DNA of 64,000 nt, taken from assembly GCA_902614085.1 (NCBI GenBank), contig CACMJS010000004.1, positions 1 to 64,000 of the forward strand, in the 5' to 3' direction. Positions within the stretch are counted from its first letter, which is position 1; the number at the start of each line of letters is the position of its first letter. Positions 1-64,000 of this stretch are shown one piece after another. Made by a program: the position numbers and the translations under genes. The DNA is from an uncultured Alphaproteobacteria bacterium. GTDB taxonomy: Bacteria; Pseudomonadota; Alphaproteobacteria; HIMB59; GCA-002718135. Under the pieces are notes generated by a model. It was not told the origin of the DNA. It worked only from the letters and a program-made list of their open reading frames with translations, and made no database searches.

Positions 1-917
1 GGAAGAAAAATAAAATCAACAAAATTATTTTATTTACAAATATAAATTTTTTAAAAACTTTTTTAAAAAAAAGAAAAATTAATTTAAAAATAAATCTTCT
101 CGATGAAAAATCCAAAAATTTAAATTACAAAAATGGTTACTTAAATATATTTTCTTATAAAGCGAAAAATAATGAAGAAAATACTTTTAACTCTCTTAAA
201 TATGCTTATCATTTTTGTAATAAAAATATTTGTATTGGTATAATTACGCTACCCCTTAGAAAAGATTTAATAAAAGAAAAAATCGATAAAAAATTTATAG
301 GACATACGGAATATTTCCAAAATCTTGATAAAAAAAAATATTCTAATATGATATTGTATAATAAAAAAATAATTATTTCTCCATTAACTACACATATTAA
401 GGTAAAAAATATATCTAAAATAATTTCAAATAAAAGATTTCTATATAATCAAATAAAAAATTTAAATAATACATTAAAAATAGATTTTAATATTGCAAAA
501 CCAAAATTAATAATATCTGGACTTAACCCACATGCAGGTGAAAGTGGTAAAATTGGTAGAGAAGAAATTGAAATCATTTCACCAGTTGTTAAATCATTAA
601 AAAATAAAAAAATTTTAATTGATGGCCCTATTTCTCCTGACGGTATGTTAATTAATGTTAATATGAAAAAGTATGATTGTTTTATTTTTATATACCACGA
701 TCAAGCATTAATACCTTTCAAATATATAAGTCAATTCTCTGGAGTAAATTATACTGGCAACCTAAGTATTATCAGGGTATCTCCAGATCATGGTACAGCT
801 TATAACTTAATTGGATCTAAAAATATTTCTAATCTCTCATTATTAAATTGCTACAACTTAATTAAGAAAATTAAGAAAAATAGAAAAACTAATGATAAAA
901 GCAAAAAAATCACTTAG
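1..917 (+). CDS. pdxA: 4-hydroxythreonine-4-phosphate dehydrogenase, 5' end cut by window
   Basis: PdxA oxidises 4-phosphohydroxy-L-threonine with NAD in DXP-dependent pyridoxal phosphate synthesis, in the cytosol. The ORF track starts this gene at an internal Met (348), but the same frame is open from base 3. The upstream residues carry PdxA sequence, including a GHTEYF motif, so the gene runs in from the left edge. About 304 codons are present of a usual 320-330, so little is missing. The metal-binding histidines are visible in GHTEY, NPHAGE and YHDQAL. The 3' end overlaps ksgA by 26 bp, a pairing also common in other proteobacteria. The N-terminal part is lysine- and asparagine-rich and diverged. 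Confidence 0.9.
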   Translation, partial: KKNKINKIILFTNINFLKTFLKKRKINLKINLLDEKSKNLNYKNGYLNIFSYKAKNNEENTFNSLKYAYHFCNKNICIGIITLPLRKDLIKEKIDKKFIGHTEYFQNLDKKKYSNMILYNKKIIISPLTTHIKVKNISKIISNKRFLYNQIKNLNNTLKIDFNIAKPKLIISGLNPHAGESGKIGREEIEIISPVVKSLKNKKILIDGPISPDGMLINVNMKKYDCFIFIYHDQALIPFKYISQFSGVNYTGNLSIIRVSPDHGTAYNLIGSKNISNLSLLNCYNLIKKIKKNRKTNDKSKKIT

Positions 918-1614
918 TCAAAATTTTTTAAAAGATAAAAATATTTCAAAAAAAATAACTAATCTAGCAAAATTAAAAAATAATACAGTTTTAGAAATTG
1001 GCCCAGGTTATGGGTTTTTGACTGATAGTATTTTAGTAAATAAGCCAAAAAAATTATATATTATTGAAAAAGATAAAAACTTAATAACTTTCTTAAAAAA
1101 AAAATATTCTGAAAATAAAAAAATAGTGATTATAGAAGGTGATATTCTTAAACTAAATTTAAATAAATTTAAAGATTTAATAATTATTTCTAACTTACCA
1201 TACAATATTAGTACAAAAGTAATTTTATATTTATTCAACTTTAATCATAATATTTTAGAAATGGTATTTATGATTCAAAAAGAAGTAGCAGAAAAATTTG
1301 ATTATAATATTAAAAATATGAATAAATATAAATTTTTAACAAGAATTATGACATCTTATTTAAGACATTTTGAAGTATCACCAAAGGTTTTTTTTCCACA
1401 ACCTAAAGTAAATTCAACTGTTGTAAAGTTTGAATTTAAAAATAAAAATGTAGATATAAATAGAGCTAATGATTTCTCAGATATAATTTTTAAAAATGTT
1501 AGAAAAAAAATATACAAAAATCTTAAAATAAAGAAAACAGAAAATATTATTCTGAATAAAAGAGTTAATGAATTAACAATAGATGAATTGCTATGGATTT
1601 ATAATTTTATTTAA
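892..1614 (+). CDS. rsmA: 16S rRNA (A1518/A1519-N6) dimethyltransferase
   Basis: RsmA/KsgA dimethylates two adjacent adenines in the 3' hairpin of 16S rRNA late in 30S assembly, using SAM. The N-terminal SLSQNFLKD motif, the SAM-binding LEIGPGYGFLT and the catalytic NLPYNIS motif are all present in order. At 240 aa it is shorter than the usual 260-280, with a compact C-terminal domain. It starts inside the end of pdxA and is probably co-transcribed with it. Its last 24 bp overlap the convergent end of gmk on the other strand. Confidence 0.93.
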   Translation: MIKAKKSLSQNFLKDKNISKKITNLAKLKNNTVLEIGPGYGFLTDSILVNKPKKLYIIEKDKNLITFLKKKYSENKKIVIIEGDILKLNLNKFKDLIIISNLPYNISTKVILYLFNFNHNILEMVFMIQKEVAEKFDYNIKNMNKYKFLTRIMTSYLRHFEVSPKVFFPQPKVNSTVVKFEFKNKNVDINRANDFSDIIFKNVRKKIYKNLKIKKTENIILNKRVNELTIDELLWIYNFI

Positions 1615-2220
1615 CTTTAATTGAAGTAATCTTTTATTTTTACTAATTAAATTATTGTACTCAATTATTTTTATTATGTCTTCAACTGTATTTTTTACAT
1701 TATCATTAATTAGAACATATTTATATTCATTATAGTGTTTCATTTCATCGATTGCATACGATAATCTTAAACTAATTTCCTTATTATTATCCCTTCCCCT
1801 TTTTTTTAATCTTCTTTTTAATTCAGATTTAGACGGTGGAAGTATAAAGAAATCTAAAATATTTTCTTTATTATAATTTCTTCTGATTTTTCTTGCGCCT
1901 TTCCAATCTATATCAAATAAAATATGTTGATTATTTTTTATAGATTTATTTATATTTTTATATGGAGATCCATATAAATTGTTGAAATTTTTTGCAGTTT
2001 CAATAAAAAAATTTTTTTCTTTTAGATTCTCAAATTTTTTTTTAGATACGAAATAATAATCTTTTCCGTTAACTTCATTTAATCTTTTGCTCCTGGATGT
2101 GTAAGAGATTGAAAGATTGATATTTTTCATTTTTTTTATCAATAATTTGCATAGTGTTGTTTTACCAGCACCTGATGGAGATGAGATTATGATTAATTTA
2201 TTTTTTATCCCTGTATTCAT
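1591..2220 (-). CDS. gmk: Guanylate kinase
   Basis: Guanylate kinase phosphorylates GMP to GDP with ATP in purine nucleotide synthesis. The P-loop SSPSGAGKTTLCKLL lies at residues 13-27. The GMP-binding region follows, with SYTSRSKRLNEVNGKDYYFV and a GSPYKNI segment. Length (209 aa) is normal. It is the last gene of the minus-strand fabD-fabG-acpP-fabF-mltG-gmk run. Its start overlaps the end of mltG by 23 bp, and its tail overlaps convergent rsmA by 24 bp. Confidence 0.94.
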   Translation of the reverse strand: MNTGIKNKLIIISSPSGAGKTTLCKLLIKKMKNINLSISYTSRSKRLNEVNGKDYYFVSKKKFENLKEKNFFIETAKNFNNLYGSPYKNINKSIKNNQHILFDIDWKGARKIRRNYNKENILDFFILPPSKSELKRRLKKRGRDNNKEISLRLSYAIDEMKHYNEYKYVLINDNVKNTVEDIIKIIEYNNLISKNKRLLQLKLNKIINP

Positions 2221-3166
2221 TTAATTTTTTTTTGTGTTCTGCGTATGTTTTTGAAAATATGTGCCTATTTAAAGAATTATTAAAAAAATAAAACAAAAAA
2301 TCAGTTTTATAATTTTCAAATATTATATCTAGAGTTTCCTTTCCCACGTATGAAATGGGTTTTGGAGGTAAACCATTATAAATATATGTATTAAAAGGGT
2401 GGTCTATTTTTAAGTCTTTAAACAATAATTTTCTTTTCAAATTGTATTGACCTTTAGTTATTGCATAAATTACTGTTGCATCAATTTGAAGTTTCATATT
2501 TTTATTTAGTCTATTTAAAATTACCGAAGAAATTTTCTTTTTATCTTCCCTATCAAAACCCTCCTTTTCTATTATTGAGCCAATAATCATTATTTCATTT
2601 TCTGTAAATTTTTTATAAACCATGTTATCTTTAAAATTATTCATATATTTTGATTTAGTTGTAATTAGATTTTCCATAAATGTTTCAAAATTAGAATTTT
2701 TTTCAAAAAAATAAGTATCTGCTATTATATCTTCATAAGGAACATTTTTTATATTTTTAAAATATTTTGATAATTCATAATTAAGTTGTTTATTTGTCCA
2801 TCCTTCAACAATTGTAATTCTATTTATAATATTGCTAGGATTAGATACTATTTCTAATAAATTTATTGCAGATACATTATTCTCAATATTAAATTCTCCA
2901 AAATGGATGAATTTATTCAATAATATATTTGATGATTTAAAATAAGAATTTAAAATAATTGATTCTATTTTTGAAAGATTATTAATATTTTGACTTAGAA
3001 AATTTTCAATTTTTTCACCTTTTTTAATTGTAATTAATCTTTCAGATATATCGAGATCTTTATTAAGAACATAGAAAGTGTATAAAAAAAATATAATTAA
3101 GAGAGTGACTATTATTAAACTAAATACTTTTAAATAATAATGCAGTATTAGTTCCTCCAAAACCAA
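2198..3166 (-). CDS. mltG: Endolytic murein transglycosylase (YceG-like)
   Basis: MltG is an inner-membrane lytic transglycosylase that cleaves nascent glycan strands and is thought to terminate peptidoglycan chain growth. One N-terminal membrane helix (about residues 14-32) is followed by a periplasmic YceG domain. The catalytic Glu sits in GSIIEKEGF, with VILNRLNKNMKLQIDATVIYA and GLPPKPISYVG downstream, as expected for the family. The listed ATG start lies 47 bp inside the end of fabF. A TTG two codons later or a CTG seven codons later would shorten the overlap, so the exact start is uncertain. Its position behind fabF is typical. Confidence 0.9.
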   Translation of the reverse strand: MVLEELILHYYLKVFSLIIVTLLIIFFLYTFYVLNKDLDISERLITIKKGEKIENFLSQNINNLSKIESIILNSYFKSSNILLNKFIHFGEFNIENNVSAINLLEIVSNPSNIINRITIVEGWTNKQLNYELSKYFKNIKNVPYEDIIADTYFFEKNSNFETFMENLITTKSKYMNNFKDNMVYKKFTENEIMIIGSIIEKEGFDREDKKKISSVILNRLNKNMKLQIDATVIYAITKGQYNLKRKLLFKDLKIDHPFNTYIYNGLPPKPISYVGKETLDIIFENYKTDFLFYFFNNSLNRHIFSKTYAEHKKKLNEYRDKK

Positions 3167-4370
3167 AAGAATTACTTAAGGCATATTTTATTTCTTTTTC
3201 CAAAGGTATACCTGGAATTAAATTTACGTTACTAGTTTCAATTGGATTATGTAAATTTAAAGTTGCTGGTAAAATTTTTTTATTAATTGACATAATAGAA
3301 AAAATTGATTCTACACTTCCAGCAGCTCCTAAAAGATGTCCAATAGATGATTTAGTTGAACTTACAAAAATATTATGTTTGAATAATCTTTGTATTGCAT
3401 TAAGCTCAATTTCATCACCTACTTTGGTTGAAGTTCCATGAGCATTTATATAGTTGACTTTTTCTGATGGAATTTTTCCCATAATTAAAGCTTCTTGCAT
3501 AGCCCTAAATCCTCCGTCACCATCTTCAGATGGGGATGTGATATGATGGGCATCACCTGACATTCCATATCCTATTAGTTCAGCATAAATTTTTGCGCCT
3601 CTTTTTTTTGCATGTTCCATTTCTTCTAAAACAATTATTCCCGACCCTTCACCCATAACAAAACCATCTCTATCTTTATCCCAAGGTCGAGATGCTTCAT
3701 CAGGTCTGTCATTATAAGAGGTGCTTAAACTCCTTGCTGCACAAAAACCAGCAATGCCCAATTTGCAAACAGCTGCTTCAGATCCACCGGCAATCATAAC
3801 ATCTGCTGCACCTCTTTTAATAAATTCACCAGAGTCTCCAATAGAATGAGCACCTGTTGCACAGGCAGTAACAACTGAATGATTTGGTCCTTTATAACCA
3901 TATTTTATAGAAATTTGACCTGACAAAAGATTTACTAAAGATGATGGAATAAAAAATGGTGATAGTTTTTTATTGTCTTTACTATTTATAGTTAAAGATC
4001 CATTATAAATAGTTTCAAGTCCGCCAATTCCTGAGCCAACAGAAACCCCTACTCTAAGCTTTTCTTCTTCAGTTAAATTAATTAGTCCGGCATCCTCTAT
4101 AGCCATTTTTGCAGCTAAAAGTCCGTATTGTATGAATCTATCGTTTCTTTTAAGATCTTTTGGCTCCAAAAAAGATGATTTATTAAAATAATTTTCATCT
4201 TCTGAATTATTATTAATGTAACCTGCTATTTTAGAAGGTAAGTCTGAAACATCAAAATGTTTAATTTGCTTAATTCCAGATTTACAATTAATTAGGTTAT
4301 CCCAAGATGTATCTAAATCATTTCCTAGAGTTGTGAGTAACCCCATTCCAGTAACTACAACTCTTCTCAT
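3120..4370 (-). CDS. fabF: 3-oxoacyl-ACP synthase II
   Basis: FabF condenses malonyl-ACP with acyl-ACP in fatty acid elongation. The catalytic triad of a KAS I/II enzyme is visible: Cys170 in VVTACATGAH, His311 in NAHGTSTKVGD and His345 in SSIGHLLGAAG. The C-terminal GFGGTNTAL motif is also present. Length is 416 aa, normal for the family. It follows acpP by 19 bp on the minus strand and is part of the fab operon. Confidence 0.96.
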   Translation of the reverse strand: MRRVVVTGMGLLTTLGNDLDTSWDNLINCKSGIKQIKHFDVSDLPSKIAGYINNNSEDENYFNKSSFLEPKDLKRNDRFIQYGLLAAKMAIEDAGLINLTEEEKLRVGVSVGSGIGGLETIYNGSLTINSKDNKKLSPFFIPSSLVNLLSGQISIKYGYKGPNHSVVTACATGAHSIGDSGEFIKRGAADVMIAGGSEAAVCKLGIAGFCAARSLSTSYNDRPDEASRPWDKDRDGFVMGEGSGIIVLEEMEHAKKRGAKIYAELIGYGMSGDAHHITSPSEDGDGGFRAMQEALIMGKIPSEKVNYINAHGTSTKVGDEIELNAIQRLFKHNIFVSSTKSSIGHLLGAAGSVESIFSIMSINKKILPATLNLHNPIETSNVNLIPGIPLEKEIKYALSNSFGFGGTNTALLFKSI

Positions 4371-4389
4371 AAATTCTACTTATCAAGTT

Positions 4390-4623
4390 TTATTTTTTAC
4401 TTTGAATGTAATCTATTGCATTTTGAACTGTTTGGATAGTTTCAGCAGCGTCATCAGGTATTTCAATACCAAATTTTTCTTCAAATGCCATTACCAGTTC
4501 AACGGTATCTAAGCTATCTGCGCCTAAATCATCTATAAATTTTGCTTCTGGAACAACTTTTGCTTCATCAATACCCAAATGATCTACAACAATTTTTTTT
4601 ACCTGATCTTGAATTTCACTCAT
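4390..4623 (-). CDS. acpP: Acyl carrier protein
   Basis: AcpP carries growing acyl chains on a phosphopantetheine arm. The attachment serine is Ser37 in [12 protein letters not shown]. The protein is small (77 aa) and acidic, as expected. A good Shine-Dalgarno sequence (AAGGAG) lies just upstream of the start, stronger than most in this window and consistent with high expression. It sits between fabG and fabF in the minus-strand fatty-acid operon. Confidence 0.97.
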
Positions 4624-4676
4624 ATTTTTCTCCTTATAAATGCTTTTAGATTATTATTTCAATGTATGTCAACCAA

Positions 4677-5408
4677 TTAAACCATCAACATTCCACCGTT
4701 AACATGAAAATTCTGACCAGTGATATAAGATGAATCTTCTATAGCTAAAAAATATACTAAATTAGCAATGTCTTCTGGCTTTCCAAATCTAGACATTGGT
4801 ATCCTTGAAAGATAAGTTTGTTTTTGTTGATCATTTAGATTTTCAGTCATATTAGTGGAAATAAATCCTGGTGAAATTACATTAACATTAATATTCCTTT
4901 TTGCGACTTCAGAAGCAATTGATTTATAAAGACCAATCATGCCAGATTTTGAAGCTACATAGTTTGCTTGACCAGGATTACCAGTAGAACCAACAATTGA
5001 AGAAATCCCAATAATTTTTCCATATTTTTTAGATAGCATATTAGGTAATAAAGATTTAATTATTTGAAAATTAGAATTTAAGTTTGTTTGAATAACTTTA
5101 TTCCATTGCTCATCTTTCATTCTAAATATTAAATTATCTTCGGTTACACCAGCATTATTAACAATAACAGAAATATCTTTATGATTTTTTGCAATTTCAT
5201 TTAGGCAAATATCAAGATTTTCAGAATCAGCTAGATTTACTTTGAAGTAAAAATTATCATTACCATAAATTTCTTTTAATTTAGTAATCTTTTCATTAGA
5301 TGAAGCAGTTAAAACTAGCGTATATTTTTTATCTATAAATTTTTTACAAATTGCTGAGCCAATACCACCAGAGGCACCGGTTATAAATATTTTTTTAATT
5401 TCATTCAT
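4677..5408 (-). CDS. fabG: 3-oxoacyl-ACP reductase
   Basis: FabG reduces 3-oxoacyl-ACP with NADPH, the first reductive step of elongation. It is a classical short-chain dehydrogenase: the cofactor motif GASGGIG is at 11-17, NNAGV at 84-88, the catalytic serine near 137 and Tyr150/Lys154 in YVASK. Its length is 243 aa. Its start overlaps the fabD stop by 4 bp, which implies translational coupling. Its place between fabD and acpP identifies it as the fatty-acid enzyme rather than another SDR. Confidence 0.95.
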   Translation of the reverse strand: MNEIKKIFITGASGGIGSAICKKFIDKKYTLVLTASSNEKITKLKEIYGNDNFYFKVNLADSENLDICLNEIAKNHKDISVIVNNAGVTEDNLIFRMKDEQWNKVIQTNLNSNFQIIKSLLPNMLSKKYGKIIGISSIVGSTGNPGQANYVASKSGMIGLYKSIASEVAKRNINVNVISPGFISTNMTENLNDQQKQTYLSRIPMSRFGKPEDIANLVYFLAIEDSSYITGQNFHVNGGMLMV

Positions 5409-6319
5409 TTTGATAAATCTCCAATTTCATTAATTGATTTAATGTTAAAATTTTTTGATATTCTATTAATTAAACCACTTAAAACTTTTCCTGGGCCAAT
5501 TTCTATAATATTTTTTTCTTCAATTTCCTCTAGTTTTTTAATACTCTCGGACCATCTAACCTTATTTGCCATTTGAAATTGCAAATTTTTTTTTATAAAT
5601 GTATTTTCACTGTAAATATTTGCATCATAATTTGAAATAATTCTAATTTTGTTTTCAGAAAAATTTAATTTATCAATATCTAAATTTAACTTTTCTTGAG
5701 CTTTAAGCATAAATTTGCTGTGAAAAGCTGCTGAAACATTTAATGGCACAAACTTTCTAATACCGTTTTTTAAAAATATATCTTTGCTTTTATTTAACTC
5801 TTTTTTTGCACCTGATATAACAATTTGCATCGGGGAATTATCATTAGCAATTTCTAAATCAAAATTATTATCATCTATAATTTTTTGAACATAATTTGAA
5901 TCTTTTCCAATTAATGCAACCATTCCAGTATCAATTTCAATTACTTCGTTATTCATTAATTCACCCCTTTTCTTAAGAATAATTGAGCAGTCCTTAAGGC
6001 TTATTTTATTGCTACAAGCTAAGGATGTGTATTCTCCAAGGGAGTGGCCCATCATAACATTGATATTATTTAATTGGAAATCTGTTTCATTTAAGTATGT
6101 TTTAAAAATAACATATGAAGTTGCAAAAATACATATTTGAGTAAACTGAGTTAAATCTAATTTATCTCCTTCGTTTTCAAATATTATTTTTCTTACATTA
6201 ATTTGACTGTAGTCCTCTATTTCCTGATATGCCAGGTTAGCGATTTTAAAATTGTCATTAAAATCCTTGCCCATAGCAATATTTTGGCTACCTTGTCCTG
6301 GAAATACGATAGTTGTCAT
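5405..6319 (-). CDS. fabD: Malonyl-CoA:ACP transacylase
   Basis: FabD transfers malonyl from CoA to ACP, supplying the elongation substrate. The N-terminal FPGQGSQ motif, the nucleophile Ser93 in GHSLGEYTS and the catalytic His200 in AAFHSKF are all present. Length is 304 aa, normal. It is the first gene of the minus-strand fab operon. Its promoter presumably lies in the 87-bp gap shared with rpsF on the other strand. Confidence 0.95.
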   Translation of the reverse strand: MTTIVFPGQGSQNIAMGKDFNDNFKIANLAYQEIEDYSQINVRKIIFENEGDKLDLTQFTQICIFATSYVIFKTYLNETDFQLNNINVMMGHSLGEYTSLACSNKISLKDCSIILKKRGELMNNEVIEIDTGMVALIGKDSNYVQKIIDDNNFDLEIANDNSPMQIVISGAKKELNKSKDIFLKNGIRKFVPLNVSAAFHSKFMLKAQEKLNLDIDKLNFSENKIRIISNYDANIYSENTFIKKNLQFQMANKVRWSESIKKLEEIEEKNIIEIGPGKVLSGLINRISKNFNIKSINEIGDLSK

Positions 6320-6406
6320 TAAAGCTTGATTTATTTTAAAATTTTAATATATGCAAGTTCAACTTCTCTTATAGATTTATTTTTATAAGATAAACCATGG
6401 AGTTTT
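6320..6406. promoter_or_regulatory. Divergent promoter region fabD / rpsF
   Basis: This 87-bp AT-rich gap separates the start of the fab operon (minus) from the start of the rpsF-rpsR-rplI operon (plus), so it should hold promoters for both. A GGAG ribosome site precedes rpsF. I could not fix -35/-10 boxes with confidence in sequence this AT-rich. Confidence 0.45.
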
Positions 6407-6733
6407 ATGAATAAGTTTGAAGTAGTTTTAATTTTTAATCCTGAATTATCAACAACTAATCTAAAATCTGAAATAGAGAATTTCAAAACTAGGCTTGTAT
6501 CACAATCTGCAAATATCGTTAATGAAGAGAATTGGGGCTTAAGGGATTTAAGTTATAATATTAATAAATTTAAAAAAGCATTTTATAATTTTTTTCAAAT
6601 TGAGGCTTCTGGTAAAATTATCAAAGATATAAGTAAAGAATTAAATCAATCTGAAAATCTGTTAAGGCACATATTTATAAAAGTCAATGAACATCAAGAA
6701 CTTCCAACCATGCTAAATTATGAAAAAAAATAA
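6407..6733 (+). CDS. rpsF: Ribosomal protein bS6
   Basis: bS6 binds the central domain of 16S rRNA as a heterodimer with bS18. The sequence begins [13 protein letters not shown], the usual bS6 first strand. Later it has a [19 protein letters not shown] segment matching the family's WGxRxLAYxIxKxxxG-like region. The length of 108 aa is normal. It is followed by rpsR, overlapping by 14 bp, and rplI. This order is conserved across bacteria. Confidence 0.93.
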
Positions 6734-6995
6734 ATTCAAAAATAAAAGAGAGGAAAAATCAAATTCTCCATTTGAAAATAAAAGAAAATTCTGTCCATTT
6801 AGTCAACCTAATTCACCTAAAATTGATTATAAAGATATAAGACTTTTATCCAGATATATTACTGAGAAAGGTAAAATTATTCCAAGTAGAATAACAGGCG
6901 TATCAAAGAAAAAACAAAAAGAATTATCTAAAGCAATAAAGAGAGCGCGTTTTTTATCGCTAATTTCCTATACAAATAAATCATATTCACAATGA
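6720..6995 (+). CDS. rpsR: Ribosomal protein bS18
   Basis: bS18 is a small basic protein of the 30S platform that pairs with bS6. The core motif [19 protein letters not shown] followed by [19 protein letters not shown] is diagnostic. The RKFCPF start of the conserved part is also present, after a lysine-rich N-terminal extension of about 25 residues. Its length is 91 aa. It overlaps rpsF by 14 bp and rplI by 4 bp, so the three genes are tightly coupled. Confidence 0.95.
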
Positions 6996-7435
6996 AAGTC
7001 ATCCTAACAACAGCTATAAAAAAATTAGGTAAAGTTGGAGATATAGTTTCCGTAAAGCCCGGTTATGCTAGGAATTACCTATTTCCCAATAATATGGCAC
7101 TTAGAGAAAATAAAAAAAATATTGAGCATTATGATAAAATAAAGGATAAGATAAAAATAAAGGAAGAAGCAAAACTAACTGAAGCTAAAAAATTACTTGA
7201 AGAAATAAGAAAAATTAAAATACATTTTAGTAGAGAAGCTGATGAGAAGGATCAACTTTATGGCTCCATCTCAAAAAAAGAAATAATAGATTATTTATCA
7301 AATAATAGTCTTAAAGTTAAATCAGATGACCTCGTTATTAAAAATCAAATAAAATCAATTGGTGAGCATACTATTGAAATCAATCCTTATGAGGATATTG
7401 CTGAAGAATTTCTGATCCAAGTAAATAAAAACTAA
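6992..7435 (+). CDS. rplI: Ribosomal protein bL9
   Basis: bL9 binds 23S rRNA near the L1 stalk base and helps hold the reading frame. The N-terminal domain signature [20 protein letters not shown] is intact, followed by the long charged connecting helix and a C-terminal domain ([16 protein letters not shown]). Length (147 aa) is normal. It ends the rpsF-rpsR-rplI operon, and an 83-bp gap leads to dnaB. Confidence 0.95.
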
Positions 7436-7518
7436 TTTATTCACACTATTAATATTTTATTAACTAAATTTATTTTCTTATTGTTGTTGATTATTTTTAG
7501 ATAGTTTATTTAGTATTA

Positions 7519-9015
7519 ATGTCTGTTGAATTAATAAATTCTAAACAAAATTCTTCAGATGAAATTAATTTTTCCAATATAGAGGCTGAAATAGCTCTTA
7601 TAGGGTGCATATTATGGGATAATAGAAACTATGAAAAAGTTTCAGACTTTCTCAATGAAGATCATTTTGTAGACGAAACAAATAAGATTATTTTTTCAAC
7701 AATAAAAAACTTATTAGAAAAAAATGTACTTGTCTCACCAATAACACTAAAAAATTATCTTCCCGATGATAATAAGAATTATAATAAATTAAATTATCTA
7801 AATCAGCTTAAAGACAGCGCTCCTTCAACTCAAAATACTTATAATTATGCTAAAATAATTTATGATTTATATATTAAAAGAAATCTAGTTGGAGTAGCAC
7901 ATAATATCATCCAGACTACAGGCTCAGAAAATAATATTTTAGCAGAAGATCTAATTGAGAATGCTGAAAATGATTTATATAACCTTTCCCAATCTGGAAA
8001 TACAGATAGATCTTTTATTAACTTTGGTAATGCTCTTCAGGGAGCTGTTGATATTATAAGTGAAGCATACAAAAGGGATGGTAAAATAGCTGGTGTCCCG
8101 ACAGGTTTTAAAGATTTAGATAAGAAATTAGGGGGATTACATAAATCTGATTTAATTATTATTGCTGGAAGACCATCAATGGGGAAAACAGCTTTGGGCA
8201 CTAATATTGCTTTTAATTGTGCATTTAAATATCAGGAAGAAAAAGATGAATTTGAGAATAAAAAAATTATAGATGGAGGTAAGGTAGCTTTCTTTTCTTT
8301 AGAAATGTCTTCAGAGCAACTTGCAACAAGAATATTAGCAGAACGAACAAAAATCTCTGGTGATAAAATGAGAAAGGCAGAATTAAATAAAGATGATTTT
8401 AATAAAATAGCTAAATCATCTGCAGAATTAGAAAATTTAAATTTAATAATTGATGATAATCCTGTTTTAACAATTCCTATTTTAAGAGCAAGAGCGAGAA
8501 GGTTAAAACGATTGCATGATATAAACTTAATAATTATTGATTATTTGCAGTTAATGTCGTCTTCATCAAATAATAGAAATGATGGAAGAGTTCAGGAAAT
8601 ATCAGAAATAACGAGAGGGCTTAAATCTATAGCTAAAGAGTTAAATATTCCAATTATTGCTTTATCTCAACTTTCTAGACAAGTTGAACAAAGAGAGGAT
8701 AAAAGACCACAATTATCCGATTTAAGAGAAAGCGGTACAATTGAACAAGACTCCGATGTTGTAATGTTTATATATAGAGAAAGTTATTATCTAGAAAGAT
8801 TAGAACCAATTAGAAAATCTGAAGAAGACGATTTGAAATATAATGAAAGAGTATCTAGATGGCAGCAATTAACAAATGATAATTATAATAAAGCTGAAAT
8901 AATTATTGCAAAGCAAAGACATGGACCAATTGGGTCAATAAAAATGCATTTTGATGCTAATTATACAAAATTCAGTGACTTAACAACGAAAGATTATGAT
9001 AATATTATTGAGTGA
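7519..9015 (+). CDS. dnaB: Replicative DNA helicase
   Basis: DnaB is the hexameric 5'-3' helicase of the replication fork. The N-terminal primase-interacting domain (about residues 20-120) is followed by a RecA-like motor with Walker A GRPSMGKTA at 217-225. The motor also has the FFSLEMSSEQL motif, Walker B IIIDYLQLM and the LSQLSRQVEQR arginine-finger region. Length is 498 aa, with no intein. The stop codon overlaps the GTG start of alr by 4 bp. Confidence 0.95.
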   Translation: MSVELINSKQNSSDEINFSNIEAEIALIGCILWDNRNYEKVSDFLNEDHFVDETNKIIFSTIKNLLEKNVLVSPITLKNYLPDDNKNYNKLNYLNQLKDSAPSTQNTYNYAKIIYDLYIKRNLVGVAHNIIQTTGSENNILAEDLIENAENDLYNLSQSGNTDRSFINFGNALQGAVDIISEAYKRDGKIAGVPTGFKDLDKKLGGLHKSDLIIIAGRPSMGKTALGTNIAFNCAFKYQEEKDEFENKKIIDGGKVAFFSLEMSSEQLATRILAERTKISGDKMRKAELNKDDFNKIAKSSAELENLNLIIDDNPVLTIPILRARARRLKRLHDINLIIIDYLQLMSSSSNNRNDGRVQEISEITRGLKSIAKELNIPIIALSQLSRQVEQREDKRPQLSDLRESGTIEQDSDVVMFIYRESYYLERLEPIRKSEEDDLKYNERVSRWQQLTNDNYNKAEIIIAKQRHGPIGSIKMHFDANYTKFSDLTTKDYDNIIE

Positions 9016-10064
9016 TTAACGAAAGTGGTATTCTAAATATAAATACAAAAAACTTAATTTATAATTACAATTTTTTTAAAAAACTTAAAAAGAACTTAAT
9101 CGTAGCTCCAACAATAAAAGCTAATGCTTACGGATTAGGAGATAAGAAAATTTATAATCTTTTATTAAATCAAGGTTGTAAACATTTTTTTGTTGCAACA
9201 TTAAGCGAAGGATTAAGATTAAATAATAAAAATAAATTAATTAAAATATATGTTCTTAATGGATTACAAAATTATAAATTGCATAATTTCACAAATGCAA
9301 ATTTAATACCTGTAGTAAATACTATTGAAGAATATAACAGAATAAAAAATACAAAAATAGATTTTGCTATTCATATAGATACAGGCATAAATAGACTAGG
9401 CATTTCATCTAAAGATGTAAAAATGTTAGATTTAAAAAATCGAAATATCAAATTAGTAATTAGTCATTTATCGAGTTCTGATGAATACAAGGTAAAATAC
9501 AACGTTAAACAAAAAAAACTTTTTAATTCTTTTGTTAAAAAAAATTCTAAAGGTGTTATTTTTAGCTTAGCTAATGCTCATGGCTCAATTCTAGATAAAA
9601 CATATTTATACGATATGATTAGACCTGGTATTGGTATTTATGGTTGTTATGAAAATAAACAATTAGAAAATAAAATTAAAAATGTAATCAATTTTAAAGG
9701 AAAGATAATCCAAATTAAAGATTTACAAAAAAATCAATACATTGGATATAATCGTACATTCAAAACAAAAACTAAAACAAAAGTGGCAATAATTGGTCTT
9801 GGTTACGAAGATGGAATACCTAGATTGTTGAGCAATAAAGGTTTTGTTTATTTTAAAAAAGATAGATTTAAGATTATTGGAAGAATTTCAATGGATTCAT
9901 TTACAATAGACATATCAAAATGTAGTCATGATTTAAAAGTAGGAATGTACGTAGATATTATTAATGAAGAACATAAGGTAGATAAATTTGCTAAAAAATG
10001 CAAAACTATATCATACGAAGTTTTAACTTCTATTGGTAATAGAGTGTATAGAAATTATGAGTAA
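9012..10064 (+). CDS. alr: Alanine racemase
   Basis: Alr converts L- to D-alanine for peptidoglycan, using PLP. The PLP-binding lysine is Lys36 in PTIKANAYGLGD. The second catalytic base is Tyr246 in IGYNRTF, with MIRPGIGIYG and GRISMDS also typical. It starts with GTG overlapping the dnaB stop (GTGA), so translational coupling is likely. Its length of 350 aa is slightly compact. The dnaB-alr order is common in alphaproteobacteria. Confidence 0.92.
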   Translation: MINESGILNINTKNLIYNYNFFKKLKKNLIVAPTIKANAYGLGDKKIYNLLLNQGCKHFFVATLSEGLRLNNKNKLIKIYVLNGLQNYKLHNFTNANLIPVVNTIEEYNRIKNTKIDFAIHIDTGINRLGISSKDVKMLDLKNRNIKLVISHLSSSDEYKVKYNVKQKKLFNSFVKKNSKGVIFSLANAHGSILDKTYLYDMIRPGIGIYGCYENKQLENKIKNVINFKGKIIQIKDLQKNQYIGYNRTFKTKTKTKVAIIGLGYEDGIPRLLSNKGFVYFKKDRFKIIGRISMDSFTIDISKCSHDLKVGMYVDIINEEHKVDKFAKKCKTISYEVLTSIGNRVYRNYE

Positions 10065-12408
10065 AGAATTAAAATTTATTTTATCTATTTTTTTTATTCT
10101 ATCTTTATTTTTTGCCAGTTTTTATATTAAAGATTTTAGAATAGATGCTTCTTCTGATAGTCTGGTATCACAAGGTGATGAAGATTTTAAATATTTTTCT
10201 TATTATCAAGATTTATTTCCTACAAAAAATAGTCTTGTAATAGCTATAAAAAGTAAAGATAAAATAGATAAGTTATTATTAACTGAAATAGAAAAGATAA
10301 GCAAAAAATTATCGGTATTACCAGAGGTGTATTCTGTTTTTAATATTAATAAAGCCCCTATTCTTCTTTTAAATAAAACTAACCTTTTAGATTTAGCAAA
10401 TGATAATTATGAAACTATAATAGATACCAATTTAGCAATTAAAGATGTTTTGGATGAGTTTGCAAAAAGTCCTATCTATAGTGATCAAATTATTAATGAG
10501 AATAAAAATATAACTTCTATTGTAATTTTCCTTAATGAAAACAATAAAGCACTTGATCTTAAAGAAAACAAAAATTTATACCTATCTCAAGGAAAATATT
10601 ACAGCATAAAAACAGAAATAGACAAAGAGAGAAATGAATTAATTAAAAAAATAAGAAATATTATTACTAATAGCAATAAAGATTTTACATACTATTTAGG
10701 TGGGGTAGAAATGATATCAAGCGATGTTATTTCTTATGTAAAAAATGATATTTTAACATTCAGTTTAATTGTACTTTTAATTATAATTTTAATTCTTTTC
10801 CTAATTTTTAGAAGAGTCAAATGGGTATTTGCTATTTTATTTACGTCAATTAGTGCTGTTTATTTGTCAATAGGTTTAGCTGGTTTTATTAATTTTGAAA
10901 TTACAGCAGTTTCAGCAAACTTCTTATCCTTAATGTTTGTTTTATCTATTTCTATGAATGTTCATATAATGAATAATTATTTACAAAGGGATATAAAAAT
11001 TATTGAAAATTTTAGAATGATGTTTTGGCCTTGTTTTTATACCTTTCTAACTACAATTGTTGCTTTTGTATCGCTAGTAATATCAGATATTAAACCTGTA
11101 ATTGATTTTGGAATTATAATGATAATAGCATTATTAATAGTATTAATTTCATCATTTGTAATCTTACCTCTAATTGTTTCTTTCTTTTCAAAGGAGGAAA
11201 AAAGCTATTCTCTAAATTTGAGTTTTTTAAAATCATTTTATCCTTTTGCATATAAGAATAGTAAATATATTCTTGGATTAAACATTCTAATATTTTGCAT
11301 ATCTCTATATGGAATCACCAATCTGAATGTTGAAAACTCATTTATAAAATATTTTAAAAAAAATACAGAAATTTATAAAGGAATGTATCTTATAGATAAT
11401 GAATTAGGTGGAACTACACCATTAGATATTATTCTTAAATTCAAAAATGATGATCAAATAATTGATACAACAATAAAATCTGAAGAAGAAGATGATTTAG
11501 AAATTGAAGATGATTTTTTCTCAGATGATATGTTTGGAGAAGATAATAATATTTGGTTCACAAATGAAAAAATTGAAACAATCAAATTTGTTCATCAATA
11601 TTTAGAAAATAGAATAGAAATTGGTAAAGTTACTTCAATTTATTCACTTATAGACACTGCTAATCAAATAAACAAAAGTGATTTATCAATGTTTGAATTA
11701 TCAGTATTATATAGTGAAATACCTATTAATTATAAAACAGATTTAATTGATCCTTATCTAAATGTTGAAAAAAACATGATAAAAATTTCTACAAGAGTTA
11801 AAGATTCGAAAAATATTAAAAGAAATGATCTTATTAATGACATCAATTCTTTTTTATTAAATGAATTTGATAACTTGGAAGAATTTAAAGTTAACGGTCT
11901 ATTAGTATTATATAATAACATGTTAAAATCTTTATTTAGCTCACAAATAAAGTCCTTAGGTTTTGTAATTTTAGCTATTTTTATAATGTTTATAATATTA
12001 TTTAGATCTTTAAAATTAAGTATAATTGGAATAATTCCGAATATTTTTGCTTCAACTTTTATTCTTGGTTTAATTGGATTGCTTAAAATACCACTTGATA
12101 TAATGACAATTACAATTGCAGCAATATCAATTGGTATAGCGGTTGATAATACAATACATTATATCTATCGTTACAAGGAAAATCTAAAGTTAGGTAGAAA
12201 ACATAGTGAAATGATTGAAAAAACACATTTAACTGTAGGTAATGCAGTTTTAATTACATCTATTGCAATAACTGCAGGGTTCCTTACTCTTTGTCTATCA
12301 AACTTTGTTCCTACAGTTTATTTTGGTCTATTTACTAGTTTAGCAATGATATTTGCTATGATAGGAGTGCTAATTACTTTACCATCAATATTAAAATATC
12401 AAAAATGA
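10057..12408 (+). CDS. MMPL/RND-superfamily exporter
   Basis: This is a membrane transporter of the MMPL type (related to HpnN-like and sterol-sensing-domain RND proteins), 783 aa from the chosen start. It has a two-fold layout: TM1, a periplasmic loop and a block of five TMs (about residues 225-400), then a repeat of the same. The second half contains GIAVDNTIHYIYRYKE, typical of MMPL domains. I prefer the ATG at 10057 over the track's 10033 because it leaves only an 8-bp overlap with alr. An unusual acidic stretch (EEEDDLEIEDDFFSDDMFGED) lies in the second periplasmic loop. The substrate is unknown, with lipids or hopanoids a family-based guess. Confidence 0.82.
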   Translation: MSKELKFILSIFFILSLFFASFYIKDFRIDASSDSLVSQGDEDFKYFSYYQDLFPTKNSLVIAIKSKDKIDKLLLTEIEKISKKLSVLPEVYSVFNINKAPILLLNKTNLLDLANDNYETIIDTNLAIKDVLDEFAKSPIYSDQIINENKNITSIVIFLNENNKALDLKENKNLYLSQGKYYSIKTEIDKERNELIKKIRNIITNSNKDFTYYLGGVEMISSDVISYVKNDILTFSLIVLLIIILILFLIFRRVKWVFAILFTSISAVYLSIGLAGFINFEITAVSANFLSLMFVLSISMNVHIMNNYLQRDIKIIENFRMMFWPCFYTFLTTIVAFVSLVISDIKPVIDFGIIMIIALLIVLISSFVILPLIVSFFSKEEKSYSLNLSFLKSFYPFAYKNSKYILGLNILIFCISLYGITNLNVENSFIKYFKKNTEIYKGMYLIDNELGGTTPLDIILKFKNDDQIIDTTIKSEEEDDLEIEDDFFSDDMFGEDNNIWFTNEKIETIKFVHQYLENRIEIGKVTSIYSLIDTANQINKSDLSMFELSVLYSEIPINYKTDLIDPYLNVEKNMIKISTRVKDSKNIKRNDLINDINSFLLNEFDNLEEFKVNGLLVLYNNMLKSLFSSQIKSLGFVILAIFIMFIILFRSLKLSIIGIIPNIFASTFILGLIGLLKIPLDIMTITIAAISIGIAVDNTIHYIYRYKENLKLGRKHSEMIEKTHLTVGNAVLITSIAITAGFLTLCLSNFVPTVYFGLFTSLAMIFAMIGVLITLPSILKYQK

Positions 12409-12950
12409 CTTTTTTAAACTTTGAGTTAATATTTTTCGATTATGTAGTGTTAATTTTAACTGCAGTATTTGTCATTTTTAGTTTCTGGAAAGGATTTATC
12501 AATTCTATATTAGGGTTATTAACATGGGTCGGTTCTGTATTTGTTACCATATATAGTTATCAATATCTTTCAGATTTTTTAAGTGAACAACTCTTAAATA
12601 TTAATTTTTTACAAAGATTTGAACAGTTTGTAAGCGTTATAAGTATAATTATTTCAATACCAGTAATTTTCTTAATTAGTTTATTTATATTAAAAAGAAT
12701 AAGAAAATTTTTAAATAGTGACTTAGATAAACAAATTTTAGGAGTGATATTTGATAAATTTTTTGGAATTTTATATGGCATTCTATTTTCATATATAATT
12801 TATAGTAGTGTTTTGTACTTAACTGATAATAATGATGTTGAGATATTGAAAAATTTTCATTTATTTTTTGTAGAAAATTCAAATATTCTCATGCAAATTT
12901 CTGAATATAATCATAGTATTATTGAGAGTTATGCGAGTACAGATCAATAA
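12405..12950 (+). CDS. CvpA family membrane protein
   Basis: This small integral membrane protein (181 aa) has four predicted membrane helices and fits the CvpA/colicin V production family. It shows the N-terminal FDYVVLILTAVFVIFSFWKGF and a LLTWVGSV segment. CvpA proteins have been linked to envelope homeostasis, but a molecular function is not established. It overlaps the MMPL gene by 4 bp (ATGA) and is probably its partner in one transcript. It faces der across a 3-bp gap. Confidence 0.8.
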   Translation: MTFLNFELIFFDYVVLILTAVFVIFSFWKGFINSILGLLTWVGSVFVTIYSYQYLSDFLSEQLLNINFLQRFEQFVSVISIIISIPVIFLISLFILKRIRKFLNSDLDKQILGVIFDKFFGILYGILFSYIIYSSVLYLTDNNDVEILKNFHLFFVENSNILMQISEYNHSIIESYASTDQ

Positions 12951-12953
12951 TTA

Positions 12954-14243
12954 CTAATCATAAGGGTTCTTAGATTTAGAAAATAAAATTTTTAAATTTC
13001 TACTTTTAATTTTAAAGAAATTATAAAAATTATTAAGCAAATATCTTTTATATGTATTAGATATTTCTTTAGAAAAATTTGAAAAAATTTTTATTGTTAA
13101 AGGATTTTTTGAAACCTGAGTGCCATATTTGAATTTCACTTCTTTTCCATTTATTCTTGGATGAGAATTATTTTCAATAACATGATTTAACCACTTATTA
13201 ATTTGTGAAGTTGATATATTTTTATTTATTTCTAAAATAAGTTCACGAATCTTATTTTTTAAAAATAAAATATCTTTTTTATTTAGTGTTGAAATTGGTA
13301 TAATAGTTATATTTTTAGATTGAGAAAATTCATAATAAATATCCTTAATTAATTCATTAATTACTTTCTTTTTGTTTTTTTTAACTAAATCAGTTTTATT
13401 AATTATAAATAATAAAATATTAGATTTTTGATAAATTAAATTAAATATTTTTTTAGACTGAGTATCAAAGCCTTGTACAATATCAATAAGGAAAATATTT
13501 AAATTAATTTCATTGATGATCGATAAAGTTTTTTTGGTGACATAAAAATCAAGACTATTTTTATCAATTTTATTTTTTTTTATTAAACCTGCAGTATCTT
13601 TAATTGAATAGGTATTACCTTTAAAATTATAAGAAGAAGAAACAATATCGGTTGTAGTTTTTGGTTGATTACTAACTATTGATCTCTCAAATCCAACTAA
13701 TTTGTTTAAGAGAGTACTTTTTCCTACATTTGTTTTGCCAAATAACCCTAAAGAAAAATCGTAATTTATTAACTTATTATCTTTAACATCATATTTTGAT
13801 AAAAAATCTAAAAAACCTGTAATGCCTATATTATGTGAACATGAGATAAAAAAAACATTCTTGATGCCAAGGTTGTCAATTTTTTTATCTTGTTTAAAGT
13901 TATCATCTTTATTAATTATAACTATTATTTCCTTATTAAATTTTCTTAATTCATTGATCAATTCTTTATCTATAAAATAATTCTCAGCTTTGTAGTCAAT
14001 AACATAAACAAAAATATCTATTTTACTTATTATATTACTAACATTCTTTGTTACTAAACTTTTTTGATTAATTATTCCTGGTGTATCATATACATCAATA
14101 TTTCTATTTGATTTAAGAGGCGATACGTGCCAATCTCTTGTTGTGCCAATGGTATCATGAATTATATTATTATTTTTATTTGTAATTAAATTATAAAGTG
14201 ATGTTTTGCCAACATTTGGCATACCTAAAATTAATATATTCAT
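12954..14243 (-). CDS. der: Ribosome-assembly GTPase Der (EngA)
   Basis: Der has two tandem GTPase domains and a KH-like C-terminal domain, and acts in 50S maturation. The two P-loops are GMPNVGKT (7-14) and GKTNVGKS (169-176). Each domain also has its G3 (DTPG, DTAG) and G4 (NKDD, NKTD) motifs. The C-terminal part has HPRINGKEVKFKYGTQ, typical of the KH domain. At 429 aa it is slightly short. It follows the bamB-like gene by 1 bp, the same yfgM-bamB-der order seen in E. coli. Confidence 0.93.
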   Translation of the reverse strand: MNILILGMPNVGKTSLYNLITNKNNNIIHDTIGTTRDWHVSPLKSNRNIDVYDTPGIINQKSLVTKNVSNIISKIDIFVYVIDYKAENYFIDKELINELRKFNKEIIVIINKDDNFKQDKKIDNLGIKNVFFISCSHNIGITGFLDFLSKYDVKDNKLINYDFSLGLFGKTNVGKSTLLNKLVGFERSIVSNQPKTTTDIVSSSYNFKGNTYSIKDTAGLIKKNKIDKNSLDFYVTKKTLSIINEINLNIFLIDIVQGFDTQSKKIFNLIYQKSNILLFIINKTDLVKKNKKKVINELIKDIYYEFSQSKNITIIPISTLNKKDILFLKNKIRELILEINKNISTSQINKWLNHVIENNSHPRINGKEVKFKYGTQVSKNPLTIKIFSNFSKEISNTYKRYLLNNFYNFFKIKSRNLKILFSKSKNPYD

Positions 14244-14244
14244 T

Positions 14245-15489
14245 TTAATAAATGTATGTAATACCTTTTTCAGTACTTATAATAATTTTATTTTGATAAT
14301 TATAAACTTTATTAATATTTTTAATTTTAAGATTTACGGTTTCTTGAATTTCAAGATTTTGATCTAAAATAATTATTTCACCATTATCTGTAAATAAATG
14401 CATATTTTTATTTATGATTAAAGAATTTATTATTTTTGATTTTTTATTTAATATTTTGTTAATATTAATTCTTGAGAATAAATTTCCATTCTGAATATTG
14501 TAAAATTCAACATAATTTTCATTTTTAGAAATTAGTGAATTATTAAATAATACAGCTGAAGAAGAGTTATTTATTCTAAAATCAGCTAATATAAACTTGT
14601 TTTTATTTATGTCATAAGTATGAATAATTTTTCCATCATCAAAATAAACTAGAAAATTTTTGTAAAGGTGTATTTGATCTTTTAAATTATTAAGTGAAGT
14701 ATTAAGTTCAATATTATCAAAATTTAATCTATGTTCCTCAAACAAGTATGTGTCTAGAGAGTTAAATTCACTATTAGGGAGTATAAAAAAAACAATATTA
14801 AAATAATTTTCAATCTTACCTCCCGATGATTGAATTATATTACTTGATTTAAAAGCTTTCTCATAAATTGTGTCTCCACTTAAAATTGATAAGAAAACTA
14901 TATTTTCTGGATATAATATTATTAGATAGTCATTAAATATTTTGACTGGAGTATTTAATAAATCTTCATTTTTAAATAACCAAATAACTTGACCTAATTT
15001 ATTAATTCTAACGACATCTCCTGATTTAAAAGCAATAATAAAATCATTATTATAAAGAGAAAAAGATATAGGTACTTTTTTTACATTATCTAAATCAACA
15101 TTAATTCTTTCAATCAACTTTCCACTATTTAAATCAAACTTTAAGAGTTCCCCATCTTTATTTAATGAGTAAATACTTTCATCAAGTTGAATAACATTTA
15201 TTGATTCGTTATTTTGATATTTTGATTCATAGTTATTAATTTTTAATACAGCTAGATCTTTATCTAAAAAATTATAGTCAGATGCTTTATATGTATAATT
15301 ATCAATTACGTTTTCATCATATTGTTCAAAAACACTAAAATCTAAAAATTCTTCTGTTTCTAATTGAAAGTTATAATTTTGAGAATCTATAGTTTCATTA
15401 TTTGTTAATGATGAAATCGTATCCTGACATGAAAAAATTAATACGAAAGATAGATATAGCGATATTCTACTTATAAAGCTGAAACTCAT
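14245..15489 (-). CDS. bamB: BamB-like outer-membrane assembly lipoprotein
   Basis: A hydrophobic N-terminal segment ends in a lipobox-like LIFSC, predicting a lipoprotein. The rest is a low-similarity beta-propeller with PQQ-type repeats such as SLNKDGELLKFDLNSGKLI and INKLGQVIWLFKNEDLLNTPV. BamB assists outer-membrane protein insertion by the Bam complex. The assignment rests on the lipobox, the propeller repeats and the position between a YfgM-like gene and der. The sequence itself is very diverged and rich in Asn/Ile. It overlaps the upstream gene by 23 bp. Confidence 0.75.
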   Translation of the reverse strand: MSFSFISRISLYLSFVLIFSCQDTISSLTNNETIDSQNYNFQLETEEFLDFSVFEQYDENVIDNYTYKASDYNFLDKDLAVLKINNYESKYQNNESINVIQLDESIYSLNKDGELLKFDLNSGKLIERINVDLDNVKKVPISFSLYNNDFIIAFKSGDVVRINKLGQVIWLFKNEDLLNTPVKIFNDYLIILYPENIVFLSILSGDTIYEKAFKSSNIIQSSGGKIENYFNIVFFILPNSEFNSLDTYLFEEHRLNFDNIELNTSLNNLKDQIHLYKNFLVYFDDGKIIHTYDINKNKFILADFRINNSSSAVLFNNSLISKNENYVEFYNIQNGNLFSRININKILNKKSKIINSLIINKNMHLFTDNGEIIILDQNLEIQETVNLKIKNINKVYNYQNKIIISTEKGITYIY

Positions 15490-16129
15490 GAATCTTTTTC
15501 ACTCTTTCTTTTGTAGAGGCAGAAATCAAACTTGAATTAAATATTTCATTATATTTATCCAAAGCTTTTGAATTACTATATTCAGATTTATTAAGATCAA
15601 TTTCTGTAACGATTAATAAATATTCTAATTCTTTTTTAATAGAAAAATAACTATCCAACTCATCGTTAATACTATTTATATAAATTGATATATCATTTAA
15701 ATAATTATTAGTATTGTCTTCATAAGATGCATTAATCATTGTGTATGAAGCATTTGCAGCGATAGCCGATTTATACAGATCATCTAAATTTGATGATGCA
15801 AGTAATTCTTTATACAATTCATTAGAGTAACTAAAATTTTTGTTTTCATTATTTTGCTGAATTAATTTTAATTTTGATAAAATAGAAAAAATATTATCAT
15901 CAACAATTAATTTTTCTAAACTACTTAAATCATTTTGATCATCTTGGATAATATCAAAAAAACTTATACTTGAGTTTTTAATATCTTGAACTTTAAAATA
16001 ATTATATGTTTGGAAACCAATAAATATAATTAGCAAAATTAGTAATGAAATTATTAATTGTATGTAGTTTTGAAAAATAAAATTTTGTATTTTTTTTAAT
16101 GAACTATTATTTTTATTCTCTTCACTCAT
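15467..16129 (-). CDS. YfgM-like periplasmic TPR membrane protein
   Basis: This 220-aa protein has a short cytosolic N-terminus, one membrane helix (about residues 22-42: YIQLIISLLILLIIFIGFQTY) and a helical periplasmic domain. That is the layout of YfgM, an ancillary SecYEG/periplasmic-chaperone factor with TPR-like repeats. Its position directly ahead of bamB and der supports the call. Sequence conservation is weak, so the identification is mostly architectural. Confidence 0.65.
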   Translation of the reverse strand: MSEENKNNSSLKKIQNFIFQNYIQLIISLLILLIIFIGFQTYNYFKVQDIKNSSISFFDIIQDDQNDLSSLEKLIVDDNIFSILSKLKLIQQNNENKNFSYSNELYKELLASSNLDDLYKSAIAANASYTMINASYEDNTNNYLNDISIYINSINDELDSYFSIKKELEYLLIVTEIDLNKSEYSNSKALDKYNEIFNSSLISASTKERVKKIHEFQLYK

Positions 16130-16130
16130 A

Positions 16131-16682
16131 CTATTTCCACTTTATTGAACAACCAATACTATTCATTTGATTAGTTGGACCTGCTCCCTCATTTTTGATT
16201 TTAATCATTGCATTAAAAAGATCTCTTTCAATATTTGAATTTTGATTTGCATTCATTACACCTGAGTCTATTCTACCTCTATACTTTAATTTAAGATCTT
16301 TATCAAAACCGAAAAAATCTGGAGTACAAACAGCATTATAATTTTTTGCCACTTCTTGTGATTCATCATAAAGATACGGAAAATTAAATTTATATTTATC
16401 AGAGAAAATTTTCATATTATCAAATGAATCATCGGGATAGTTAATTACATCATTAGACATAATAGCAATTGTATTTATTGAGTGCTCTAGTAACTCATCA
16501 GCATCTTTTTTTAATCTACTTGCAATTGCTTTAACATATGGACAATGATTACATATAAAAACAATAACAGTACCATTTAATCCTTTTGCATTATCTAATG
16601 AAAGCATTTCATCATCAATATTTTTAAGATTAAATGATGGTGCTAATAAATCTAAATTATCATTTGGAGCATTTACAGGCAT
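16131..16682 (-). CDS. Thioredoxin-family redoxin (AhpC/TSA-like)
   Basis: This 183-aa protein has the thioredoxin fold of the redoxin group: APSFNLKNID at the start, then VIVFICNHCPYVKAIASRL with a CNHC redox pair near residues 49-52. It ends with GCSIKWK, typical of a widespread family annotated as thioredoxin family protein. No signal peptide is seen, so it is probably cytosolic. It likely heads the minus-strand yfgM-bamB-der run (1-bp gap) and is divergent from the DUF2794 gene, with only 24 bp between starts. The physiological substrate is unknown. Confidence 0.78.
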   Translation of the reverse strand: MPVNAPNDNLDLLAPSFNLKNIDDEMLSLDNAKGLNGTVIVFICNHCPYVKAIASRLKKDADELLEHSINTIAIMSNDVINYPDDSFDNMKIFSDKYKFNFPYLYDESQEVAKNYNAVCTPDFFGFDKDLKLKYRGRIDSGVMNANQNSNIERDLFNAMIKIKNEGAGPTNQMNSIGCSIKWK

Positions 16683-16706
16683 AAATTTTTGTTATATTCT
16701 TAAATT

Positions 16707-17036
16707 ATGAGCTTAGTAACATCTAGTGGTTCAACTAACAATCACAATCTCTACTTTTCCAAAGATGAACTTGTCAAAATCCTAAATATTTATTCTAAAG
16801 GAGTTTCTAATGGAGAATGGAAAGATTATGCTATTGATTTTAATAAAAATAATGCATTTTTTTATATATTTAAACATACCTATTCAAGTCCAGATTATGT
16901 ACTAAACAAATATTTAGAAAACAAAAGAAAAAAAATTTTCTATACTTTAATTTCTAAAAACTTTAATAGAAAATTTGAAAGTATTGATAATTTAATTACA
17001 ACATTAAGCAGAAAAACATTCAAAATTATAAATTGA
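16707..17036 (+). CDS. DUF2794 family protein
   Basis: This 109-aa protein matches the alphaproteobacterial DUF2794 family, with YFSKDELVKILNIYSKGV followed by GEWKDYAIDFNKNNAFFYIF. The family is conserved across Alphaproteobacteria and has no established function that I know of. It is a single gene with a short divergent upstream gap to the redoxin gene and a 162-bp gap downstream. The C-terminal third is lysine-rich. Confidence 0.8.
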   Translation: MSLVTSSGSTNNHNLYFSKDELVKILNIYSKGVSNGEWKDYAIDFNKNNAFFYIFKHTYSSPDYVLNKYLENKRKKIFYTLISKNFNRKFESIDNLITTLSRKTFKIIN

Positions 17037-17198
17037 AATTCTTTATAAATTACTTTTAGCAATTCTATCTAAATTTTTTTAATTTAAAAGTAAATGATCA
17101 AAACAATAATTTTAACTTTGATTATTTAATGTTTTCATCAAATAAAAAATTAATTAGTGTAATTAAAAATTAAAAAAAAATTTTAAATAATCTCAGAA
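17037..17198. other. Non-coding gap, nothing recognised
   Basis: These 162 bp between the convergent ends of the DUF2794 gene and the 2OG oxygenase gene are almost pure A/T. I found no hairpin with a stable GC stem, no tRNA-like fold and no ORF longer than about a dozen codons. Confidence 0.5.
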
Positions 17199-17981
17199 TT
17201 ACTTATTTTTTTCATAAACTGAAGAAGCTGAATTGATATCTGATCTTTTTTTTATAAGATCTAAAACTGATTTATCATCTTTTTGTTCTTCTGTAGGAGC
17301 AAAAAGAGCTTTTCCTCTTTTATCAATATTTTTGGGGGGTTTAGTAAGATAATAAACAGCAATACTTTTTCTAAATTCATCATTTGGACATTCAAGAGGA
17401 CTTGGTAATCCATGCCAGCTATTTTGTGATGTATCAAAAATTACCGCCCTATTAAAGAAAGGTATAACTTCTTTTTGAAGGTTGCCAGGCTCTTTAGAAC
17501 TTTTATTATCCCAAAAACCTAAATTACCCTTCCATTCAGCTTTCCAATTAGAATTCAAATAAATTATAATATTAATCTTTCGTTGTAAAAGAAGTTTTGG
17601 ATGTAGTGAGTAATCAAGATGAGTATTTAATTTACCTCCCCTTTTATGTATGTGCCAACCACCACCGTTCAACCCAGCATCAGATGATAAAATGTTAGAT
17701 CCAAATAATGATTTAGAAAGAATATTTACAAAATCAGATGAATTCAGATAGTCGAATACTTTATAAGTTAAACTAGGAAAGATATTCCAATTATTACATA
17801 CTTTTTTAACTTCAATTGCATTACCATACTCTTTCCAAATATTATTGTCAAAATTTGGAAATTCTTTTTCTAAATTTTTAGCAATTTCTTTATTAAAAAA
17901 ATTATCTATAATTATATGAGAGAATGGTTTTGCGTCTTTCCACAGTTTTGATTTATTTTTTAATGCATCAATGTTAATCAT
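17199..17981 (-). CDS. 2-oxoglutarate/Fe(II) oxygenase, substrate unknown
   Basis: This 260-aa protein has a double-stranded beta-helix oxygenase core. The iron triad is His121 and Asp123 in THLDYS plus His190 in SWHGLP, with a likely 2OG-binding Arg204 in FRKSIAVYYL. The GGGWHIHKRGGKLNTHLDY segment resembles the prolyl-4-hydroxylase-type 2OG-Fe(II) oxygenases found near sugar or glycan genes elsewhere. Here it stands alone between DUF2794 and guaA, on the minus strand. No signal peptide is visible. The substrate cannot be inferred. Confidence 0.75.
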   Translation of the reverse strand: MINIDALKNKSKLWKDAKPFSHIIIDNFFNKEIAKNLEKEFPNFDNNIWKEYGNAIEVKKVCNNWNIFPSLTYKVFDYLNSSDFVNILSKSLFGSNILSSDAGLNGGGWHIHKRGGKLNTHLDYSLHPKLLLQRKINIIIYLNSNWKAEWKGNLGFWDNKSSKEPGNLQKEVIPFFNRAVIFDTSQNSWHGLPSPLECPNDEFRKSIAVYYLTKPPKNIDKRGKALFAPTEEQKDDKSVLDLIKKRSDINSASSVYEKNK

Positions 17982-18054
17982 AAAGAATTAAATTTTATTG
18001 TTTATAATAAAGTATTCATAGAGTATTTTCATTAAAAAGTTTATATCTATAATA

Positions 18055-19608
18055 CTATTCCCATTCAATGGTTCCAGGAGGTTTTGAAGTAAAATCGTAC
18101 AAAACTCTGTTTATACCTTTAACATTATTAATTATTCGAGAAGATATTTCTTTAAGTTGATTATTTGAAAACATATAAAAATCCGCAGTCATTCCATCCA
18201 CTGAAGTAATAGCTCTAAGTGAAACAGAGTAATTGTATGTTCTTTCATCTCCCATAACACCTACTGATTTTACTGGTAAAAGAACAACAAAAGCTTGCCA
18301 AATTTTATTATAAAGATTTTTCTCTTTTAGATACTCAATAAAAATATGATCTGCCTCTTGAAGAATTAAGATCTTTTTTTTATGAATTATTCCAGGTATT
18401 CGGATTGCTAAACCTGGACCTGGGAAAGGATGTCTTAAAAGTAAATGTTTATCTATTTTTAATTGCCTTCCAACATTTCTTACCTCATCTTTAAATAATT
18501 CTCTTAATGGTTCCACAATTTTTAATTTCATTTTTTTTGGTAAGCCTCCAACATTATGGTGACTTTTGATTTTAGCTGTTGGACCTCCAAAAAATGGAAT
18601 ACTTTCTATAATATCTGGATAAAGAGTCCCTTGCCCTAAATAATCTACATTTGTTATTTTTTTAGCTGCTTTATCAAAAACTTCTATAAATGTTTTGCCA
18701 ATAATTTTTCTTTTTTTCTCAGGATCAGAAACATTTTTTAAATTTTTTAAAAAAATATTAGAAGCATTTATTTTAATAAAGTTTTTGCCAAATTTTTTGG
18801 AAAATATTTTTGACACTTCGTTAGCTTCATTTTTTCTTAGAAGACCGTGATCAACAAAAATACAATAAAGATTTTTGTTAACGGCTTTGCTTAATAAATA
18901 TGCAGTAACAGTGGAATCTACACCTCCAGATAAACCACAGATTATTTTTTTATTCTTAATTTCATTTTTTAATTCTGATACTTTATTTTCAATAAATTTT
19001 TGAATTTTGAATTTATTTTTTATATTTACAATATTGAAAACAAAATTATTAATTATTTTTGAACCAAAATCTGTATGATAGACCTCAGGATGAAATTGAA
19101 GGCAATAAATTTTATTTTTATAATTTTCAATAGATGAAATAATTTTATTATTTGATAAAGATGTTATTGAAAAAAGTTTTGGTATTTTATTGATATTATC
19201 TCCATGAGACATCCATACTTTGATTTTTTGTTTAATAATTCCCTTAAATAAAATTGATTTTTTCTTAATATTTATAATAGTGTGACCATACTCTCTATGC
19301 GTAGAACGTTTTACTACACCTTTCAAATTTTTTGTTACTAATTGCATGCCATAGCAAATTGCTAAAACTGGTTTTTTCATTTTTAAAATTTCTTGATTTA
19401 ATTTAGGAGAATTTTTGTCTAGTACTGATCTAGGTCCTCCAGATAATATAAATGCAGATGGTTTGATTTCATTTAAAATTTTTTTCGTAATTTTATTAAA
19501 AGGATAGACAAGACAAAAGACTTCTAACTCTCTTATTCTTCTTGCTATTAATTGTGTGTATTGAGATCCATAATCTACAATTAAAATGGTTTCTAATTTA
19601 CTCTTCAT
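18055..19608 (-). CDS. guaA: GMP synthase (glutamine-hydrolysing)
   Basis: GuaA converts XMP to GMP using glutamine and ATP. The class I glutaminase domain has Cys85 in AICYGMQL and His173/Glu175 in LQFHPEV. The synthetase domain has the pyrophosphatase loop LSGGVDST (around 226-233) and ends with the family's KPPGTIEWE. Length is 517 aa, normal. It overlaps the end of rlmE by 11 bp on the minus strand and is probably translated from the same message. Confidence 0.96.
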   Translation of the reverse strand: MKSKLETILIVDYGSQYTQLIARRIRELEVFCLVYPFNKITKKILNEIKPSAFILSGGPRSVLDKNSPKLNQEILKMKKPVLAICYGMQLVTKNLKGVVKRSTHREYGHTIINIKKKSILFKGIIKQKIKVWMSHGDNINKIPKLFSITSLSNNKIISSIENYKNKIYCLQFHPEVYHTDFGSKIINNFVFNIVNIKNKFKIQKFIENKVSELKNEIKNKKIICGLSGGVDSTVTAYLLSKAVNKNLYCIFVDHGLLRKNEANEVSKIFSKKFGKNFIKINASNIFLKNLKNVSDPEKKRKIIGKTFIEVFDKAAKKITNVDYLGQGTLYPDIIESIPFFGGPTAKIKSHHNVGGLPKKMKLKIVEPLRELFKDEVRNVGRQLKIDKHLLLRHPFPGPGLAIRIPGIIHKKKILILQEADHIFIEYLKEKNLYNKIWQAFVVLLPVKSVGVMGDERTYNYSVSLRAITSVDGMTADFYMFSNNQLKEISSRIINNVKGINRVLYDFTSKPPGTIEWE

Positions 19609-20197
19609 GCAATCTAAATCCTCTTGATATTATAAATATTTCACTTGATTCTTGTCTTGATGATTTTGGTTTAAAATACTCAACTTTATCAAAAATTTTT
19701 TTAAGTATCTTTATAATTTCCTTATCTTCCTCTCCCTTCCAAATTTTGAATATAAATGATCCTTGTTTTTTTAATATTATTTCTAATCTGTCTATAACTT
19801 CATATATTAATTGACTTATCCTGAGATGATCTGTTGATTGATGACCAGTAGTATTAGGAGCTACATCTGACAAAACCAAATCAAATTTATTTTTTAAATT
19901 AGTAAAATTATGTTTTAAAAAATCTTCTTTAAAAAAAGATATACTTTGATTATTAATTTTCATATCTAATAAATCAAAACAGGTTATATTAGCTTTTTGA
20001 TTGTAATTTAAGATAACTTGAGTCCAACCTCCTGGAGAAGATCCAAGTTCTAGTATTTCTCTAGAATGTTCAATTATTTTATATTTTTGCTCAATCTCTT
20101 CTAGTTTAAACGCAGCTCGACTTATATACCCTAACTGTTTAGCTTTCTTTACAAACTGATCATTTTTTTGTCTATTAACCCAGTTTTTTGATTTCAT
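19598..20197 (-). CDS. rlmE: 23S rRNA (U2552-2'-O) methyltransferase
   Basis: RlmE (FtsJ/RrmJ) methylates U2552 in the 23S A-loop with SAM. The K-D-K-E catalytic tetrad is visible as Lys31 (RAAFKL), Asp111 (LSDVAPNTTGH), Lys151 (FIFKIWKG) and Glu186 (SSEIFII). The SAM motif is LELGSSPGGWTQ. I chose the ATG at 20197 rather than the track's 20254, because family similarity begins at KSKNWVNRQKNDQFVKKA. The extra 19 residues would be a non-conserved hydrophobic stretch. Confidence 0.92.
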   Translation of the reverse strand: MKSKNWVNRQKNDQFVKKAKQLGYISRAAFKLEEIEQKYKIIEHSREILELGSSPGGWTQVILNYNQKANITCFDLLDMKINNQSISFFKEDFLKHNFTNLKNKFDLVLSDVAPNTTGHQSTDHLRISQLIYEVIDRLEIILKKQGSFIFKIWKGEEDKEIIKILKKIFDKVEYFKPKSSRQESSEIFIISRGFRLHEE

Positions 20198-20266
20198 AAA
20201 AGATAATAAAGTTAACAAAAAATTGTTTTTTATTAACTTTAATATATATGACATGTACGATATTTA

Positions 20267-21508
20267 ATGAAAAGATCAATATTTATAGCTTTCATAATAC
20301 TTGCCGCTGTTGTTGGATGGATTGGTTCTGGTCAATTTACAAATAATGTTGTTGCGCAAAATGATGATACAGAAACTAGCGCTGATACAGAAACTTCATA
20401 TTCGCAAGATTCAAAAAATAACGATAATAAAGATTTTACATTTTCTGTTGAAACAAAGGAATTTACTTCCAGTTTAATTGATCAATCAATTGAATTACAA
20501 GGTCAAACTATTCATAATAAAAAAATTGATGTTAAATCTGAAACATCTGGCAACATAGATAATATTGAATTTGCAAGAGGAGATAGAGTATCTCAAAATG
20601 CTGAAATGATTACAATCTCACTAGAGGATAGAAATGAAAAACTCTCTAGTGCAAAAAAAGATTTAGAAAGACTTAATAAAGAACTAATTTTAAATGAAAA
20701 AAATAGAGATAATCTACTTAGACAAAATGTTGAAAGAATTGAATTGTATGAAATTGAATATGCATCTGCAAAACAACTAATTGATAAAGGTTTAAGTTCA
20801 AAATCAAAATTAAGTTTAGCATCTTTTAATCTTGCCAATGCTCAAGCTGATAGAGAAGATATTAAAATAAAATTTGAATCTACCTTAGCAAACCTTGAAG
20901 CTCAAATTTCAAATGTAAAATCAATTTTAAAGAACATAAAAATTGATATAGAAAAAACTACTATCAAGGCGCCATTTGATGGAATTATTTCTAAAAAAAT
21001 GGTTGAGGAAACTGAATTCATCTCGATAGGCACTCCCCTATTTACTATAATTGATTTAGACCCTATCAAAATTGAAGGTTATTTATCTGAATTTGATGTA
21101 AATAAAGTGAGTGTTGGTACTAAAGCTTTAATCGAAGATAGTAATGGTATTAAAAAAAACGGAATAATATCTTTTATTTCTCCATCAGCTGAAACTAGTA
21201 CTAGAACATTCGAAATTACTATTGAAGCTGATAACAAAGATCTTTCCTATAAAAGTGGCATAACAACTAAAATTGTTATCAAAGGTTCAGAACTTAAAGC
21301 TCACAAAATTCCACCTTCTATATTAACTTTATTAGACGATGGCACTGTAGGTGTTAAAGCTGTAGACAATGATAATAAAGTTATTTTCTATCCAACCAAA
21401 ACAATTAAGGATACAATAGATGGCATGTGGGTTTCTGGATTACCTGAAAAAGTAAATTTAATTGTAAGTGGACAAGAATATATAAGTATTGGTGAAACAG
21501 TAAACTAA
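20267..21508 (+). CDS. RND efflux periplasmic adaptor (HlyD/MFP family)
   Basis: This is the membrane-fusion subunit of a tripartite efflux pump, 413 aa. It has an N-terminal signal/anchor (MKRSIFIAFIILAAVVGWIG), an acidic linker, a biotinyl-lipoyl half-motif around ETSGNIDNIEFARGDRVSQ and a coiled-coil hairpin (about residues 120-230). The second lipoyl half follows (TIKAPFDGIISKKMVEE), then a beta-barrel domain. The permease gene starts 5 bp downstream. No outer-membrane channel gene is in the window. Substrates are unknown. Confidence 0.9.
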   Translation: MKRSIFIAFIILAAVVGWIGSGQFTNNVVAQNDDTETSADTETSYSQDSKNNDNKDFTFSVETKEFTSSLIDQSIELQGQTIHNKKIDVKSETSGNIDNIEFARGDRVSQNAEMITISLEDRNEKLSSAKKDLERLNKELILNEKNRDNLLRQNVERIELYEIEYASAKQLIDKGLSSKSKLSLASFNLANAQADREDIKIKFESTLANLEAQISNVKSILKNIKIDIEKTTIKAPFDGIISKKMVEETEFISIGTPLFTIIDLDPIKIEGYLSEFDVNKVSVGTKALIEDSNGIKKNGIISFISPSAETSTRTFEITIEADNKDLSYKSGITTKIVIKGSELKAHKIPPSILTLLDDGTVGVKAVDNDNKVIFYPTKTIKDTIDGMWVSGLPEKVNLIVSGQEYISIGETVN

Positions 21509-21513
21509 TCTAA

Positions 21514-24500
21514 ATGAAAATTAATATTATAGACTATGCAATAAGCCATTCCCGAGTTTTCATGGGAATACTTATTTTTATTATTTTTTCAGGTGCATCT
21601 ACTTACATCACAATGCCCAAAGAATCATCTCCTGATGTAAGCATACCAATAGTTTATATTTCACTAAGTCAAAATGGTATTTCTGCACAAGACTCTGAAA
21701 GGCTTTTAGTTAAACCAATTGAAGACGAAGTTAAAACTGTTGAAGGAGTAAGAGAAGTAAGATCAACAGCTTATTCAGGTGGGGGTAACGTTTTATTAGA
21801 ATTTGATGCTGGATTTGATTCTGATCAAGCTATGGTTGATATTAGAGATAAAGTTGATAGAGCTAAGGGTGATCTACCTAGTGAAGCAGATGAACCGACA
21901 GTTAACGAAGTAAATATAAGTACATTTCCTATCTTATCCATTTCTTTAAGCGGAGATGTGCCTAATAGAACTCTTCAGGATTTAGCTGACATTTTGCAAG
22001 ATGATATTGAAACAATTCCTAGTGTTTTAGAAGCTAAAATAGGCGGTAAAAGAAATGAACAGGTTGACATATTAATCAATCCAACTGCAGTTGATAGCTA
22101 TGGCATCAATCTTGAGAGCCTTATTAATATTGTTAGAGAAAATAATAAAATGGTATCTGCTGGTGGTCAAGACACTGGTGACGGAAGTTTTGATATTAAA
22201 GTTCCAGGTTTATACGAAACTATTGAAGATGTATTAAATACTCCTGTTAAAACTAACGGAGACTCAGTTATTACTTTCAGAGATATAGCTGAAGTTAAAA
22301 GAACATTCGAAGATAGGCAATCTTATGCAAATGTAAATGGATCTAATTCAATAACTATTGATGTTTCCAAAAGAATTGGTGAAAATATTATCAATACTAT
22401 TGAAGAAGTAAAAAGAATAACTGCAATTACTGCTAAAAGTTTTCCTGAAAATGTTGAAATCTCTTTTGGAAATGATCAATCAAAAGGAATTAAAACTATG
22501 TTAAATAGTCTGCAAAATAACGTCATAGCAGCTATAATCCTTGTTTTAATTATTATTTTAGGAGCATTAGGCGTTAGATCTGGTTTATTAGTTGGTGTAT
22601 CTATTCCAGGATCGTTTTTATCAGGTTTATTAGCTCTATCTGTAATGGGTTTTACTATTAATATAGTAGTATTATTTGCTCTAATTTTATCTGTAGGACT
22701 ATTAGTCGATGGAGCAATTGTTGTTGTTGAATATGCAGATAGAAAAATGAAAGAAGGTCTTGGTGTAAAAGATGCTTTCGCAAACGCATCAAAAAAAATG
22801 TCACTACCAATTATATCATCGACTGCAACTACCCTAGCCGCTTTTTTACCTTTAATATTCTGGCCTGGTATAGCTGGTGAATTTATGAAATATTTACCAA
22901 TTACACTTATATGCGTTCTTATATCTTCTTTATTTATGGCATTACTGTTTGTCCCAGTTTTAGGATCTATTTTAAATACTGTTTCAAGAATACTTCTCCA
23001 ATTTATTGTACCATTACTAATATCATTAATTTTTTACAATCTATTATCTTATGGATTTGGATTATTAAATCTTGAAAGATTTAGTTTATTTATAACAATT
23101 GGAAAATATTTACTGAGCTTCGCTTTATTTATATTTGTATTTATAAGAATTATACCAAGAGTTTATAAAATTTCAGAAAATGTAAATTCTACAGATAAAT
23201 TAGTTTCTAAAAATGCAAAAATCTTATCTTCAGAATCAAATGAACCTGTTTTAAACGTAACTGGTTTTGTTGGATTTTATGCAAAAGTATTAAACTTCTT
23301 ATTATTTCATCCTTTAAAGGTGATGATTAGTGCTTTAGTAATATTAGTTGCTGTAAACTACACCTATACTAAAGTTGGAGAAGGTGTAGAATTTTTCCCA
23401 GATGTTGAGCCAGATCTTGCAAAAATCGTAGTCTTTGCAAGAGGTAATCTCTCAGTTGAAGAAAAAAAAGATTATGTATCAAGAGTTGAGAATATTATTT
23501 TAAAGCTTCAATCGGAAAGACAAGAATTTAAAAATATTTATTCTTTAAGTGGAAATGTAAGTGAACAATCAGAGGCATCAGAAGACTTTATTGGATCAAT
23601 AAGTTTGGAATATACAGATTGGGATAAAAGAAGAAAATCAAAAGTAATTCTTGCAGAAATTTTGGAAGCCACAAAAAGCATCAATGGGATTAAAGTAGAG
23701 TCAAGAGAACAACAAGGTGGTCCTGGTGAAGGTAAACCAATTAACATTAAATTAACCAGTGATAATAAGCAACTTTTAATAGCTGAAGGAATTAAGCTTA
23801 AAAAATTCATGGATAGTTATCCAAAGTTAATGAATGTAGAAGATAATTTACCAGCACCTGGGATAGAATGGGAAATTAATGTAGATAGAAAACAAGCTTC
23901 TAAGTTTGGAGCTAACATTACATCAATTGGTAATGTAATTAAACTTGCAACAAACGGTCTTAAACTTGGTGAATATAGACCTGATGATAGTAATGAAAGT
24001 ATACCACTTTATCTTCGTTATCCAAACGAAGGAAGAACATTGGATAGAATTGATAACTTAAGAGTAACTACTTCAAATGGTTTAGTTCCAATATCCAATT
24101 TTGTAGAAATTGTTCCAAATAGCAGAACAGGAAATATAATTAGAGTAGATTCAAAAAATGCTATAAATATCCAGGCAGATGTAGAGCCTGGAACTTATCC
24201 TGACGGAAAAGTAAAAGAACTTGAGTACGTATTAGGAATTTCAGATACGTCTCCGTCTTGGAGAGGAAGAGCTTTAGATTTACCTCGTTATGAATTAGAT
24301 AACAAAGTAAGGGCTGAACTTATTGGAGAAAATGAAGATCAAAAAGAAGCTCAAGAATTTTTAACAAGAGCTTTTGGTGTAGCTTTATTTTTAATGCTAA
24401 TGATACTTCTATTGCAGTTTAATAGTTTTTATAGTGCATTCTTAATTCTTTTTGCAGTAGTAATGTCCACAGCTGGTGTTTTTATAGGTCTAATGGTAAC

Positions 24501-24909
24501 AGCACAGCCATTTGGTATTGTTATGTCAGGAGTTGGAGTAATTGCTCTTGCTGGAATAGTTGTAAATAATAATATTATATTGATTGATACATTTGATTTT
24601 TTAAAGACTAAAACATCTAGTATAAGAGAAGCCATTATCAAAACAGGGGCACAGAGACTGAGACCAGTTTTACTTACAACAACTACAACAGTACTAGGAT
24701 TATTACCAATGGTTACAATGACAAATGTTGACTTTATATCTAGAGAAATAACCAGAGGTTCACCTGATACTCAGTGGTGGGTTCAATTATCAACAGCTAT
24801 AGTATTTGGACTACTTTTTGCGACATTTCTCACATTAGTTGTAACGCCATCAGCATTAATGTTTAGAGAAAACATGAAGAATTGGTATAAGAATAAAATT
24901 TCTAGTTAA
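21514..24909 (+). CDS. RND efflux permease (AcrB/HAE1-like)
   Basis: This 1131-aa inner-membrane pump is of AcrB type, with 12 predicted membrane helices and two large periplasmic loops. The N-terminus reads INIIDYAISHSRVFMGILI. TM4 holds GLLVDGAIVVVEYADR and TM10 holds GIVVNNNIILIDTF. Compared with AcrB, the second Asp of the TM4 pair is Gly, and the TM10 Lys of the proton relay is Asn, a pattern found in a separate RND subgroup. An extra stretch with added hydrophobic helices lies between the halves (about residues 490-560). It pairs with the HlyD gene just upstream. Confidence 0.92.
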   Translation: MKINIIDYAISHSRVFMGILIFIIFSGASTYITMPKESSPDVSIPIVYISLSQNGISAQDSERLLVKPIEDEVKTVEGVREVRSTAYSGGGNVLLEFDAGFDSDQAMVDIRDKVDRAKGDLPSEADEPTVNEVNISTFPILSISLSGDVPNRTLQDLADILQDDIETIPSVLEAKIGGKRNEQVDILINPTAVDSYGINLESLINIVRENNKMVSAGGQDTGDGSFDIKVPGLYETIEDVLNTPVKTNGDSVITFRDIAEVKRTFEDRQSYANVNGSNSITIDVSKRIGENIINTIEEVKRITAITAKSFPENVEISFGNDQSKGIKTMLNSLQNNVIAAIILVLIIILGALGVRSGLLVGVSIPGSFLSGLLALSVMGFTINIVVLFALILSVGLLVDGAIVVVEYADRKMKEGLGVKDAFANASKKMSLPIISSTATTLAAFLPLIFWPGIAGEFMKYLPITLICVLISSLFMALLFVPVLGSILNTVSRILLQFIVPLLISLIFYNLLSYGFGLLNLERFSLFITIGKYLLSFALFIFVFIRIIPRVYKISENVNSTDKLVSKNAKILSSESNEPVLNVTGFVGFYAKVLNFLLFHPLKVMISALVILVAVNYTYTKVGEGVEFFPDVEPDLAKIVVFARGNLSVEEKKDYVSRVENIILKLQSERQEFKNIYSLSGNVSEQSEASEDFIGSISLEYTDWDKRRKSKVILAEILEATKSINGIKVESREQQGGPGEGKPINIKLTSDNKQLLIAEGIKLKKFMDSYPKLMNVEDNLPAPGIEWEINVDRKQASKFGANITSIGNVIKLATNGLKLGEYRPDDSNESIPLYLRYPNEGRTLDRIDNLRVTTSNGLVPISNFVEIVPNSRTGNIIRVDSKNAINIQADVEPGTYPDGKVKELEYVLGISDTSPSWRGRALDLPRYELDNKVRAELIGENEDQKEAQEFLTRAFGVALFLMLMILLLQFNSFYSAFLILFAVVMSTAGVFIGLMVTAQPFGIVMSGVGVIALAGIVVNNNIILIDTFDFLKTKTSSIREAIIKTGAQRLRPVLLTTTTTVLGLLPMVTMTNVDFISREITRGSPDTQWWVQLSTAIVFGLLFATFLTLVVTPSALMFRENMKNWYKNKISS

Positions 24910-24936
24910 ATTTTTTCTAAATAAACTTTTAAATCT

Positions 24937-25488
24937 ATGATAATTAAATCGATTACTATCTATTGTTCATCTTCAGATAAATTAAGTAATAAATATTATC
25001 AAGATGCAGAAGAAATTAGCAAATTAATATCATCATTTAAAATAAATATTGTCTACGGTGGGGCAAAAGTTGGTATTATGGGTATGGTTGCTAAGACAGC
25101 AAAAAAATATAAAAATAGAGTTATAGGAGTAATTCCAAATTTTTTATCTGAGAAAGAAATAATTTTTGAAAATATAGATGAATTAAAAATAGTGAATAAT
25201 ATGTCTGAAAGAAAAAAGTTACTATTTGAGTTAGGTGATGCATATTTAGCATTACCAGGAGGAACAGGTACTTTAGAAGAAATAGTAGAAGTTGTATCTT
25301 GGAAAGTAATGGGGATTCATAATAAGCCAATAATATTTTTTAATAAAAATAATTTCTGGGATAATATATTTCAGCAATTTAAATTTTTTGAAGATGAAAA
25401 TTTTTCAAATAAAAATTTACAAAACAGTTTTCACATTATAGATACGGTTGATCAATTAAAAAATATATTAATTAAATGGCAAAAATAA
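24937..25488 (+). CDS. LOG family protein (TIGR00730), nucleotide phosphoribohydrolase-like
   Basis: This 183-aa Rossmann-fold protein has the LOG signature [17 protein letters not shown] and an N-terminal [14 protein letters not shown]. Characterised relatives cleave cytokinin riboside 5'-monophosphates or, more generally, nucleoside monophosphates to base plus ribose phosphate. In a marine bacterium a nucleotide-salvage or housekeeping role is more likely than hormone production. It overlaps icd by 13 bp. Confidence 0.85.
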
Positions 25489-26684
25489 AAGTTAAAAACC
25501 CTGTAGTTGAAATGGATGGAGATGAAATGACCAGAATCATCTGGGAGTACATCAAAGAACAATTAATTTTGCCCTATCTTGATATAGATATCAAATATTT
25601 TGATCTTGGAGTGATTAAAAGAGATGAGACAAATGATCAAATCACTATAGATGCTGCCGAGGCGGTGAAAAAATATGGTGTAGGAATAAAATGTGCAACA
25701 ATTACTCCTGATGAAAATCGAGTAGAGGAATTCAAATTAAAACAAATGTGGCGTTCTCCCAATGGAACCATAAGAAATATACTGGGAGGAACAATATTTA
25801 GACAGCCAATTATATGCAAAAATGTTCCAAGAATAATTACAAACTGGAATCATCCAATTGTAGTTGCTAGACATGCCTTTGGTGATCAATATAGAGCGAC
25901 TGACACATTAATTAATAAACCAGGAACTCTTAAAATGGTTTTTGAACCTAAAGATGGATCTGAAGGATTTACAAAAGATGTATATGAATTTGAAAAACCT
26001 GGTGTAGCCCTATCAATGTATAATTTAGATAATTCAATTAAAGACTTTGCTAGAGCATGCTTTAATTATGGACTTAACCTTGGTTGGCCAGTTTACCTTT
26101 CTACTAAAAATACTATTTTAAAAGTCTACGATGGAAGATTTAAAGATTTATTTCAGGATGTATTTGATACTGAATTTAAAAATAAGTTTAAAGAAAAAGA
26201 AATAGTTTATGAGCATAGATTAATCGATGATATGGTGGCCTCAGCTTTAAAATGGGAGGGTAATTTTATTTGGGCTTGTAAAAATTATGATGGAGATGTT
26301 CAATCAGATTCTGTTGCTCAAGGATTTGGATCACTAGGTTTAATGACAAGTGTGTTAATGACCCCAGATGGAAAAACAGTAGAAGCTGAAGCAGCACATG
26401 GAACTGTTACAAGACATTATAGAAATCATCAGAAAGGTATAGAAACTTCAACTAATCCTATTGCATCAATCTTTGCTTGGACAAGAGGTTTAAGTTTTAG
26501 AGGAGAATTTGATGGTAATAATGAATTAATAAATTTTGCTAAAAAATTAGAAGAAACGTGTATCAAAACTGTAGAAAGTGGTGAAATGACAAAAGATCTA
26601 GCAATATTAATTAACAAAGATCAGAAATGGTTAAACACTCAAGATTTTTTAAGCGCAATAAAAAACAATTTTCAAATTAACTAA
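25476..26684 (+). CDS. icd: NADP-dependent isocitrate dehydrogenase (eukaryote-like type)
   Basis: Icd oxidatively decarboxylates isocitrate to 2-oxoglutarate in the TCA cycle. The N-terminus ([19 protein letters not shown]) and the [19 protein letters not shown] substrate loop are those of the homodimeric, eukaryote-like subfamily common in alphaproteobacteria, not the E. coli type. [17 protein letters not shown] near the C-terminus is the NADP site. Length is 402 aa. Its end overlaps convergent alaS by 8 bp. Confidence 0.95.
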
Positions 26685-29349
26685 TAGAGTTTAATTTATC
26701 TTCTACGTATTTTATACTTTCATTAATTTGACTAACATCTGATCCTCCTCCTTGAGCAAGATCTTTTCTACCACCCCCACCCTTTCCACCTAGAATAATC
26801 GAAATTTCTCTTATTTCTTTTGAAGCATCAAAAAGGTCTGTAATATCTTCAGTAACTCCTAGCACTATAGATAGTTTGTTATCATTATTTGAAATTATTA
26901 ACGAAACACTATTTTTGTTATATTGTTTTTTTTGCTCATCAATAAATGTTTTCAAAGATTTATTAGGGTAGTCTTCAGCAATCAGGTATATGAAATTTAA
27001 TTCTTTGATTTTTTTTACAACAATATTATCAATATTTTTTGATATAGACATATTTTGTTTTAATTTTTCGTGTATCTGAATTAATTCTTTAATTAACAAA
27101 CCTTTGTCTTCAAATTGATTTTTAAAATTATAATCAGCATTAATTTTTTTAATTTTATTCTTTAAATCTTCAATTTGATTATCTTGGTTTTTATTTTTTT
27201 CTAATAAATTTCTTTCTATTTCTTTAATATATTTATCCACTGCAACATTAGATACAGCCTCTATTCTTCTTATTCCGGACGCAACACTAGATTGATTAGT
27301 TATTTTAAATTTACTTATTTCCCCTAATTTAACTACATGAGTTCCTCCGCATAATTCTTTTGAAAAGAATGATTCATTTTCTTGACCCATTGTTACTACT
27401 CTTACTTCATCGCTATATTTTTCTCCAAACAATGCCATCGCACCTTCTTCAATAGCTTTTTTTTGATCCACAATTTTAATTTCAACAATTCCATTTTTTT
27501 GAATTTGATCATTTACAATTTCTTCAATTTTCATGAGTTGATCTTTTTCAATTGGATTATTGTGACTAAAATCAAATCTAAGTTTTTCTGAATTTACAAG
27601 TGAACCCTTCTGCGTGACATGATTGCCCAGTATTTTTCTTAGAGCAGCATGTAATAAATGAGTTGAAGAATGATTATATTTAATAAAATCTCTATTCAAT
27701 GTATTAATGGTTGCTTTAATAGTATCTTCAATTTCGCATTCACCACTAATTACTTTACCTTTATGAAGAAAATAGTTTCCAAATATTTTTGTAGTATTCA
27801 TAACTTCAAACTTAAAGCTATCATTTTCAAAAAAACCATGATCTCCCACCTGACCACCACTTTCTCCATAAAAAGGTGTTTGATTTAATATTATAATTGC
27901 TTCTTGATCTTTTTTAATTTTATCTACTGACTTACTTTCTGATATGATTGAAATTATTTTACAATCAGCTTCCATATCAGAATATCCTAAAAATTCTGTT
28001 GGATCTATTTTAGAAGTTATTTCAAACCAAATGCCTTCATCCTCGATGTCTCCTGTACCTTTCCAACTTTGTCTTGCTCTTTCCTTTTGATCTAACATTT
28101 TTTGTTCAAATGTTTTTATATCGACTTCAATATTTTTACTTTTCAAATAATCTTGTGTTAAATCTAAGGGAAATCCATAGGTGTCGTATAATTTAAATGC
28201 TACCTCTCCATTAAATATATTTGTTGAGTTAGATATTTCCTCATCTAAAATTTTAATTCCTTTTTCAACTGTTTCCTTGAATTTAGTTTCTTCATTCATT
28301 AATGTATTAGTGATCAGATCTTTTGCTCTATCTAATTCAGGATATGAATTTTTAATTCCATCTAAAAAAATAGGGAATAGCTTATGAAAAACAGGCTCTT
28401 TATTACCTAAAGAATGAGCGTGTCGCATTCCCCTTCTCATTATTCTTCGTAAGACGTATCCTCTACCTTCATTTGAAGGCATAACTCCATCTGCAATTAA
28501 AAAAGAGGAGGATTTTAAGTGATCTGCAATTACTCTGTGACTAGGATTAGTTATTGAACTTTCATCGCCACACAATTTCGTTGATTCATTTATAATCGGT
28601 TGAAATAAATCTGTTGAATAATTATCATTAGAACCATCTAGAAGAGCTGTCATTCTCTCTAATCCCATTCCAGTATCAATGGAGGGTTTTGGTAGATTTA
28701 TTCTCTCAGATTTAGATATCTGCTCATATTGCATAAATACCAAATTCCATATTTCTATAAATCTATCACCATCTTCGTTTGGAGAGCCTGGAGGGCCTCC
28801 TTCGTATTTATCACCGTGATCATAAAATATTTCAGAACATGGACCGCAAGGCCCAGTCTCACCCATTGACCAAAAATTATCAGATGTACTTATTTTAATA
28901 ATTTTATTTTCAGATAATCCAGCTATTTTTTTCCATAAATCAAAAGCTTCTTGATCATCAGAATAAACTGTTACTAAAAGTCTATCTTTATTTATTGAAT
29001 ATTCTTTGGTTATTAGATTCCAAGCTAGTTCTATGGCCAGCTCTTTAAAATAATCTCCAAAAGAGAAATTGCCTAACATTTCAAAAAAAGTATGGTGCCT
29101 TGTCGTATATCCTACATTTTCTAAATCATTGTGCTTACCGCCTGCTCTTACACATTTTTGAGCAGTAGTCGCTCTGTTGTAATCTCTTGTCTCCCTACCT
29201 GTAAAAATATTTTTAAATTGTACCATTCCAGAATTAGCAAACATTAGAGTAGGATCATTATCTGGCACAAGAGAACTTGAATGAATAATCTCGTGTCCAT
29301 TTTTTTTAAAATAATTAAGAAATGTGGACCTAATCTGATTTGAATTCAT
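26677..29349 (-). CDS. alaS: Alanyl-tRNA synthetase
   Basis: AlaS charges tRNA-Ala and edits misacylated Ser/Gly. The domains run in order: aminoacylation ([15 protein letters not shown], then [20 protein letters not shown]), tRNA recognition, editing ([12 protein letters not shown] and the CGGTH zinc motif) and the C-terminal oligomerisation domain ending [13 protein letters not shown]. Length is 890 aa, normal. It lies downstream of recA on the same strand, but a strong terminator separates them. Transcription therefore needs either read-through or a promoter in the short gap. Confidence 0.97.
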
Positions 29350-29387
29350 GAAAAGGTATTATAACTTGTAAACTCTATTGTCTAAAT

Positions 29388-29416
29388 AAAAAAGCGCCTA
29401 TTTTGAAATAGGCGCC
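29388..29416 (-). terminator. Rho-independent terminator of recA
   Basis: On the minus strand, a GC-rich inverted repeat GCGCCTATTT / AAATAGGCGC (10-bp perfect arms, 2-nt centre) is followed directly by TTTTTTATTT. It lies 19 bp after the recA stop codon. This is the clearest intrinsic terminator in the window and stands out sharply from the AT-rich background. Confidence 0.9.
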
Positions 29417-29434
29417 AAACAAAAATAATATTTA

Positions 29435-30553
29435 CTATTCTTTTATTTCTTCAGCTTCTTTAGCTTCTTTTTCTTTTTCTTTTTCTTTATTCTCTACTTT
29501 TCCTTCCATCATAGCTTTTTCAACTATTCCAGCATTTTGTAGAATTTGATTTTCTATTTCTTTAGCTATAGTAGGATTGTCGTTAAGAAAATTTTTAACG
29601 TTTTCTCTACCTTGTCCTATTTTAGTATTTTTGTATGAAAACCATGATCCTGATTTATCAATAATTTCTGCTTTGACACCTAAATCAACTAATTCACCTA
29701 ATTTAGATATCCCCTCTCCGTACATTATATCAAATTCAACAACTTTGAATGGAGGCGCGACTTTGTTTTTAACTATCTTTACTCTAGTTTGATTTCCAAT
29801 GATTTCATCTTTATCTTTTATTGCACCAATTCTTCTAATGTCCATTCTTACAGAAGAATAAAATTTTAAAGCATTACCCCCTGTAGTTGTCTCAGGACTA
29901 CCAAACATAACACCAATTTTCATTCTAAGTTGATTTATGAATACAACTAGAGTGTTTGATTGAGCAATTGAACTTGTAAGTTTTCTTAAAGCCTGACTCA
30001 TCAATCTAGCTTGCAAACCAGGTAAAGAATCTCCCATATCGCCTTCTAATTCAGCTCTTGGTACAAGTGCTGCAACTGAATCAATAATTAGCACATCAAT
30101 ACCTCCAGATTTAATTAAAGAATCAGCAATTTCTAAACCCTGCTCTCCTGTATCAGGCTGGGAAATTAATAATTCTTCTAAATTTACACCTAATTTCTTA
30201 GCATATGCAGGATCTAGAGCATGCTCTGCATCTATAAATGCACAATTGCCGCCTTGTTTTTGCGACTCTGCAACAATATGAGTAGCTAAAGTAGTTTTAC
30301 CAGAACTTTCAGGTCCATAAATTTCAATAATTCTCCCCTTTGGTACTCCTCCAATACCAAGAGCGATATCAAGCCCTAATGAACCGGTAGATATTGCTTC
30401 AATATCTACGTTTGTTTTAGAGCCCAATTTCATTATTGAGCCTTTTCCATAATTTTTCTCTATTAGGCTTACAGCGGCTTCTAGAGATTTACTTCTGTTT
30501 TCTTTATCCATTGAATTTTCGTTATTTACTACTTTTAATTTAGCTTGAGACAT
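29435..30553 (-). CDS. recA: Recombinase RecA
   Basis: RecA forms filaments on single-stranded DNA, drives strand exchange and triggers LexA self-cleavage. Walker A is GPESSGKTT at 80-88, and Walker B is the [18 protein letters not shown] segment. The DNA-binding loops ([26 protein letters not shown]) are intact. The C-terminus is the usual acidic tail, here unusually repetitive ([14 protein letters not shown]). Length is 372 aa. A GGAGA ribosome site precedes the ATG. A putative SOS box lies upstream and a strong terminator downstream. Confidence 0.98.
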
Positions 30554-30638
30554 TTAATTTCTCCATTAATTTCCTATGTTTTTATTAAGATTCTTGCAAA
30601 TCATGTTTACTTGTACACGTTTTGTTCTATTTTTAAAA

Positions 30639-30653
30639 GTTCTATTTTTGTTC
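30639..30653 (-). promoter_or_regulatory. Putative LexA (SOS) box upstream of recA
   Basis: The plus strand reads GTTC-TATTTTT-GTTC, an exact match to the alphaproteobacterial LexA operator GTTC-N7-GTTC, 86 bp upstream of the recA start. A third GTTC half-site with the same TATTTTT tail lies 15 bp away at 30624-30627. On the recA strand the box falls between a possible -35 (TTGCAA) and an AT-rich -10 region, where a bound repressor would block transcription. Whether this genome encodes LexA cannot be seen here. Confidence 0.7.
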
Positions 30654-30665
30654 TTTTGCAAAATT

Positions 30666-30695
30666 TTGATTAAAATATTGAAAAATATGTATTAT
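30666..30695 (+). promoter_or_regulatory. Possible dksA promoter
   Basis: In the 214-bp gap between recA and dksA, TTGATT followed after 18 bp by TATTAT resembles a sigma-70 -35/-10 pair about 70 bp upstream of the dksA start. The surrounding sequence is so AT-rich that chance matches are common, so this is only a candidate. Confidence 0.3.
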
Positions 30696-30767
30696 TTATA
30701 CTAAATAAAATTTTAATATTGCTTGAATAAATAAAATCATTTGATAAATCAGCACCGTTTTAAAATT

Positions 30768-31175
30768 ATGACAAAATTACCTAAAAGTTACAAACCAACT
30801 AAGAAAGAAAAATTCATGAATGCCAAAATGAAAGAATATTTCAGGCAAAAATTAGTAAATTGGAAACAAGATTTACTCAAGGAGTCGTCTCAAACCTTAA
30901 ATAATCTTCAGAATGAGAATGAAGCGAAGCCCGATATAACTGATAGAGCATCTGAAGAAATAGATAGATCCTTCGAACTCAGAACAAGAGATAGAGAAAG
31001 AAAGCTAATTAATAAAATTGATGCTGCACTCCAAAGAATTGAAGATGGGTCATATGGATATTGTGATGAAACAGGTGATCCAATTAGTATCAAAAGATTA
31101 GAAGCAAGACCAGTTGCAACATTGAGTTTAGAAGCTCAAGAAATGCATGAAAAAGCAGAAAAAAGAATTAGTTAA
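30768..31175 (+). CDS. dksA: RNA polymerase-binding transcription factor DksA
   Basis: DksA binds the RNA polymerase secondary channel and works with ppGpp to tune stable-RNA and amino-acid promoters. The coiled-coil tip region is present (DITDRASEEIDRSFELRTRDR). The C-terminal zinc-finger region has only one cysteine (Cys99, YGYCDETGDPISIKRLEARP), the form common in alphaproteobacteria. I use the ATG at 30768, since family similarity starts at LPKSYKPTKKEKFMN. The track's earlier start adds nine unsupported residues. It probably heads the dksA-DUF3553-moaA-nadK run. Confidence 0.92.
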   Translation: MTKLPKSYKPTKKEKFMNAKMKEYFRQKLVNWKQDLLKESSQTLNNLQNENEAKPDITDRASEEIDRSFELRTRDRERKLINKIDAALQRIEDGSYGYCDETGDPISIKRLEARPVATLSLEAQEMHEKAEKRIS

Positions 31176-31185
31176 TTTTTTTTAA

Positions 31186-31383
31186 ATGTCAGATTTTTAT
31201 ATAGGTGATCTTACACCAGGTACTTTTGTTGTAAATGTCAGCAAAGAAAAAGAATGGGGAATTGGCCAAGTACAATCATGTATTAATAATATCGTTACAA
31301 TAAATTTTGAAAATGTTGGAAAAAAAACTATTAACCCTAGAGAAGTTGAATTAAAAATAATTAATATAAATGCAACTAATTGA
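31186..31383 (+). CDS. DUF3553 family protein
   Basis: This 65-aa protein matches the small DUF3553 family, with LTPGTFVVNVSKEKEWGIGQVQ followed by VTINFENVGKKTINPREVEL. It looks like a single small beta-barrel domain, reminiscent of SH3-like folds in transcription and helicase proteins. The function is unknown. It sits 10 bp after dksA and overlaps moaA by 14 bp, so it is co-transcribed with both. Confidence 0.78.
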   Translation: MSDFYIGDLTPGTFVVNVSKEKEWGIGQVQSCINNIVTINFENVGKKTINPREVELKIININATN

Positions 31384-32362
31384 TCAGTATTTAAGAAAAG
31401 TAAGTTATTTAAGAGTATCTGTTACAGATAGATGTGATCTGAGATGTGTTTATTGTATGAAAGAAAAAATGCAATTTCTCCCACGAAAAGACATACTCAC
31501 TTTAGAAGAAATTGAAAGATTATGTGACAACTTTATAGAACTCGGAGTTGAAAAAATTAGATTAACTGGGGGTGAGCCTTTGGTAAGAAATGATATTATA
31601 AAATTAATTGAAAAACTTAATTATAAAAAAGAAAAAACAAATCTAAAGGAAATAACACTGACAACAAATGGTACATTATTAAAAAAATATGCCAAACTAC
31701 TGAAGCTAAATGGTATTAATAGAATTAATGTTTCTCTAGATACAATTAATCCTGAAAAATATAATAAAATAACAAGATTTGGAAATATTGAAAAAGTTTT
31801 TGATGGAATTAATGAAGCACTTGATAACAACATAAAAATTAAAATTAATACTGTAGTAATTAAAGATTTTAATGAAAATGAAATTGAAGAATTAATAAAT
31901 TGGACTAGTAATAAAAAAATTGATCTTACATTTATCGAAGTAATGCCAATGGAAGAAACAGATGTATCAAGGGAATATCAGTTTATCTCATTATCTGATA
32001 CTTTTTCAAAACTAGACAAAATATATAAATTTTCTAAAATTGATTATAGTACTGGAGGTCCAGCAAGATTTTATACTAGTGATTTAGTTTCTAATAAAAT
32101 TGGGTTTATAAGTCCTTTAACAAATAATTTTTGTGCCTCTTGTAATAGAGTAAGAATATCGAGCACTGGTAAACTTTTCATGTGTCTTGGTCAGAATGAC
32201 TTTGTTGATTTTAGAGAAATAATGAGAAAAGATTATAGTGATGATTATATAAAAGAAAAAATTAAGTTTGCTCTTAATATTAAACCAAAACAACATGATT
32301 TTATGGTTGGAGAAAAAATTAATAAATATATGAAAAGACATATGAATGTAACAGGTGGATAA
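31370..32362 (+). CDS. moaA: GTP 3',8-cyclase
   Basis: MoaA is the radical-SAM enzyme that starts molybdenum cofactor synthesis from GTP. The SAM cluster motif is Cys22-x3-Cys26-x2-Cys29 (RCDLRCVYCM). The second, GTP-binding cluster motif is C-x2-C-x13-C (FCASCNRVRISSTGKLFMC). The protein ends in the functionally important Gly-Gly. Length is 330 aa. No other moa or mog genes lie next to it, although a CinA/MoCF-type protein is encoded 1.2 kb away. Confidence 0.94.
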   Translation: MQLIDQYLRKVSYLRVSVTDRCDLRCVYCMKEKMQFLPRKDILTLEEIERLCDNFIELGVEKIRLTGGEPLVRNDIIKLIEKLNYKKEKTNLKEITLTTNGTLLKKYAKLLKLNGINRINVSLDTINPEKYNKITRFGNIEKVFDGINEALDNNIKIKINTVVIKDFNENEIEELINWTSNKKIDLTFIEVMPMEETDVSREYQFISLSDTFSKLDKIYKFSKIDYSTGGPARFYTSDLVSNKIGFISPLTNNFCASCNRVRISSTGKLFMCLGQNDFVDFREIMRKDYSDDYIKEKIKFALNIKPKQHDFMVGEKINKYMKRHMNVTGG

Positions 32363-33120
32363 TGAAATTTCATTTTTTATCATCAAACAATCCTGAAGCA
32401 AAAAATACAGAAAAAAAACTAACAGAATTATTTGGACAAAATTCTGTTGAAGATGCCGACTACATTATTCCAATTGGAGGCGACGGATTACTTTTAAAAT
32501 CACTTCACAATTTTAATAAACTAAACAAACCATTTTTTGGAATAAACTTTGGTTCAATTGGGTTTTTAATGAATAATCTTAGTAATGAAAATTTAAATGA
32601 CATGATTATCAATGCTAAAAAATCTACTTTTAAACCATTAAAAATGACTGCACAAAGTGTTAATAATGAAATCTTTGAGGCATATGCATATAATGAAGTT
32701 TCTCTTATGAGGCAGACTCATTTGGCATCAAAAATTAAAATCAAAATAAATGAGAAAGTAAAAATGGAAGAATTGATATGTGATGGCGTTTTGTTATCTA
32801 CATCAGCTGGAAGTACAGCTTATAATCTATCCGCACATGGCAGTATTCTACCTTTAGACTCAAATATACTTGCATTAACTCCAATTAGTGCCTTTAGACC
32901 AAGGAGATGGAGAGGTGCTCTGTTATCTGAAATTAGTAAAATTGATTTTGAAGTGTTAAATCATGATGAACGCTCATCTAGTGTAACTGCAGATAATGTT
33001 GAATTTAGAGATATTAGTAAAGTGAATATTGTTTCTTCAGATGACAATAAATGCACTGTATTGTTCGATAGTAAGCATTCTATTGAAGATAAAATTTTAA
33101 ATGAGCAATTTAATTATTAA
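32362..33120 (+). CDS. nadK: NAD kinase
   Basis: NadK phosphorylates NAD to NADP. The GGDG motif is at residues 39-42, followed by NFGSIGFLMN and the nucleotide-binding GSTAYNLSAHGSIL. Length is 252 aa. The start codon overlaps the moaA stop by one base (TAATG), so the two are coupled. It is the last gene of the plus-strand dksA run, before the convergent VOC gene. Confidence 0.93.
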   Translation: MKFHFLSSNNPEAKNTEKKLTELFGQNSVEDADYIIPIGGDGLLLKSLHNFNKLNKPFFGINFGSIGFLMNNLSNENLNDMIINAKKSTFKPLKMTAQSVNNEIFEAYAYNEVSLMRQTHLASKIKIKINEKVKMEELICDGVLLSTSAGSTAYNLSAHGSILPLDSNILALTPISAFRPRRWRGALLSEISKIDFEVLNHDERSSSVTADNVEFRDISKVNIVSSDDNKCTVLFDSKHSIEDKILNEQFNY

Positions 33121-33122
33121 GA

Positions 33123-33497
33123 TCAAATTTTTTTAAAAACACATATCTTGTTACCATCTAAATCTCTTAAATATGCATAATAATCTTTACCATGTCTGGG
33201 ACCAGGCATCCCCTCATCTTTTGCTCCAAGACTTATTCCAATATTATAAAATTCATTAACATTTTTTTTAGAATTAGCTTTAAAAGTAATCATTGTACCA
33301 TTTCCTATGGTTGCTTTTTTTTTGTTATGAGGTCTAATCAAGTATAATTCTATTTTTTTAGGTGTTTCTTTTTTAGCATAACCAAAATAACGATGATGAG
33401 ATAATACTTTTTTAATTTTTAGAGGTTTTAAAATTTTACTATAAAATGCAGATGATTTTTTTAAATTATTTGTTCCAATAGTAATAAAAGCAAACAT
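33123..33497 (-). CDS. VOC (glyoxalase/bleomycin-resistance) family protein
   Basis: This 124-aa single-domain protein has the paired beta-alpha-beta-beta-beta modules of the VOC superfamily. It starts MFAFITIGTNNLKKSSAFYSKIL and ends with YYAYLRDLDGNKICVFKK. Many close relatives are annotated only as glyoxalase-like and have no proven substrate. It lies directly downstream of tRNA-Leu on the minus strand and may be carried on the tRNA transcript. Confidence 0.8.
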   Translation of the reverse strand: MFAFITIGTNNLKKSSAFYSKILKPLKIKKVLSHHRYFGYAKKETPKKIELYLIRPHNKKKATIGNGTMITFKANSKKNVNEFYNIGISLGAKDEGMPGPRHGKDYYAYLRDLDGNKICVFKKI

Positions 33498-33508
33498 AAT
33501 TTAGTGAT

Positions 33509-33593
33509 TGGTAGCCTCGGCCGGACTTGAACCGGCACTCCCAAAAGGGCAAGGATTTTAAGTCCTTTGTGTCTACCATTCCACCACGAGGCC
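33509..33593 (-). tRNA. tRNA-Leu (anticodon TAA)
   Basis: The cloverleaf can be folded by eye on the minus strand. The acceptor is GGCCTCG / CGAGGCT (G1-U72 wobble), and the anticodon stem AAGGA / TCCTT holds the loop CTTAAAA with anticodon TAA. A long variable arm (CCC/GGG) marks a class II tRNA, and the T arm is GCCGG-TTCAAGT-CCGGC. The CCA end is encoded. It reads UUA, the leucine codon expected to dominate in so AT-rich a genome. It sits between the cinA-like and VOC genes on the same strand. Confidence 0.95.
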
Positions 33594-33609
33594 TATTTCT
33601 GGACTAATA

Positions 33610-34356
33610 TCAAACTATGGAACTTTTTCCACCATTTAATTCAATCATCTTAGTTATATCATCAACTATTGGTTGAATAGATTTCATCTCCCATGATGAA
33701 ACAACTATGTTAACGCCGCCTGTTTTAGCTGCAAGATTAAAATATGGGTAACTACCGATTGATGCATTTGTATAATTGTTTTGAATATTTTTTAAATTTT
33801 TTGCAATTTTACTTTCGTATAAATTAGTATTAATTGTTGTAACAAGCTTTGGTTCACCTTTTTTAATTTTTTTCATTAATTCCTCAAACATAACTTGCAT
33901 TATTTCTGGCACACCGGGTAAAACATAGATATTTTTTACAATAAATCCTGGTGCAGCGGTCATTGGATTTAAAATAAGCTCTGAACCAAATGGCATTTTG
34001 GCCATCCTTTGCCTGCTTTCATTAAATTCACCTTTTGGATAATAATTTTCAAGAATCTCAAAAGCCATTTTATTTGTTTCATATTGTAAATTAAAGGCTG
34101 CAGATATACTTTCTGAAGTGATATCATCATGAGTTGGTCCAATTCCCCCAGTAGTAAAAACATAAGAATATTTTGAGCTGTATTTTAATACGTTTTCTAT
34201 TATTGTTTTTTTATCATCCTGAATAACAATAACTTCTTCTAACTTAATACCAGCTTCTAATAATTTTTTTGCAATATAATTTGAGTTTGTATCTTGAGTT
34301 CTACCAGAAAGTATTTCATCACCAATAACAATAACACCTGCAGTAAAAGAACTCAT
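33610..34356 (-). CDS. CinA-like / molybdopterin-binding domain protein
   Basis: This 248-aa protein contains the MoCF (MoaB/Mog-like) domain of the competence/damage-inducible CinA family, with VIGDEILSGRTQDTNSNYIA and FTTGGIGPTHDDIT. It lacks the C-terminal NMN-deamidase domain of full-length CinA, the short form common in alphaproteobacteria. The function of the short form is not settled. It sits just upstream of tRNA-Leu on the minus strand. Confidence 0.85.
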   Translation of the reverse strand: MSSFTAGVIVIGDEILSGRTQDTNSNYIAKKLLEAGIKLEEVIVIQDDKKTIIENVLKYSSKYSYVFTTGGIGPTHDDITSESISAAFNLQYETNKMAFEILENYYPKGEFNESRQRMAKMPFGSELILNPMTAAPGFIVKNIYVLPGVPEIMQVMFEELMKKIKKGEPKLVTTINTNLYESKIAKNLKNIQNNYTNASIGSYPYFNLAAKTGGVNIVVSSWEMKSIQPIVDDITKMIELNGGKSSIV

Positions 34357-34413
34357 ATGATTAATTGATATTTTCTATATATTATTTATTAATCGTAAGT
34401 AATTATTTTTTAA

Positions 34414-35208
34414 ATGAGAAACAACAATATCCCAATACATACAAAAAAAGATTTTGAAGGCATGAGGGAAGCTGGTTCTTTAGCTGCTGATGTTCTAGAT
34501 TCTTTATATGAAAAGATTGTTCCAGGTATCAGTACTCAAGAAATAAATGACATATGTCATAATCAAATTATTCAAAACAAAGCAATACCAGCTCCTTTAA
34601 ATTATAAAGGTTTTCCAAAATCAGTTTGTACATCTGTTAATCATGTTGTTTGCCATGGAATTCCTTCTGAAAGAAAAATTCTATCTGATGGCGATATAGT
34701 AAATGTAGATGTAACAGTTATTCTAAATGGTTGGCATGGTGATAGTTCCAGAATGTTTGTTGCAGGCAAGACAAATAAAAAAAATTATGATTTTTTAAAA
34801 ATAACTTATGAATCTTTATTAATTGGTATTAGTGAAGCTAAACCTGGTAAGCATATTGGTGATATTGGAAATAAAATTCAGAAACTTGCTGAAGGAAAAG
34901 GTTACTCTATAGTAAGAGATTTTTGTGGTCATGGAATTGGGAAAGAATTTCATACCCCACCTAGTGTTTTACACTTTGGAGAACCAGGTGAGGGACCAAT
35001 GTTAGAGCCTGGAATGTTTTTAACAATTGAGCCAATGATTAATTTAGGTGGGTGGCAAACAAAAATACTAAATGATGGATGGACAGCTGTAACAAAAGAT
35101 AAATCTTTATCTGCTCAATTCGAGCATACAATTGGAATAACAGAAGAAGGAAATGAAATATTTACGCTATCTAAAAATAATACATCTTTTCCAATAAAGG
35201 ATGTATAA
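34414..35208 (+). CDS. map: Methionine aminopeptidase, type I
   Basis: Map removes the initiator methionine from nascent proteins. The five metal ligands are visible: Asp99 and Asp110 (VNVDVTVILNGWHGDSS), His173 (CGHGIGKEFH), Glu206 (FLTIEPM) and Glu237 (QFEHTIGIT). Length is 264 aa. It begins a plus-strand run, map-purB-bolA-grxD-rarD, and starts 57 bp from the divergent cinA-like gene. Confidence 0.95.
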   Translation: MRNNNIPIHTKKDFEGMREAGSLAADVLDSLYEKIVPGISTQEINDICHNQIIQNKAIPAPLNYKGFPKSVCTSVNHVVCHGIPSERKILSDGDIVNVDVTVILNGWHGDSSRMFVAGKTNKKNYDFLKITYESLLIGISEAKPGKHIGDIGNKIQKLAEGKGYSIVRDFCGHGIGKEFHTPPSVLHFGEPGEGPMLEPGMFLTIEPMINLGGWQTKILNDGWTAVTKDKSLSAQFEHTIGITEEGNEIFTLSKNNTSFPIKDV

Positions 35209-35217
35209 GTAGATTAA

Positions 35218-36510
35218 ATGATACCTAGATATAATAGACCTAAAATTGAAAAGATTTGGTCATTAGAAAATAAATTTACAATTTGGACAGAGATTGAGTG
35301 TTTGATTGCAGAAAAACAAGCAATGCTCGGCGTTATTCCTAAAAAAGCTTCAAAAGAAATAAGAAATAAAGCAAAATTTAATGTTAAAGAAATAGAAAAA
35401 ATTGAAAAAGAAACAAAACATGATGTTGTTGCTTATATTAATAATGTAAGCAAATATATTGGCGACTCATCAAAGTATTTTCATTTTGGTGTAACATCAA
35501 GTGATATTATTGATACTTCATTTTCTGTACAACTTAAGCAAACCTCGGAAATAATAAGAAAAAGTTTAGTAGAATGTATTCAAAGTTTAAAAATCAAATC
35601 TAAAAAATATAAAGACACATTAATGATTGGAAGAAGTCATGGGATACATGCTGAGCCTATTACTTTTGGATTAAAATTATCTTCTTTTTATTTTGAGTTT
35701 AAAAGAAATTTAGAAAGACTTGATCAGGCAATCAACGAAATATCTGTTTGTGCTATTTCTGGACCTGTTGGAACCTTTAATTCTATAGACCCTCGAGTTC
35801 AAGATTATGTGGCAAAAAAACTTAAACTAAATTCTGAAGATGTATCAACTCAAGTAATTCCAAGAGACAGGCATGCTTATTTTTTCTCAGTACTAGGGAT
35901 TTTAGCATCTTCTATTGAAAGATTTGCTGTGGAAATTCGAAATCTACAAAAAACAGAAGTATTAGAAGTTGAAGAAAGTTTTTCTTCTAACCAAAAAGGT
36001 TCTTCTGCAATGCCTCACAAACGTAATCCGGTATTGAGTGAGAACTTAACAGGTATTTCACGATATATTAGAAGTGGTGTAATACCTTCTCTAGAAAATG
36101 TCGTACTTTGGCACGAGAGAGATATTAGTCATTCTAGTGTTGAAAGAATTATGACTCCAGATATTACAATTGCAACTGATTTTGCACTGAATCGTTTAAA
36201 TGGAATTATAAAGAATTTAAAAGTCTATCCAAAAAATATGTTAAAAAATTTGAATATGCTTGGAGGCTTACATAGAACTCACAATATTATGTTAAAATTA
36301 ATTGAAAAAGGACTGAAGAGACAACAAGCTTATAAAATTGTTCAAGAAAGTGCCATGGAAACATGGAATAATAATAAGAATTTTTCCCAAGTTTTTCAAA
36401 AAAATACAGAATTAAATAAAATATTAAATTCAAAAGAAATCATGAAAATCATTAAAGATGATAATGATCTAAAGAAAATAGATTGGATTTTTAAAAATAA
36501 AATTAAATAG
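35218..36510 (+). CDS. purB: Adenylosuccinate lyase
   Basis: PurB acts twice in purine synthesis, cleaving SAICAR and adenylosuccinate to release fumarate. The superfamily signature SSAMPHKRNPVLSEN is intact. So are the histidine-containing GRSHGIHAEPITFG and the KHDVVAYINN segment. The 430-aa length fits the shorter alphaproteobacterial/Bacillus-type enzyme. It follows map by 9 bp. Confidence 0.95.
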   Translation: MIPRYNRPKIEKIWSLENKFTIWTEIECLIAEKQAMLGVIPKKASKEIRNKAKFNVKEIEKIEKETKHDVVAYINNVSKYIGDSSKYFHFGVTSSDIIDTSFSVQLKQTSEIIRKSLVECIQSLKIKSKKYKDTLMIGRSHGIHAEPITFGLKLSSFYFEFKRNLERLDQAINEISVCAISGPVGTFNSIDPRVQDYVAKKLKLNSEDVSTQVIPRDRHAYFFSVLGILASSIERFAVEIRNLQKTEVLEVEESFSSNQKGSSAMPHKRNPVLSENLTGISRYIRSGVIPSLENVVLWHERDISHSSVERIMTPDITIATDFALNRLNGIIKNLKVYPKNMLKNLNMLGGLHRTHNIMLKLIEKGLKRQQAYKIVQESAMETWNNNKNFSQVFQKNTELNKILNSKEIMKIIKDDNDLKKIDWIFKNKIK

Positions 36511-36547
36511 TCTTTATTTTTACTAATATCTGAACTATTTTATAGGT

Positions 36548-36778
36548 ATGCCAATGACTGTCGAACAAATAGAGCAATTTATTAAAGAAGCTATACCAGA
36601 TGCAACCGTTGAGATTGAAGATCTTAAAGGAGATGGTGATCATTACAGTGCTACAGTAACATCAAAATCTTTTTCTGGAAAAACAAGAGTAGAACAACAT
36701 AAGATGGTTTATGATGCTTTTAATGGTAAAATGGGTAGTGATTTGCACGCACTTAAGCTAAAAACTGTAACGGAGTAA
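36548..36778 (+). CDS. BolA family protein
   Basis: This 76-aa protein has the BolA fold, with DHYSATVTSKSFSGKTRVEQHKMVYDAF, and the conserved His in EQHKMV that binds a shared Fe-S cluster. BolA proteins partner with monothiol glutaredoxins, and the glutaredoxin gene starts 2 bp downstream here. Two ATG codons (36548, 36554) are possible starts, and the second has a better-spaced AGG upstream. The role is in Fe-S handling or iron sensing by family knowledge. Confidence 0.9.
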   Translation: MPMTVEQIEQFIKEAIPDATVEIEDLKGDGDHYSATVTSKSFSGKTRVEQHKMVYDAFNGKMGSDLHALKLKTVTE

Positions 36779-36780
36779 TA

Positions 36781-37122
36781 ATGAATAATAACGACCATGT
36801 ATCTCAAAATATAGAAAATGAAATTAACTCTAATGATGTAACGCTTTTCATGAAGGGTACCCCCGTATTTCCAATGTGTGGATTTTCTGCAAGAGTAGTT
36901 GAAATATTAAATAAAGTAGGTGTTAAATTTGGAAGTGTGAATGTTTTAGAGAGTGATGAAATGAGAGAAGGTATTAAAATATATTCTAATTGGCCAACCA
37001 TACCACAACTTTATGTTAAGAAAGAATTTATAGGTGGTTGTGATATCATAACTGAAATGTTTGAAAGTGGTGAATTGTTAGAATTATTCAATACAAATGG
37101 AATAGACGTAAATCCGTCCTAG
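36781..37122 (+). CDS. grxD: Monothiol glutaredoxin (Grx4 type)
   Basis: This 113-aa glutaredoxin has the CGFS active site (Cys33 in PMCGFSARVVE). The glutathione-binding TIPQLYVKKEFIGGCDI region that coordinates a bridging [2Fe-2S] cluster is also present. It works as an Fe-S carrier with BolA, encoded just upstream. The bolA-grxD pair is widely conserved in alphaproteobacteria. Confidence 0.95.
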   Translation: MNNNDHVSQNIENEINSNDVTLFMKGTPVFPMCGFSARVVEILNKVGVKFGSVNVLESDEMREGIKIYSNWPTIPQLYVKKEFIGGCDIITEMFESGELLELFNTNGIDVNPS

Positions 37123-37123
37123 T

Positions 37124-38023
37124 TTGTTAAATAATAAATTTTCTAAAGGTGTAATATTTTCCTGCATTGCAGCAATTTTTTGGGGGCTTCCACAACCCCT
37201 TTTTTTTAATGAATTAAATCACGTTGAGACTATTGAAGTTGTAGCTCATAGAGGTTTCTGGTCATTTATCTTTTTATTTTTATTATTAATTTTAATCTCA
37301 AACATAAGTGATTTTATTGAAATATTTAAATCTAGAAAAAGAATTTTTATTTTAACAATTACAGCTTTTCTTATTGCAGGTAACTGGGCAGGTTTTATTT
37401 ATTCTGTAGGACAAGAAAGAGTTCAGGATGCATCAATGGGTTACTTTATTACTCCAATGATAAGTATTGTTCTTGGTTATTTTTTTTTAAATGAGAAAAT
37501 AACTAAGCCTAAATTTGCATCCGTATGTCTTATGTTTTCAGGTATATTATTCTTATTTATTAATTTAAATCAATTTCCATTCCTAATAATTTGGATTGGA
37601 ACCTCATGGGCAATATATGGATTGTTAAGAAAACAGGTAAATGTTAATCCTTCAATTGGTTTACTATATGAGACTTTCATAATATCTTTAATATCTATCC
37701 CATACTTAGTTTATTTATTTTTACAAAATGAAAATAGTATCTTTAGTATTGATTTGAAGACATCATTATTTTTAATTCTTACGGGAGCTGTAACGATTTT
37801 TCCTTTATTTTTTTTTAATTTGGGTTTAAAATTTATTCAATTAGGTCTTGCTGGAGTTTTATTTTACTTAGCACCGACATTTCATTTTATAACTTCAGTA
37901 TTTATTCTTAATGAAGAAATTTTACAAATTAAGCTGGTATCTTTTATAATTATTTGGATAGGAATAATAATTTATATTTATGATAGTTATAAAAAAGAAA
38001 TTATCTTGAATAATACTCAATAA
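37124..38023 (+). CDS. rarD: EamA/RarD-family transporter
   Basis: This 299-aa membrane protein has about ten hydrophobic helices in two EamA halves. The N-terminus ([20 protein letters not shown]) and [14 protein letters not shown] are characteristic of the RarD subgroup, putative drug/metabolite exporters without a proven substrate. The start is a TTG one base after the grxD stop, the only start that fits. The 3' end overlaps convergent rpsD by 23 bp. Confidence 0.85.
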
Positions 38024-38621
38024 CTAAATTAGGTTCCATTGTTACAGGATAAGGAACATCATGAATTAGAGGTGCTCTTAAAAAACGCCCTTTCAGCTCT
38101 TTAACATCAACTTCTAAGTATTCTGGAATTTCTCTTTCTTGTGAACTAACTGATTCTACAATTAAGTTAATTTCTTTACTTTTATCTCTTATTGAGATTT
38201 CATCTCCGTCGCTAACACTATAAGATGGAATATTAACTCTTTTTCCATTGACCTTTACATGACCATGATTAACTAGCTGTCTTGCAGAAAAAATTGTAGG
38301 TACGAATTTCATTCTATAGACTGTAGCATCCAATCTTCTTTCTAAAAGTTCAATTAAAATCTGACTTGTATCACCTTTAATATTAGAAGCTTTTTTAAAA
38401 ATATTTCTAAATTGTCTTTCAGTTAAATCACCGTAATAAAATTTAAGTTTTTGCTTAGCAAATAACTGATTTCCGTAATCTGATAGTTTTTTTCTTTGTC
38501 CCTGCACACCATGCTGACCAGGCTTTGAGTTTCTTCTATTAAATGGGCTTTTAGGTCTACCCCACAAGTTAACACCTAATCTTCTATCAATTTTATATTT
38601 AGCGCTATGTCTTTTTGTCAT
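38001..38621 (-). CDS. rpsD: Ribosomal protein uS4
   Basis: uS4 nucleates 30S assembly on the 5' domain of 16S rRNA. The protein (206 aa) has the N-terminal [22 protein letters not shown] and the S4 RNA-binding domain, [32 protein letters not shown]. It lies apart from other ribosomal genes, as is usual in alphaproteobacteria. It overlaps the tail of rarD and follows trmJ by 63 bp. Confidence 0.96.
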
Positions 38622-38684
38622 TATTATGTGGGGTATATAGTGATTTAAAGTACTATGTCAAATTTAATATGCTCAATTTTTGGC

Positions 38685-39395
38685 TTATTTGTTAAGTTTT
38701 TTAGTAATTCCCCATAAAGTTTGCAATTCTTTCTTTGTTAGAGGAATTTTTGTAAAAATACTGTAAATATTATTTTTCATACTTTCCTTTTTTTCTCTTG
38801 GAATAAAAAAATTCTTATTTTCAAGATTTTCAAATATATAATTTAAGAATTTAGATAATTGGCGCTTACTAATATTATCTTTTTCAATGGTGGTAGAAAC
38901 TGTATTTTTAAAATTATTCAATTCAAATAATTTATGACATAAAATAGTAACTGCGTGAGAAAGGTTTAATGAATTACTTTTACTACTTGTTTCTATAGTA
39001 AAAATAATATCAGATAATCTCAAATCCTCATTTGAAAGTCCTGAATTTTCAGGACCAAAAAGTATTGCTGTTTTTTTATTAACAATAATTTTTCTTTTAA
39101 TGAATTTAAAATTACTAGTAAAACTTTTTTCCAAATATCTTCTTCTATTCGTTGTGGCTACAACATAAGAAAAATTAGAAAGTGCAATTTCTAAATCATC
39201 ATAAACTTTAATATTCTTAATAATTTTCGTTGCTTTTTTTGCTGCATTTATTGATTTATTGTTTAACCAGTTATCTCTTGGTGAAACAATAATTAGATCT
39301 TTTAGGCCAAAGTTGTGCATTACACGAGCAACCATTCCAATATTTTCAGGAAGTTGAGGTCTAACTAAAATTATGCTAGGATTTTTTGGAGTCAA
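38685..39395 (-). CDS. trmJ: tRNA/rRNA methyltransferase TrmJ-like (SPOUT family)
   Basis: This 236-aa SpoU/TrmH-group enzyme begins IILVRPQLPENIGMVARVM. It has the knotted-fold motifs ILFGPENSGLSNEDL and SNSLNLSHAVTI. TrmJ 2'-O-methylates position 32 of several tRNAs. The family also includes less characterised members, so the substrate is inferred. It overlaps cimA by 4 bp and is translationally coupled to it. Confidence 0.85.
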   Translation of the reverse strand: MTPKNPSIILVRPQLPENIGMVARVMHNFGLKDLIIVSPRDNWLNNKSINAAKKATKIIKNIKVYDDLEIALSNFSYVVATTNRRRYLEKSFTSNFKFIKRKIIVNKKTAILFGPENSGLSNEDLRLSDIIFTIETSSKSNSLNLSHAVTILCHKLFELNNFKNTVSTTIEKDNISKRQLSKFLNYIFENLENKNFFIPREKKESMKNNIYSIFTKIPLTKKELQTLWGITKKLNK

Positions 39396-40978
39396 TTTTT
39401 ATTCTTTAAATCATTAAATAGCTTAAAAGTAATGCTATCAAAAATAGCGCTATAAGATGCATCAATAATATTTGGAGATACGCCAATAGTTGTCCAATGT
39501 GTATTAGTGGAATCAGAAGACTCAATTAAAACTCTTGTGATAGCACCGGTACCTTTTTCTGATGAAAGAATCATAACTTTGTAATCAGTTAACTTTAAAT
39601 CTTTGAGATCAGGATAATAATCAATTAAGGCTTTTCTTAATGCACTATCAATAGCATTTACTGGACCATTTCCAGTACCCACTGTCATCATATTTGAATC
39701 TTTAACTTTTAAAAATACTGTAGCCTCTGCTTCAGTAACAATTTCACCTTTAGCATTCCATCTTCTTTCATCTGTGACTCTAAATTTTTCTAAATTATAA
39801 AAATCCTGAAAATGACCAAGATGACGTCTTACTAATAATTCAAAACTAGCTAAAGCAGTATCAAATGAATATCCTTCTGATTCTTTTTCCTTGATAATCT
39901 CTAAGATATTGTTGATTTCATTTTTAGGTAGATCAATATTAATCTTATTTAATTGATTTAATATATTAGATCTTCCTGCCTGATTAGAAATTACAACGTT
40001 TCTAGAATTACCAACTATTTCTGGCTTAATATGTTCATAAGTTGAAGAATTTTTTTCTATTGCAGATGCATGCAACCCACCTTTATGAGAGAAAGCGTGA
40101 TCTCCAACATATGGAGCATTTTTTCTTGAAGGCATGTTAAGAATATCATCTAATGTTCTAGAAATATGAATTAAATTTTTTAATTTATCTTTAGAAATAT
40201 TTGTTTTATATTTTGTTTTTAGAACCAAAGATGGAATTAAGGAAATTAAATTTGTATTTCCGCATCTTTCTCCTAAACCGTTAATTGTGCCCTGTATCTG
40301 TCTTGCTCCAGCATTAATAGCTGCTAATGCATTTGCAACTGCATTATCAGTATCATTGTGAGCATGTATACCAACATTTTGACCTGGTATAACCTTTACT
40401 ACTTCTAAAACAATATTGTAAATTTCATCTGGAAGAGTTCCACCATTTGTATCACAAAGAACAACCCATCTTGCACCAGCTTCATACGCTGCTTTAATAC
40501 AATTCAATGCAAAGTCTTTATTTTCTTTAAAGCCATCAAAAAAATGTTCTGCATCAAAAATTGGCTCTTTGTTTTTATTTTTTATTGATTGAATACTATC
40601 ACTGATCATTTTTAAATTTTCATCTTCAGATATTTCTAAAGCATTTTTTACGTGAAATGATGATGATTTACCTACAATACAAACACAACTTGCACTTGAA
40701 TTAATAAGTGCATTTAATCCTGGATCGTTATCTGCACTTCTACCTGGTCTTCTTGTCATACCAAAGGCAGTCAATTTACTTTTTGAAAATTTTGTATTTC
40801 TTGAAAAAAAATCATTATCGGTAGGATTTGCTCCCGGCCATCCACCTTCAATGTAATCTATTCCTAAATCATCAAGATGTTGAGATATATTCATTTTATC
40901 ACTAACAGAAAAATTAACTCCTGTTGTTTGCTGACCATCTCTAAGTGTGGTATCGAATAAATATACTTTATCTTCCAT
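39392..40978 (-). CDS. cimA: Citramalate synthase (CimA type)
   Basis: This 528-aa enzyme of the LeuA/homocitrate-synthase superfamily has an N-terminal TIM barrel (LFDTTLRDGQQTTGVNFSV, NDTDNAVANALAA) and a C-terminal regulatory domain. The motifs IEGGWPGANPTDNDFF and AFSHKGGLHASAI match the TIGR00977 citramalate synthase group. That group condenses pyruvate and acetyl-CoA to feed isoleucine synthesis without threonine. Substrate choice within this superfamily is hard to prove from sequence, and 2-isopropylmalate synthase is the main alternative. Confidence 0.85.
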   Translation of the reverse strand: MEDKVYLFDTTLRDGQQTTGVNFSVSDKMNISQHLDDLGIDYIEGGWPGANPTDNDFFSRNTKFSKSKLTAFGMTRRPGRSADNDPGLNALINSSASCVCIVGKSSSFHVKNALEISEDENLKMISDSIQSIKNKNKEPIFDAEHFFDGFKENKDFALNCIKAAYEAGARWVVLCDTNGGTLPDEIYNIVLEVVKVIPGQNVGIHAHNDTDNAVANALAAINAGARQIQGTINGLGERCGNTNLISLIPSLVLKTKYKTNISKDKLKNLIHISRTLDDILNMPSRKNAPYVGDHAFSHKGGLHASAIEKNSSTYEHIKPEIVGNSRNVVISNQAGRSNILNQLNKINIDLPKNEINNILEIIKEKESEGYSFDTALASFELLVRRHLGHFQDFYNLEKFRVTDERRWNAKGEIVTEAEATVFLKVKDSNMMTVGTGNGPVNAIDSALRKALIDYYPDLKDLKLTDYKVMILSSEKGTGAITRVLIESSDSTNTHWTTIGVSPNIIDASYSAIFDSITFKLFNDLKNKN

Positions 40979-41016
40979 AATTACTTGATCGCTAATAGAG
41001 TATAAATTTAAATTTA

Positions 41017-42351
41017 CTAGATTTTTCCAAGTTTTTGCAAAATTCCGTTTCTATCAAACAATGGTAGTAGATATTTTAATTCGGGTCCATGAGATTTTCC
41101 TGTCAAAATCAACCTCAAAGGCATAAATAAATCTTTTCCTTTAAGCCCAGTTTTTTTGTTAATTTTTGATGTCCAATGATCCCATGTTGTTTCATCAAAA
41201 GGATCCTCGGGTAATTCATCAACTGCCGTATTAATAAAATTATCATCAATATTTAAATCTTTAGCATTATTTATTTTTGTAATTACTTCTTCCCATTCTT
41301 TAGCTTGATTAACAAATGAAATATTATTTTTAATAAAACGCCAAAAACTCTCTTTTTGAAAATTTGATTTTATATTTTTTAACTTATGACTAATCTCATT
41401 ATAACTAAATAATTTAATGGTATTTTCATTAAGATTTCTTAAGGATTCAATTGAAAATTTAGCAGAAGATCTAGATAAGCTTTGAATATCAAATTTTTTT
41501 ACTATTTCATTTAAATCTTTGATTGGATCAATATTACTGCTCGAACCAATAAAAAGAAAATAATTAAGTAAAGATATATTTTCGTATCCTTCGTCTCTAA
41601 AATTTTCAATTGAAAGACTTCCAAGTCTTTTGCTAAAACCCTTACCAGTTTCATCAACTAAGAATGGATGATGAGCAAATGATGGAATAGAAGATTCAAA
41701 AGCCTTGAAAATTTGAATATGATAAGCAGTATTAGCTATGTGGTCTTCCCCTCTAATAATATGCGTAATTTTTTCTTCAATATCATCAATGACTGAAGGT
41801 AAATGGTATAACAATGTTCCATCAGCTCTAATTAAAACAGGATCACTCAAATTTTTTGAATCAAATGAAACATCTCCTTTAATAATATCTTTCCAACCAA
41901 TATTTTCATGATCTAATTTGAATCTCCAATGGGGTTGTATTCCAGATTCTATTTTTTTTTCTACTTCTTCATCACTTAGATTTAATGATGATCTATCATA
42001 AATAGGTGGTTTCCCAGATGATAACAAAGATTTTTTCTTTAAAGCTAATTCCTCTTCTGTTTCAAAACATGGATACAGTCTTTTCTTTTGTTTTAGAATT
42101 TGGATTTTCTCATTGTAAATATGTTGTCTAGAGGACTGATTAAAAGTGTAACTCCAATTTAATCCAAGCCATTTAAGATCCTCTTTGATACTTGTCTCAA
42201 ATTCTTTAGAACTCCTATTGGCATCAGTATCATCAATTCTTAATACAAACTCACCTTTATTTTTTTGACAAAAAATCCAATTCAAAATTGCTGATCTAGC
42301 ATTACCGATATGTATTTTTCCTGTAGGGCTAGGAGCGAACCTACACTTCAT
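41017..42351 (-). CDS. gltX: Glutamyl-tRNA synthetase
   Basis: GltX charges tRNA-Glu. The HIGH motif appears as APSPTGKIHIGNARSAI and the KMSKS-like motif as GKGFSKRLGSLS. Length is 444 aa. Many alphaproteobacteria carry two GltX paralogues, one of which may charge tRNA-Gln for amidation. Which one this is cannot be told here. It follows nadE by one base on the minus strand. Confidence 0.93.
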   Translation of the reverse strand: MKCRFAPSPTGKIHIGNARSAILNWIFCQKNKGEFVLRIDDTDANRSSKEFETSIKEDLKWLGLNWSYTFNQSSRQHIYNEKIQILKQKKRLYPCFETEEELALKKKSLLSSGKPPIYDRSSLNLSDEEVEKKIESGIQPHWRFKLDHENIGWKDIIKGDVSFDSKNLSDPVLIRADGTLLYHLPSVIDDIEEKITHIIRGEDHIANTAYHIQIFKAFESSIPSFAHHPFLVDETGKGFSKRLGSLSIENFRDEGYENISLLNYFLFIGSSSNIDPIKDLNEIVKKFDIQSLSRSSAKFSIESLRNLNENTIKLFSYNEISHKLKNIKSNFQKESFWRFIKNNISFVNQAKEWEEVITKINNAKDLNIDDNFINTAVDELPEDPFDETTWDHWTSKINKKTGLKGKDLFMPLRLILTGKSHGPELKYLLPLFDRNGILQKLGKI

Positions 42352-42352
42352 A

Positions 42353-43093
42353 TTATTCTTTAGGAATTTCGCAAACAGGAATAGGCTTCATCTTATGAAG
42401 ATTTGGCTTTCTAATTTCTTCGTATCTACTGTAGTATTCACTAGACTTATTTTCCATTGCTTCTTCTAATTGCTTATATGAAAGACCAAGCTGGCTTTCA
42501 TCATTTCTACTATCATCCCATAAACCATCTGTCGGTGCTGCGCTAATAATATCTTTTATAACCCCAATTTCTTCAGCTAATTCCCACACCTCAGTTTTAG
42601 AACAATCTGCTATTGGCGATATATCTACACCTCCATCACCATATTTTGTATAAAATCCAACACCAAAATCTTCAACTTTATTTCCAGTACCAACAACTAT
42701 ACCATTATTACTTTGAGCTATTTGGTATAGAGTTACCATTCTTAGTCTAGATCTTGAATTTGCAAAAGCTAACTCACTATCAAAATTTTGCATCGTATTT
42801 TGAAATGTTTTAAAAACATTATCTAGCTCGATTATTTTTGTTTCTACATTTGGGTAATTTTGCTCTAAAAATTCTAAATGTCTTAAACTTAAATCATGTT
42901 GTGATGAATTTTGCTTAATAGGCATTGAAACAGCTATAGTTTTTAAACCAGTTTGAGCACATAAGGTGCTAGTAAGAGCTGAGTCCACTCCTCCTGACAC
43001 TCCAATTACTAGTGTAGTTGGATGATTATTTATAGATTTAGCGTAATCTTTAATCCAATTAGAAATGTATACGATTTTATCTTTTGAATTCAT
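42353..43093 (-). CDS. nadE: NAD+ synthase (ammonia-dependent form)
   Basis: NadE amidates nicotinic acid adenine dinucleotide to NAD. The ATP-pyrophosphatase loop is VIGVSGGVDSALTS, and GNKVEDFGVGFYTKYGDGGVD is the substrate-binding region. At 246 aa it lacks a glutaminase domain, so it should use free ammonia. It lies between aroG and gltX on the minus strand. Confidence 0.92.
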   Translation of the reverse strand: MNSKDKIVYISNWIKDYAKSINNHPTTLVIGVSGGVDSALTSTLCAQTGLKTIAVSMPIKQNSSQHDLSLRHLEFLEQNYPNVETKIIELDNVFKTFQNTMQNFDSELAFANSRSRLRMVTLYQIAQSNNGIVVGTGNKVEDFGVGFYTKYGDGGVDISPIADCSKTEVWELAEEIGVIKDIISAAPTDGLWDDSRNDESQLGLSYKQLEEAMENKSSEYYSRYEEIRKPNLHKMKPIPVCEIPKE

Positions 43094-43114
43094 AAGTAAT
43101 ATATAAATATAAAT

Positions 43115-44488
43115 TTATAAATTTGAAGATTGCTTTGAGAGCAATTTTTCTTCTTTTAAAAAATCTGATAATAAAAAAGCCAATTCTAGAGACTGCGAGG
43201 CATTTAGTCTCGGATCACAATATGTATGATATCTATTTTTTAGATCTTCATCTGTTATTTCTTGAAGACCTCCCATACATTCTGTAACATCTTGACCAGT
43301 CATTTCTAAATGTACGCCGCCTGGATATGTTCCTTCGCTTCTGTGAATTTGAAAAAATTGCTGAATTTCAGAAATTATATCTTTTAATGGCCTAGTTTTA
43401 AAACCCGTGTTAGATTTGATAGTATTTCCATGCATGGGGTCACAAGTCCAAACAACATTTTTACCAGCTGAATTAACTGATCTAATTATTTTTGGAAGTA
43501 TTCCACTAACTTTTTCATGACCCATTCTACATATCAGCGTTATTTTTCCAGCTTCATTATTTGGATTCAACACATCTAATATCTTTAATAGTTCTTCTGT
43601 CTTTGTGCTTGGACCCACTTTAATACCTATAGGGTTCTCAATACCTCTTAAAAATTCAATATGTGCTCCATCAAGTTGTCGTGTTCTGTCACCTACCCAC
43701 AACATGTGAGCTGAAACATCGTACCACTTACCTGAAGTACTATCTATTCTTGTTAATGCTTCCTCATATTGAAGAAGTAAAGCTTCATGACTTGTAAAGA
43801 AGTCTGTTTCATTTAATTGTCTTACACTGTTTCCATTTATTCCACATGCCTCCATAAAAGATAAACATTCGTCAATTCTAGAAGATATCTCTCTAAATTT
43901 AGCAGCATTCTCACCTTTAACAAAATTTAGGTTCCATTGATGTATTTTATTTAAATTGGCAAAACCGCCCTGAGAAAAAGCTCTTAAAAGATTAAGTGTG
44001 GATGCAGACTGATTGTAGGCCTGAATCAATCTATCTGGATTAGGATCTCTGTCTTTTTGATTGAAGTCTATCCCATTAATTATATCACCTTTATAAGACT
44101 CAAGTTCTAAATCATTAATAACTTCTGTGGAAGATGATCTTGGTTTTGCAAATTGTCCGGCAATTCTTCCTACTTTAACAATTGGACAAGAAGCACCAAA
44201 CGTCAAAACAACAGCCATTTGTAAAATAACTTTAAATGTATCTCTAATATTATCTGGATGAAAATCTGCAAAACTTTCTGCACAATCTCCACCTTGTAAT
44301 AAAAAAGCATTTCCGTTTGAAACTTCTCCAAGTTTCTTTTTTAATAGTCTCGCTTCTCCAGCAAAAACTAAAGGTGGATATTTGGAAATTTCATTTAGAG
44401 TTTTATTTAGATGATCTTCATTCTGATAGTTAGGCATATGAAGAGCATTTTTATTTCTCCAACTATTTGGTGACCATTTATCGCTCAT
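43115..44488 (-). CDS. aroG: DAHP synthase, class II
   Basis: This enzyme condenses phosphoenolpyruvate and erythrose-4-phosphate, the first step of aromatic amino acid synthesis. The plant-like class II features are clear: QGGDCAESFADF, AGQFAKPRSS with the metal and PEP site, and CDPMHGNTIKS. Length is 457 aa, normal for class II. It is part of the parA-glmU-aroG-nadE-gltX minus-strand run, with small gaps. Confidence 0.95.
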   Translation of the reverse strand: MSDKWSPNSWRNKNALHMPNYQNEDHLNKTLNEISKYPPLVFAGEARLLKKKLGEVSNGNAFLLQGGDCAESFADFHPDNIRDTFKVILQMAVVLTFGASCPIVKVGRIAGQFAKPRSSSTEVINDLELESYKGDIINGIDFNQKDRDPNPDRLIQAYNQSASTLNLLRAFSQGGFANLNKIHQWNLNFVKGENAAKFREISSRIDECLSFMEACGINGNSVRQLNETDFFTSHEALLLQYEEALTRIDSTSGKWYDVSAHMLWVGDRTRQLDGAHIEFLRGIENPIGIKVGPSTKTEELLKILDVLNPNNEAGKITLICRMGHEKVSGILPKIIRSVNSAGKNVVWTCDPMHGNTIKSNTGFKTRPLKDIISEIQQFFQIHRSEGTYPGGVHLEMTGQDVTECMGGLQEITDEDLKNRYHTYCDPRLNASQSLELAFLLSDFLKEEKLLSKQSSNL

Positions 44489-44535
44489 AATTTGAAAAGG
44501 CTCATAAACCCTAATATATCTTGAAACAAGGGTTA

Positions 44536-45834
44536 TTATTTAGATCTTTTATTTCTTAGAATTTTTAAGGCTGATCTTTCAATAGCAAGTGAATTTTTGG
44601 GAATATTTTTAGTGATAACACTACCTGCACCAATTCTAGATTTAGACTCAATTACAACTGGCGCAATAAGTGATGTGTTTGAACCTATAAATACATTATC
44701 TTTTATTATCGTTTTGTGTTTTTTCTTTCCATCATAGTTACAAGTTATTGTGCCAGCACCTATATTCACATTATTTCCTATTTCTGAATCTCCAACATAT
44801 GAAAGATGAGCAATAGAAACATTATTTCCAATTTTAGAATTTTTTATTTCAACAAAGTTACCAATCTTTGTTTTTTTTCCGATTTTTGTTTTTGGTCTTA
44901 ATCTAGCACTTGGACCAATATGTGAATTTTCATCTATTGTAACCTCTTCTAAGTATGAATTACTTTTAATTATTGAACCTTTTTTTATAATTGTTTTTTC
45001 TTTTATTGTAACATTGCTTTCAATTGTAACAGTAGGTTCAATTTTGGTGTCATAGCTTAAATAACAAGTATTGGGTTTTAAAAAATTGACTCCATTTTTT
45101 ATAAAATTTTTTACGTATTTTTTTTGCAAGATATTTTGTACAACATTAAAATCATCCAATGTATTTATGCCCAACATTGTTTCTTTGTTGCACTCAATAT
45201 AATTTATAGGAATATTTTTTTTTGAAAAAATTTTGCATATATCAGGAAGATATCTTTCTTTTTTAATTTTATTTTCTTTAATATTTTTTAAATTATCAAA
45301 TAATAATTTAGTATTTGCTATCAAAATACCAGAATTACATAAATTGATTTTTTTTTGTTCAGGTTTTAAATTGATTTGCTCAATTATTTCTTCAACGTAG
45401 TTGTTATTTAATAATAACCTACCATAACCATGTGGATCTGAAGTATTAAATGCAATTAATGAAGCTTTCGCTTTACTTGTTTTAAATTTACTTACTAGTT
45501 TTCTTATATCTTTAACTTCAACTAAAGGTGTATCACCAAATAAAATTAAAATATTTTTTGATTTAACATATTTTTTAACTTGCTCAATTGCATCAGCGGT
45601 TCCTTTTTGTTTTTTTTGAACAACTAAATTAGAGGTATTTAATATTAACTTTAATTTCTCTTTATTTTTTTCATTAGATACAATGAATATATTTTTACCT
45701 GATATTTTTTTTGCAGTATTAAAAATATGTGAAACAATTGGTAACCCACATAAAGGATAAACAAGCTTTGATTTACTTGCTTTAAATCTCGTACTATTGC
45801 CTGCAGCAAGTATAACAGTTGTAATATCAGACAT
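44536..45834 (-). CDS. glmU: Bifunctional GlcNAc-1-P uridyltransferase / GlcN-1-P acetyltransferase
   Basis: GlmU makes UDP-GlcNAc for peptidoglycan and lipid A. The N-terminal nucleotidyltransferase is followed by a left-handed beta-helix acetyltransferase (hexapeptide repeats from about residue 250) with NVNIGAGTITCNYDG. The nucleotide loop reads LAAGNSTRFKASKSK instead of the usual LAAGxGTRMxSxxPK, so one conserved glycine is serine and the PKVLH segment is diverged. At 432 aa it is slightly short. Both domains otherwise look intact. Confidence 0.9.
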   Translation of the reverse strand: MSDITTVILAAGNSTRFKASKSKLVYPLCGLPIVSHIFNTAKKISGKNIFIVSNEKNKEKLKLILNTSNLVVQKKQKGTADAIEQVKKYVKSKNILILFGDTPLVEVKDIRKLVSKFKTSKAKASLIAFNTSDPHGYGRLLLNNNYVEEIIEQINLKPEQKKINLCNSGILIANTKLLFDNLKNIKENKIKKERYLPDICKIFSKKNIPINYIECNKETMLGINTLDDFNVVQNILQKKYVKNFIKNGVNFLKPNTCYLSYDTKIEPTVTIESNVTIKEKTIIKKGSIIKSNSYLEEVTIDENSHIGPSARLRPKTKIGKKTKIGNFVEIKNSKIGNNVSIAHLSYVGDSEIGNNVNIGAGTITCNYDGKKKHKTIIKDNVFIGSNTSLIAPVVIESKSRIGAGSVITKNIPKNSLAIERSALKILRNKRSK

Positions 45835-45838
45835 TAAG

Positions 45839-46471
45839 TTAGAAACTTCTTAAAATTTCGTTTCCAACATTAATTATTTCTTTTGAGGCATCTGATGTAA
45901 CGCTTATATCAACTACCCCTCTTCCAACTGAGAATGTTTCTGCAAATAATACTTTACTAGATAATCTAGACCTAGCAATTTTTGCACCTGCATATCTTAA
46001 GCGTAAAATCATTGCGTCAGTTAATTTTGCTCTTGGCATTACTCTGTTAAGAATAATTATTGGATTTTTTTTCTCTTGTTTTGCAATTTTTAAAAAAGGT
46101 AGTGTAGCCATTAAATCTAGAGGGCTCGGTTGTACTGGAACAAATACTCTATCAGATGCTTTAACAACCTGCATTGTTTCAAAGGTTATTGAGGGAGGGC
46201 TATCAATAATTATAAAATCATATTTTCTTTTTATAATCTTAATTTCATCAACCAAATCCCTAATATCAAAATTTAATTGAGTTATTCCAATATCATCTTC
46301 ACCATAGTAAGATTTTCTAGCTTCAAGCCAATATGATAGACTTTTTTGTGCATCAGCATCTATAACAGCTACTTTGTAACCACTATTGCTCCACAAAACT
46401 GATAAATTTGCAGAAAGAGTCGATTTACCTGAACCACCTTTTTGATTCGAAAATGCTATAACTTTTCCCAT
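45839..46471 (-). CDS. ParA-family ATPase (orphan)
   Basis: This 210-aa deviant-Walker ATPase has the motif NQKGGSGKSTLSANL with the signature lysine, then VIDADAQKSLSYWLEAR, and FIIIDSPPS as Walker B. It resembles the small plasmid-type ParA group more than the chromosomal Soj/ParA or MipZ. No ParB or obvious centromere-like repeats lie next to it, so the cargo is unknown. I use the ATG at 46471, because the track's start six bases earlier is a TTG. It sits 4 bp ahead of glmU. Confidence 0.83.
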   Translation of the reverse strand: MGKVIAFSNQKGGSGKSTLSANLSVLWSNSGYKVAVIDADAQKSLSYWLEARKSYYGEDDIGITQLNFDIRDLVDEIKIIKRKYDFIIIDSPPSITFETMQVVKASDRVFVPVQPSPLDLMATLPFLKIAKQEKKNPIIILNRVMPRAKLTDAMILRLRYAGAKIARSRLSSKVLFAETFSVGRGVVDISVTSDASKEIINVGNEILRSF

Positions 46472-46528
46472 ATACAAGTATTGATAATAACTATTTTAAA
46501 GATAGATGGAAACATTTTATAAAAAAAT

Positions 46529-47446
46529 ATGAAAAAAAATAAGTTAGATATTGCAAAAAAATTATTAAGCAGTGGAGAACTTGTAATATTTCCCACAGAA
46601 ACAGTATTTGGTCTTGGAGCAGATGCAACAAATGATGAGGCTGTAAAATCTATTTTTAAAGTAAAAAAAAGACCACGAAGTAATCCGATTATCTGTCACT
46701 TTAAAAGTATTAAACAAATAGAAAAATATTTTATTTTAAATAAATTTGAAAAAAAATTAGGTTCAACATTCTGGCCTGGTCCTTTAACAATAATATTACA
46801 AAAAAAGAAAAATTCTAAAATATCAAAATTAGTCTCTAACAACTCAACTTATGTTGGCTGCAGAATTCCCGGTAATAAATTGGCTAAAAAATTAATTACT
46901 TTATTTGACCTACCTATTGCAGCCCCTAGTGCTAATCTATCAGAAAGAACTTCTGTAACCAATATTATGGATATTGATCCTATTCTTGTAAAAAAAATAT
47001 TTGTTTTAAAAGATAAACAGTCTTCTCATGGACTAGAGTCCACAGTTGTTAGAATTGATAACAATAATGAAATTGAAGTATTAAGATATGGCAGCATAAC
47101 TGTTGAAGAGCTAAATAAATATGCAAAAGTAAAAATTAAAAAGAAATCATCTATTTCTCCTGGTAATTTAAAAAAACATTACTCAACTATAAAGCCAATA
47201 AGAATGAATGCTAAGAGAATACTAAAAAATGAAGGTTTATTAAATTTTGGCAATAGTAAATTAAAGTCTAAAATAATTAATTTAAATTTGAGTAATAAAA
47301 AAAATTTAAATGAAGCAGCAAAAAATTTTTATCATTATCTTCATAAATTAGATCAAAGTAGATGCAAAAAAATTGCTGTAGTAGAAATACCTGATAAAGG
47401 GCTTGGAAAAACTATAAATGACAGATTAAGAAGAGCAATTAAGTAA
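46529..47446 (+). CDS. tsaC: Threonylcarbamoyl-AMP synthase (Sua5/YwlC type)
   Basis: This enzyme makes L-threonylcarbamoyladenylate for the t6A37 modification of ANN-decoding tRNAs. The YrdC domain has VIFPTETVFGLGADA, KKRPRSNPIICH, APSANLSERTS and SHGLESTVVRI. A C-terminal Sua5 domain follows, joined by the linker SPGNLKKHYSTIKPI, so it is the two-domain Sua5 form (305 aa). It is divergent from the parA gene and abuts the convergent puuB-like gene with no gap. Confidence 0.93.
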   Translation: MKKNKLDIAKKLLSSGELVIFPTETVFGLGADATNDEAVKSIFKVKKRPRSNPIICHFKSIKQIEKYFILNKFEKKLGSTFWPGPLTIILQKKKNSKISKLVSNNSTYVGCRIPGNKLAKKLITLFDLPIAAPSANLSERTSVTNIMDIDPILVKKIFVLKDKQSSHGLESTVVRIDNNNEIEVLRYGSITVEELNKYAKVKIKKKSSISPGNLKKHYSTIKPIRMNAKRILKNEGLLNFGNSKLKSKIINLNLSNKKNLNEAAKNFYHYLHKLDQSRCKKIAVVEIPDKGLGKTINDRLRRAIK

Positions 47447-48769
47447 TTACAATCTATTTAAATAATCCATTAACCTATAGTAAATAATGGCTGAAGAATA
47501 CAATGGTCTTCTAAACATGTTGCCACCTGGAATTTTAAAATGATTAATTTGCTCAAACATATCAAAATTATTTGATTTATTTAAAATTTTTTCAGCTACC
47601 ATTTTTCCTCCCATAATACTCATAGCTAACCCATGCCCAGAGTAAGCATGAGCATAATATAACTTTTGATTCATTATAGTTCCAAAAATAGGCAATCTAT
47701 TAATCGATATTGCCAAGGTACCTCCCCAAGAAAATTCAATTTTAAATTTTTTTAATTCAGGAAAAACTTTATACATTCGTTTAGAGACAAAACTCTTTGC
47801 ATCTTTTACAAAATGAGATGTAATTGTTTCAGGTCCTCCAAAAAGAAGTCTGTAGTCTTCTGAAAATCTATAATAATCAATCATAAATCTAGAATCTATT
47901 ACGCCACAATTTCTTTTGATTAATTTACTTGCCAGATCTTTTCCGAGAGGTTCTGTTGCAATAATATAATTATTTATAGGCATAAAATAATTTCTCTTTG
48001 ATCCTAAAAGATTGTCAAGATAACCATTGCAACCAATAATTACTTTCTTTGCTTTAATAATATTTTTTCCAGAGTGAATTATAACTTCTTTTTGATTATC
48101 AACAATTTTATCAGCCGGAGAATTTTCATATATATTTATACCATTCGCTAAACACTGTTCTGCTAAACCATATGTCAGTTTTAATGGGTTTAAATGATAA
48201 GAATCCTTTAAAAGCATTCCAGAAAAATATCTGTCACTATTAACTTCATCTCTTATTGAATTGTGGTCAAAGTATTCATAATTATTATAATTATAATTCT
48301 TCTGCATATGCTCAATTTCATCTTGAAAATATTTATAATCTTTTTTTGTATTGCCTACATGAAGAACACCTTGTCTAAGCGCACAGTCAATTTTGTATTT
48401 TTCAATTAAATTAACTACATTTGAAACAGCATCTAATCCAACTTTCCAAAAAAATTTTGCTTTTTCAATACCAAATTTTTTTTCTAAGTAGAATTGATCT
48501 TTTCTCATTCCAATTCCTAGTTGACCACCATTCCTACCAGAAGCACCAGATCCAACTTTATTTGCTTCCAAAATCGTTATTGATAAACCTTGATTAGATA
48601 AATTTAATGCTGAAGAAATACCTGTTAAACCACCTCCAATAATACATACATCAGTTGAAATATTCTCATTTAATTTACTTTGATTAGAAAAATTAGGTGC
48701 TGAAAATTTATAAAAACTCTCTTTTTCATTATCATGTTGATTAAAAGTCCTTTTTTTTGTAGTAAACAT
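47447..48769 (-). CDS. puuB: FAD-dependent oxidoreductase, gamma-glutamylputrescine oxidase-like
   Basis: This 440-aa DAO-family flavoprotein has the dinucleotide motif VCIIGGGLTGISSALNLS and the PuuB-like SGASGRNGGQLGIGMRKDQ. The C-terminal SGHGLAMSIMGGKMVAEKI also fits. PuuB oxidises gamma-glutamylputrescine to the aldehyde in the Puu pathway. The substrate is supported by context: it is divergent from a PuuA-like gene, with polyamine uptake and agmatine genes next door. PuuC and PuuD homologues are not in the window, and close relatives are often annotated only as FAD-dependent oxidoreductases. Confidence 0.8.
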   Translation of the reverse strand: MFTTKKRTFNQHDNEKESFYKFSAPNFSNQSKLNENISTDVCIIGGGLTGISSALNLSNQGLSITILEANKVGSGASGRNGGQLGIGMRKDQFYLEKKFGIEKAKFFWKVGLDAVSNVVNLIEKYKIDCALRQGVLHVGNTKKDYKYFQDEIEHMQKNYNYNNYEYFDHNSIRDEVNSDRYFSGMLLKDSYHLNPLKLTYGLAEQCLANGINIYENSPADKIVDNQKEVIIHSGKNIIKAKKVIIGCNGYLDNLLGSKRNYFMPINNYIIATEPLGKDLASKLIKRNCGVIDSRFMIDYYRFSEDYRLLFGGPETITSHFVKDAKSFVSKRMYKVFPELKKFKIEFSWGGTLAISINRLPIFGTIMNQKLYYAHAYSGHGLAMSIMGGKMVAEKILNKSNNFDMFEQINHFKIPGGNMFRRPLYSSAIIYYRLMDYLNRL

Positions 48770-48819
48770 TAACTTATCTTTAATGGTTTAATAATAATTA
48801 GTAAACAAACAGTCTCAAT

Positions 48820-50187
48820 ATGATTGAAAAATTTCAAAATTGGTTTCAGGAAAACTCTATTACAGAAGTTGAATGTTTAGTTCCAGATCTTGGGGGTATA
48901 GCAAGGGGAAAAATTTTACCGACAAATAAATTTTTAAAAGGACTTCAAGATGAAAGTCACAGATTACCACAATCAACTTTTATTCAAACCATATCAGGAG
49001 ATTATGCAACTGAGGACTCTGCTGGTGCTTTACCAAGAAGTGTTTACAATCCAACTGACATTGATGTAATTTTAAAACCAGATTTTGATACAATGAGAGT
49101 AGTGCCATGGTACGACGACCCTACTGCACAAATTATCTGCGATGCAATAAATCTTAATGGAGATGATGTTATAAATTCTAGTAGGAATGCTCTAAAAAAT
49201 ATTCTTAAACTTTATAAAAAAGATAAATTAACTCCAATTGTTTCACCAGAGTTAGAATTTTATTTAGTGAAACCTAATGCTGACTCAGATTACCCCCTCG
49301 AAGTGCCAGTTGGTCAATCAGGTAGACAAGAAACAGGTAAGCAAGCCTTGGGTATAGATGCTGTTAACGAATTTGATCATCTTTTTGAGGATGTATATAA
49401 TTATTGTGAAGCACAAAATATAGAAATTGATACTATTAATCATGAATCTGGCTCAGCTCAGATGGAAATTAATTTTCAGCATGGCAATCCTTTAGATCTA
49501 GCAGACCAGGTATTTTTATTTAAAAGAACTTTAAGACAGTCAGCTTTGAAACATAAACTTCATGCAACATTTATGGCAAAACCTATGGAGAACCAACCTG
49601 GTAGTGCAATGCACATACATCAATCAATATATAATGAAAAAAATAAAAATATTTTTTTTAATCAATCAACTAAAATTTCAAAAAAAATGAAAAACTATTT
49701 AGGCGGTTTGGAAAAATATACTCCATTATTAATGCCAATATACGCTCCAAATATAAATTCATTTAGAAGATTGTTTGCGACTTGGGGTGCTCCTAAAAAT
49801 GTTAAATGGGGAATAGGTAATAGAAGTTGTGGTTTTAGAATTCCATCAATTGAGGAAAGGAATATACGTATTGAAAATAGAATTCCTGGATCTGATACAA
49901 ATCCATATCTAGTTTTTGCAGCTAATTTAGCTTCAGGATATTTAGGAATGAAAAACAATTTAAAACCAAATCCAGAAACTAAAGATAGTGCATTTAAAGA
50001 TAAAAATTCTAATCTACCTAAAAATATGGATGAATCGTTAACTCTCTTTGAAAATGATGAAGATATAAAATCCATATTTAATGAAAAATTTGTAAGGTCG
50101 ATAGCTGCGATAAGAAGAGTTGAGTATCAAGCTTATTTATCAGTAATAAGTTCTTGGGAGCGAGAATATTTATTACTTAATGTTTAA
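48820..50187 (+). CDS. puuA: Glutamine synthetase-family ligase, PuuA-like
   Basis: This 455-aa type I glutamine synthetase-fold enzyme has metal ligands in SPELEFYLV and HESGSAQMEINF, the SAMHIHQS histidine motif, and NRSCGFRIPSIEERNIRIENR. The N-terminal CLVPDLGGIARGKILP is typical of the glutamylpolyamine synthetase (PuuA/GlnA3) branch, not true GlnA. It would ligate glutamate to putrescine or a related amine. It is divergent from puuB with a 50-bp gap and runs convergently into potI, overlapping by 11 bp. Confidence 0.83.
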   Translation: MIEKFQNWFQENSITEVECLVPDLGGIARGKILPTNKFLKGLQDESHRLPQSTFIQTISGDYATEDSAGALPRSVYNPTDIDVILKPDFDTMRVVPWYDDPTAQIICDAINLNGDDVINSSRNALKNILKLYKKDKLTPIVSPELEFYLVKPNADSDYPLEVPVGQSGRQETGKQALGIDAVNEFDHLFEDVYNYCEAQNIEIDTINHESGSAQMEINFQHGNPLDLADQVFLFKRTLRQSALKHKLHATFMAKPMENQPGSAMHIHQSIYNEKNKNIFFNQSTKISKKMKNYLGGLEKYTPLLMPIYAPNINSFRRLFATWGAPKNVKWGIGNRSCGFRIPSIEERNIRIENRIPGSDTNPYLVFAANLASGYLGMKNNLKPNPETKDSAFKDKNSNLPKNMDESLTLFENDEDIKSIFNEKFVRSIAAIRRVEYQAYLSVISSWEREYLLLNV

Positions 50188-50971
50188 ATTTTTTATTAAA
50201 ATAAAAATAAAATAAACCAATTATTATTAAGGCAAACATTAAAATTGCTGATAATGCGTTTACTTCAGGACTCAATCCTAATCTAACTTTAGAAAAAACT
50301 ACAATTGGCAATGTGTTAGCTCCAGGTCCAGAAGTAAAACTTGCAACAACTAGATCATCTAAAGAAATTGTAAAAGCTAATAACCAACCAGCAATAATAG
50401 AAGGTAAAATTATTGGTAAAGTTATCTTATAGAGTACCTTGGTATAATTATAGCCTAGATCCATCGCAGCTTCCTCAATATTTTTGTTAAAGTCAGTTAA
50501 TCTTGCTTGAATAATAATTGCGACAAATGCAATACAAAAAGTAACGTGTGATATAAAAATAGTTAATTGCCCTCTAGATGATGGAAATCCAATTACATTA
50601 TTTAAGCTTATAAAAAAAAGTAACATTGAAAGACCTAAAATTAATTCTGGCAAAACCAAAGGTGTTGAAGAAAGAAAAATATAAAATGATTTAAAAGGAA
50701 TTTTTCTTATTCTGACAAGTGAATATCCAATCATAACTCCTAAAATTGTTGCAAAAGTTGCAGACAAAGCTGCAATTTTAATACTAATAATAAATGCCTC
50801 AATTATTTGTTCATTATTAAATAACTCATTGTACCATCTTAAAGAAAATCCTTTCCAAACCATTACTCTCTTATTTTCATTAAATGAGTAAAAAATTAAA
50901 ACTAAAATTGGGAAATATAAAAAAAATAAACCTAAAAAAATAACTGTACTTTTGATTAAACTAGATTTCAT
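50177..50971 (-). CDS. potI: Putrescine ABC transporter permease PotI
   Basis: This 264-aa inner-membrane permease has six predicted helices and the EAA loop EEAAMDLGYNYTKVLYKITLP that contacts the ATPase. The SLDDLVVASFTSGPGANTLPI segment is typical of PotI/PotC. I use the ATG at 50971 (MKSSLIKST). The track's start at 51040 adds 23 residues that lie inside potH. It ends the aguA-aguB-potF-potG-potH-potI run. Confidence 0.92.
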   Translation of the reverse strand: MKSSLIKSTVIFLGLFFLYFPILVLIFYSFNENKRVMVWKGFSLRWYNELFNNEQIIEAFIISIKIAALSATFATILGVMIGYSLVRIRKIPFKSFYIFLSSTPLVLPELILGLSMLLFFISLNNVIGFPSSRGQLTIFISHVTFCIAFVAIIIQARLTDFNKNIEEAAMDLGYNYTKVLYKITLPIILPSIIAGWLLAFTISLDDLVVASFTSGPGANTLPIVVFSKVRLGLSPEVNALSAILMFALIIIGLFYFYFNKKFKH

Positions 50972-51848
50972 TTTTTTGACTCCAACGAGAATAAAGTATT
51001 TGAAAAATAACAATTGGCAAAACCAAAATAATAATTCCACTAAAAGCTAAAGCACTAGCACCTGGCCAGTTTCTATTAACAAAGAATTCCTCCCATAATA
51101 TTTTTCCATAATACAATCTATCACTACCACCTAACATTTCAGGTATAATAAATTCTCCAACAACAGGTATAAAAACTAATAAAGATCCAGCAACAATTCC
51201 TGGAACAGACAAAGGAAGAATAACTTTAAAAAAGGTTTTAATACGATTTAATCCTAAATCTTTTGATGCTTCAATTAAATTTAAGTCAAATTTATTTAAG
51301 TATCCATAGAGTGGTAAAATCATCAAAGGTAAATAAGTGTATACAATTCCCATGATGACAGCATATTGATTGTATAATAATTGAAGTGGTTCTGATGTTA
51401 TGCCTAGGTTTAAAAGTATTACATTTAAAATTCCATTATTCTGTAAAATTATTTTCCATGCATATACTCTTAATAAAAATGATGACCAAAATGGAATAAC
51501 TACTAAAACTAATAGGATATTTCTTAATCTGATATTTGAAGTCGCAATATAAAAAGCTAATGGGAACCCAATAAGTAAACAAAAAAAAGTAGATATTAGA
51601 GCTAGTATCAAAGAGTTTACAAAAGATCCAATGTAGTAATAATCACTAAATATATAAACATAGTTTTCAAATGTAGTATTGATCTTAAATCCATTATCAA
51701 AAAGAAAAATATCTTGATAAGGAGGCATCCCCCATTCTGATACCGAAATTGATATTTTAAAAATTATAGCTAAAGGTATAAAAAAAAATAGAACAAGCCA
51801 AAAATAAGGGCTAAAAACAAAATATTTTTCAAATAATTTATTTTTCAA
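50961..51848 (-). CDS. potH: Putrescine ABC transporter permease PotH
   Basis: This 295-aa permease has six predicted helices and the EAA loop IEASKDLGLNRIKTFFKVILP. FIPVVGEFIIPEMLGGSDRLYYGK is a hallmark of PotH/PotB. It partners with PotI to form the channel. Its end overlaps potI by 11 bp, and its start abuts potG with no gap. Confidence 0.93.
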   Translation of the reverse strand: MKNKLFEKYFVFSPYFWLVLFFFIPLAIIFKISISVSEWGMPPYQDIFLFDNGFKINTTFENYVYIFSDYYYIGSFVNSLILALISTFFCLLIGFPLAFYIATSNIRLRNILLVLVVIPFWSSFLLRVYAWKIILQNNGILNVILLNLGITSEPLQLLYNQYAVIMGIVYTYLPLMILPLYGYLNKFDLNLIEASKDLGLNRIKTFFKVILPLSVPGIVAGSLLVFIPVVGEFIIPEMLGGSDRLYYGKILWEEFFVNRNWPGASALAFSGIIILVLPIVIFQILYSRWSQKNEI

Positions 51849-52916
51849 TTAATCCTCTAAAACCTTGATTGATTCACTTTCCCAACTACAAATGACTTTC
51901 TCCCCTTTTGGGAAATTATAATTTGAGTTGGAGTTAAAATTCTGATCTAAAACTGAAATTATCATATTTTTAATTTTAATTTCATAACGTGTAAAACTTC
52001 CCAAATATGATTTTCCTAAAATTTCTCCACTAAAGGAATTAAATGAACTTGTTTTCAAATTATTCATTGATTGTATTTTTATTTTCTCTGGTCTTAGTAA
52101 AATATTAGTTTGTGTATTTTTTAATTCTTTGTTTAATTTAAAATTTATACCTAAATCATCAGAATAAAAATTTTCATCTTTCTTATAAATCTCAATTATA
52201 TTTGCAATTCCTATAAAATTGGCAGTATAAAGACTTTTAGGATTTTCATAAATCTCTTCAGGGCTAGAGCATTCCAAAATAAGACCATTCTTCATTATTG
52301 CCATTCTATCAGATAAGGACATTGCTTCTTCCTGATCATGGGTAACAAAAACAAATGTAATTTTTAGTTTCTTTTGGAGTGTTGTTAACTCTAATTGCGT
52401 TTTTGATCTTAGTTTTTTATCTAGTGCTGCAAGAGGTTCATCTAATAATAATAACTTAGGTTTTTTTATTAAGCACCTTCCAAGGGCAACTCGTTGCTGC
52501 TCTCCTCCTGATAATTGCTTAATTCTTCTATTTAATAAATGTTCAATAGATAAAAGTTCGGCAATATTTCTTACGTTTATTTCAATTTCTTTTTGGGTAA
52601 AATTTTCTTTTATTCCAAAAGCTAAATTATTAAATACGTTTAAGTGAGGAAATAGAGCATACGATTGAAACATATAATTTAATGGTCTTTCAAAAGGTTC
52701 AAGGTTTGTTATGTCCGTTCCGTCGAGTATTACACGTCCTGTATCTGGCTTCTCAAATCCACCTAGTATTCTTAGTAAGGTAGTTTTGCCTGAGCCCGAT
52801 GATCCTAAGAGACCAAAAAATTCAGATTTTGAAATATTTAAATTAATATTTTCTAAAACTTTGTTATCTCCAAATGATTTAGAAATATTTTCAATTACAA
52901 GAAAATTATTATCCAT
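51849..52916 (-). CDS. potG: Putrescine ABC transporter ATPase PotG
   Basis: This 355-aa ABC ATPase has Walker A GSSGSGKTT at 38-46, the signature LSGGEQQRVALGRCL, Walker B LLLDEPLAALD and the switch histidine in FVTHDQEEAM. A C-terminal TOBE domain follows (about residues 270-350). MFQSYALFPHLNVFNNLAFG is typical of the polyamine/iron subgroup. It follows potF after a 51-bp gap containing a strong hairpin. Confidence 0.94.
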   Translation of the reverse strand: MDNNFLVIENISKSFGDNKVLENINLNISKSEFFGLLGSSGSGKTTLLRILGGFEKPDTGRVILDGTDITNLEPFERPLNYMFQSYALFPHLNVFNNLAFGIKENFTQKEIEINVRNIAELLSIEHLLNRRIKQLSGGEQQRVALGRCLIKKPKLLLLDEPLAALDKKLRSKTQLELTTLQKKLKITFVFVTHDQEEAMSLSDRMAIMKNGLILECSSPEEIYENPKSLYTANFIGIANIIEIYKKDENFYSDDLGINFKLNKELKNTQTNILLRPEKIKIQSMNNLKTSSFNSFSGEILGKSYLGSFTRYEIKIKNMIISVLDQNFNSNSNYNFPKGEKVICSWESESIKVLED

Positions 52917-52923
52917 CTTAAAT

Positions 52924-52951
52924 CAGCACTAATATTAATATATTAGTGCTG
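52924..52951 (-). terminator. Intercistronic hairpin between potF and potG
   Basis: A perfect inverted repeat, CAGCACTAATA / TATTAGTGCTG (11-bp arms, 6-nt loop), lies between the potF stop and the potG start. On the transcript it is not followed by a U-run, so it is unlikely to be a full terminator. It more likely protects the 3' end of a processed potF message or partly attenuates read-through, raising binding protein over membrane components. Confidence 0.6.
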
Positions 52952-52967
52952 AAATGAAGTATATTTT

Positions 52968-54020
52968 TTAATTTGCTTTAAACTTATTAAAATATTTAGT
53001 TGATAATTTAGATTTTTTCGGAGAGTCCGCAGTATCAGCAAAAAGCATACTTAAAGTTGCTTCATCTGGATAAATAGCAGGATCTTCAAAAATTTCAGGA
53101 TCAACTAGTTCATTGGCTGCTTTATTTGGATTTGAATACCAAACGTAATTTGTAATATCAGCAGCAACTTGAGGTCTTAAAATATAATTTATAAATTTAT
53201 GTGCATTCTCAACATTTTTTGCATCAGCTGGAATAGCCATCATATCAAACCATATTACAGTTCCTTCAGATGGAATTGAGTACCAAGCTTCTACTCCATC
53301 TGCAGCTTCATCTGCAGCTAGAAAAACATCACCTGACCAACCCATAGTTAAACAGATCTCTCCATTTGCTAAATCATCGATATATTGAGAAGAATCAAAA
53401 TATCTTATGTAAGGTCGTATTTGCTGTAACATTTCAAGAGCAACCTCATAATCTTTCTCATCCTCTGTATAAGGATCTTTTCCAACGTATTTTAAAGCGA
53501 TTTCCATAACCTCTGTAGGAGCATCCAACATTGCGATTCCACAATCTGCATATTTTGATGCAATAGCTGGATCAAACAAAATGCTCCAACTTGTAATATC
53601 ATTTTCATCAACTTTATCAGTATTATAGCCAATACCTGTAGTACCATACATATAATTTATCGAGTATTGACCTCCTGGATCATGTGCATCAATTTTTGCT
53701 AGTACATCGGGATCTAAATTACCAATGTTTGAAAGTTGAGCCTTATCAAGTTTTTGAAAAACTCCAGCCTTGATTTGATTTTCTAAAAAAGAGCCTGAAG
53801 GCACCACAATATCATAACCTGAACCACCAGCTAAAAGTTTAGCTTCAAGAACTTCGTTTGAATCAAACACATCATAAGTTACATCAATGCCAAATTCATT
53901 TTCAAAATTTTCAATTGTATCTTCGGCAATATAGTCAGACCAATTGTAAATAAATAATTCTTCTTTAGCCTGAGCTGAAAAAGAAATTAAAACTAATAGA
54001 GATATAAAATACTTAAGCAT
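52968..54020 (-). CDS. potF: Putrescine-binding periplasmic protein PotF
   Basis: This 350-aa solute-binding protein has a clear signal peptide (MLKYFISLLVLISFSAQA). FIYNWSDYIAEDTIENFENE, DVFDSNEVLEAKLLAGGSG and TTGIGYNTDKV are close to E. coli PotF. It should bind putrescine in the periplasm and deliver it to PotGHI. A very strong ribosome site (TTTAGGAGGGGAATA before the ATG) is the best Shine-Dalgarno in the window. This fits the need for excess binding protein. Confidence 0.94.
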   Translation of the reverse strand: MLKYFISLLVLISFSAQAKEELFIYNWSDYIAEDTIENFENEFGIDVTYDVFDSNEVLEAKLLAGGSGYDIVVPSGSFLENQIKAGVFQKLDKAQLSNIGNLDPDVLAKIDAHDPGGQYSINYMYGTTGIGYNTDKVDENDITSWSILFDPAIASKYADCGIAMLDAPTEVMEIALKYVGKDPYTEDEKDYEVALEMLQQIRPYIRYFDSSQYIDDLANGEICLTMGWSGDVFLAADEAADGVEAWYSIPSEGTVIWFDMMAIPADAKNVENAHKFINYILRPQVAADITNYVWYSNPNKAANELVDPEIFEDPAIYPDEATLSMLFADTADSPKKSKLSTKYFNKFKAN

Positions 54021-54040
54021 TATTCCCCTCCTAAATAAAA
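54021..54040 (-). promoter_or_regulatory. Strong Shine-Dalgarno of potF
   Basis: AGGAGGGG, ending six bases before the potF ATG, is an extended anti-16S match. Most genes in this window have weak or no visible Shine-Dalgarno sequence. It predicts high translation of the binding protein relative to its operon partners. Confidence 0.7.
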
Positions 54041-54060
54041 ATTACATTAAATAAAATAAA

Positions 54061-54918
54061 TTAAAAATCGAGAATTTTTTTATATAGATCGGGCCTTCTG
54101 TCTCTAAAGTTACCCCATAATTTTCTATATTCTCTTGAAATTAACAAGTCTAAAGTCGCAGTTATTATTCCCTCATCCTTATCATTCATACGATTTATTA
54201 CATTTCCAAGATGATCCAATATAAATGAATTACCATAAAAATTTAATTCAATATCTGCTTCGACCTCCTTCCCTATTCTATTTGAAGTTATTATAGGGAT
54301 TTGATTTGCAGCAGCATGTCCTACCATTGTATTAATCCAATGATCTTTTGAATTTAATTCAGGCATGTGTGGCTCAGAACCAATTGCTGATGGATATAAA
54401 ATTAAATCTGCACCTTTCAACGTTAGTATTCTTGCACATTCAGGAAACCACTGATCCCAACAAATTGCACAGCCAACTTTTGCTAGAGGGGTGTCAAAAA
54501 CCATAAAACCTGTGTTGCCTTTTTCAAAATAATACTTCTCATTATATCCAGGCCCTTCAGGGATGTGGGATTTATTATAGACTTCACTTATTTTACCGAA
54601 AGAATCAATCATAACTAGAGAGTTAAAAAACTTATTTTCCTTTTTTTGAAAAAAACTAATTGGTAATGAAATATTTTTATCTTTACAAATATTAGATAAT
54701 TTTTCGAACATTGGATTAGAAGGAAAATCAATTGCAAGATCAAAAAATTTATCATTTTTTGTTGAACAAAAATAATAATCTTGAAATAATTCTTGCAGAA
54801 GTAAAATATCAACATTTTCATTTGATGCTTTTTCAACTAAACTAATTGCTTTATTTAAATTAGCGTCAAAGTCTCCTTTAATAGCCTTGAATTGTGATGT
54901 TGCTACTTTTACTTTCAT
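54061..54918 (-). CDS. aguB: N-carbamoylputrescine amidase
   Basis: This 285-aa nitrilase-superfamily enzyme has the Glu-Lys-Cys triad Glu43 (LLQELFQ), Lys116 (YNKSHIPEG) and Cys153 (GCAICWDQWFPE). AguB hydrolyses N-carbamoylputrescine to putrescine, CO2 and ammonia. I use the ATG at 54918 because it forms the classic 4-bp ATGA overlap with the aguA stop, and family similarity starts at KVKVATSQF. The track's start (54945) adds nine unsupported residues. Confidence 0.93.
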   Translation of the reverse strand: MKVKVATSQFKAIKGDFDANLNKAISLVEKASNENVDILLLQELFQDYYFCSTKNDKFFDLAIDFPSNPMFEKLSNICKDKNISLPISFFQKKENKFFNSLVMIDSFGKISEVYNKSHIPEGPGYNEKYYFEKGNTGFMVFDTPLAKVGCAICWDQWFPECARILTLKGADLILYPSAIGSEPHMPELNSKDHWINTMVGHAAANQIPIITSNRIGKEVEADIELNFYGNSFILDHLGNVINRMNDKDEGIITATLDLLISREYRKLWGNFRDRRPDLYKKILDF

Positions 54919-55898
54919 ATTTTTGGTACATTCATTGTTATACAATGAATATTTCCACCACCATAATTTATATTTTCTGTTTCCAACATCATAATTTCTC
55001 TATTTGGGAATAACTTTTCAAAAGTTAATTTTACCTCATTATCTTCCTTAACATTGAATTTAGGTAAGATAATTTTATTTTTACTGAAATAGAAATTTAT
55101 ATATGAACTAATAATATTCTTATTATTAATCTTTTTTCTTGTGGGTAAAGGAACTTCAATTAAATCAAATGTCTGATTAGTATCTATAAAAAATTTAATA
55201 AGATCAGCTTTGTTTTTTTCTAATATTTCATAATTAGGATCTAATTTGTGAGTTGTGGCAATTAAATATTGATTTTTTCCTATCGGGCATAATAAATTAT
55301 CGACATGACCATCTGTATCATCCTCCATTAGTCCATTTTCAAATAAAAAAATATAATTTAAGTCAAACAAGAGCTTTAATTCTTTAATAATATATTCACT
55401 ATTATGTTTTTGTTTTCTATTTTTATTAAATATTACATTTTTAGTACTAAATAAATTTTTTTTATCATCATAAGTTATTGCTCCTCCTTCAATAACTAAG
55501 TCAGAAATTTTTGTTGGGATATTTAAATAGTTTGAAATAAATTTTGATATTTTATTATCATTTAAATAATCTGGATACTTTCCATAACCATTAAATTCAA
55601 AGCTAATTGATTTTAATTTTTCATTTTCATTATAAAAAATTGGTGCAATATCTCGCATCCAAGAATCATCTAATTTACATTCTATAATATCTATATTTTT
55701 ATGATCAGTTTTATTTTGAATTTCATTAATGTCTTCTTTATTTGACAAAACAATAACTTGCTCAGTTTTTGCAATTTCATTAATTACATTTGCAACTTCA
55801 TCTCTAGCTTTATTAATAATTTTACCATAAAGATCTTTATTACATGGCCAAGCAATCAAACAATATTGGTGTTCATGCCATTCAGGAATTAGTTTCAT
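54915..55898 (-). CDS. aguA: Agmatine deiminase
   Basis: AguA converts agmatine to N-carbamoylputrescine and ammonia. This 327-aa guanidino-group hydrolase has MPEWHEHQ-like PEWHEHQYCLIAWP at its start, DSWMRDIAPIF, EDDTDGHVDNL and the nucleophile Cys319 in GGGNIHCITMNVP. It is the first gene of the minus-strand aguA-aguB-potFGHI run, linking agmatine use with putrescine import. Its start lies only 28 bp from that of the divergent HD-domain gene. Confidence 0.93.
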   Translation of the reverse strand: MKLIPEWHEHQYCLIAWPCNKDLYGKIINKARDEVANVINEIAKTEQVIVLSNKEDINEIQNKTDHKNIDIIECKLDDSWMRDIAPIFYNENEKLKSISFEFNGYGKYPDYLNDNKISKFISNYLNIPTKISDLVIEGGAITYDDKKNLFSTKNVIFNKNRKQKHNSEYIIKELKLLFDLNYIFLFENGLMEDDTDGHVDNLLCPIGKNQYLIATTHKLDPNYEILEKNKADLIKFFIDTNQTFDLIEVPLPTRKKINNKNIISSYINFYFSKNKIILPKFNVKEDNEVKLTFEKLFPNREIMMLETENINYGGGNIHCITMNVPKI

Positions 55899-55926
55899 AA
55901 AATTTAAAAATATGTATAATTATTTC

Positions 55927-56490
55927 ATGTCTAAAGATGAAGTAAAATTCACTGAAATGAAACATGGTGATAAAGAGGATTATGAACTTCTTGCTAATTT
56001 TGAAGATAAATTTATTGAAGGTACAGCTGATAGAATAGTAAGAGTGCTAGAAAGTTTAGACAATTCTCTAGGTGGCTATAAGGTATCTAGATTAGAACAT
56101 TCTCTTCAAACTGCATCAAGAGCGTTACGTGAACAAGCTTCTGAAGAAATGGTGGTAGCCTCCTTATTGCATGATATAGGTGATGAAATTGCACCTCTTA
56201 ATCATTCTGAACTTGCAGCTGCAGTATTAAAACCTTTTGTGTCTGAAAAAACAAGATGGATTGTAGAACAACACGGTTTGTTTCAAGCCTACTACTATAA
56301 TCATTATTATGGAAAAGATAGAAATCTAAGAGATAAGTTCATAGGTCATGAATTCTTTAAAGACACCATAGATTTTTGTGAAAGATGGGATCAAGCATCA
56401 TTTGATCCAAATTATGATACAATTCCTCTAAAAGAATTTGTTCCAATGGTTCAAAGAATATTTAATAGAACACCTTATAGAAATTTATAA
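55927..56490 (+). CDS. HD-domain protein, candidate PhnZ-like diiron oxygenase
   Basis: This 187-aa HD-domain protein resembles PhnZ, the mixed-valent diiron oxygenase that cleaves 1-hydroxy-2-aminoethylphosphonate. All six expected metal ligands are visible in order: His58 (RLEHSLQ), His82/Asp83 (LLHDIGDE), His93, His116 (VEQHG) and Asp155 (ERWDQ). The 24-residue spacing from the first to the second ligand equals that in PhnZ as I remember it. The PhnZ Tyr24/Glu27 gate is replaced by Leu/Tyr (Leu48, Tyr51). The start at 55927 is chosen over 55912, but both are weakly supported. Its setting between agmatine and carnitine genes suggests an amine or phosphonate substrate. A plain phosphohydrolase is the alternative. 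Confidence 0.7.
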   Translation: MSKDEVKFTEMKHGDKEDYELLANFEDKFIEGTADRIVRVLESLDNSLGGYKVSRLEHSLQTASRALREQASEEMVVASLLHDIGDEIAPLNHSELAAAVLKPFVSEKTRWIVEQHGLFQAYYYNHYYGKDRNLRDKFIGHEFFKDTIDFCERWDQASFDPNYDTIPLKEFVPMVQRIFNRTPYRNL

Positions 56491-56958
56491 TTATTTTTTT
56501 AACTTGTTGATTAGTGTAAGGTTACCTGGATCAAAGTTATTTTTATTTTCTTGAATAAATTTATCTATATCTTTTTGCTTTTCTAATTCTAATTCAGAAA
56601 CTTTTCTAATATTTAAATCAACATACAAAGAACAAACCTCTGTTGTTGCTGCTCTGTAACCTTCAAGCTTATGAGTCATTTCTAATTTGTAAATTAATCT
56701 TTTTTTATCCCTATCAAGAAATAACAAATTAATATCTACTTCATCGCCCTCTTTCACTTCTTTGTCATAAGTTGTGTGTGACTCTACGGCAAAAGTAGTT
56801 TTCTTCTCTGTTTTTGCAGAAGTTTCACCCATATTAAATTTTTGTAAAAGAACTTCCCATCCAGCATCAAAAAGATGAATATAAAATGCTAAATTCATAT
56901 GACCATTGTAATCTGTCCATTCTTTTTTAACTCTTCCTGAATTTAAATATATCTTCAT
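56491..56958 (-). CDS. Hot-dog thioesterase, likely betainyl-CoA thioesterase
   Basis: This 155-aa 4HBT-fold protein has the active-site motif TDYNGHMNLAFY, with the likely catalytic Asp16. In several bacteria an equivalent domain is fused to, or encoded beside, L-carnitine dehydrogenase. There it hydrolyses betainyl-CoA to glycine betaine. The neighbouring BKACE and carnitine dehydrogenase genes make this the best assignment. It is divergent from the BKACE gene with a 42-bp gap and abuts the HD gene tail to tail with no gap. Confidence 0.78.
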   Translation of the reverse strand: MKIYLNSGRVKKEWTDYNGHMNLAFYIHLFDAGWEVLLQKFNMGETSAKTEKKTTFAVESHTTYDKEVKEGDEVDINLLFLDRDKKRLIYKLEMTHKLEGYRAATTEVCSLYVDLNIRKVSELELEKQKDIDKFIQENKNNFDPGNLTLINKLKK

Positions 56959-57000
56959 TGTTTTTCTTTATTAATTCAAAAAATATTGTAGTTTAAAATA

Positions 57001-57891
57001 ATGAATAATGAAGTAATAATTTCGTGTGCTGTAACTGGATCAGGAGATACAGCAGGCAAACATCCTGAATTACCTATAACACCAAAACAAATTGCTGATG
57101 CTTCAATTGAAGCTGCCAAAGCGGGTGCAGCAATAGCTCATGTACATGTAAGGGAACCTGATGGCAAACCTTCTAGAAATTTAAGTTATTATAAAGAAGT
57201 AGCAGATAGAATTCGCTCTTCTGATACTGATGTAGTTTTAAATTTTACTACAGGTATGGGTGGTGATTTTGAAGTTGGAACAGGTAAAGATCCTTTAAAT
57301 CCAGTGGGAGCAAATACAGATATGATCGATGCATTAAGCAGATTAGAACATGTTGAAGAGTTATTACCTGAAATTTGTACTTTAGACTGCGGATCACTAA
57401 ATTTTGGTGACTCAAACATGACATTTATTCATACACCGATACAACTAAGAACTGCAGCAAAAAAAATGCAGGAGCTTGGAGTGAAACCAGAAATGGAAGC
57501 TTTTGAAATGGGTCATTTATGGTTTGCTAACCAACTTTATAAAGAAGGTTTAATTGATGGTCCTCCCTTTTATCAAATATGCCTTGGTATACCTTGGGGA
57601 TCACCTGCAACAACGAGCGCAATGAAAGCTATGGCTGAAATGGTACCTTCTGAAGGTATTTGGTCTGGATTTGGAATAGGAAGATCGCAAATGCCTATGG
57701 CTGCACAGGCAGTTATATTGGGAGGAAATGTTCGTGTGGGACTTGAAGACAATCTTTATTTAAAGAAAGGAGTTTTTGCATCAAATGCACAGTTAGTTGA
57801 AAAGGCAAGGTGCATTGTTGAAGATATGGGAGCTTCTATTTTATCACCGCAACAAACAAGAGAAAAATTAAAACTAAAAAAACATTTTTAA
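57001..57891 (+). CDS. Beta-keto acid cleavage enzyme (DUF849), likely 3-dehydrocarnitine-acting
   Basis: This 296-aa TIM-barrel BKACE protein has the zinc ligands His47 and His49 in [10 protein letters not shown] and the start [12 protein letters not shown]. Family enzymes split a beta-keto acid using acetyl-CoA. With a carnitine dehydrogenase starting 1 bp downstream and a thioesterase divergent upstream, the likely reaction is 3-dehydrocarnitine plus acetyl-CoA to betainyl-CoA plus acetoacetate. Substrate choice in the DUF849 family varies widely, so context carries the call. Confidence 0.85.
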
Positions 57892-57892
57892 T

Positions 57893-58813
57893 TTGAAAAA
57901 TATTGCTGTCATTGGAACTGGTGTTATTGGTACCGGCTGGATACTTAGATTTCTAGCTAATGGTATAAAAGTCAAAGCATTTGATAAAAATTCTCGGCAA
58001 ATAAATTTTCTAAAAGCAGAAATAGCAAGAACAAACTTAATTATAAAAAAATTATATAATACAAAGATCAATTTCAAAAATTTGGAAATCGTAGACAATA
58101 TTGATGAAGCAGTGAAAAATGCAGATTTAATTCAGGAAAATGTACCTGAACGATTATCTTTAAAAAAAGATGTTATAAAAAATATAAGTAAATATTCACC
58201 CACAAATGCAATAATTGCATCAAGTTCATCTGGTTTACTTCCATCAGATTTACAATCAAAATGTATTAATCCAAAAAGATTAATTATAGCTCATCCATTT
58301 AACCCTGTGTATATTCTCCCATTGGTTGAAATTGTAAAAGGTAAAAAAACTACAAATTTATATCTTAATAAAGCAAAAAAATTTTATCAAAAAATTAAAA
58401 TGAAAACATTATTTGTAGAAAAAGAATTGCCAGGTTTTTTATCTGATAGATTGCAAGAAGCTTTGTGGAGAGAGGGTTTACATATTGTAAACGATGGATA
58501 TGCTTCAACAAAAGATTTAGACGAAGCGATTACTTATGGTCCTGGTATGAGATGGGCTCTAATGGGAACTTTTCTTACATTTCATCTGGCTGGAGGAGAA
58601 ATGGGCATGAAACATATGTTAGATCAATTTGGACCAGCATTGAAACTTCCATGGACTAAACTTAAATCTCCAAAATTATCAAAAAAACTTAAAGAAAAAA
58701 TCATTAAAGGCACAAAAAAACAATCAAATAATCATTCTATTAAAGATTTAAGTAACATAAGAGATAATTTTTTAATAGATTTGCTAGAATTAAAGAAAAA
58801 ATATAAATTATAA
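57893..58813 (+). CDS. lcdH: L-carnitine 3-dehydrogenase (3-hydroxyacyl-CoA dehydrogenase family)
   Basis: This 306-aa NAD-dependent enzyme has the Rossmann motif IAVIGTGVIGTGW, then QENVPERLSLKKDVI. The catalytic-histidine region is IAHPFNPVYILPLVEIV, and FLSDRLQEALWREGLHIV follows. This set is typical of carnitine dehydrogenase in the 3-hydroxyacyl-CoA dehydrogenase superfamily. It would oxidise L-carnitine to 3-dehydrocarnitine for the BKACE encoded just upstream. The start is a TTG one base after the BKACE stop. It lacks the fused thioesterase domain seen in some homologues, which here is a separate gene. Confidence 0.87.
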   Translation: MKNIAVIGTGVIGTGWILRFLANGIKVKAFDKNSRQINFLKAEIARTNLIIKKLYNTKINFKNLEIVDNIDEAVKNADLIQENVPERLSLKKDVIKNISKYSPTNAIIASSSSGLLPSDLQSKCINPKRLIIAHPFNPVYILPLVEIVKGKKTTNLYLNKAKKFYQKIKMKTLFVEKELPGFLSDRLQEALWREGLHIVNDGYASTKDLDEAITYGPGMRWALMGTFLTFHLAGGEMGMKHMLDQFGPALKLPWTKLKSPKLSKKLKEKIIKGTKKQSNNHSIKDLSNIRDNFLIDLLELKKKYKL

Positions 58814-58815
58814 TT

Positions 58816-59823
58816 ATGACAATAATCTCAAAATATGTAGCTTTAAAAAATTATATACCTACTGGATTACCTAAGGAGGATGATTTTGAAATAAAATCTA
58901 AAACTTTAGAATTAGATGAAACAAATAATATTCATGTTCTTAATTCGTGGATATCAGTTGATCCGTATATGAGAGCAAGAATGACAGAACGTAAAAATTA
59001 TAAACCACCCTTTTTATTAGGGGAGGAAATGGAAGGTTATGCAATTGGTTCAGTTCAAAAATCAAAAGATTCACAATTTCAAGAAGGAGATATTGTTTTC
59101 AGTAATTTTGGCATGAGAGATAACTTTATTTGCAAAAGAAGTGATTTAAAAAAAATCAAAAATTCTGATCTTCCATTGCAAACTTATCTAGGACCTTTAG
59201 GAATGACAGGGCAGACTGCATATATCGGTCTTTTTAATCATGGAAAAATACAAAGGGGACAAAGTATTCTTGTATCTTCAGCAGGTGGAAGTGTTGGTTC
59301 AACAGTTTGTCAAATTGCAAAAAATTTAGGATGTAAAGTTTATGCTAGTACAGGATCAGATGAAAAAGTTGATTGGTTAAAAAATGAATTAAATGTTGAC
59401 GTAGCATTTAATTATAAAAAAATTAATAACCTTGTTCTTCACTTAAAAGATATTTGTCCTGAAGGATTTGACTTATACTTTGATAATGTTGGAGGTGATT
59501 TTTTAGAGTCTGCAATTTTTAGAATGAAAAATTTCGGAAGAATTATTATTTGTGGAAGAATATCTCAAATGAATTCAACTTCTGCTCCTGCAGGGCTAAA
59601 AAATATGGCTCACGTATTAGTAAAAAGATTAACAATAAAAGGTTTTTTAATTTTTGATCATGAAAAAGATAATGAGCCTTTTGAAACTGATATGCGAAAT
59701 TGGCTTTCAGAAGGAAAAATAAAATTTAAAGAAACAATTTATGAAAATATAGAAAATGCTCCAAAAGCATTTATAGATCTACTGAATGGTAAAAATTTAG
59801 GTAAGATGTTAGTTAAAATTTAA
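58816..59823 (+). CDS. NADP-dependent MDR-family oxidoreductase
   Basis: This 335-aa zinc-independent medium-chain reductase belongs to the leukotriene B4 dehydrogenase/CurA-like group. It has the N-terminal SWISVDPYMRARM, the LGPLGMTGQTAYIGLF segment and the cofactor motif SSAGGSVGSTVCQIAKNLG. Relatives reduce activated alkenes or ketones, and the natural substrate here is unknown. It follows lcdH by 2 bp and is co-transcribed with the carnitine genes. It is also convergent with the regulator, so a role in that pathway or in reduction of a by-product is possible. Confidence 0.82.
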   Translation: MTIISKYVALKNYIPTGLPKEDDFEIKSKTLELDETNNIHVLNSWISVDPYMRARMTERKNYKPPFLLGEEMEGYAIGSVQKSKDSQFQEGDIVFSNFGMRDNFICKRSDLKKIKNSDLPLQTYLGPLGMTGQTAYIGLFNHGKIQRGQSILVSSAGGSVGSTVCQIAKNLGCKVYASTGSDEKVDWLKNELNVDVAFNYKKINNLVLHLKDICPEGFDLYFDNVGGDFLESAIFRMKNFGRIIICGRISQMNSTSAPAGLKNMAHVLVKRLTIKGFLIFDHEKDNEPFETDMRNWLSEGKIKFKETIYENIENAPKAFIDLLNGKNLGKMLVKI

Positions 59824-61263
59824 CTAAATTGTAACATATGGTGATGTCCCTCGATATTTTATATCTAATTTGAGTTCTTTATCAATTGGTGGAAAAGCTC
59901 TTTGCTGACATTCTACTCTAGGGCAAATTCTACAAGAAACTCCAATTGGCATTTGTAACTTTTTATTATTTAAATCAATTCCCTCAGAATAAATAAGATC
60001 TTTAGCGTATTTCATATCACAACCTAAACCAATTGAAACAAAACTTTTAGGCATTCCATGTTTTTCAATTCCTTTCTCAAAAGCTCTTGCTATACAAAAA
60101 TATACTCGTCCATCAGGCATTTTAGATATTTGAGGATGAATTTTTCCAGGATTTAAAAATGCAGTATACACATTCCACCTAGGACAAGAACCTCCATGTC
60201 TTGGTATATGAATACCAGATAAAGAAAATCGCTTGGACACATTTCCAGCAATATCTGTTTTTAAAAAATGAAATGGCACTCCTTCATTTCCAGGTCTTTG
60301 AAGATTTGTTAATCTATGTGTAACTTGTTCAAAACTACAAGCATAATGATGCATCAAAATTTCCACATCATATTTATGTAATTTAGCACTCTTTAAAAAA
60401 TCGTTATAAGGCATCATAAAAGCAGCAGCATAATAATTTAGTAAAGATAGTTTAAGCAAAGGTTCTACTTCTTCTGACTCAATATTATTATCTTTAATAA
60501 CTTTATTGATTACATCATTAGCTTCTAAATAAGCAACTTGTGATGCTAAATGAAAATTTCTTGATGTATAAGTTAACATTTCAGAAAGATAAAAAATCTT
60601 GGATTTTTCATCAAATCTTTTAACTATTTTTTCATCTTCGTTGATGGTTACTATTTTAACATCAATTCCGTGTTTTTTTTTAAGATAAGATGATAATTTA
60701 GATCCTGAACCAATGTTAGGCCCAGTTTCAAGACCTATTTCTTTTCTTAGATTTTCAGAACTAATTTCTAAATCATGAAAGTAATTTTTATTTTCTTGAA
60801 GAATATCTGAAACTATTTCTACAGGTAGTCTTGTTGGTTTTTCTATTTGATTTGCATTGACATCCATCGTTTCAAGTCGATTTTGCATATCTTCTTTAAA
60901 GCTTTTAAAAGAATCATTTATTGTCAGTAATGCTTTAGCTATGTTAGGATTTGAACCAATGAAGTCACTTGTGTCGTGATTGGTTATCTTTAAATCATCA
61001 AAAATTTCATTGCTTAAAACATCCATTACGTCTGAAAGAAGTCGTTTGCTAGATTCTGTTGAGAAGTCTTTAATTGATAAATCTAATTTATCAGCTGCTT
61101 TAATTAGTAAGGAAAGCGGTATTTTTCTTTTTCCACTTTCAATTAAATTTAAATAACTAGGCGATATGCCAATAGTTTTTGATAATTCAGCTTGTGAAAA
61201 ACCTTTGCTTATCCTTTGTTTTTTTAACCTTGGGCCAAAATTTATGTCAGATTCAATATTCAT
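59824..61263 (-). CDS. XRE-family ScfR/RamB-like transcriptional regulator
   Basis: This 479-aa regulator has an N-terminal HTH_3 domain (about residues 12-66, SQAELSKTIGISPSYLNLIESGKR). A middle IrrE-like helical domain follows, in which the HExxH protease motif is absent (FHLASQVAYLEA). The C-terminal domain is of the short-chain fatty acyl regulator type. Conserved cysteines occur in GGSCPRWN, YFCIARA, GLGCDMKY and SCRICPRVECQQRAFPP. Relatives (ScfR, RamB, MccR) respond to acyl-CoA status and control propionate or glyoxylate pathways. Here the neighbours suggest control of acetyl-CoA/acetoacetate-yielding carnitine or choline use. Tandem repeats at its own start hint at autoregulation. Confidence 0.83.
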   Translation of the reverse strand: MNIESDINFGPRLKKQRISKGFSQAELSKTIGISPSYLNLIESGKRKIPLSLLIKAADKLDLSIKDFSTESSKRLLSDVMDVLSNEIFDDLKITNHDTSDFIGSNPNIAKALLTINDSFKSFKEDMQNRLETMDVNANQIEKPTRLPVEIVSDILQENKNYFHDLEISSENLRKEIGLETGPNIGSGSKLSSYLKKKHGIDVKIVTINEDEKIVKRFDEKSKIFYLSEMLTYTSRNFHLASQVAYLEANDVINKVIKDNNIESEEVEPLLKLSLLNYYAAAFMMPYNDFLKSAKLHKYDVEILMHHYACSFEQVTHRLTNLQRPGNEGVPFHFLKTDIAGNVSKRFSLSGIHIPRHGGSCPRWNVYTAFLNPGKIHPQISKMPDGRVYFCIARAFEKGIEKHGMPKSFVSIGLGCDMKYAKDLIYSEGIDLNNKKLQMPIGVSCRICPRVECQQRAFPPIDKELKLDIKYRGTSPYVTI

Positions 61264-61280
61264 TTACAAAATTTACAAAA
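61263..61280 (-). promoter_or_regulatory. Tandem 9-bp operator-like repeat at regulator start
   Basis: On the minus strand TTTTGTAAA occurs twice in perfect tandem, and the second copy runs into the regulator's ATG (GTAAATG). The same kind of repeat, with the same 9-bp period, lies against the start of the divergent small ORF. Binding sites of ScfR/RamB-type regulators contain TTTGCAAA-like half-sites, so this is a plausible autoregulatory operator. Confidence 0.6.
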
Positions 61281-61320
61281 TCAATAAATTCAAAGTAATT
61301 TTCTTTACATCAAAAATAAG

Positions 61321-61336
61321 AAAAACTCTAGTTTTT
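61321..61336. repeat. Inverted repeat between the two operator-like sites
   Basis: AAAAACT-CT-AGTTTTT is a 7-bp-arm palindrome with a 2-bp centre, located about midway between the two TTTGTAAA tandem pairs. It could be a second binding site or simply chance in AT-rich DNA. Confidence 0.3.
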
Positions 61337-61352
61337 TTTAGTTTTTTTATGT

Positions 61353-61370
61353 ATTTGTAAAATCTGTAAA
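61353..61370 (+). promoter_or_regulatory. Tandem 9-bp operator-like repeat at small-ORF start
   Basis: ATTTGTAAA followed directly by ATCTGTAAA forms a tandem pair with a 9-bp period, ending one base before the ATG of the 59-codon ORF. It mirrors the repeat at the start of the regulator gene in sequence, spacing and position relative to the start codon. There is no room for a Shine-Dalgarno, so the message may be leaderless or weakly initiated. Confidence 0.6.
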
Positions 61371-61371
61371 T

Positions 61372-61551
61372 ATGAACAGTAAATTAACAGAAAATATTAA
61401 TAATCAAAAAGAAAGCCTAGAGCAGAGTTCTATTGAGAAAAAGGTTCTTGAAGGATCTATAGACTCAAATTATGACCTTAATCTTTCTGATGGTATCGAA
61501 GCATACTACAGCGAAAGATACGGTTGGACTCTTAGAAGAAAAACTATCTAA
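61372..61551 (+). CDS. Uncharacterised 59-aa protein, divergent from ScfR-like regulator
   Basis: This ORF is absent from the supplied track because it is just under 60 codons. The translation has an N-terminal polar, glutamate/asparagine-rich half and a C-terminal half, LSDGIEAYYSERYGWTLRRK, that looks constrained (aromatic and charged residues, better codon variety). It is the only ORF filling the 308-bp gap between the regulator and betA, and a tandem repeat abuts its start. I do not recognise the family. No membrane segment or signal peptide is seen. It may be the regulator's direct target or a small effector. Confidence 0.6.
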   Translation: MNSKLTENINNQKESLEQSSIEKKVLEGSIDSNYDLNLSDGIEAYYSERYGWTLRRKTI

Positions 61552-61571
61552 TTATATTAGATTTTAGTTCT

Positions 61572-63173
61572 CTAACTAACGGTACTCTTTATTTGTTCGC
61601 AAGCTTTTTCAGCAATCATAATAGTTGTTGCATTTAAATTAGCACTAACAATATCTGGCATTACAGAAGCATCAATAACTCTTAAATTTTGAATTCCATG
61701 AACCCTCAGGTTTTGGTCTACAACTGAAGTTTTGTCCTCACCCATTTTATTTGTGCATGAGGGATGATACGCAGATTCAGATGTATTTTTAATAACTTCA
61801 TCTAATTCATTTTGATTAGATACATTCTTTCCAGGCCTAATTTCTGTGCCAACATATTCTTTTAGTGCTTTTTGAGACAAAATTTTTTTAGCAATACCTA
61901 TACCTTCTCTCATTTGTTTTAAATCGTCTTCATGCTTAAGATAATTAAATTGTATTTTAGGATCATCTTTATAGTTATTTGTTTTAATTTTAACAAACCC
62001 TCTACTTTTTGGTCTATTTGGACAAACATGAAATTGAAAAGCTTCAAAATTAGGATTTTCTAAACCATGATTAATAACTAAGTATGGAAAAAAATGAAAT
62101 TGTAAGTTTGGATGATTATATGATTTGTCAGATTTAACAAAACCCCCTAACTCTAAGTGTGAGTTTGCCAATCTACCTTTTTTAAATAAAAACCATTTTG
62201 ATCCTTCAATTGCTTGATAAAGAAAATTTGTTGCTAAAGAATGTAATGTTTCATTTTTTTTAGATTTATATTGAATATACATCTCTAAATGATCTTGTAA
62301 ATTTTCTCCCACCCCAACTAAATTATTAATTACTTCTATTCCCAAGCTTTTAAGATATGTTGAATTACCTATTCCAGATAATTGAAGAATTTTAGGAGAA
62401 TTAATTGAACCTGCACAAAGTATAACTTCTTTATTTGCTATATATTTACTTGTTACATTTTTTTTTATTGTTTCAACACCAATTGCAGTTTTATTTTTAA
62501 AAAGAATTTTTTTTACATCAATATTATTTATTATTCTAAGATTTTTTCTATTTTGAATTGGTTCTAAGTATGCCTTAGCAACACTTTGTCTGACACCGTT
62601 GTTTATTGTTACATCAAAAGTTCCAAAACCTTCATTATCAATATTATTAGAGTCATTAAATATTTTATATCCAGCTTCTTTTGCAGCTTCTAAAACTTTT
62701 TTGAATAAAAGATATTTTTTATCTATGTTTGACTTATTTACTTTTAATGGCCCCTCATTACCTCTTTCATTACTATTATGAGACCAAGTTTCTAATTTTT
62801 TAAAAAAAGGTAAAACTTTTTCATATGACCAATCAGTTAAACCACTTGAAGACCATCTATCAAAATCCTCTTTATGACCTCTAGCAAAAACCATTCCGTT
62901 ATGCGAAGAGCATCCCCCAATCATTTTACCTCTTGGACAATATAAAGATCTATTATTTAGAAACGGTTCAGGCTCCGTATAATATTTCCAATTATATTTT
63001 GGGTCATGCATTGCATATAGAAGTGCACTTGGCATATCAACTTTCCAGGTTTTACTCGATGGGCCAGCTTCTAATAAAATTACCGAATTCTTTGATTGTG
63101 AAGACAATCTGTTAGCTAAAACACAACCTGCTGACCCTGCTCCAACAATGATGTAGTCAGCGTTGTTATCCAC
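61572..63173 (-). CDS. betA: Choline dehydrogenase (GMC oxidoreductase)
   Basis: This 533-aa FAD enzyme of the GMC family is close to E. coli BetA by eye. It shows DYIIVGAGSAGCVLANRLS, YYTEPEPFLNNRSLYCPRGK, GVGENLQDHLEMYIQY and the active-site His470 in SAYHPSCTNKMG. The C-terminus has NLNATTIMIAEK. BetA oxidises choline to betaine aldehyde at the membrane. A betaine aldehyde dehydrogenase gene is not in the window. It overlaps the SDR gene by one base and is probably in one transcript with it. Another alcohol substrate cannot be excluded in this broad family. Confidence 0.8.
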   Translation of the reverse strand: MDNNADYIIVGAGSAGCVLANRLSSQSKNSVILLEAGPSSKTWKVDMPSALLYAMHDPKYNWKYYTEPEPFLNNRSLYCPRGKMIGGCSSHNGMVFARGHKEDFDRWSSSGLTDWSYEKVLPFFKKLETWSHNSNERGNEGPLKVNKSNIDKKYLLFKKVLEAAKEAGYKIFNDSNNIDNEGFGTFDVTINNGVRQSVAKAYLEPIQNRKNLRIINNIDVKKILFKNKTAIGVETIKKNVTSKYIANKEVILCAGSINSPKILQLSGIGNSTYLKSLGIEVINNLVGVGENLQDHLEMYIQYKSKKNETLHSLATNFLYQAIEGSKWFLFKKGRLANSHLELGGFVKSDKSYNHPNLQFHFFPYLVINHGLENPNFEAFQFHVCPNRPKSRGFVKIKTNNYKDDPKIQFNYLKHEDDLKQMREGIGIAKKILSQKALKEYVGTEIRPGKNVSNQNELDEVIKNTSESAYHPSCTNKMGEDKTSVVDQNLRVHGIQNLRVIDASVMPDIVSANLNATTIMIAEKACEQIKSTVS

Positions 63174-63955
63174 TAATTCATTCTTTCAGTATTTCCATCA
63201 ACAGTCATGATTTGACCAGATACATTTTCTGAGGCATCACTTAATAAAAATAAAGCCATTGATGCAATATCTTCTTTTTCTACAAATGTTTTTAATGAAA
63301 CCATTGACTCTAATTCTTTTCTTACTTTATTGCTTGTTGATTTAATTAATTTAGCTTTTGCATTTATTACTCTGTCCATTCTATCACCATTCACTGAACC
63401 TGGACAAATTGCATTTACTCGTATTTTAAATTTTCCTAATTCAACAGCTAATGTTTTAGTTAATCCAATTATTGCCCATTTACTAGATGTGTAAGGAGAT
63501 CTTTGAGCATAACCAAACAAACCAGCAGTTGAAGATAAATTGATAATTGATGCTTTTTTGGATTTTTTTAAGAGTGGTATAGCAAATTTAGTAAAGTAAA
63601 AATGTGAACTAAGATTTGTTTTGATTGTTTGATCCCATTCATCAATTGAAATATTCTGAAGATACTTTGTAGGTCCTGCAATACCAATATTATTTATTAA
63701 TCCATCTACTTTTTTTAAGTTAGTTAGAGAATTAAAATATTCTTTAATATCTTTTGGATTTGTACAGTCTAAGTGTTTGGCAAATATTTTATTGCGATAT
63801 TTTTTATTTGAATTTATTTTATCAATTTTTGATTTATTTATATCAGATAAATATACCTTACCACCTGAATTAATTATCTTATTTGCTATAGCAAAACCTA
63901 AACCATCTGCACCAGCAGATATAACATAATTTTTTTTACTCAGATTGATTTTCAT
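63173..63955 (-). CDS. Short-chain dehydrogenase/reductase
   Basis: This 260-aa SDR has the cofactor region AGADGLGFAIANKII (a diverged TGxxxGxG), NNIGIAGPTKYL and the YTSSKWAIIGLTK active-site Tyr/Lys with an upstream INLSSTAG serine. A normal classical-SDR C-terminus (SGQIMTVDGN) follows. The substrate is unknown. Being co-transcribed with betA, it may act on a hydroxylated quaternary amine or sugar alcohol. The start is 2 bp from the end of the next gene at the window edge. Confidence 0.85.
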   Translation of the reverse strand: MKINLSKKNYVISAGADGLGFAIANKIINSGGKVYLSDINKSKIDKINSNKKYRNKIFAKHLDCTNPKDIKEYFNSLTNLKKVDGLINNIGIAGPTKYLQNISIDEWDQTIKTNLSSHFYFTKFAIPLLKKSKKASIINLSSTAGLFGYAQRSPYTSSKWAIIGLTKTLAVELGKFKIRVNAICPGSVNGDRMDRVINAKAKLIKSTSNKVRKELESMVSLKTFVEKEDIASMALFLLSDASENVSGQIMTVDGNTERMN

Positions 63956-64000
63956 TTATTGAATATTATCTATCTCTTTTTTAGAAATATATCCAATAGT
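63956..64000 (-). CDS. 3' end of an unidentified upstream gene
   Basis: On the minus strand a frame is open from the window edge, TIGYISKKEIDNIQ followed by TAA. The stop lies directly before the SDR start codon, the spacing seen throughout this genome's operons. Fourteen residues are too few to name a family. It is probably the preceding gene of the SDR-betA transcript. Confidence 0.45.
   Translation of the reverse strand, partial: TIGYISKKEIDNIQ

Follow-up and report, generated by a model that had tools for sequence, protein, structure and literature searches.

Tandem TGTAAA-type repeats between an ScfR/RamB-type regulator gene and a divergent small gene: a probable ScfR operator with counterparts in marine phages

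In the window (the whole stretch of 64,000 nucleotides analysed here), a gene for an ScfR/RamB-type regulator and a divergent gene of 59 codons each carry a 9-bp tandem repeat at the start codon. This raises the question of whether the repeats form an operator and, if so, which protein binds it and which genes it controls. The original prediction held that one regulator controls both genes through tandem pairs that touch both ATGs. Both pairs were located, together with a middle element, M (Table 1); they are direct repeats with a period of 9 bp and have the same orientation relative to their own genes. Contact with the start codon holds for box B, which overlaps the ATG of the regulator, whereas box A is separated from the ATG of the small gene by one T.

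Table 1. Positions in the window of the divergent gene pair and of the repeat elements between the genes.
Feature	Position	Strand	Remarks
ScfR/RamB-type regulator: HTH, IrrE-like domain, ScfR C-terminal domain	59824..61263	minus	Pfam, NCBIfam, PrpR match
Box B, regulator-side 9-bp tandem TTTGTAAATTTTGTAAA	61263-61279	minus	last A is the A of the regulator ATG (61263-61261)
Middle element M, TGTAAAGAAAATTACTT	61293..61309	minus	single remaining half-site in the source genome
Box A, small-ORF-side 9-bp tandem TTTGTAAAATCTGTAAA	61354-61370	plus	one base (T) before the ATG at 61372
59-codon gene, predicted N-terminal helix and conserved C-terminal beta-hairpin	61372..61551	plus	pN/pS, co-occurrence, AF2
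Near-invariant hairpin motif IEAYYSERYGWTLRR, codons 42-56	61495..61539	plus	alignment A1, phage homologues

The regulator combines an HTH (HTH_3, 50.8 bits) with a C-terminal PF09856 domain (208.7 bits, residues 321-476), the combination that marks the ScfR family, and also matches Peptidase_M78. It is the sole PF09856 match and the only ScfR in the genome. Against the NCBIfam RamB equivalog NF038139 it scores 414.5 bits, under the cutoff of 700, and is therefore RamB-like rather than RamB by the NCBIfam definition. The match to the M. tuberculosis PrpR structures reaches 263 bits. The [4Fe4S] ligands of PrpR are Cys363/447/450/455 (PMC6765138), and their counterparts are present in the regulator as Cys360/444/447/452; C360 and C444-X2-C447-X4-C452 are invariant in an alignment (A4) reaching 38% identity. 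In the ScfR tree, the host family, to which the source genome belongs, joins L183, which has isocitrate lyase as a neighbour, with support of 100/100; the deep forks are unresolved, and L196 forms a long branch. The regulator probably descends from RamB-like glyoxylate-cycle regulators. RamB proteins of class 2 are placed beside glyoxylate-cycle genes, whereas the partner of this regulator is the small ORF.

The exact tandem, TTTGTAAA-N-TTTGTAAA (that is, TTTGTAAANTTTGTAAA), occurs once in the 1,648,007 bases of the genome, at the start codon of the ScfR/RamB gene; there are two sites with one mismatch, and box A at the divergent 59-codon ORF is one of them. When up to two mismatches were allowed, 62 matches were found in the genome versus 45 for the reversed control, and since this count is just modestly above the control, the weak matches carry no meaning. 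Dinucleotide shuffles of the window gave a mean of 1.37 matches at up to two mismatches; the significance therefore lies in the high scores and in the joint placement at two start codons, not in the count. In all 10 further genomes searched, exact TTGTAAANNTTGTAAA is present at the ScfR locus, and it occurs elsewhere in only two of them. Nearly all of the near-matches examined among the best 30 sites per search fall inside coding frames, and within these sites the tandem search of the 10 further genomes found no regulon beyond the pair of regulator and small ORF. The genome scan that the original prediction had proposed thus returned a single exact site and no scatter of similar tandems. A scan for promoters and terminators gave nothing above shuffles.

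It had also been expected that the pairs would be kept in relatives with the same gene pair, and this was borne out. For 64 close genomes with 53 distinct intergenic sequences, the mean column entropy of each element was compared with that of the remaining columns (0.573). Box B is near-invariant (0.008, p=2e-6), element M is strongly conserved (0.108, p=1.5e-4), and box A is less conserved (0.309, p=0.02). In a wider set of 84 relatives, whose regulators are 65-100% identical, box B and one half-site of M were found in 84 of 84 and the half-sites of box A in 81-84, while two extra half-site positions are present in 17-19. More boxes are found in the distant relatives, whose regulators are only 65-74% identical. 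There, an array of seven half-sites within about 118 bp comprises box A as a 9-bp pair next to the small ORF, element M as a complete 9-bp pair (GGTAAAtctTGTAAA), and three or four half-sites at box B with spacings of 8 and 9, in some cases 9-8-9. This full array is common to several host genera. Element M may accordingly be seen as a third box that is degenerate in the branch of the host genus and complete in the distant relatives. The tandem pairs are real and greatly exceed what chance would give. The explanation that they arose by chance in A+T-rich intergenic DNA, in whose favour the mild excess over the reversed control could be cited, is refuted by the conservation in 84 genomes, by the uniqueness of the exact site and by the identical coordinates found in phages (see below), so that its probability is negligible.

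The 9-bp spacing had been considered unusual. However, it is ordinary for the ScfR family, as published sites and further ScfR loci of the class indicate. The footprint of M. tuberculosis PrpR reads TTTGCAAA-N1-TTTGCgAA, i.e. it has a 9-bp period (PMC3420887). In Paracoccus denitrificans, two RamB boxes were proven by mutation and biolayer interferometry, and the 15-bp mutated blocks are CTGTAAGGTTTGTCA and CAGTCAGTATTGTCA on one strand (oligonucleotides 46-49; PMC10370305); in our reading, each of them can be taken as GTMA repeated at 9 bp. At the class-level ScfR loci, TGTAAA pairs that match at least 11 of 12 positions were found with a 9-bp period in 7 of 29 loci, and no other period occurs in more than 3; of the periods from 7 to 21 bp compared in the DNA ahead of ScfR genes, just 9 and the composite 17 (8+9) are prominent. 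Isocitrate lyase or malate synthase adjoins the class-level ScfR gene in 9 of 10 tested cases. Composite TGTAAA arrays were observed upstream of four ScfR genes that face isocitrate lyase or malate synthase (L184, L185, L187 and L188), with the composite spacing of 8+9 bp in L185 and L188; judging from such arrays in other Alphaproteobacteria, the triple of box B type may be general for the ScfR class. The features of an ScfR operator, two TTTGYAAA-like units with a 9-bp period near the start of the regulator or target, are found at our locus. The proven sites and the like tandems adjoining ScfR genes elsewhere agree with the earlier suggestion that the motif fits the ScfR/RamB family. On the strength of the proven sites of relatives, we assign the boxes to ScfR, and the repeats are very probably operator boxes of the adjoining regulator.

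The same evidence bears on the alternative that the repeats work at the mRNA level and serve both start codons as an element of translation initiation. The like orientation of the two pairs relative to their genes and their position at or next to the ATG would suit such a role. However, the exact motif lies at no other start in the genome, the conserved middle box is far from both starts, and the class-level tandem sites stand at varied distances from gene starts, which makes an mRNA element highly improbable.

The gene on the other side of the boxes encodes a protein of 51-59 aa that is specific to the host family and always stands beside ScfR. The C-terminal hairpin of this protein, AYYSERYGWTLRK, hardly varies. 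Purifying selection acts on the gene (median pN/pS 0.08), and among close relatives the hairpin motif has pN=0 at pS=0.30. In the AlphaFold2 model of the protein, a helix is followed by a C-terminal beta-hairpin over EAYYSERYGWTLRR, which is predicted with confidence (pLDDT 84-89 across the hairpin). This small protein was found in 84 of 110 genomes of the host family, all of them among the 89 that are ScfR-positive. In the five genomes with ScfR only, the ScfR matches are cut off on the N-terminal side, as would happen at contig ends; both proteins are missing from 21 of the 110 genomes. Outside the host family, no credible match to the small protein was found in 385-386 sampled genomes of the class; weak matches in other Alphaproteobacteria, nearly all inside long frames, were judged to be due to chance. 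Searches of Pfam, PHROGs, PDB sequences, and BFVD and PDB folds, DNA-binding folds included, returned nothing significant for it. As for the surroundings of the pair, a choline dehydrogenase-like GMC oxidoreductase gene (61572-63173; 698.8 bits, over the NCBIfam PRK02106 cutoff) is convergent with the small ORF. A carnitine-type catabolic cluster (54915-58813) contains a thioesterase, a beta-keto acid cleavage enzyme and a carnitine 3-dehydrogenase-like gene, and adjoins an HD-domain gene similar to phosphonate oxygenases and an agmatine deiminase-like gene.

Isocitrate lyase, the classical target, was found neither in the source genome nor in any of the 110 genomes of the host family. Malate synthase was not found in the source genome either; it is present in 20 of the 110 genomes, where its open frames come in two sizes, 536 aa and about 620-746 aa, which suggests two types of malate synthase within the host family. 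We propose that the host family lost isocitrate lyase and that the regulator and its operator stayed. The boxes would then give the single ScfR of a SAR11-like lineage that lacks this enzyme an operator and a likely regulon, and point to an unstudied small protein as the present target of the regulator.

Homologues of this small protein are encoded by contigs of uncultured marine phages. Viral contigs were scanned with the small-protein profile for short ORFs bearing the hairpin motif. In a first phage group, the hairpin gene stands beside a gene for DNA polymerase A, which shares 48-56% identity with its counterpart in HTVC023P-type pelagiphages and relatives, and the contigs also carry primase, helicase, endonuclease VII and virion genes. 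The protein of this group (MQQEQTLKILSDLTKKDIEKVYKTQAYYSERYGWTLRR...) is 61% identical over 36 alignment columns to a host protein of genus g4, and the helix-plus-hairpin is predicted alike for host and phage proteins. In two other phage groups the hairpin is fused to a Cys-rich tail, and the neighbour genes are closest to those of pelagiphages HTVC023P and HTVC104P. Widespread among marine viral contigs (L216-L224, L232-L301) is a small phage protein rich in Cys (CKNCGHGCHCSDGSSCQSCDCKNCEH), which stands alone or in frame behind the hairpin motif NAYYSERYGWTLKK.

In the first phage group, TGTAAA-8-TGTAAA-9-TGTCAA immediately precedes the hairpin gene, and a TGTAAA pair in mirrored orientation immediately precedes the divergent gene. 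A DNA search of the viral contigs with the array alone returned 55 contigs. In 13 of these a hairpin ORF lies within 400 bp of the array, and none was found in 656 kb of comparison loci; the protein search had already given six of the 13, and the array search added the other seven (L319, L342, L369, L321, L340, L357 and L346). The half-sites of L340, in a region of 118 bp, lie at -61, -52, -28, -20 and -11 from one end and at 5 and 14 from the other, and these seven positions are those of the host relative L136. Likewise, L346 and L323 share -60, -51, -27, -19 and -10 with host L148. Phage regions score up to 39 of 42 against the host geometry, and 1000 shuffles at most 30. In the phage stretches of 5-13 kb examined, the tandems are confined to a single intergenic region. 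The opposite side of this region leads into a glucosaminidase/endolysin gene in L346 and L340, where the genes facing the hairpin gene (L346:728-1575, L340:5509-6048) encode a small secreted-looking protein and the glucosaminidase/endolysin; the arrangement suggests that lysis genes are under the same array in these two contigs. The phage contig L319 (2777-3128) has an array of ten half-sites and encodes two successive small proteins, of which one (LANMTQRDIERINKK) is diverged and the other contains YEAYYRQRYGWSIRKK; genes for a DNA ligase, a ClpP-like protease and a CHASE2-guanylate cyclase lie near by.

A pattern-based scan of limited sensitivity found no ScfR in the viral contigs. No credible match to the small protein was obtained in isolated phages, and no hairpin ORF was seen at the corresponding place in pelagiphages HTVC023P, HTVC027P and HTVC104P. 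The hairpin motif also occurs without the array, in the L216-type and L222-type phage groups. The G+C content of array-bearing phage contigs ranges from 0.31 to 0.48, and not all of these phages therefore need infect the host lineage. The simplest reading of small-protein homologues behind a like layout of half-sites is that phage genes are wired to the host regulator, and it is possible, though somewhat less likely than not, that the phages use the ScfR of the host. With similar reserve, we suggest a portable control module of host and phage: a divergent promoter with the same operator of seven half-sites would drive the hairpin homologue on one side, a host acyl-CoA sensor would time phage genes, and in one group the lysis-type glucosaminidase cluster would lie opposite.

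A phage origin, in which bacteria captured the small protein and its operator after the loss of the glyoxylate cycle, concerns the direction of transfer only and is compatible with ScfR control of both genes. The hairpin protein occurs in several phage groups and, among the bacteria sampled, in one family only, as such a capture would predict; however, boxes of this type belong to cellular ScfR genes at large, the full array is shared by several host genera, and 14-36 alignable residues are too few for a rooted tree. We consider this origin possible but somewhat doubtful. The phage contigs, in which operator and small protein travel together and no ScfR was found, might also be explained if the boxes were bound by another factor, such as the small protein or its complex, in a self-contained autoregulated unit shared with phages. 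This is unlikely, since ScfR genes are preceded by the same 9-bp TGTAAA tandems in genomes in which the search detected no small protein, the proven ScfR sites of two other genera are built alike, and the predicted fold resembles no DNA-binding fold significantly.

ScfR itself thus remains the favoured binder, and it probably controls both its own gene and the small gene, as the original prediction had it; the conservation and rarity of the boxes and the proven ScfR sites support such a layout at the level of sequence. Each box consists of two TGTAAA half-sites 9 bp apart, one box lying at the start region of the regulator gene, one at that of the small gene and a third between them. In the mechanism that we propose, ScfR, which by analogy with M. 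tuberculosis PrpR is probably tetrameric and carries a [4Fe4S] cluster and a CoA thioester, would bind these boxes, repress its own gene and control the small gene. The position of boxes A and B on the start codons makes repression of both genes by blocked initiation the most likely mode. However, Paracoccus RamB acts as activator and repressor (PMC10370305), so that activation from the middle box is possible and the sign of control can only be guessed from where the boxes lie. If the analogy with PrpR holds, acyl-CoA and the Fe-S state would set ScfR activity, and a change in the acyl-CoA pool would release or switch both genes. The small protein would be the output or effector, whose beta-hairpin may bind one conserved cellular partner. 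An autoregulated ScfR operator with a small effector would then have been copied between bacteria and phages. If this is true, marine phages plug into a metabolic sensor of the host by carrying the operator, not the regulator, and the near-invariant hairpin offers a handle for finding the partner that bacteria and phages both target.

Among known systems, the prpR-prpD operator of M. tuberculosis PrpR (PMC3420887, PMC6765138) is similar in having a divergent regulator of the ScfR family with its gene near the site and two 8-bp TTTGCAAA-like units separated by a single base, i.e. a 9-bp period. In contrast to the host operator, it has one box only, with C instead of T in the centre, and it serves the methylcitrate operon and icl1 as targets rather than a small protein. 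P. denitrificans RamB (class 2; PMC10370305) also has several boxes in a divergent ramB-target region, and we read each proven 15-bp block as a 9-bp GTMA repeat; however, its boxes are separated by 18 bp and lie 82 bp ahead of the target, which is malate synthase and the glyoxylate cycle, and RamB is an activator there. The sites of Corynebacterium glutamicum RamB (PMC4448153), likewise of the ScfR family, share the TTTGCAAA core but are single 13-bp motifs (AA/GAACTTTGCAAA) of a class 1 RamB. XRE control of a small-protein gene is described for the Caulobacter XRE regulators, TgrL of phage phiCbK and HfiA (PMC10462132), where host and phage share one binding specificity; phiCbK carries the regulator, whereas the marine phages carry the operator and the small protein instead. 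The operator itself is therefore of a known type. What is new is that it is paired with a small protein specific to the family where isocitrate lyase is missing and, above all, that phages have the same layout with a homologous protein.
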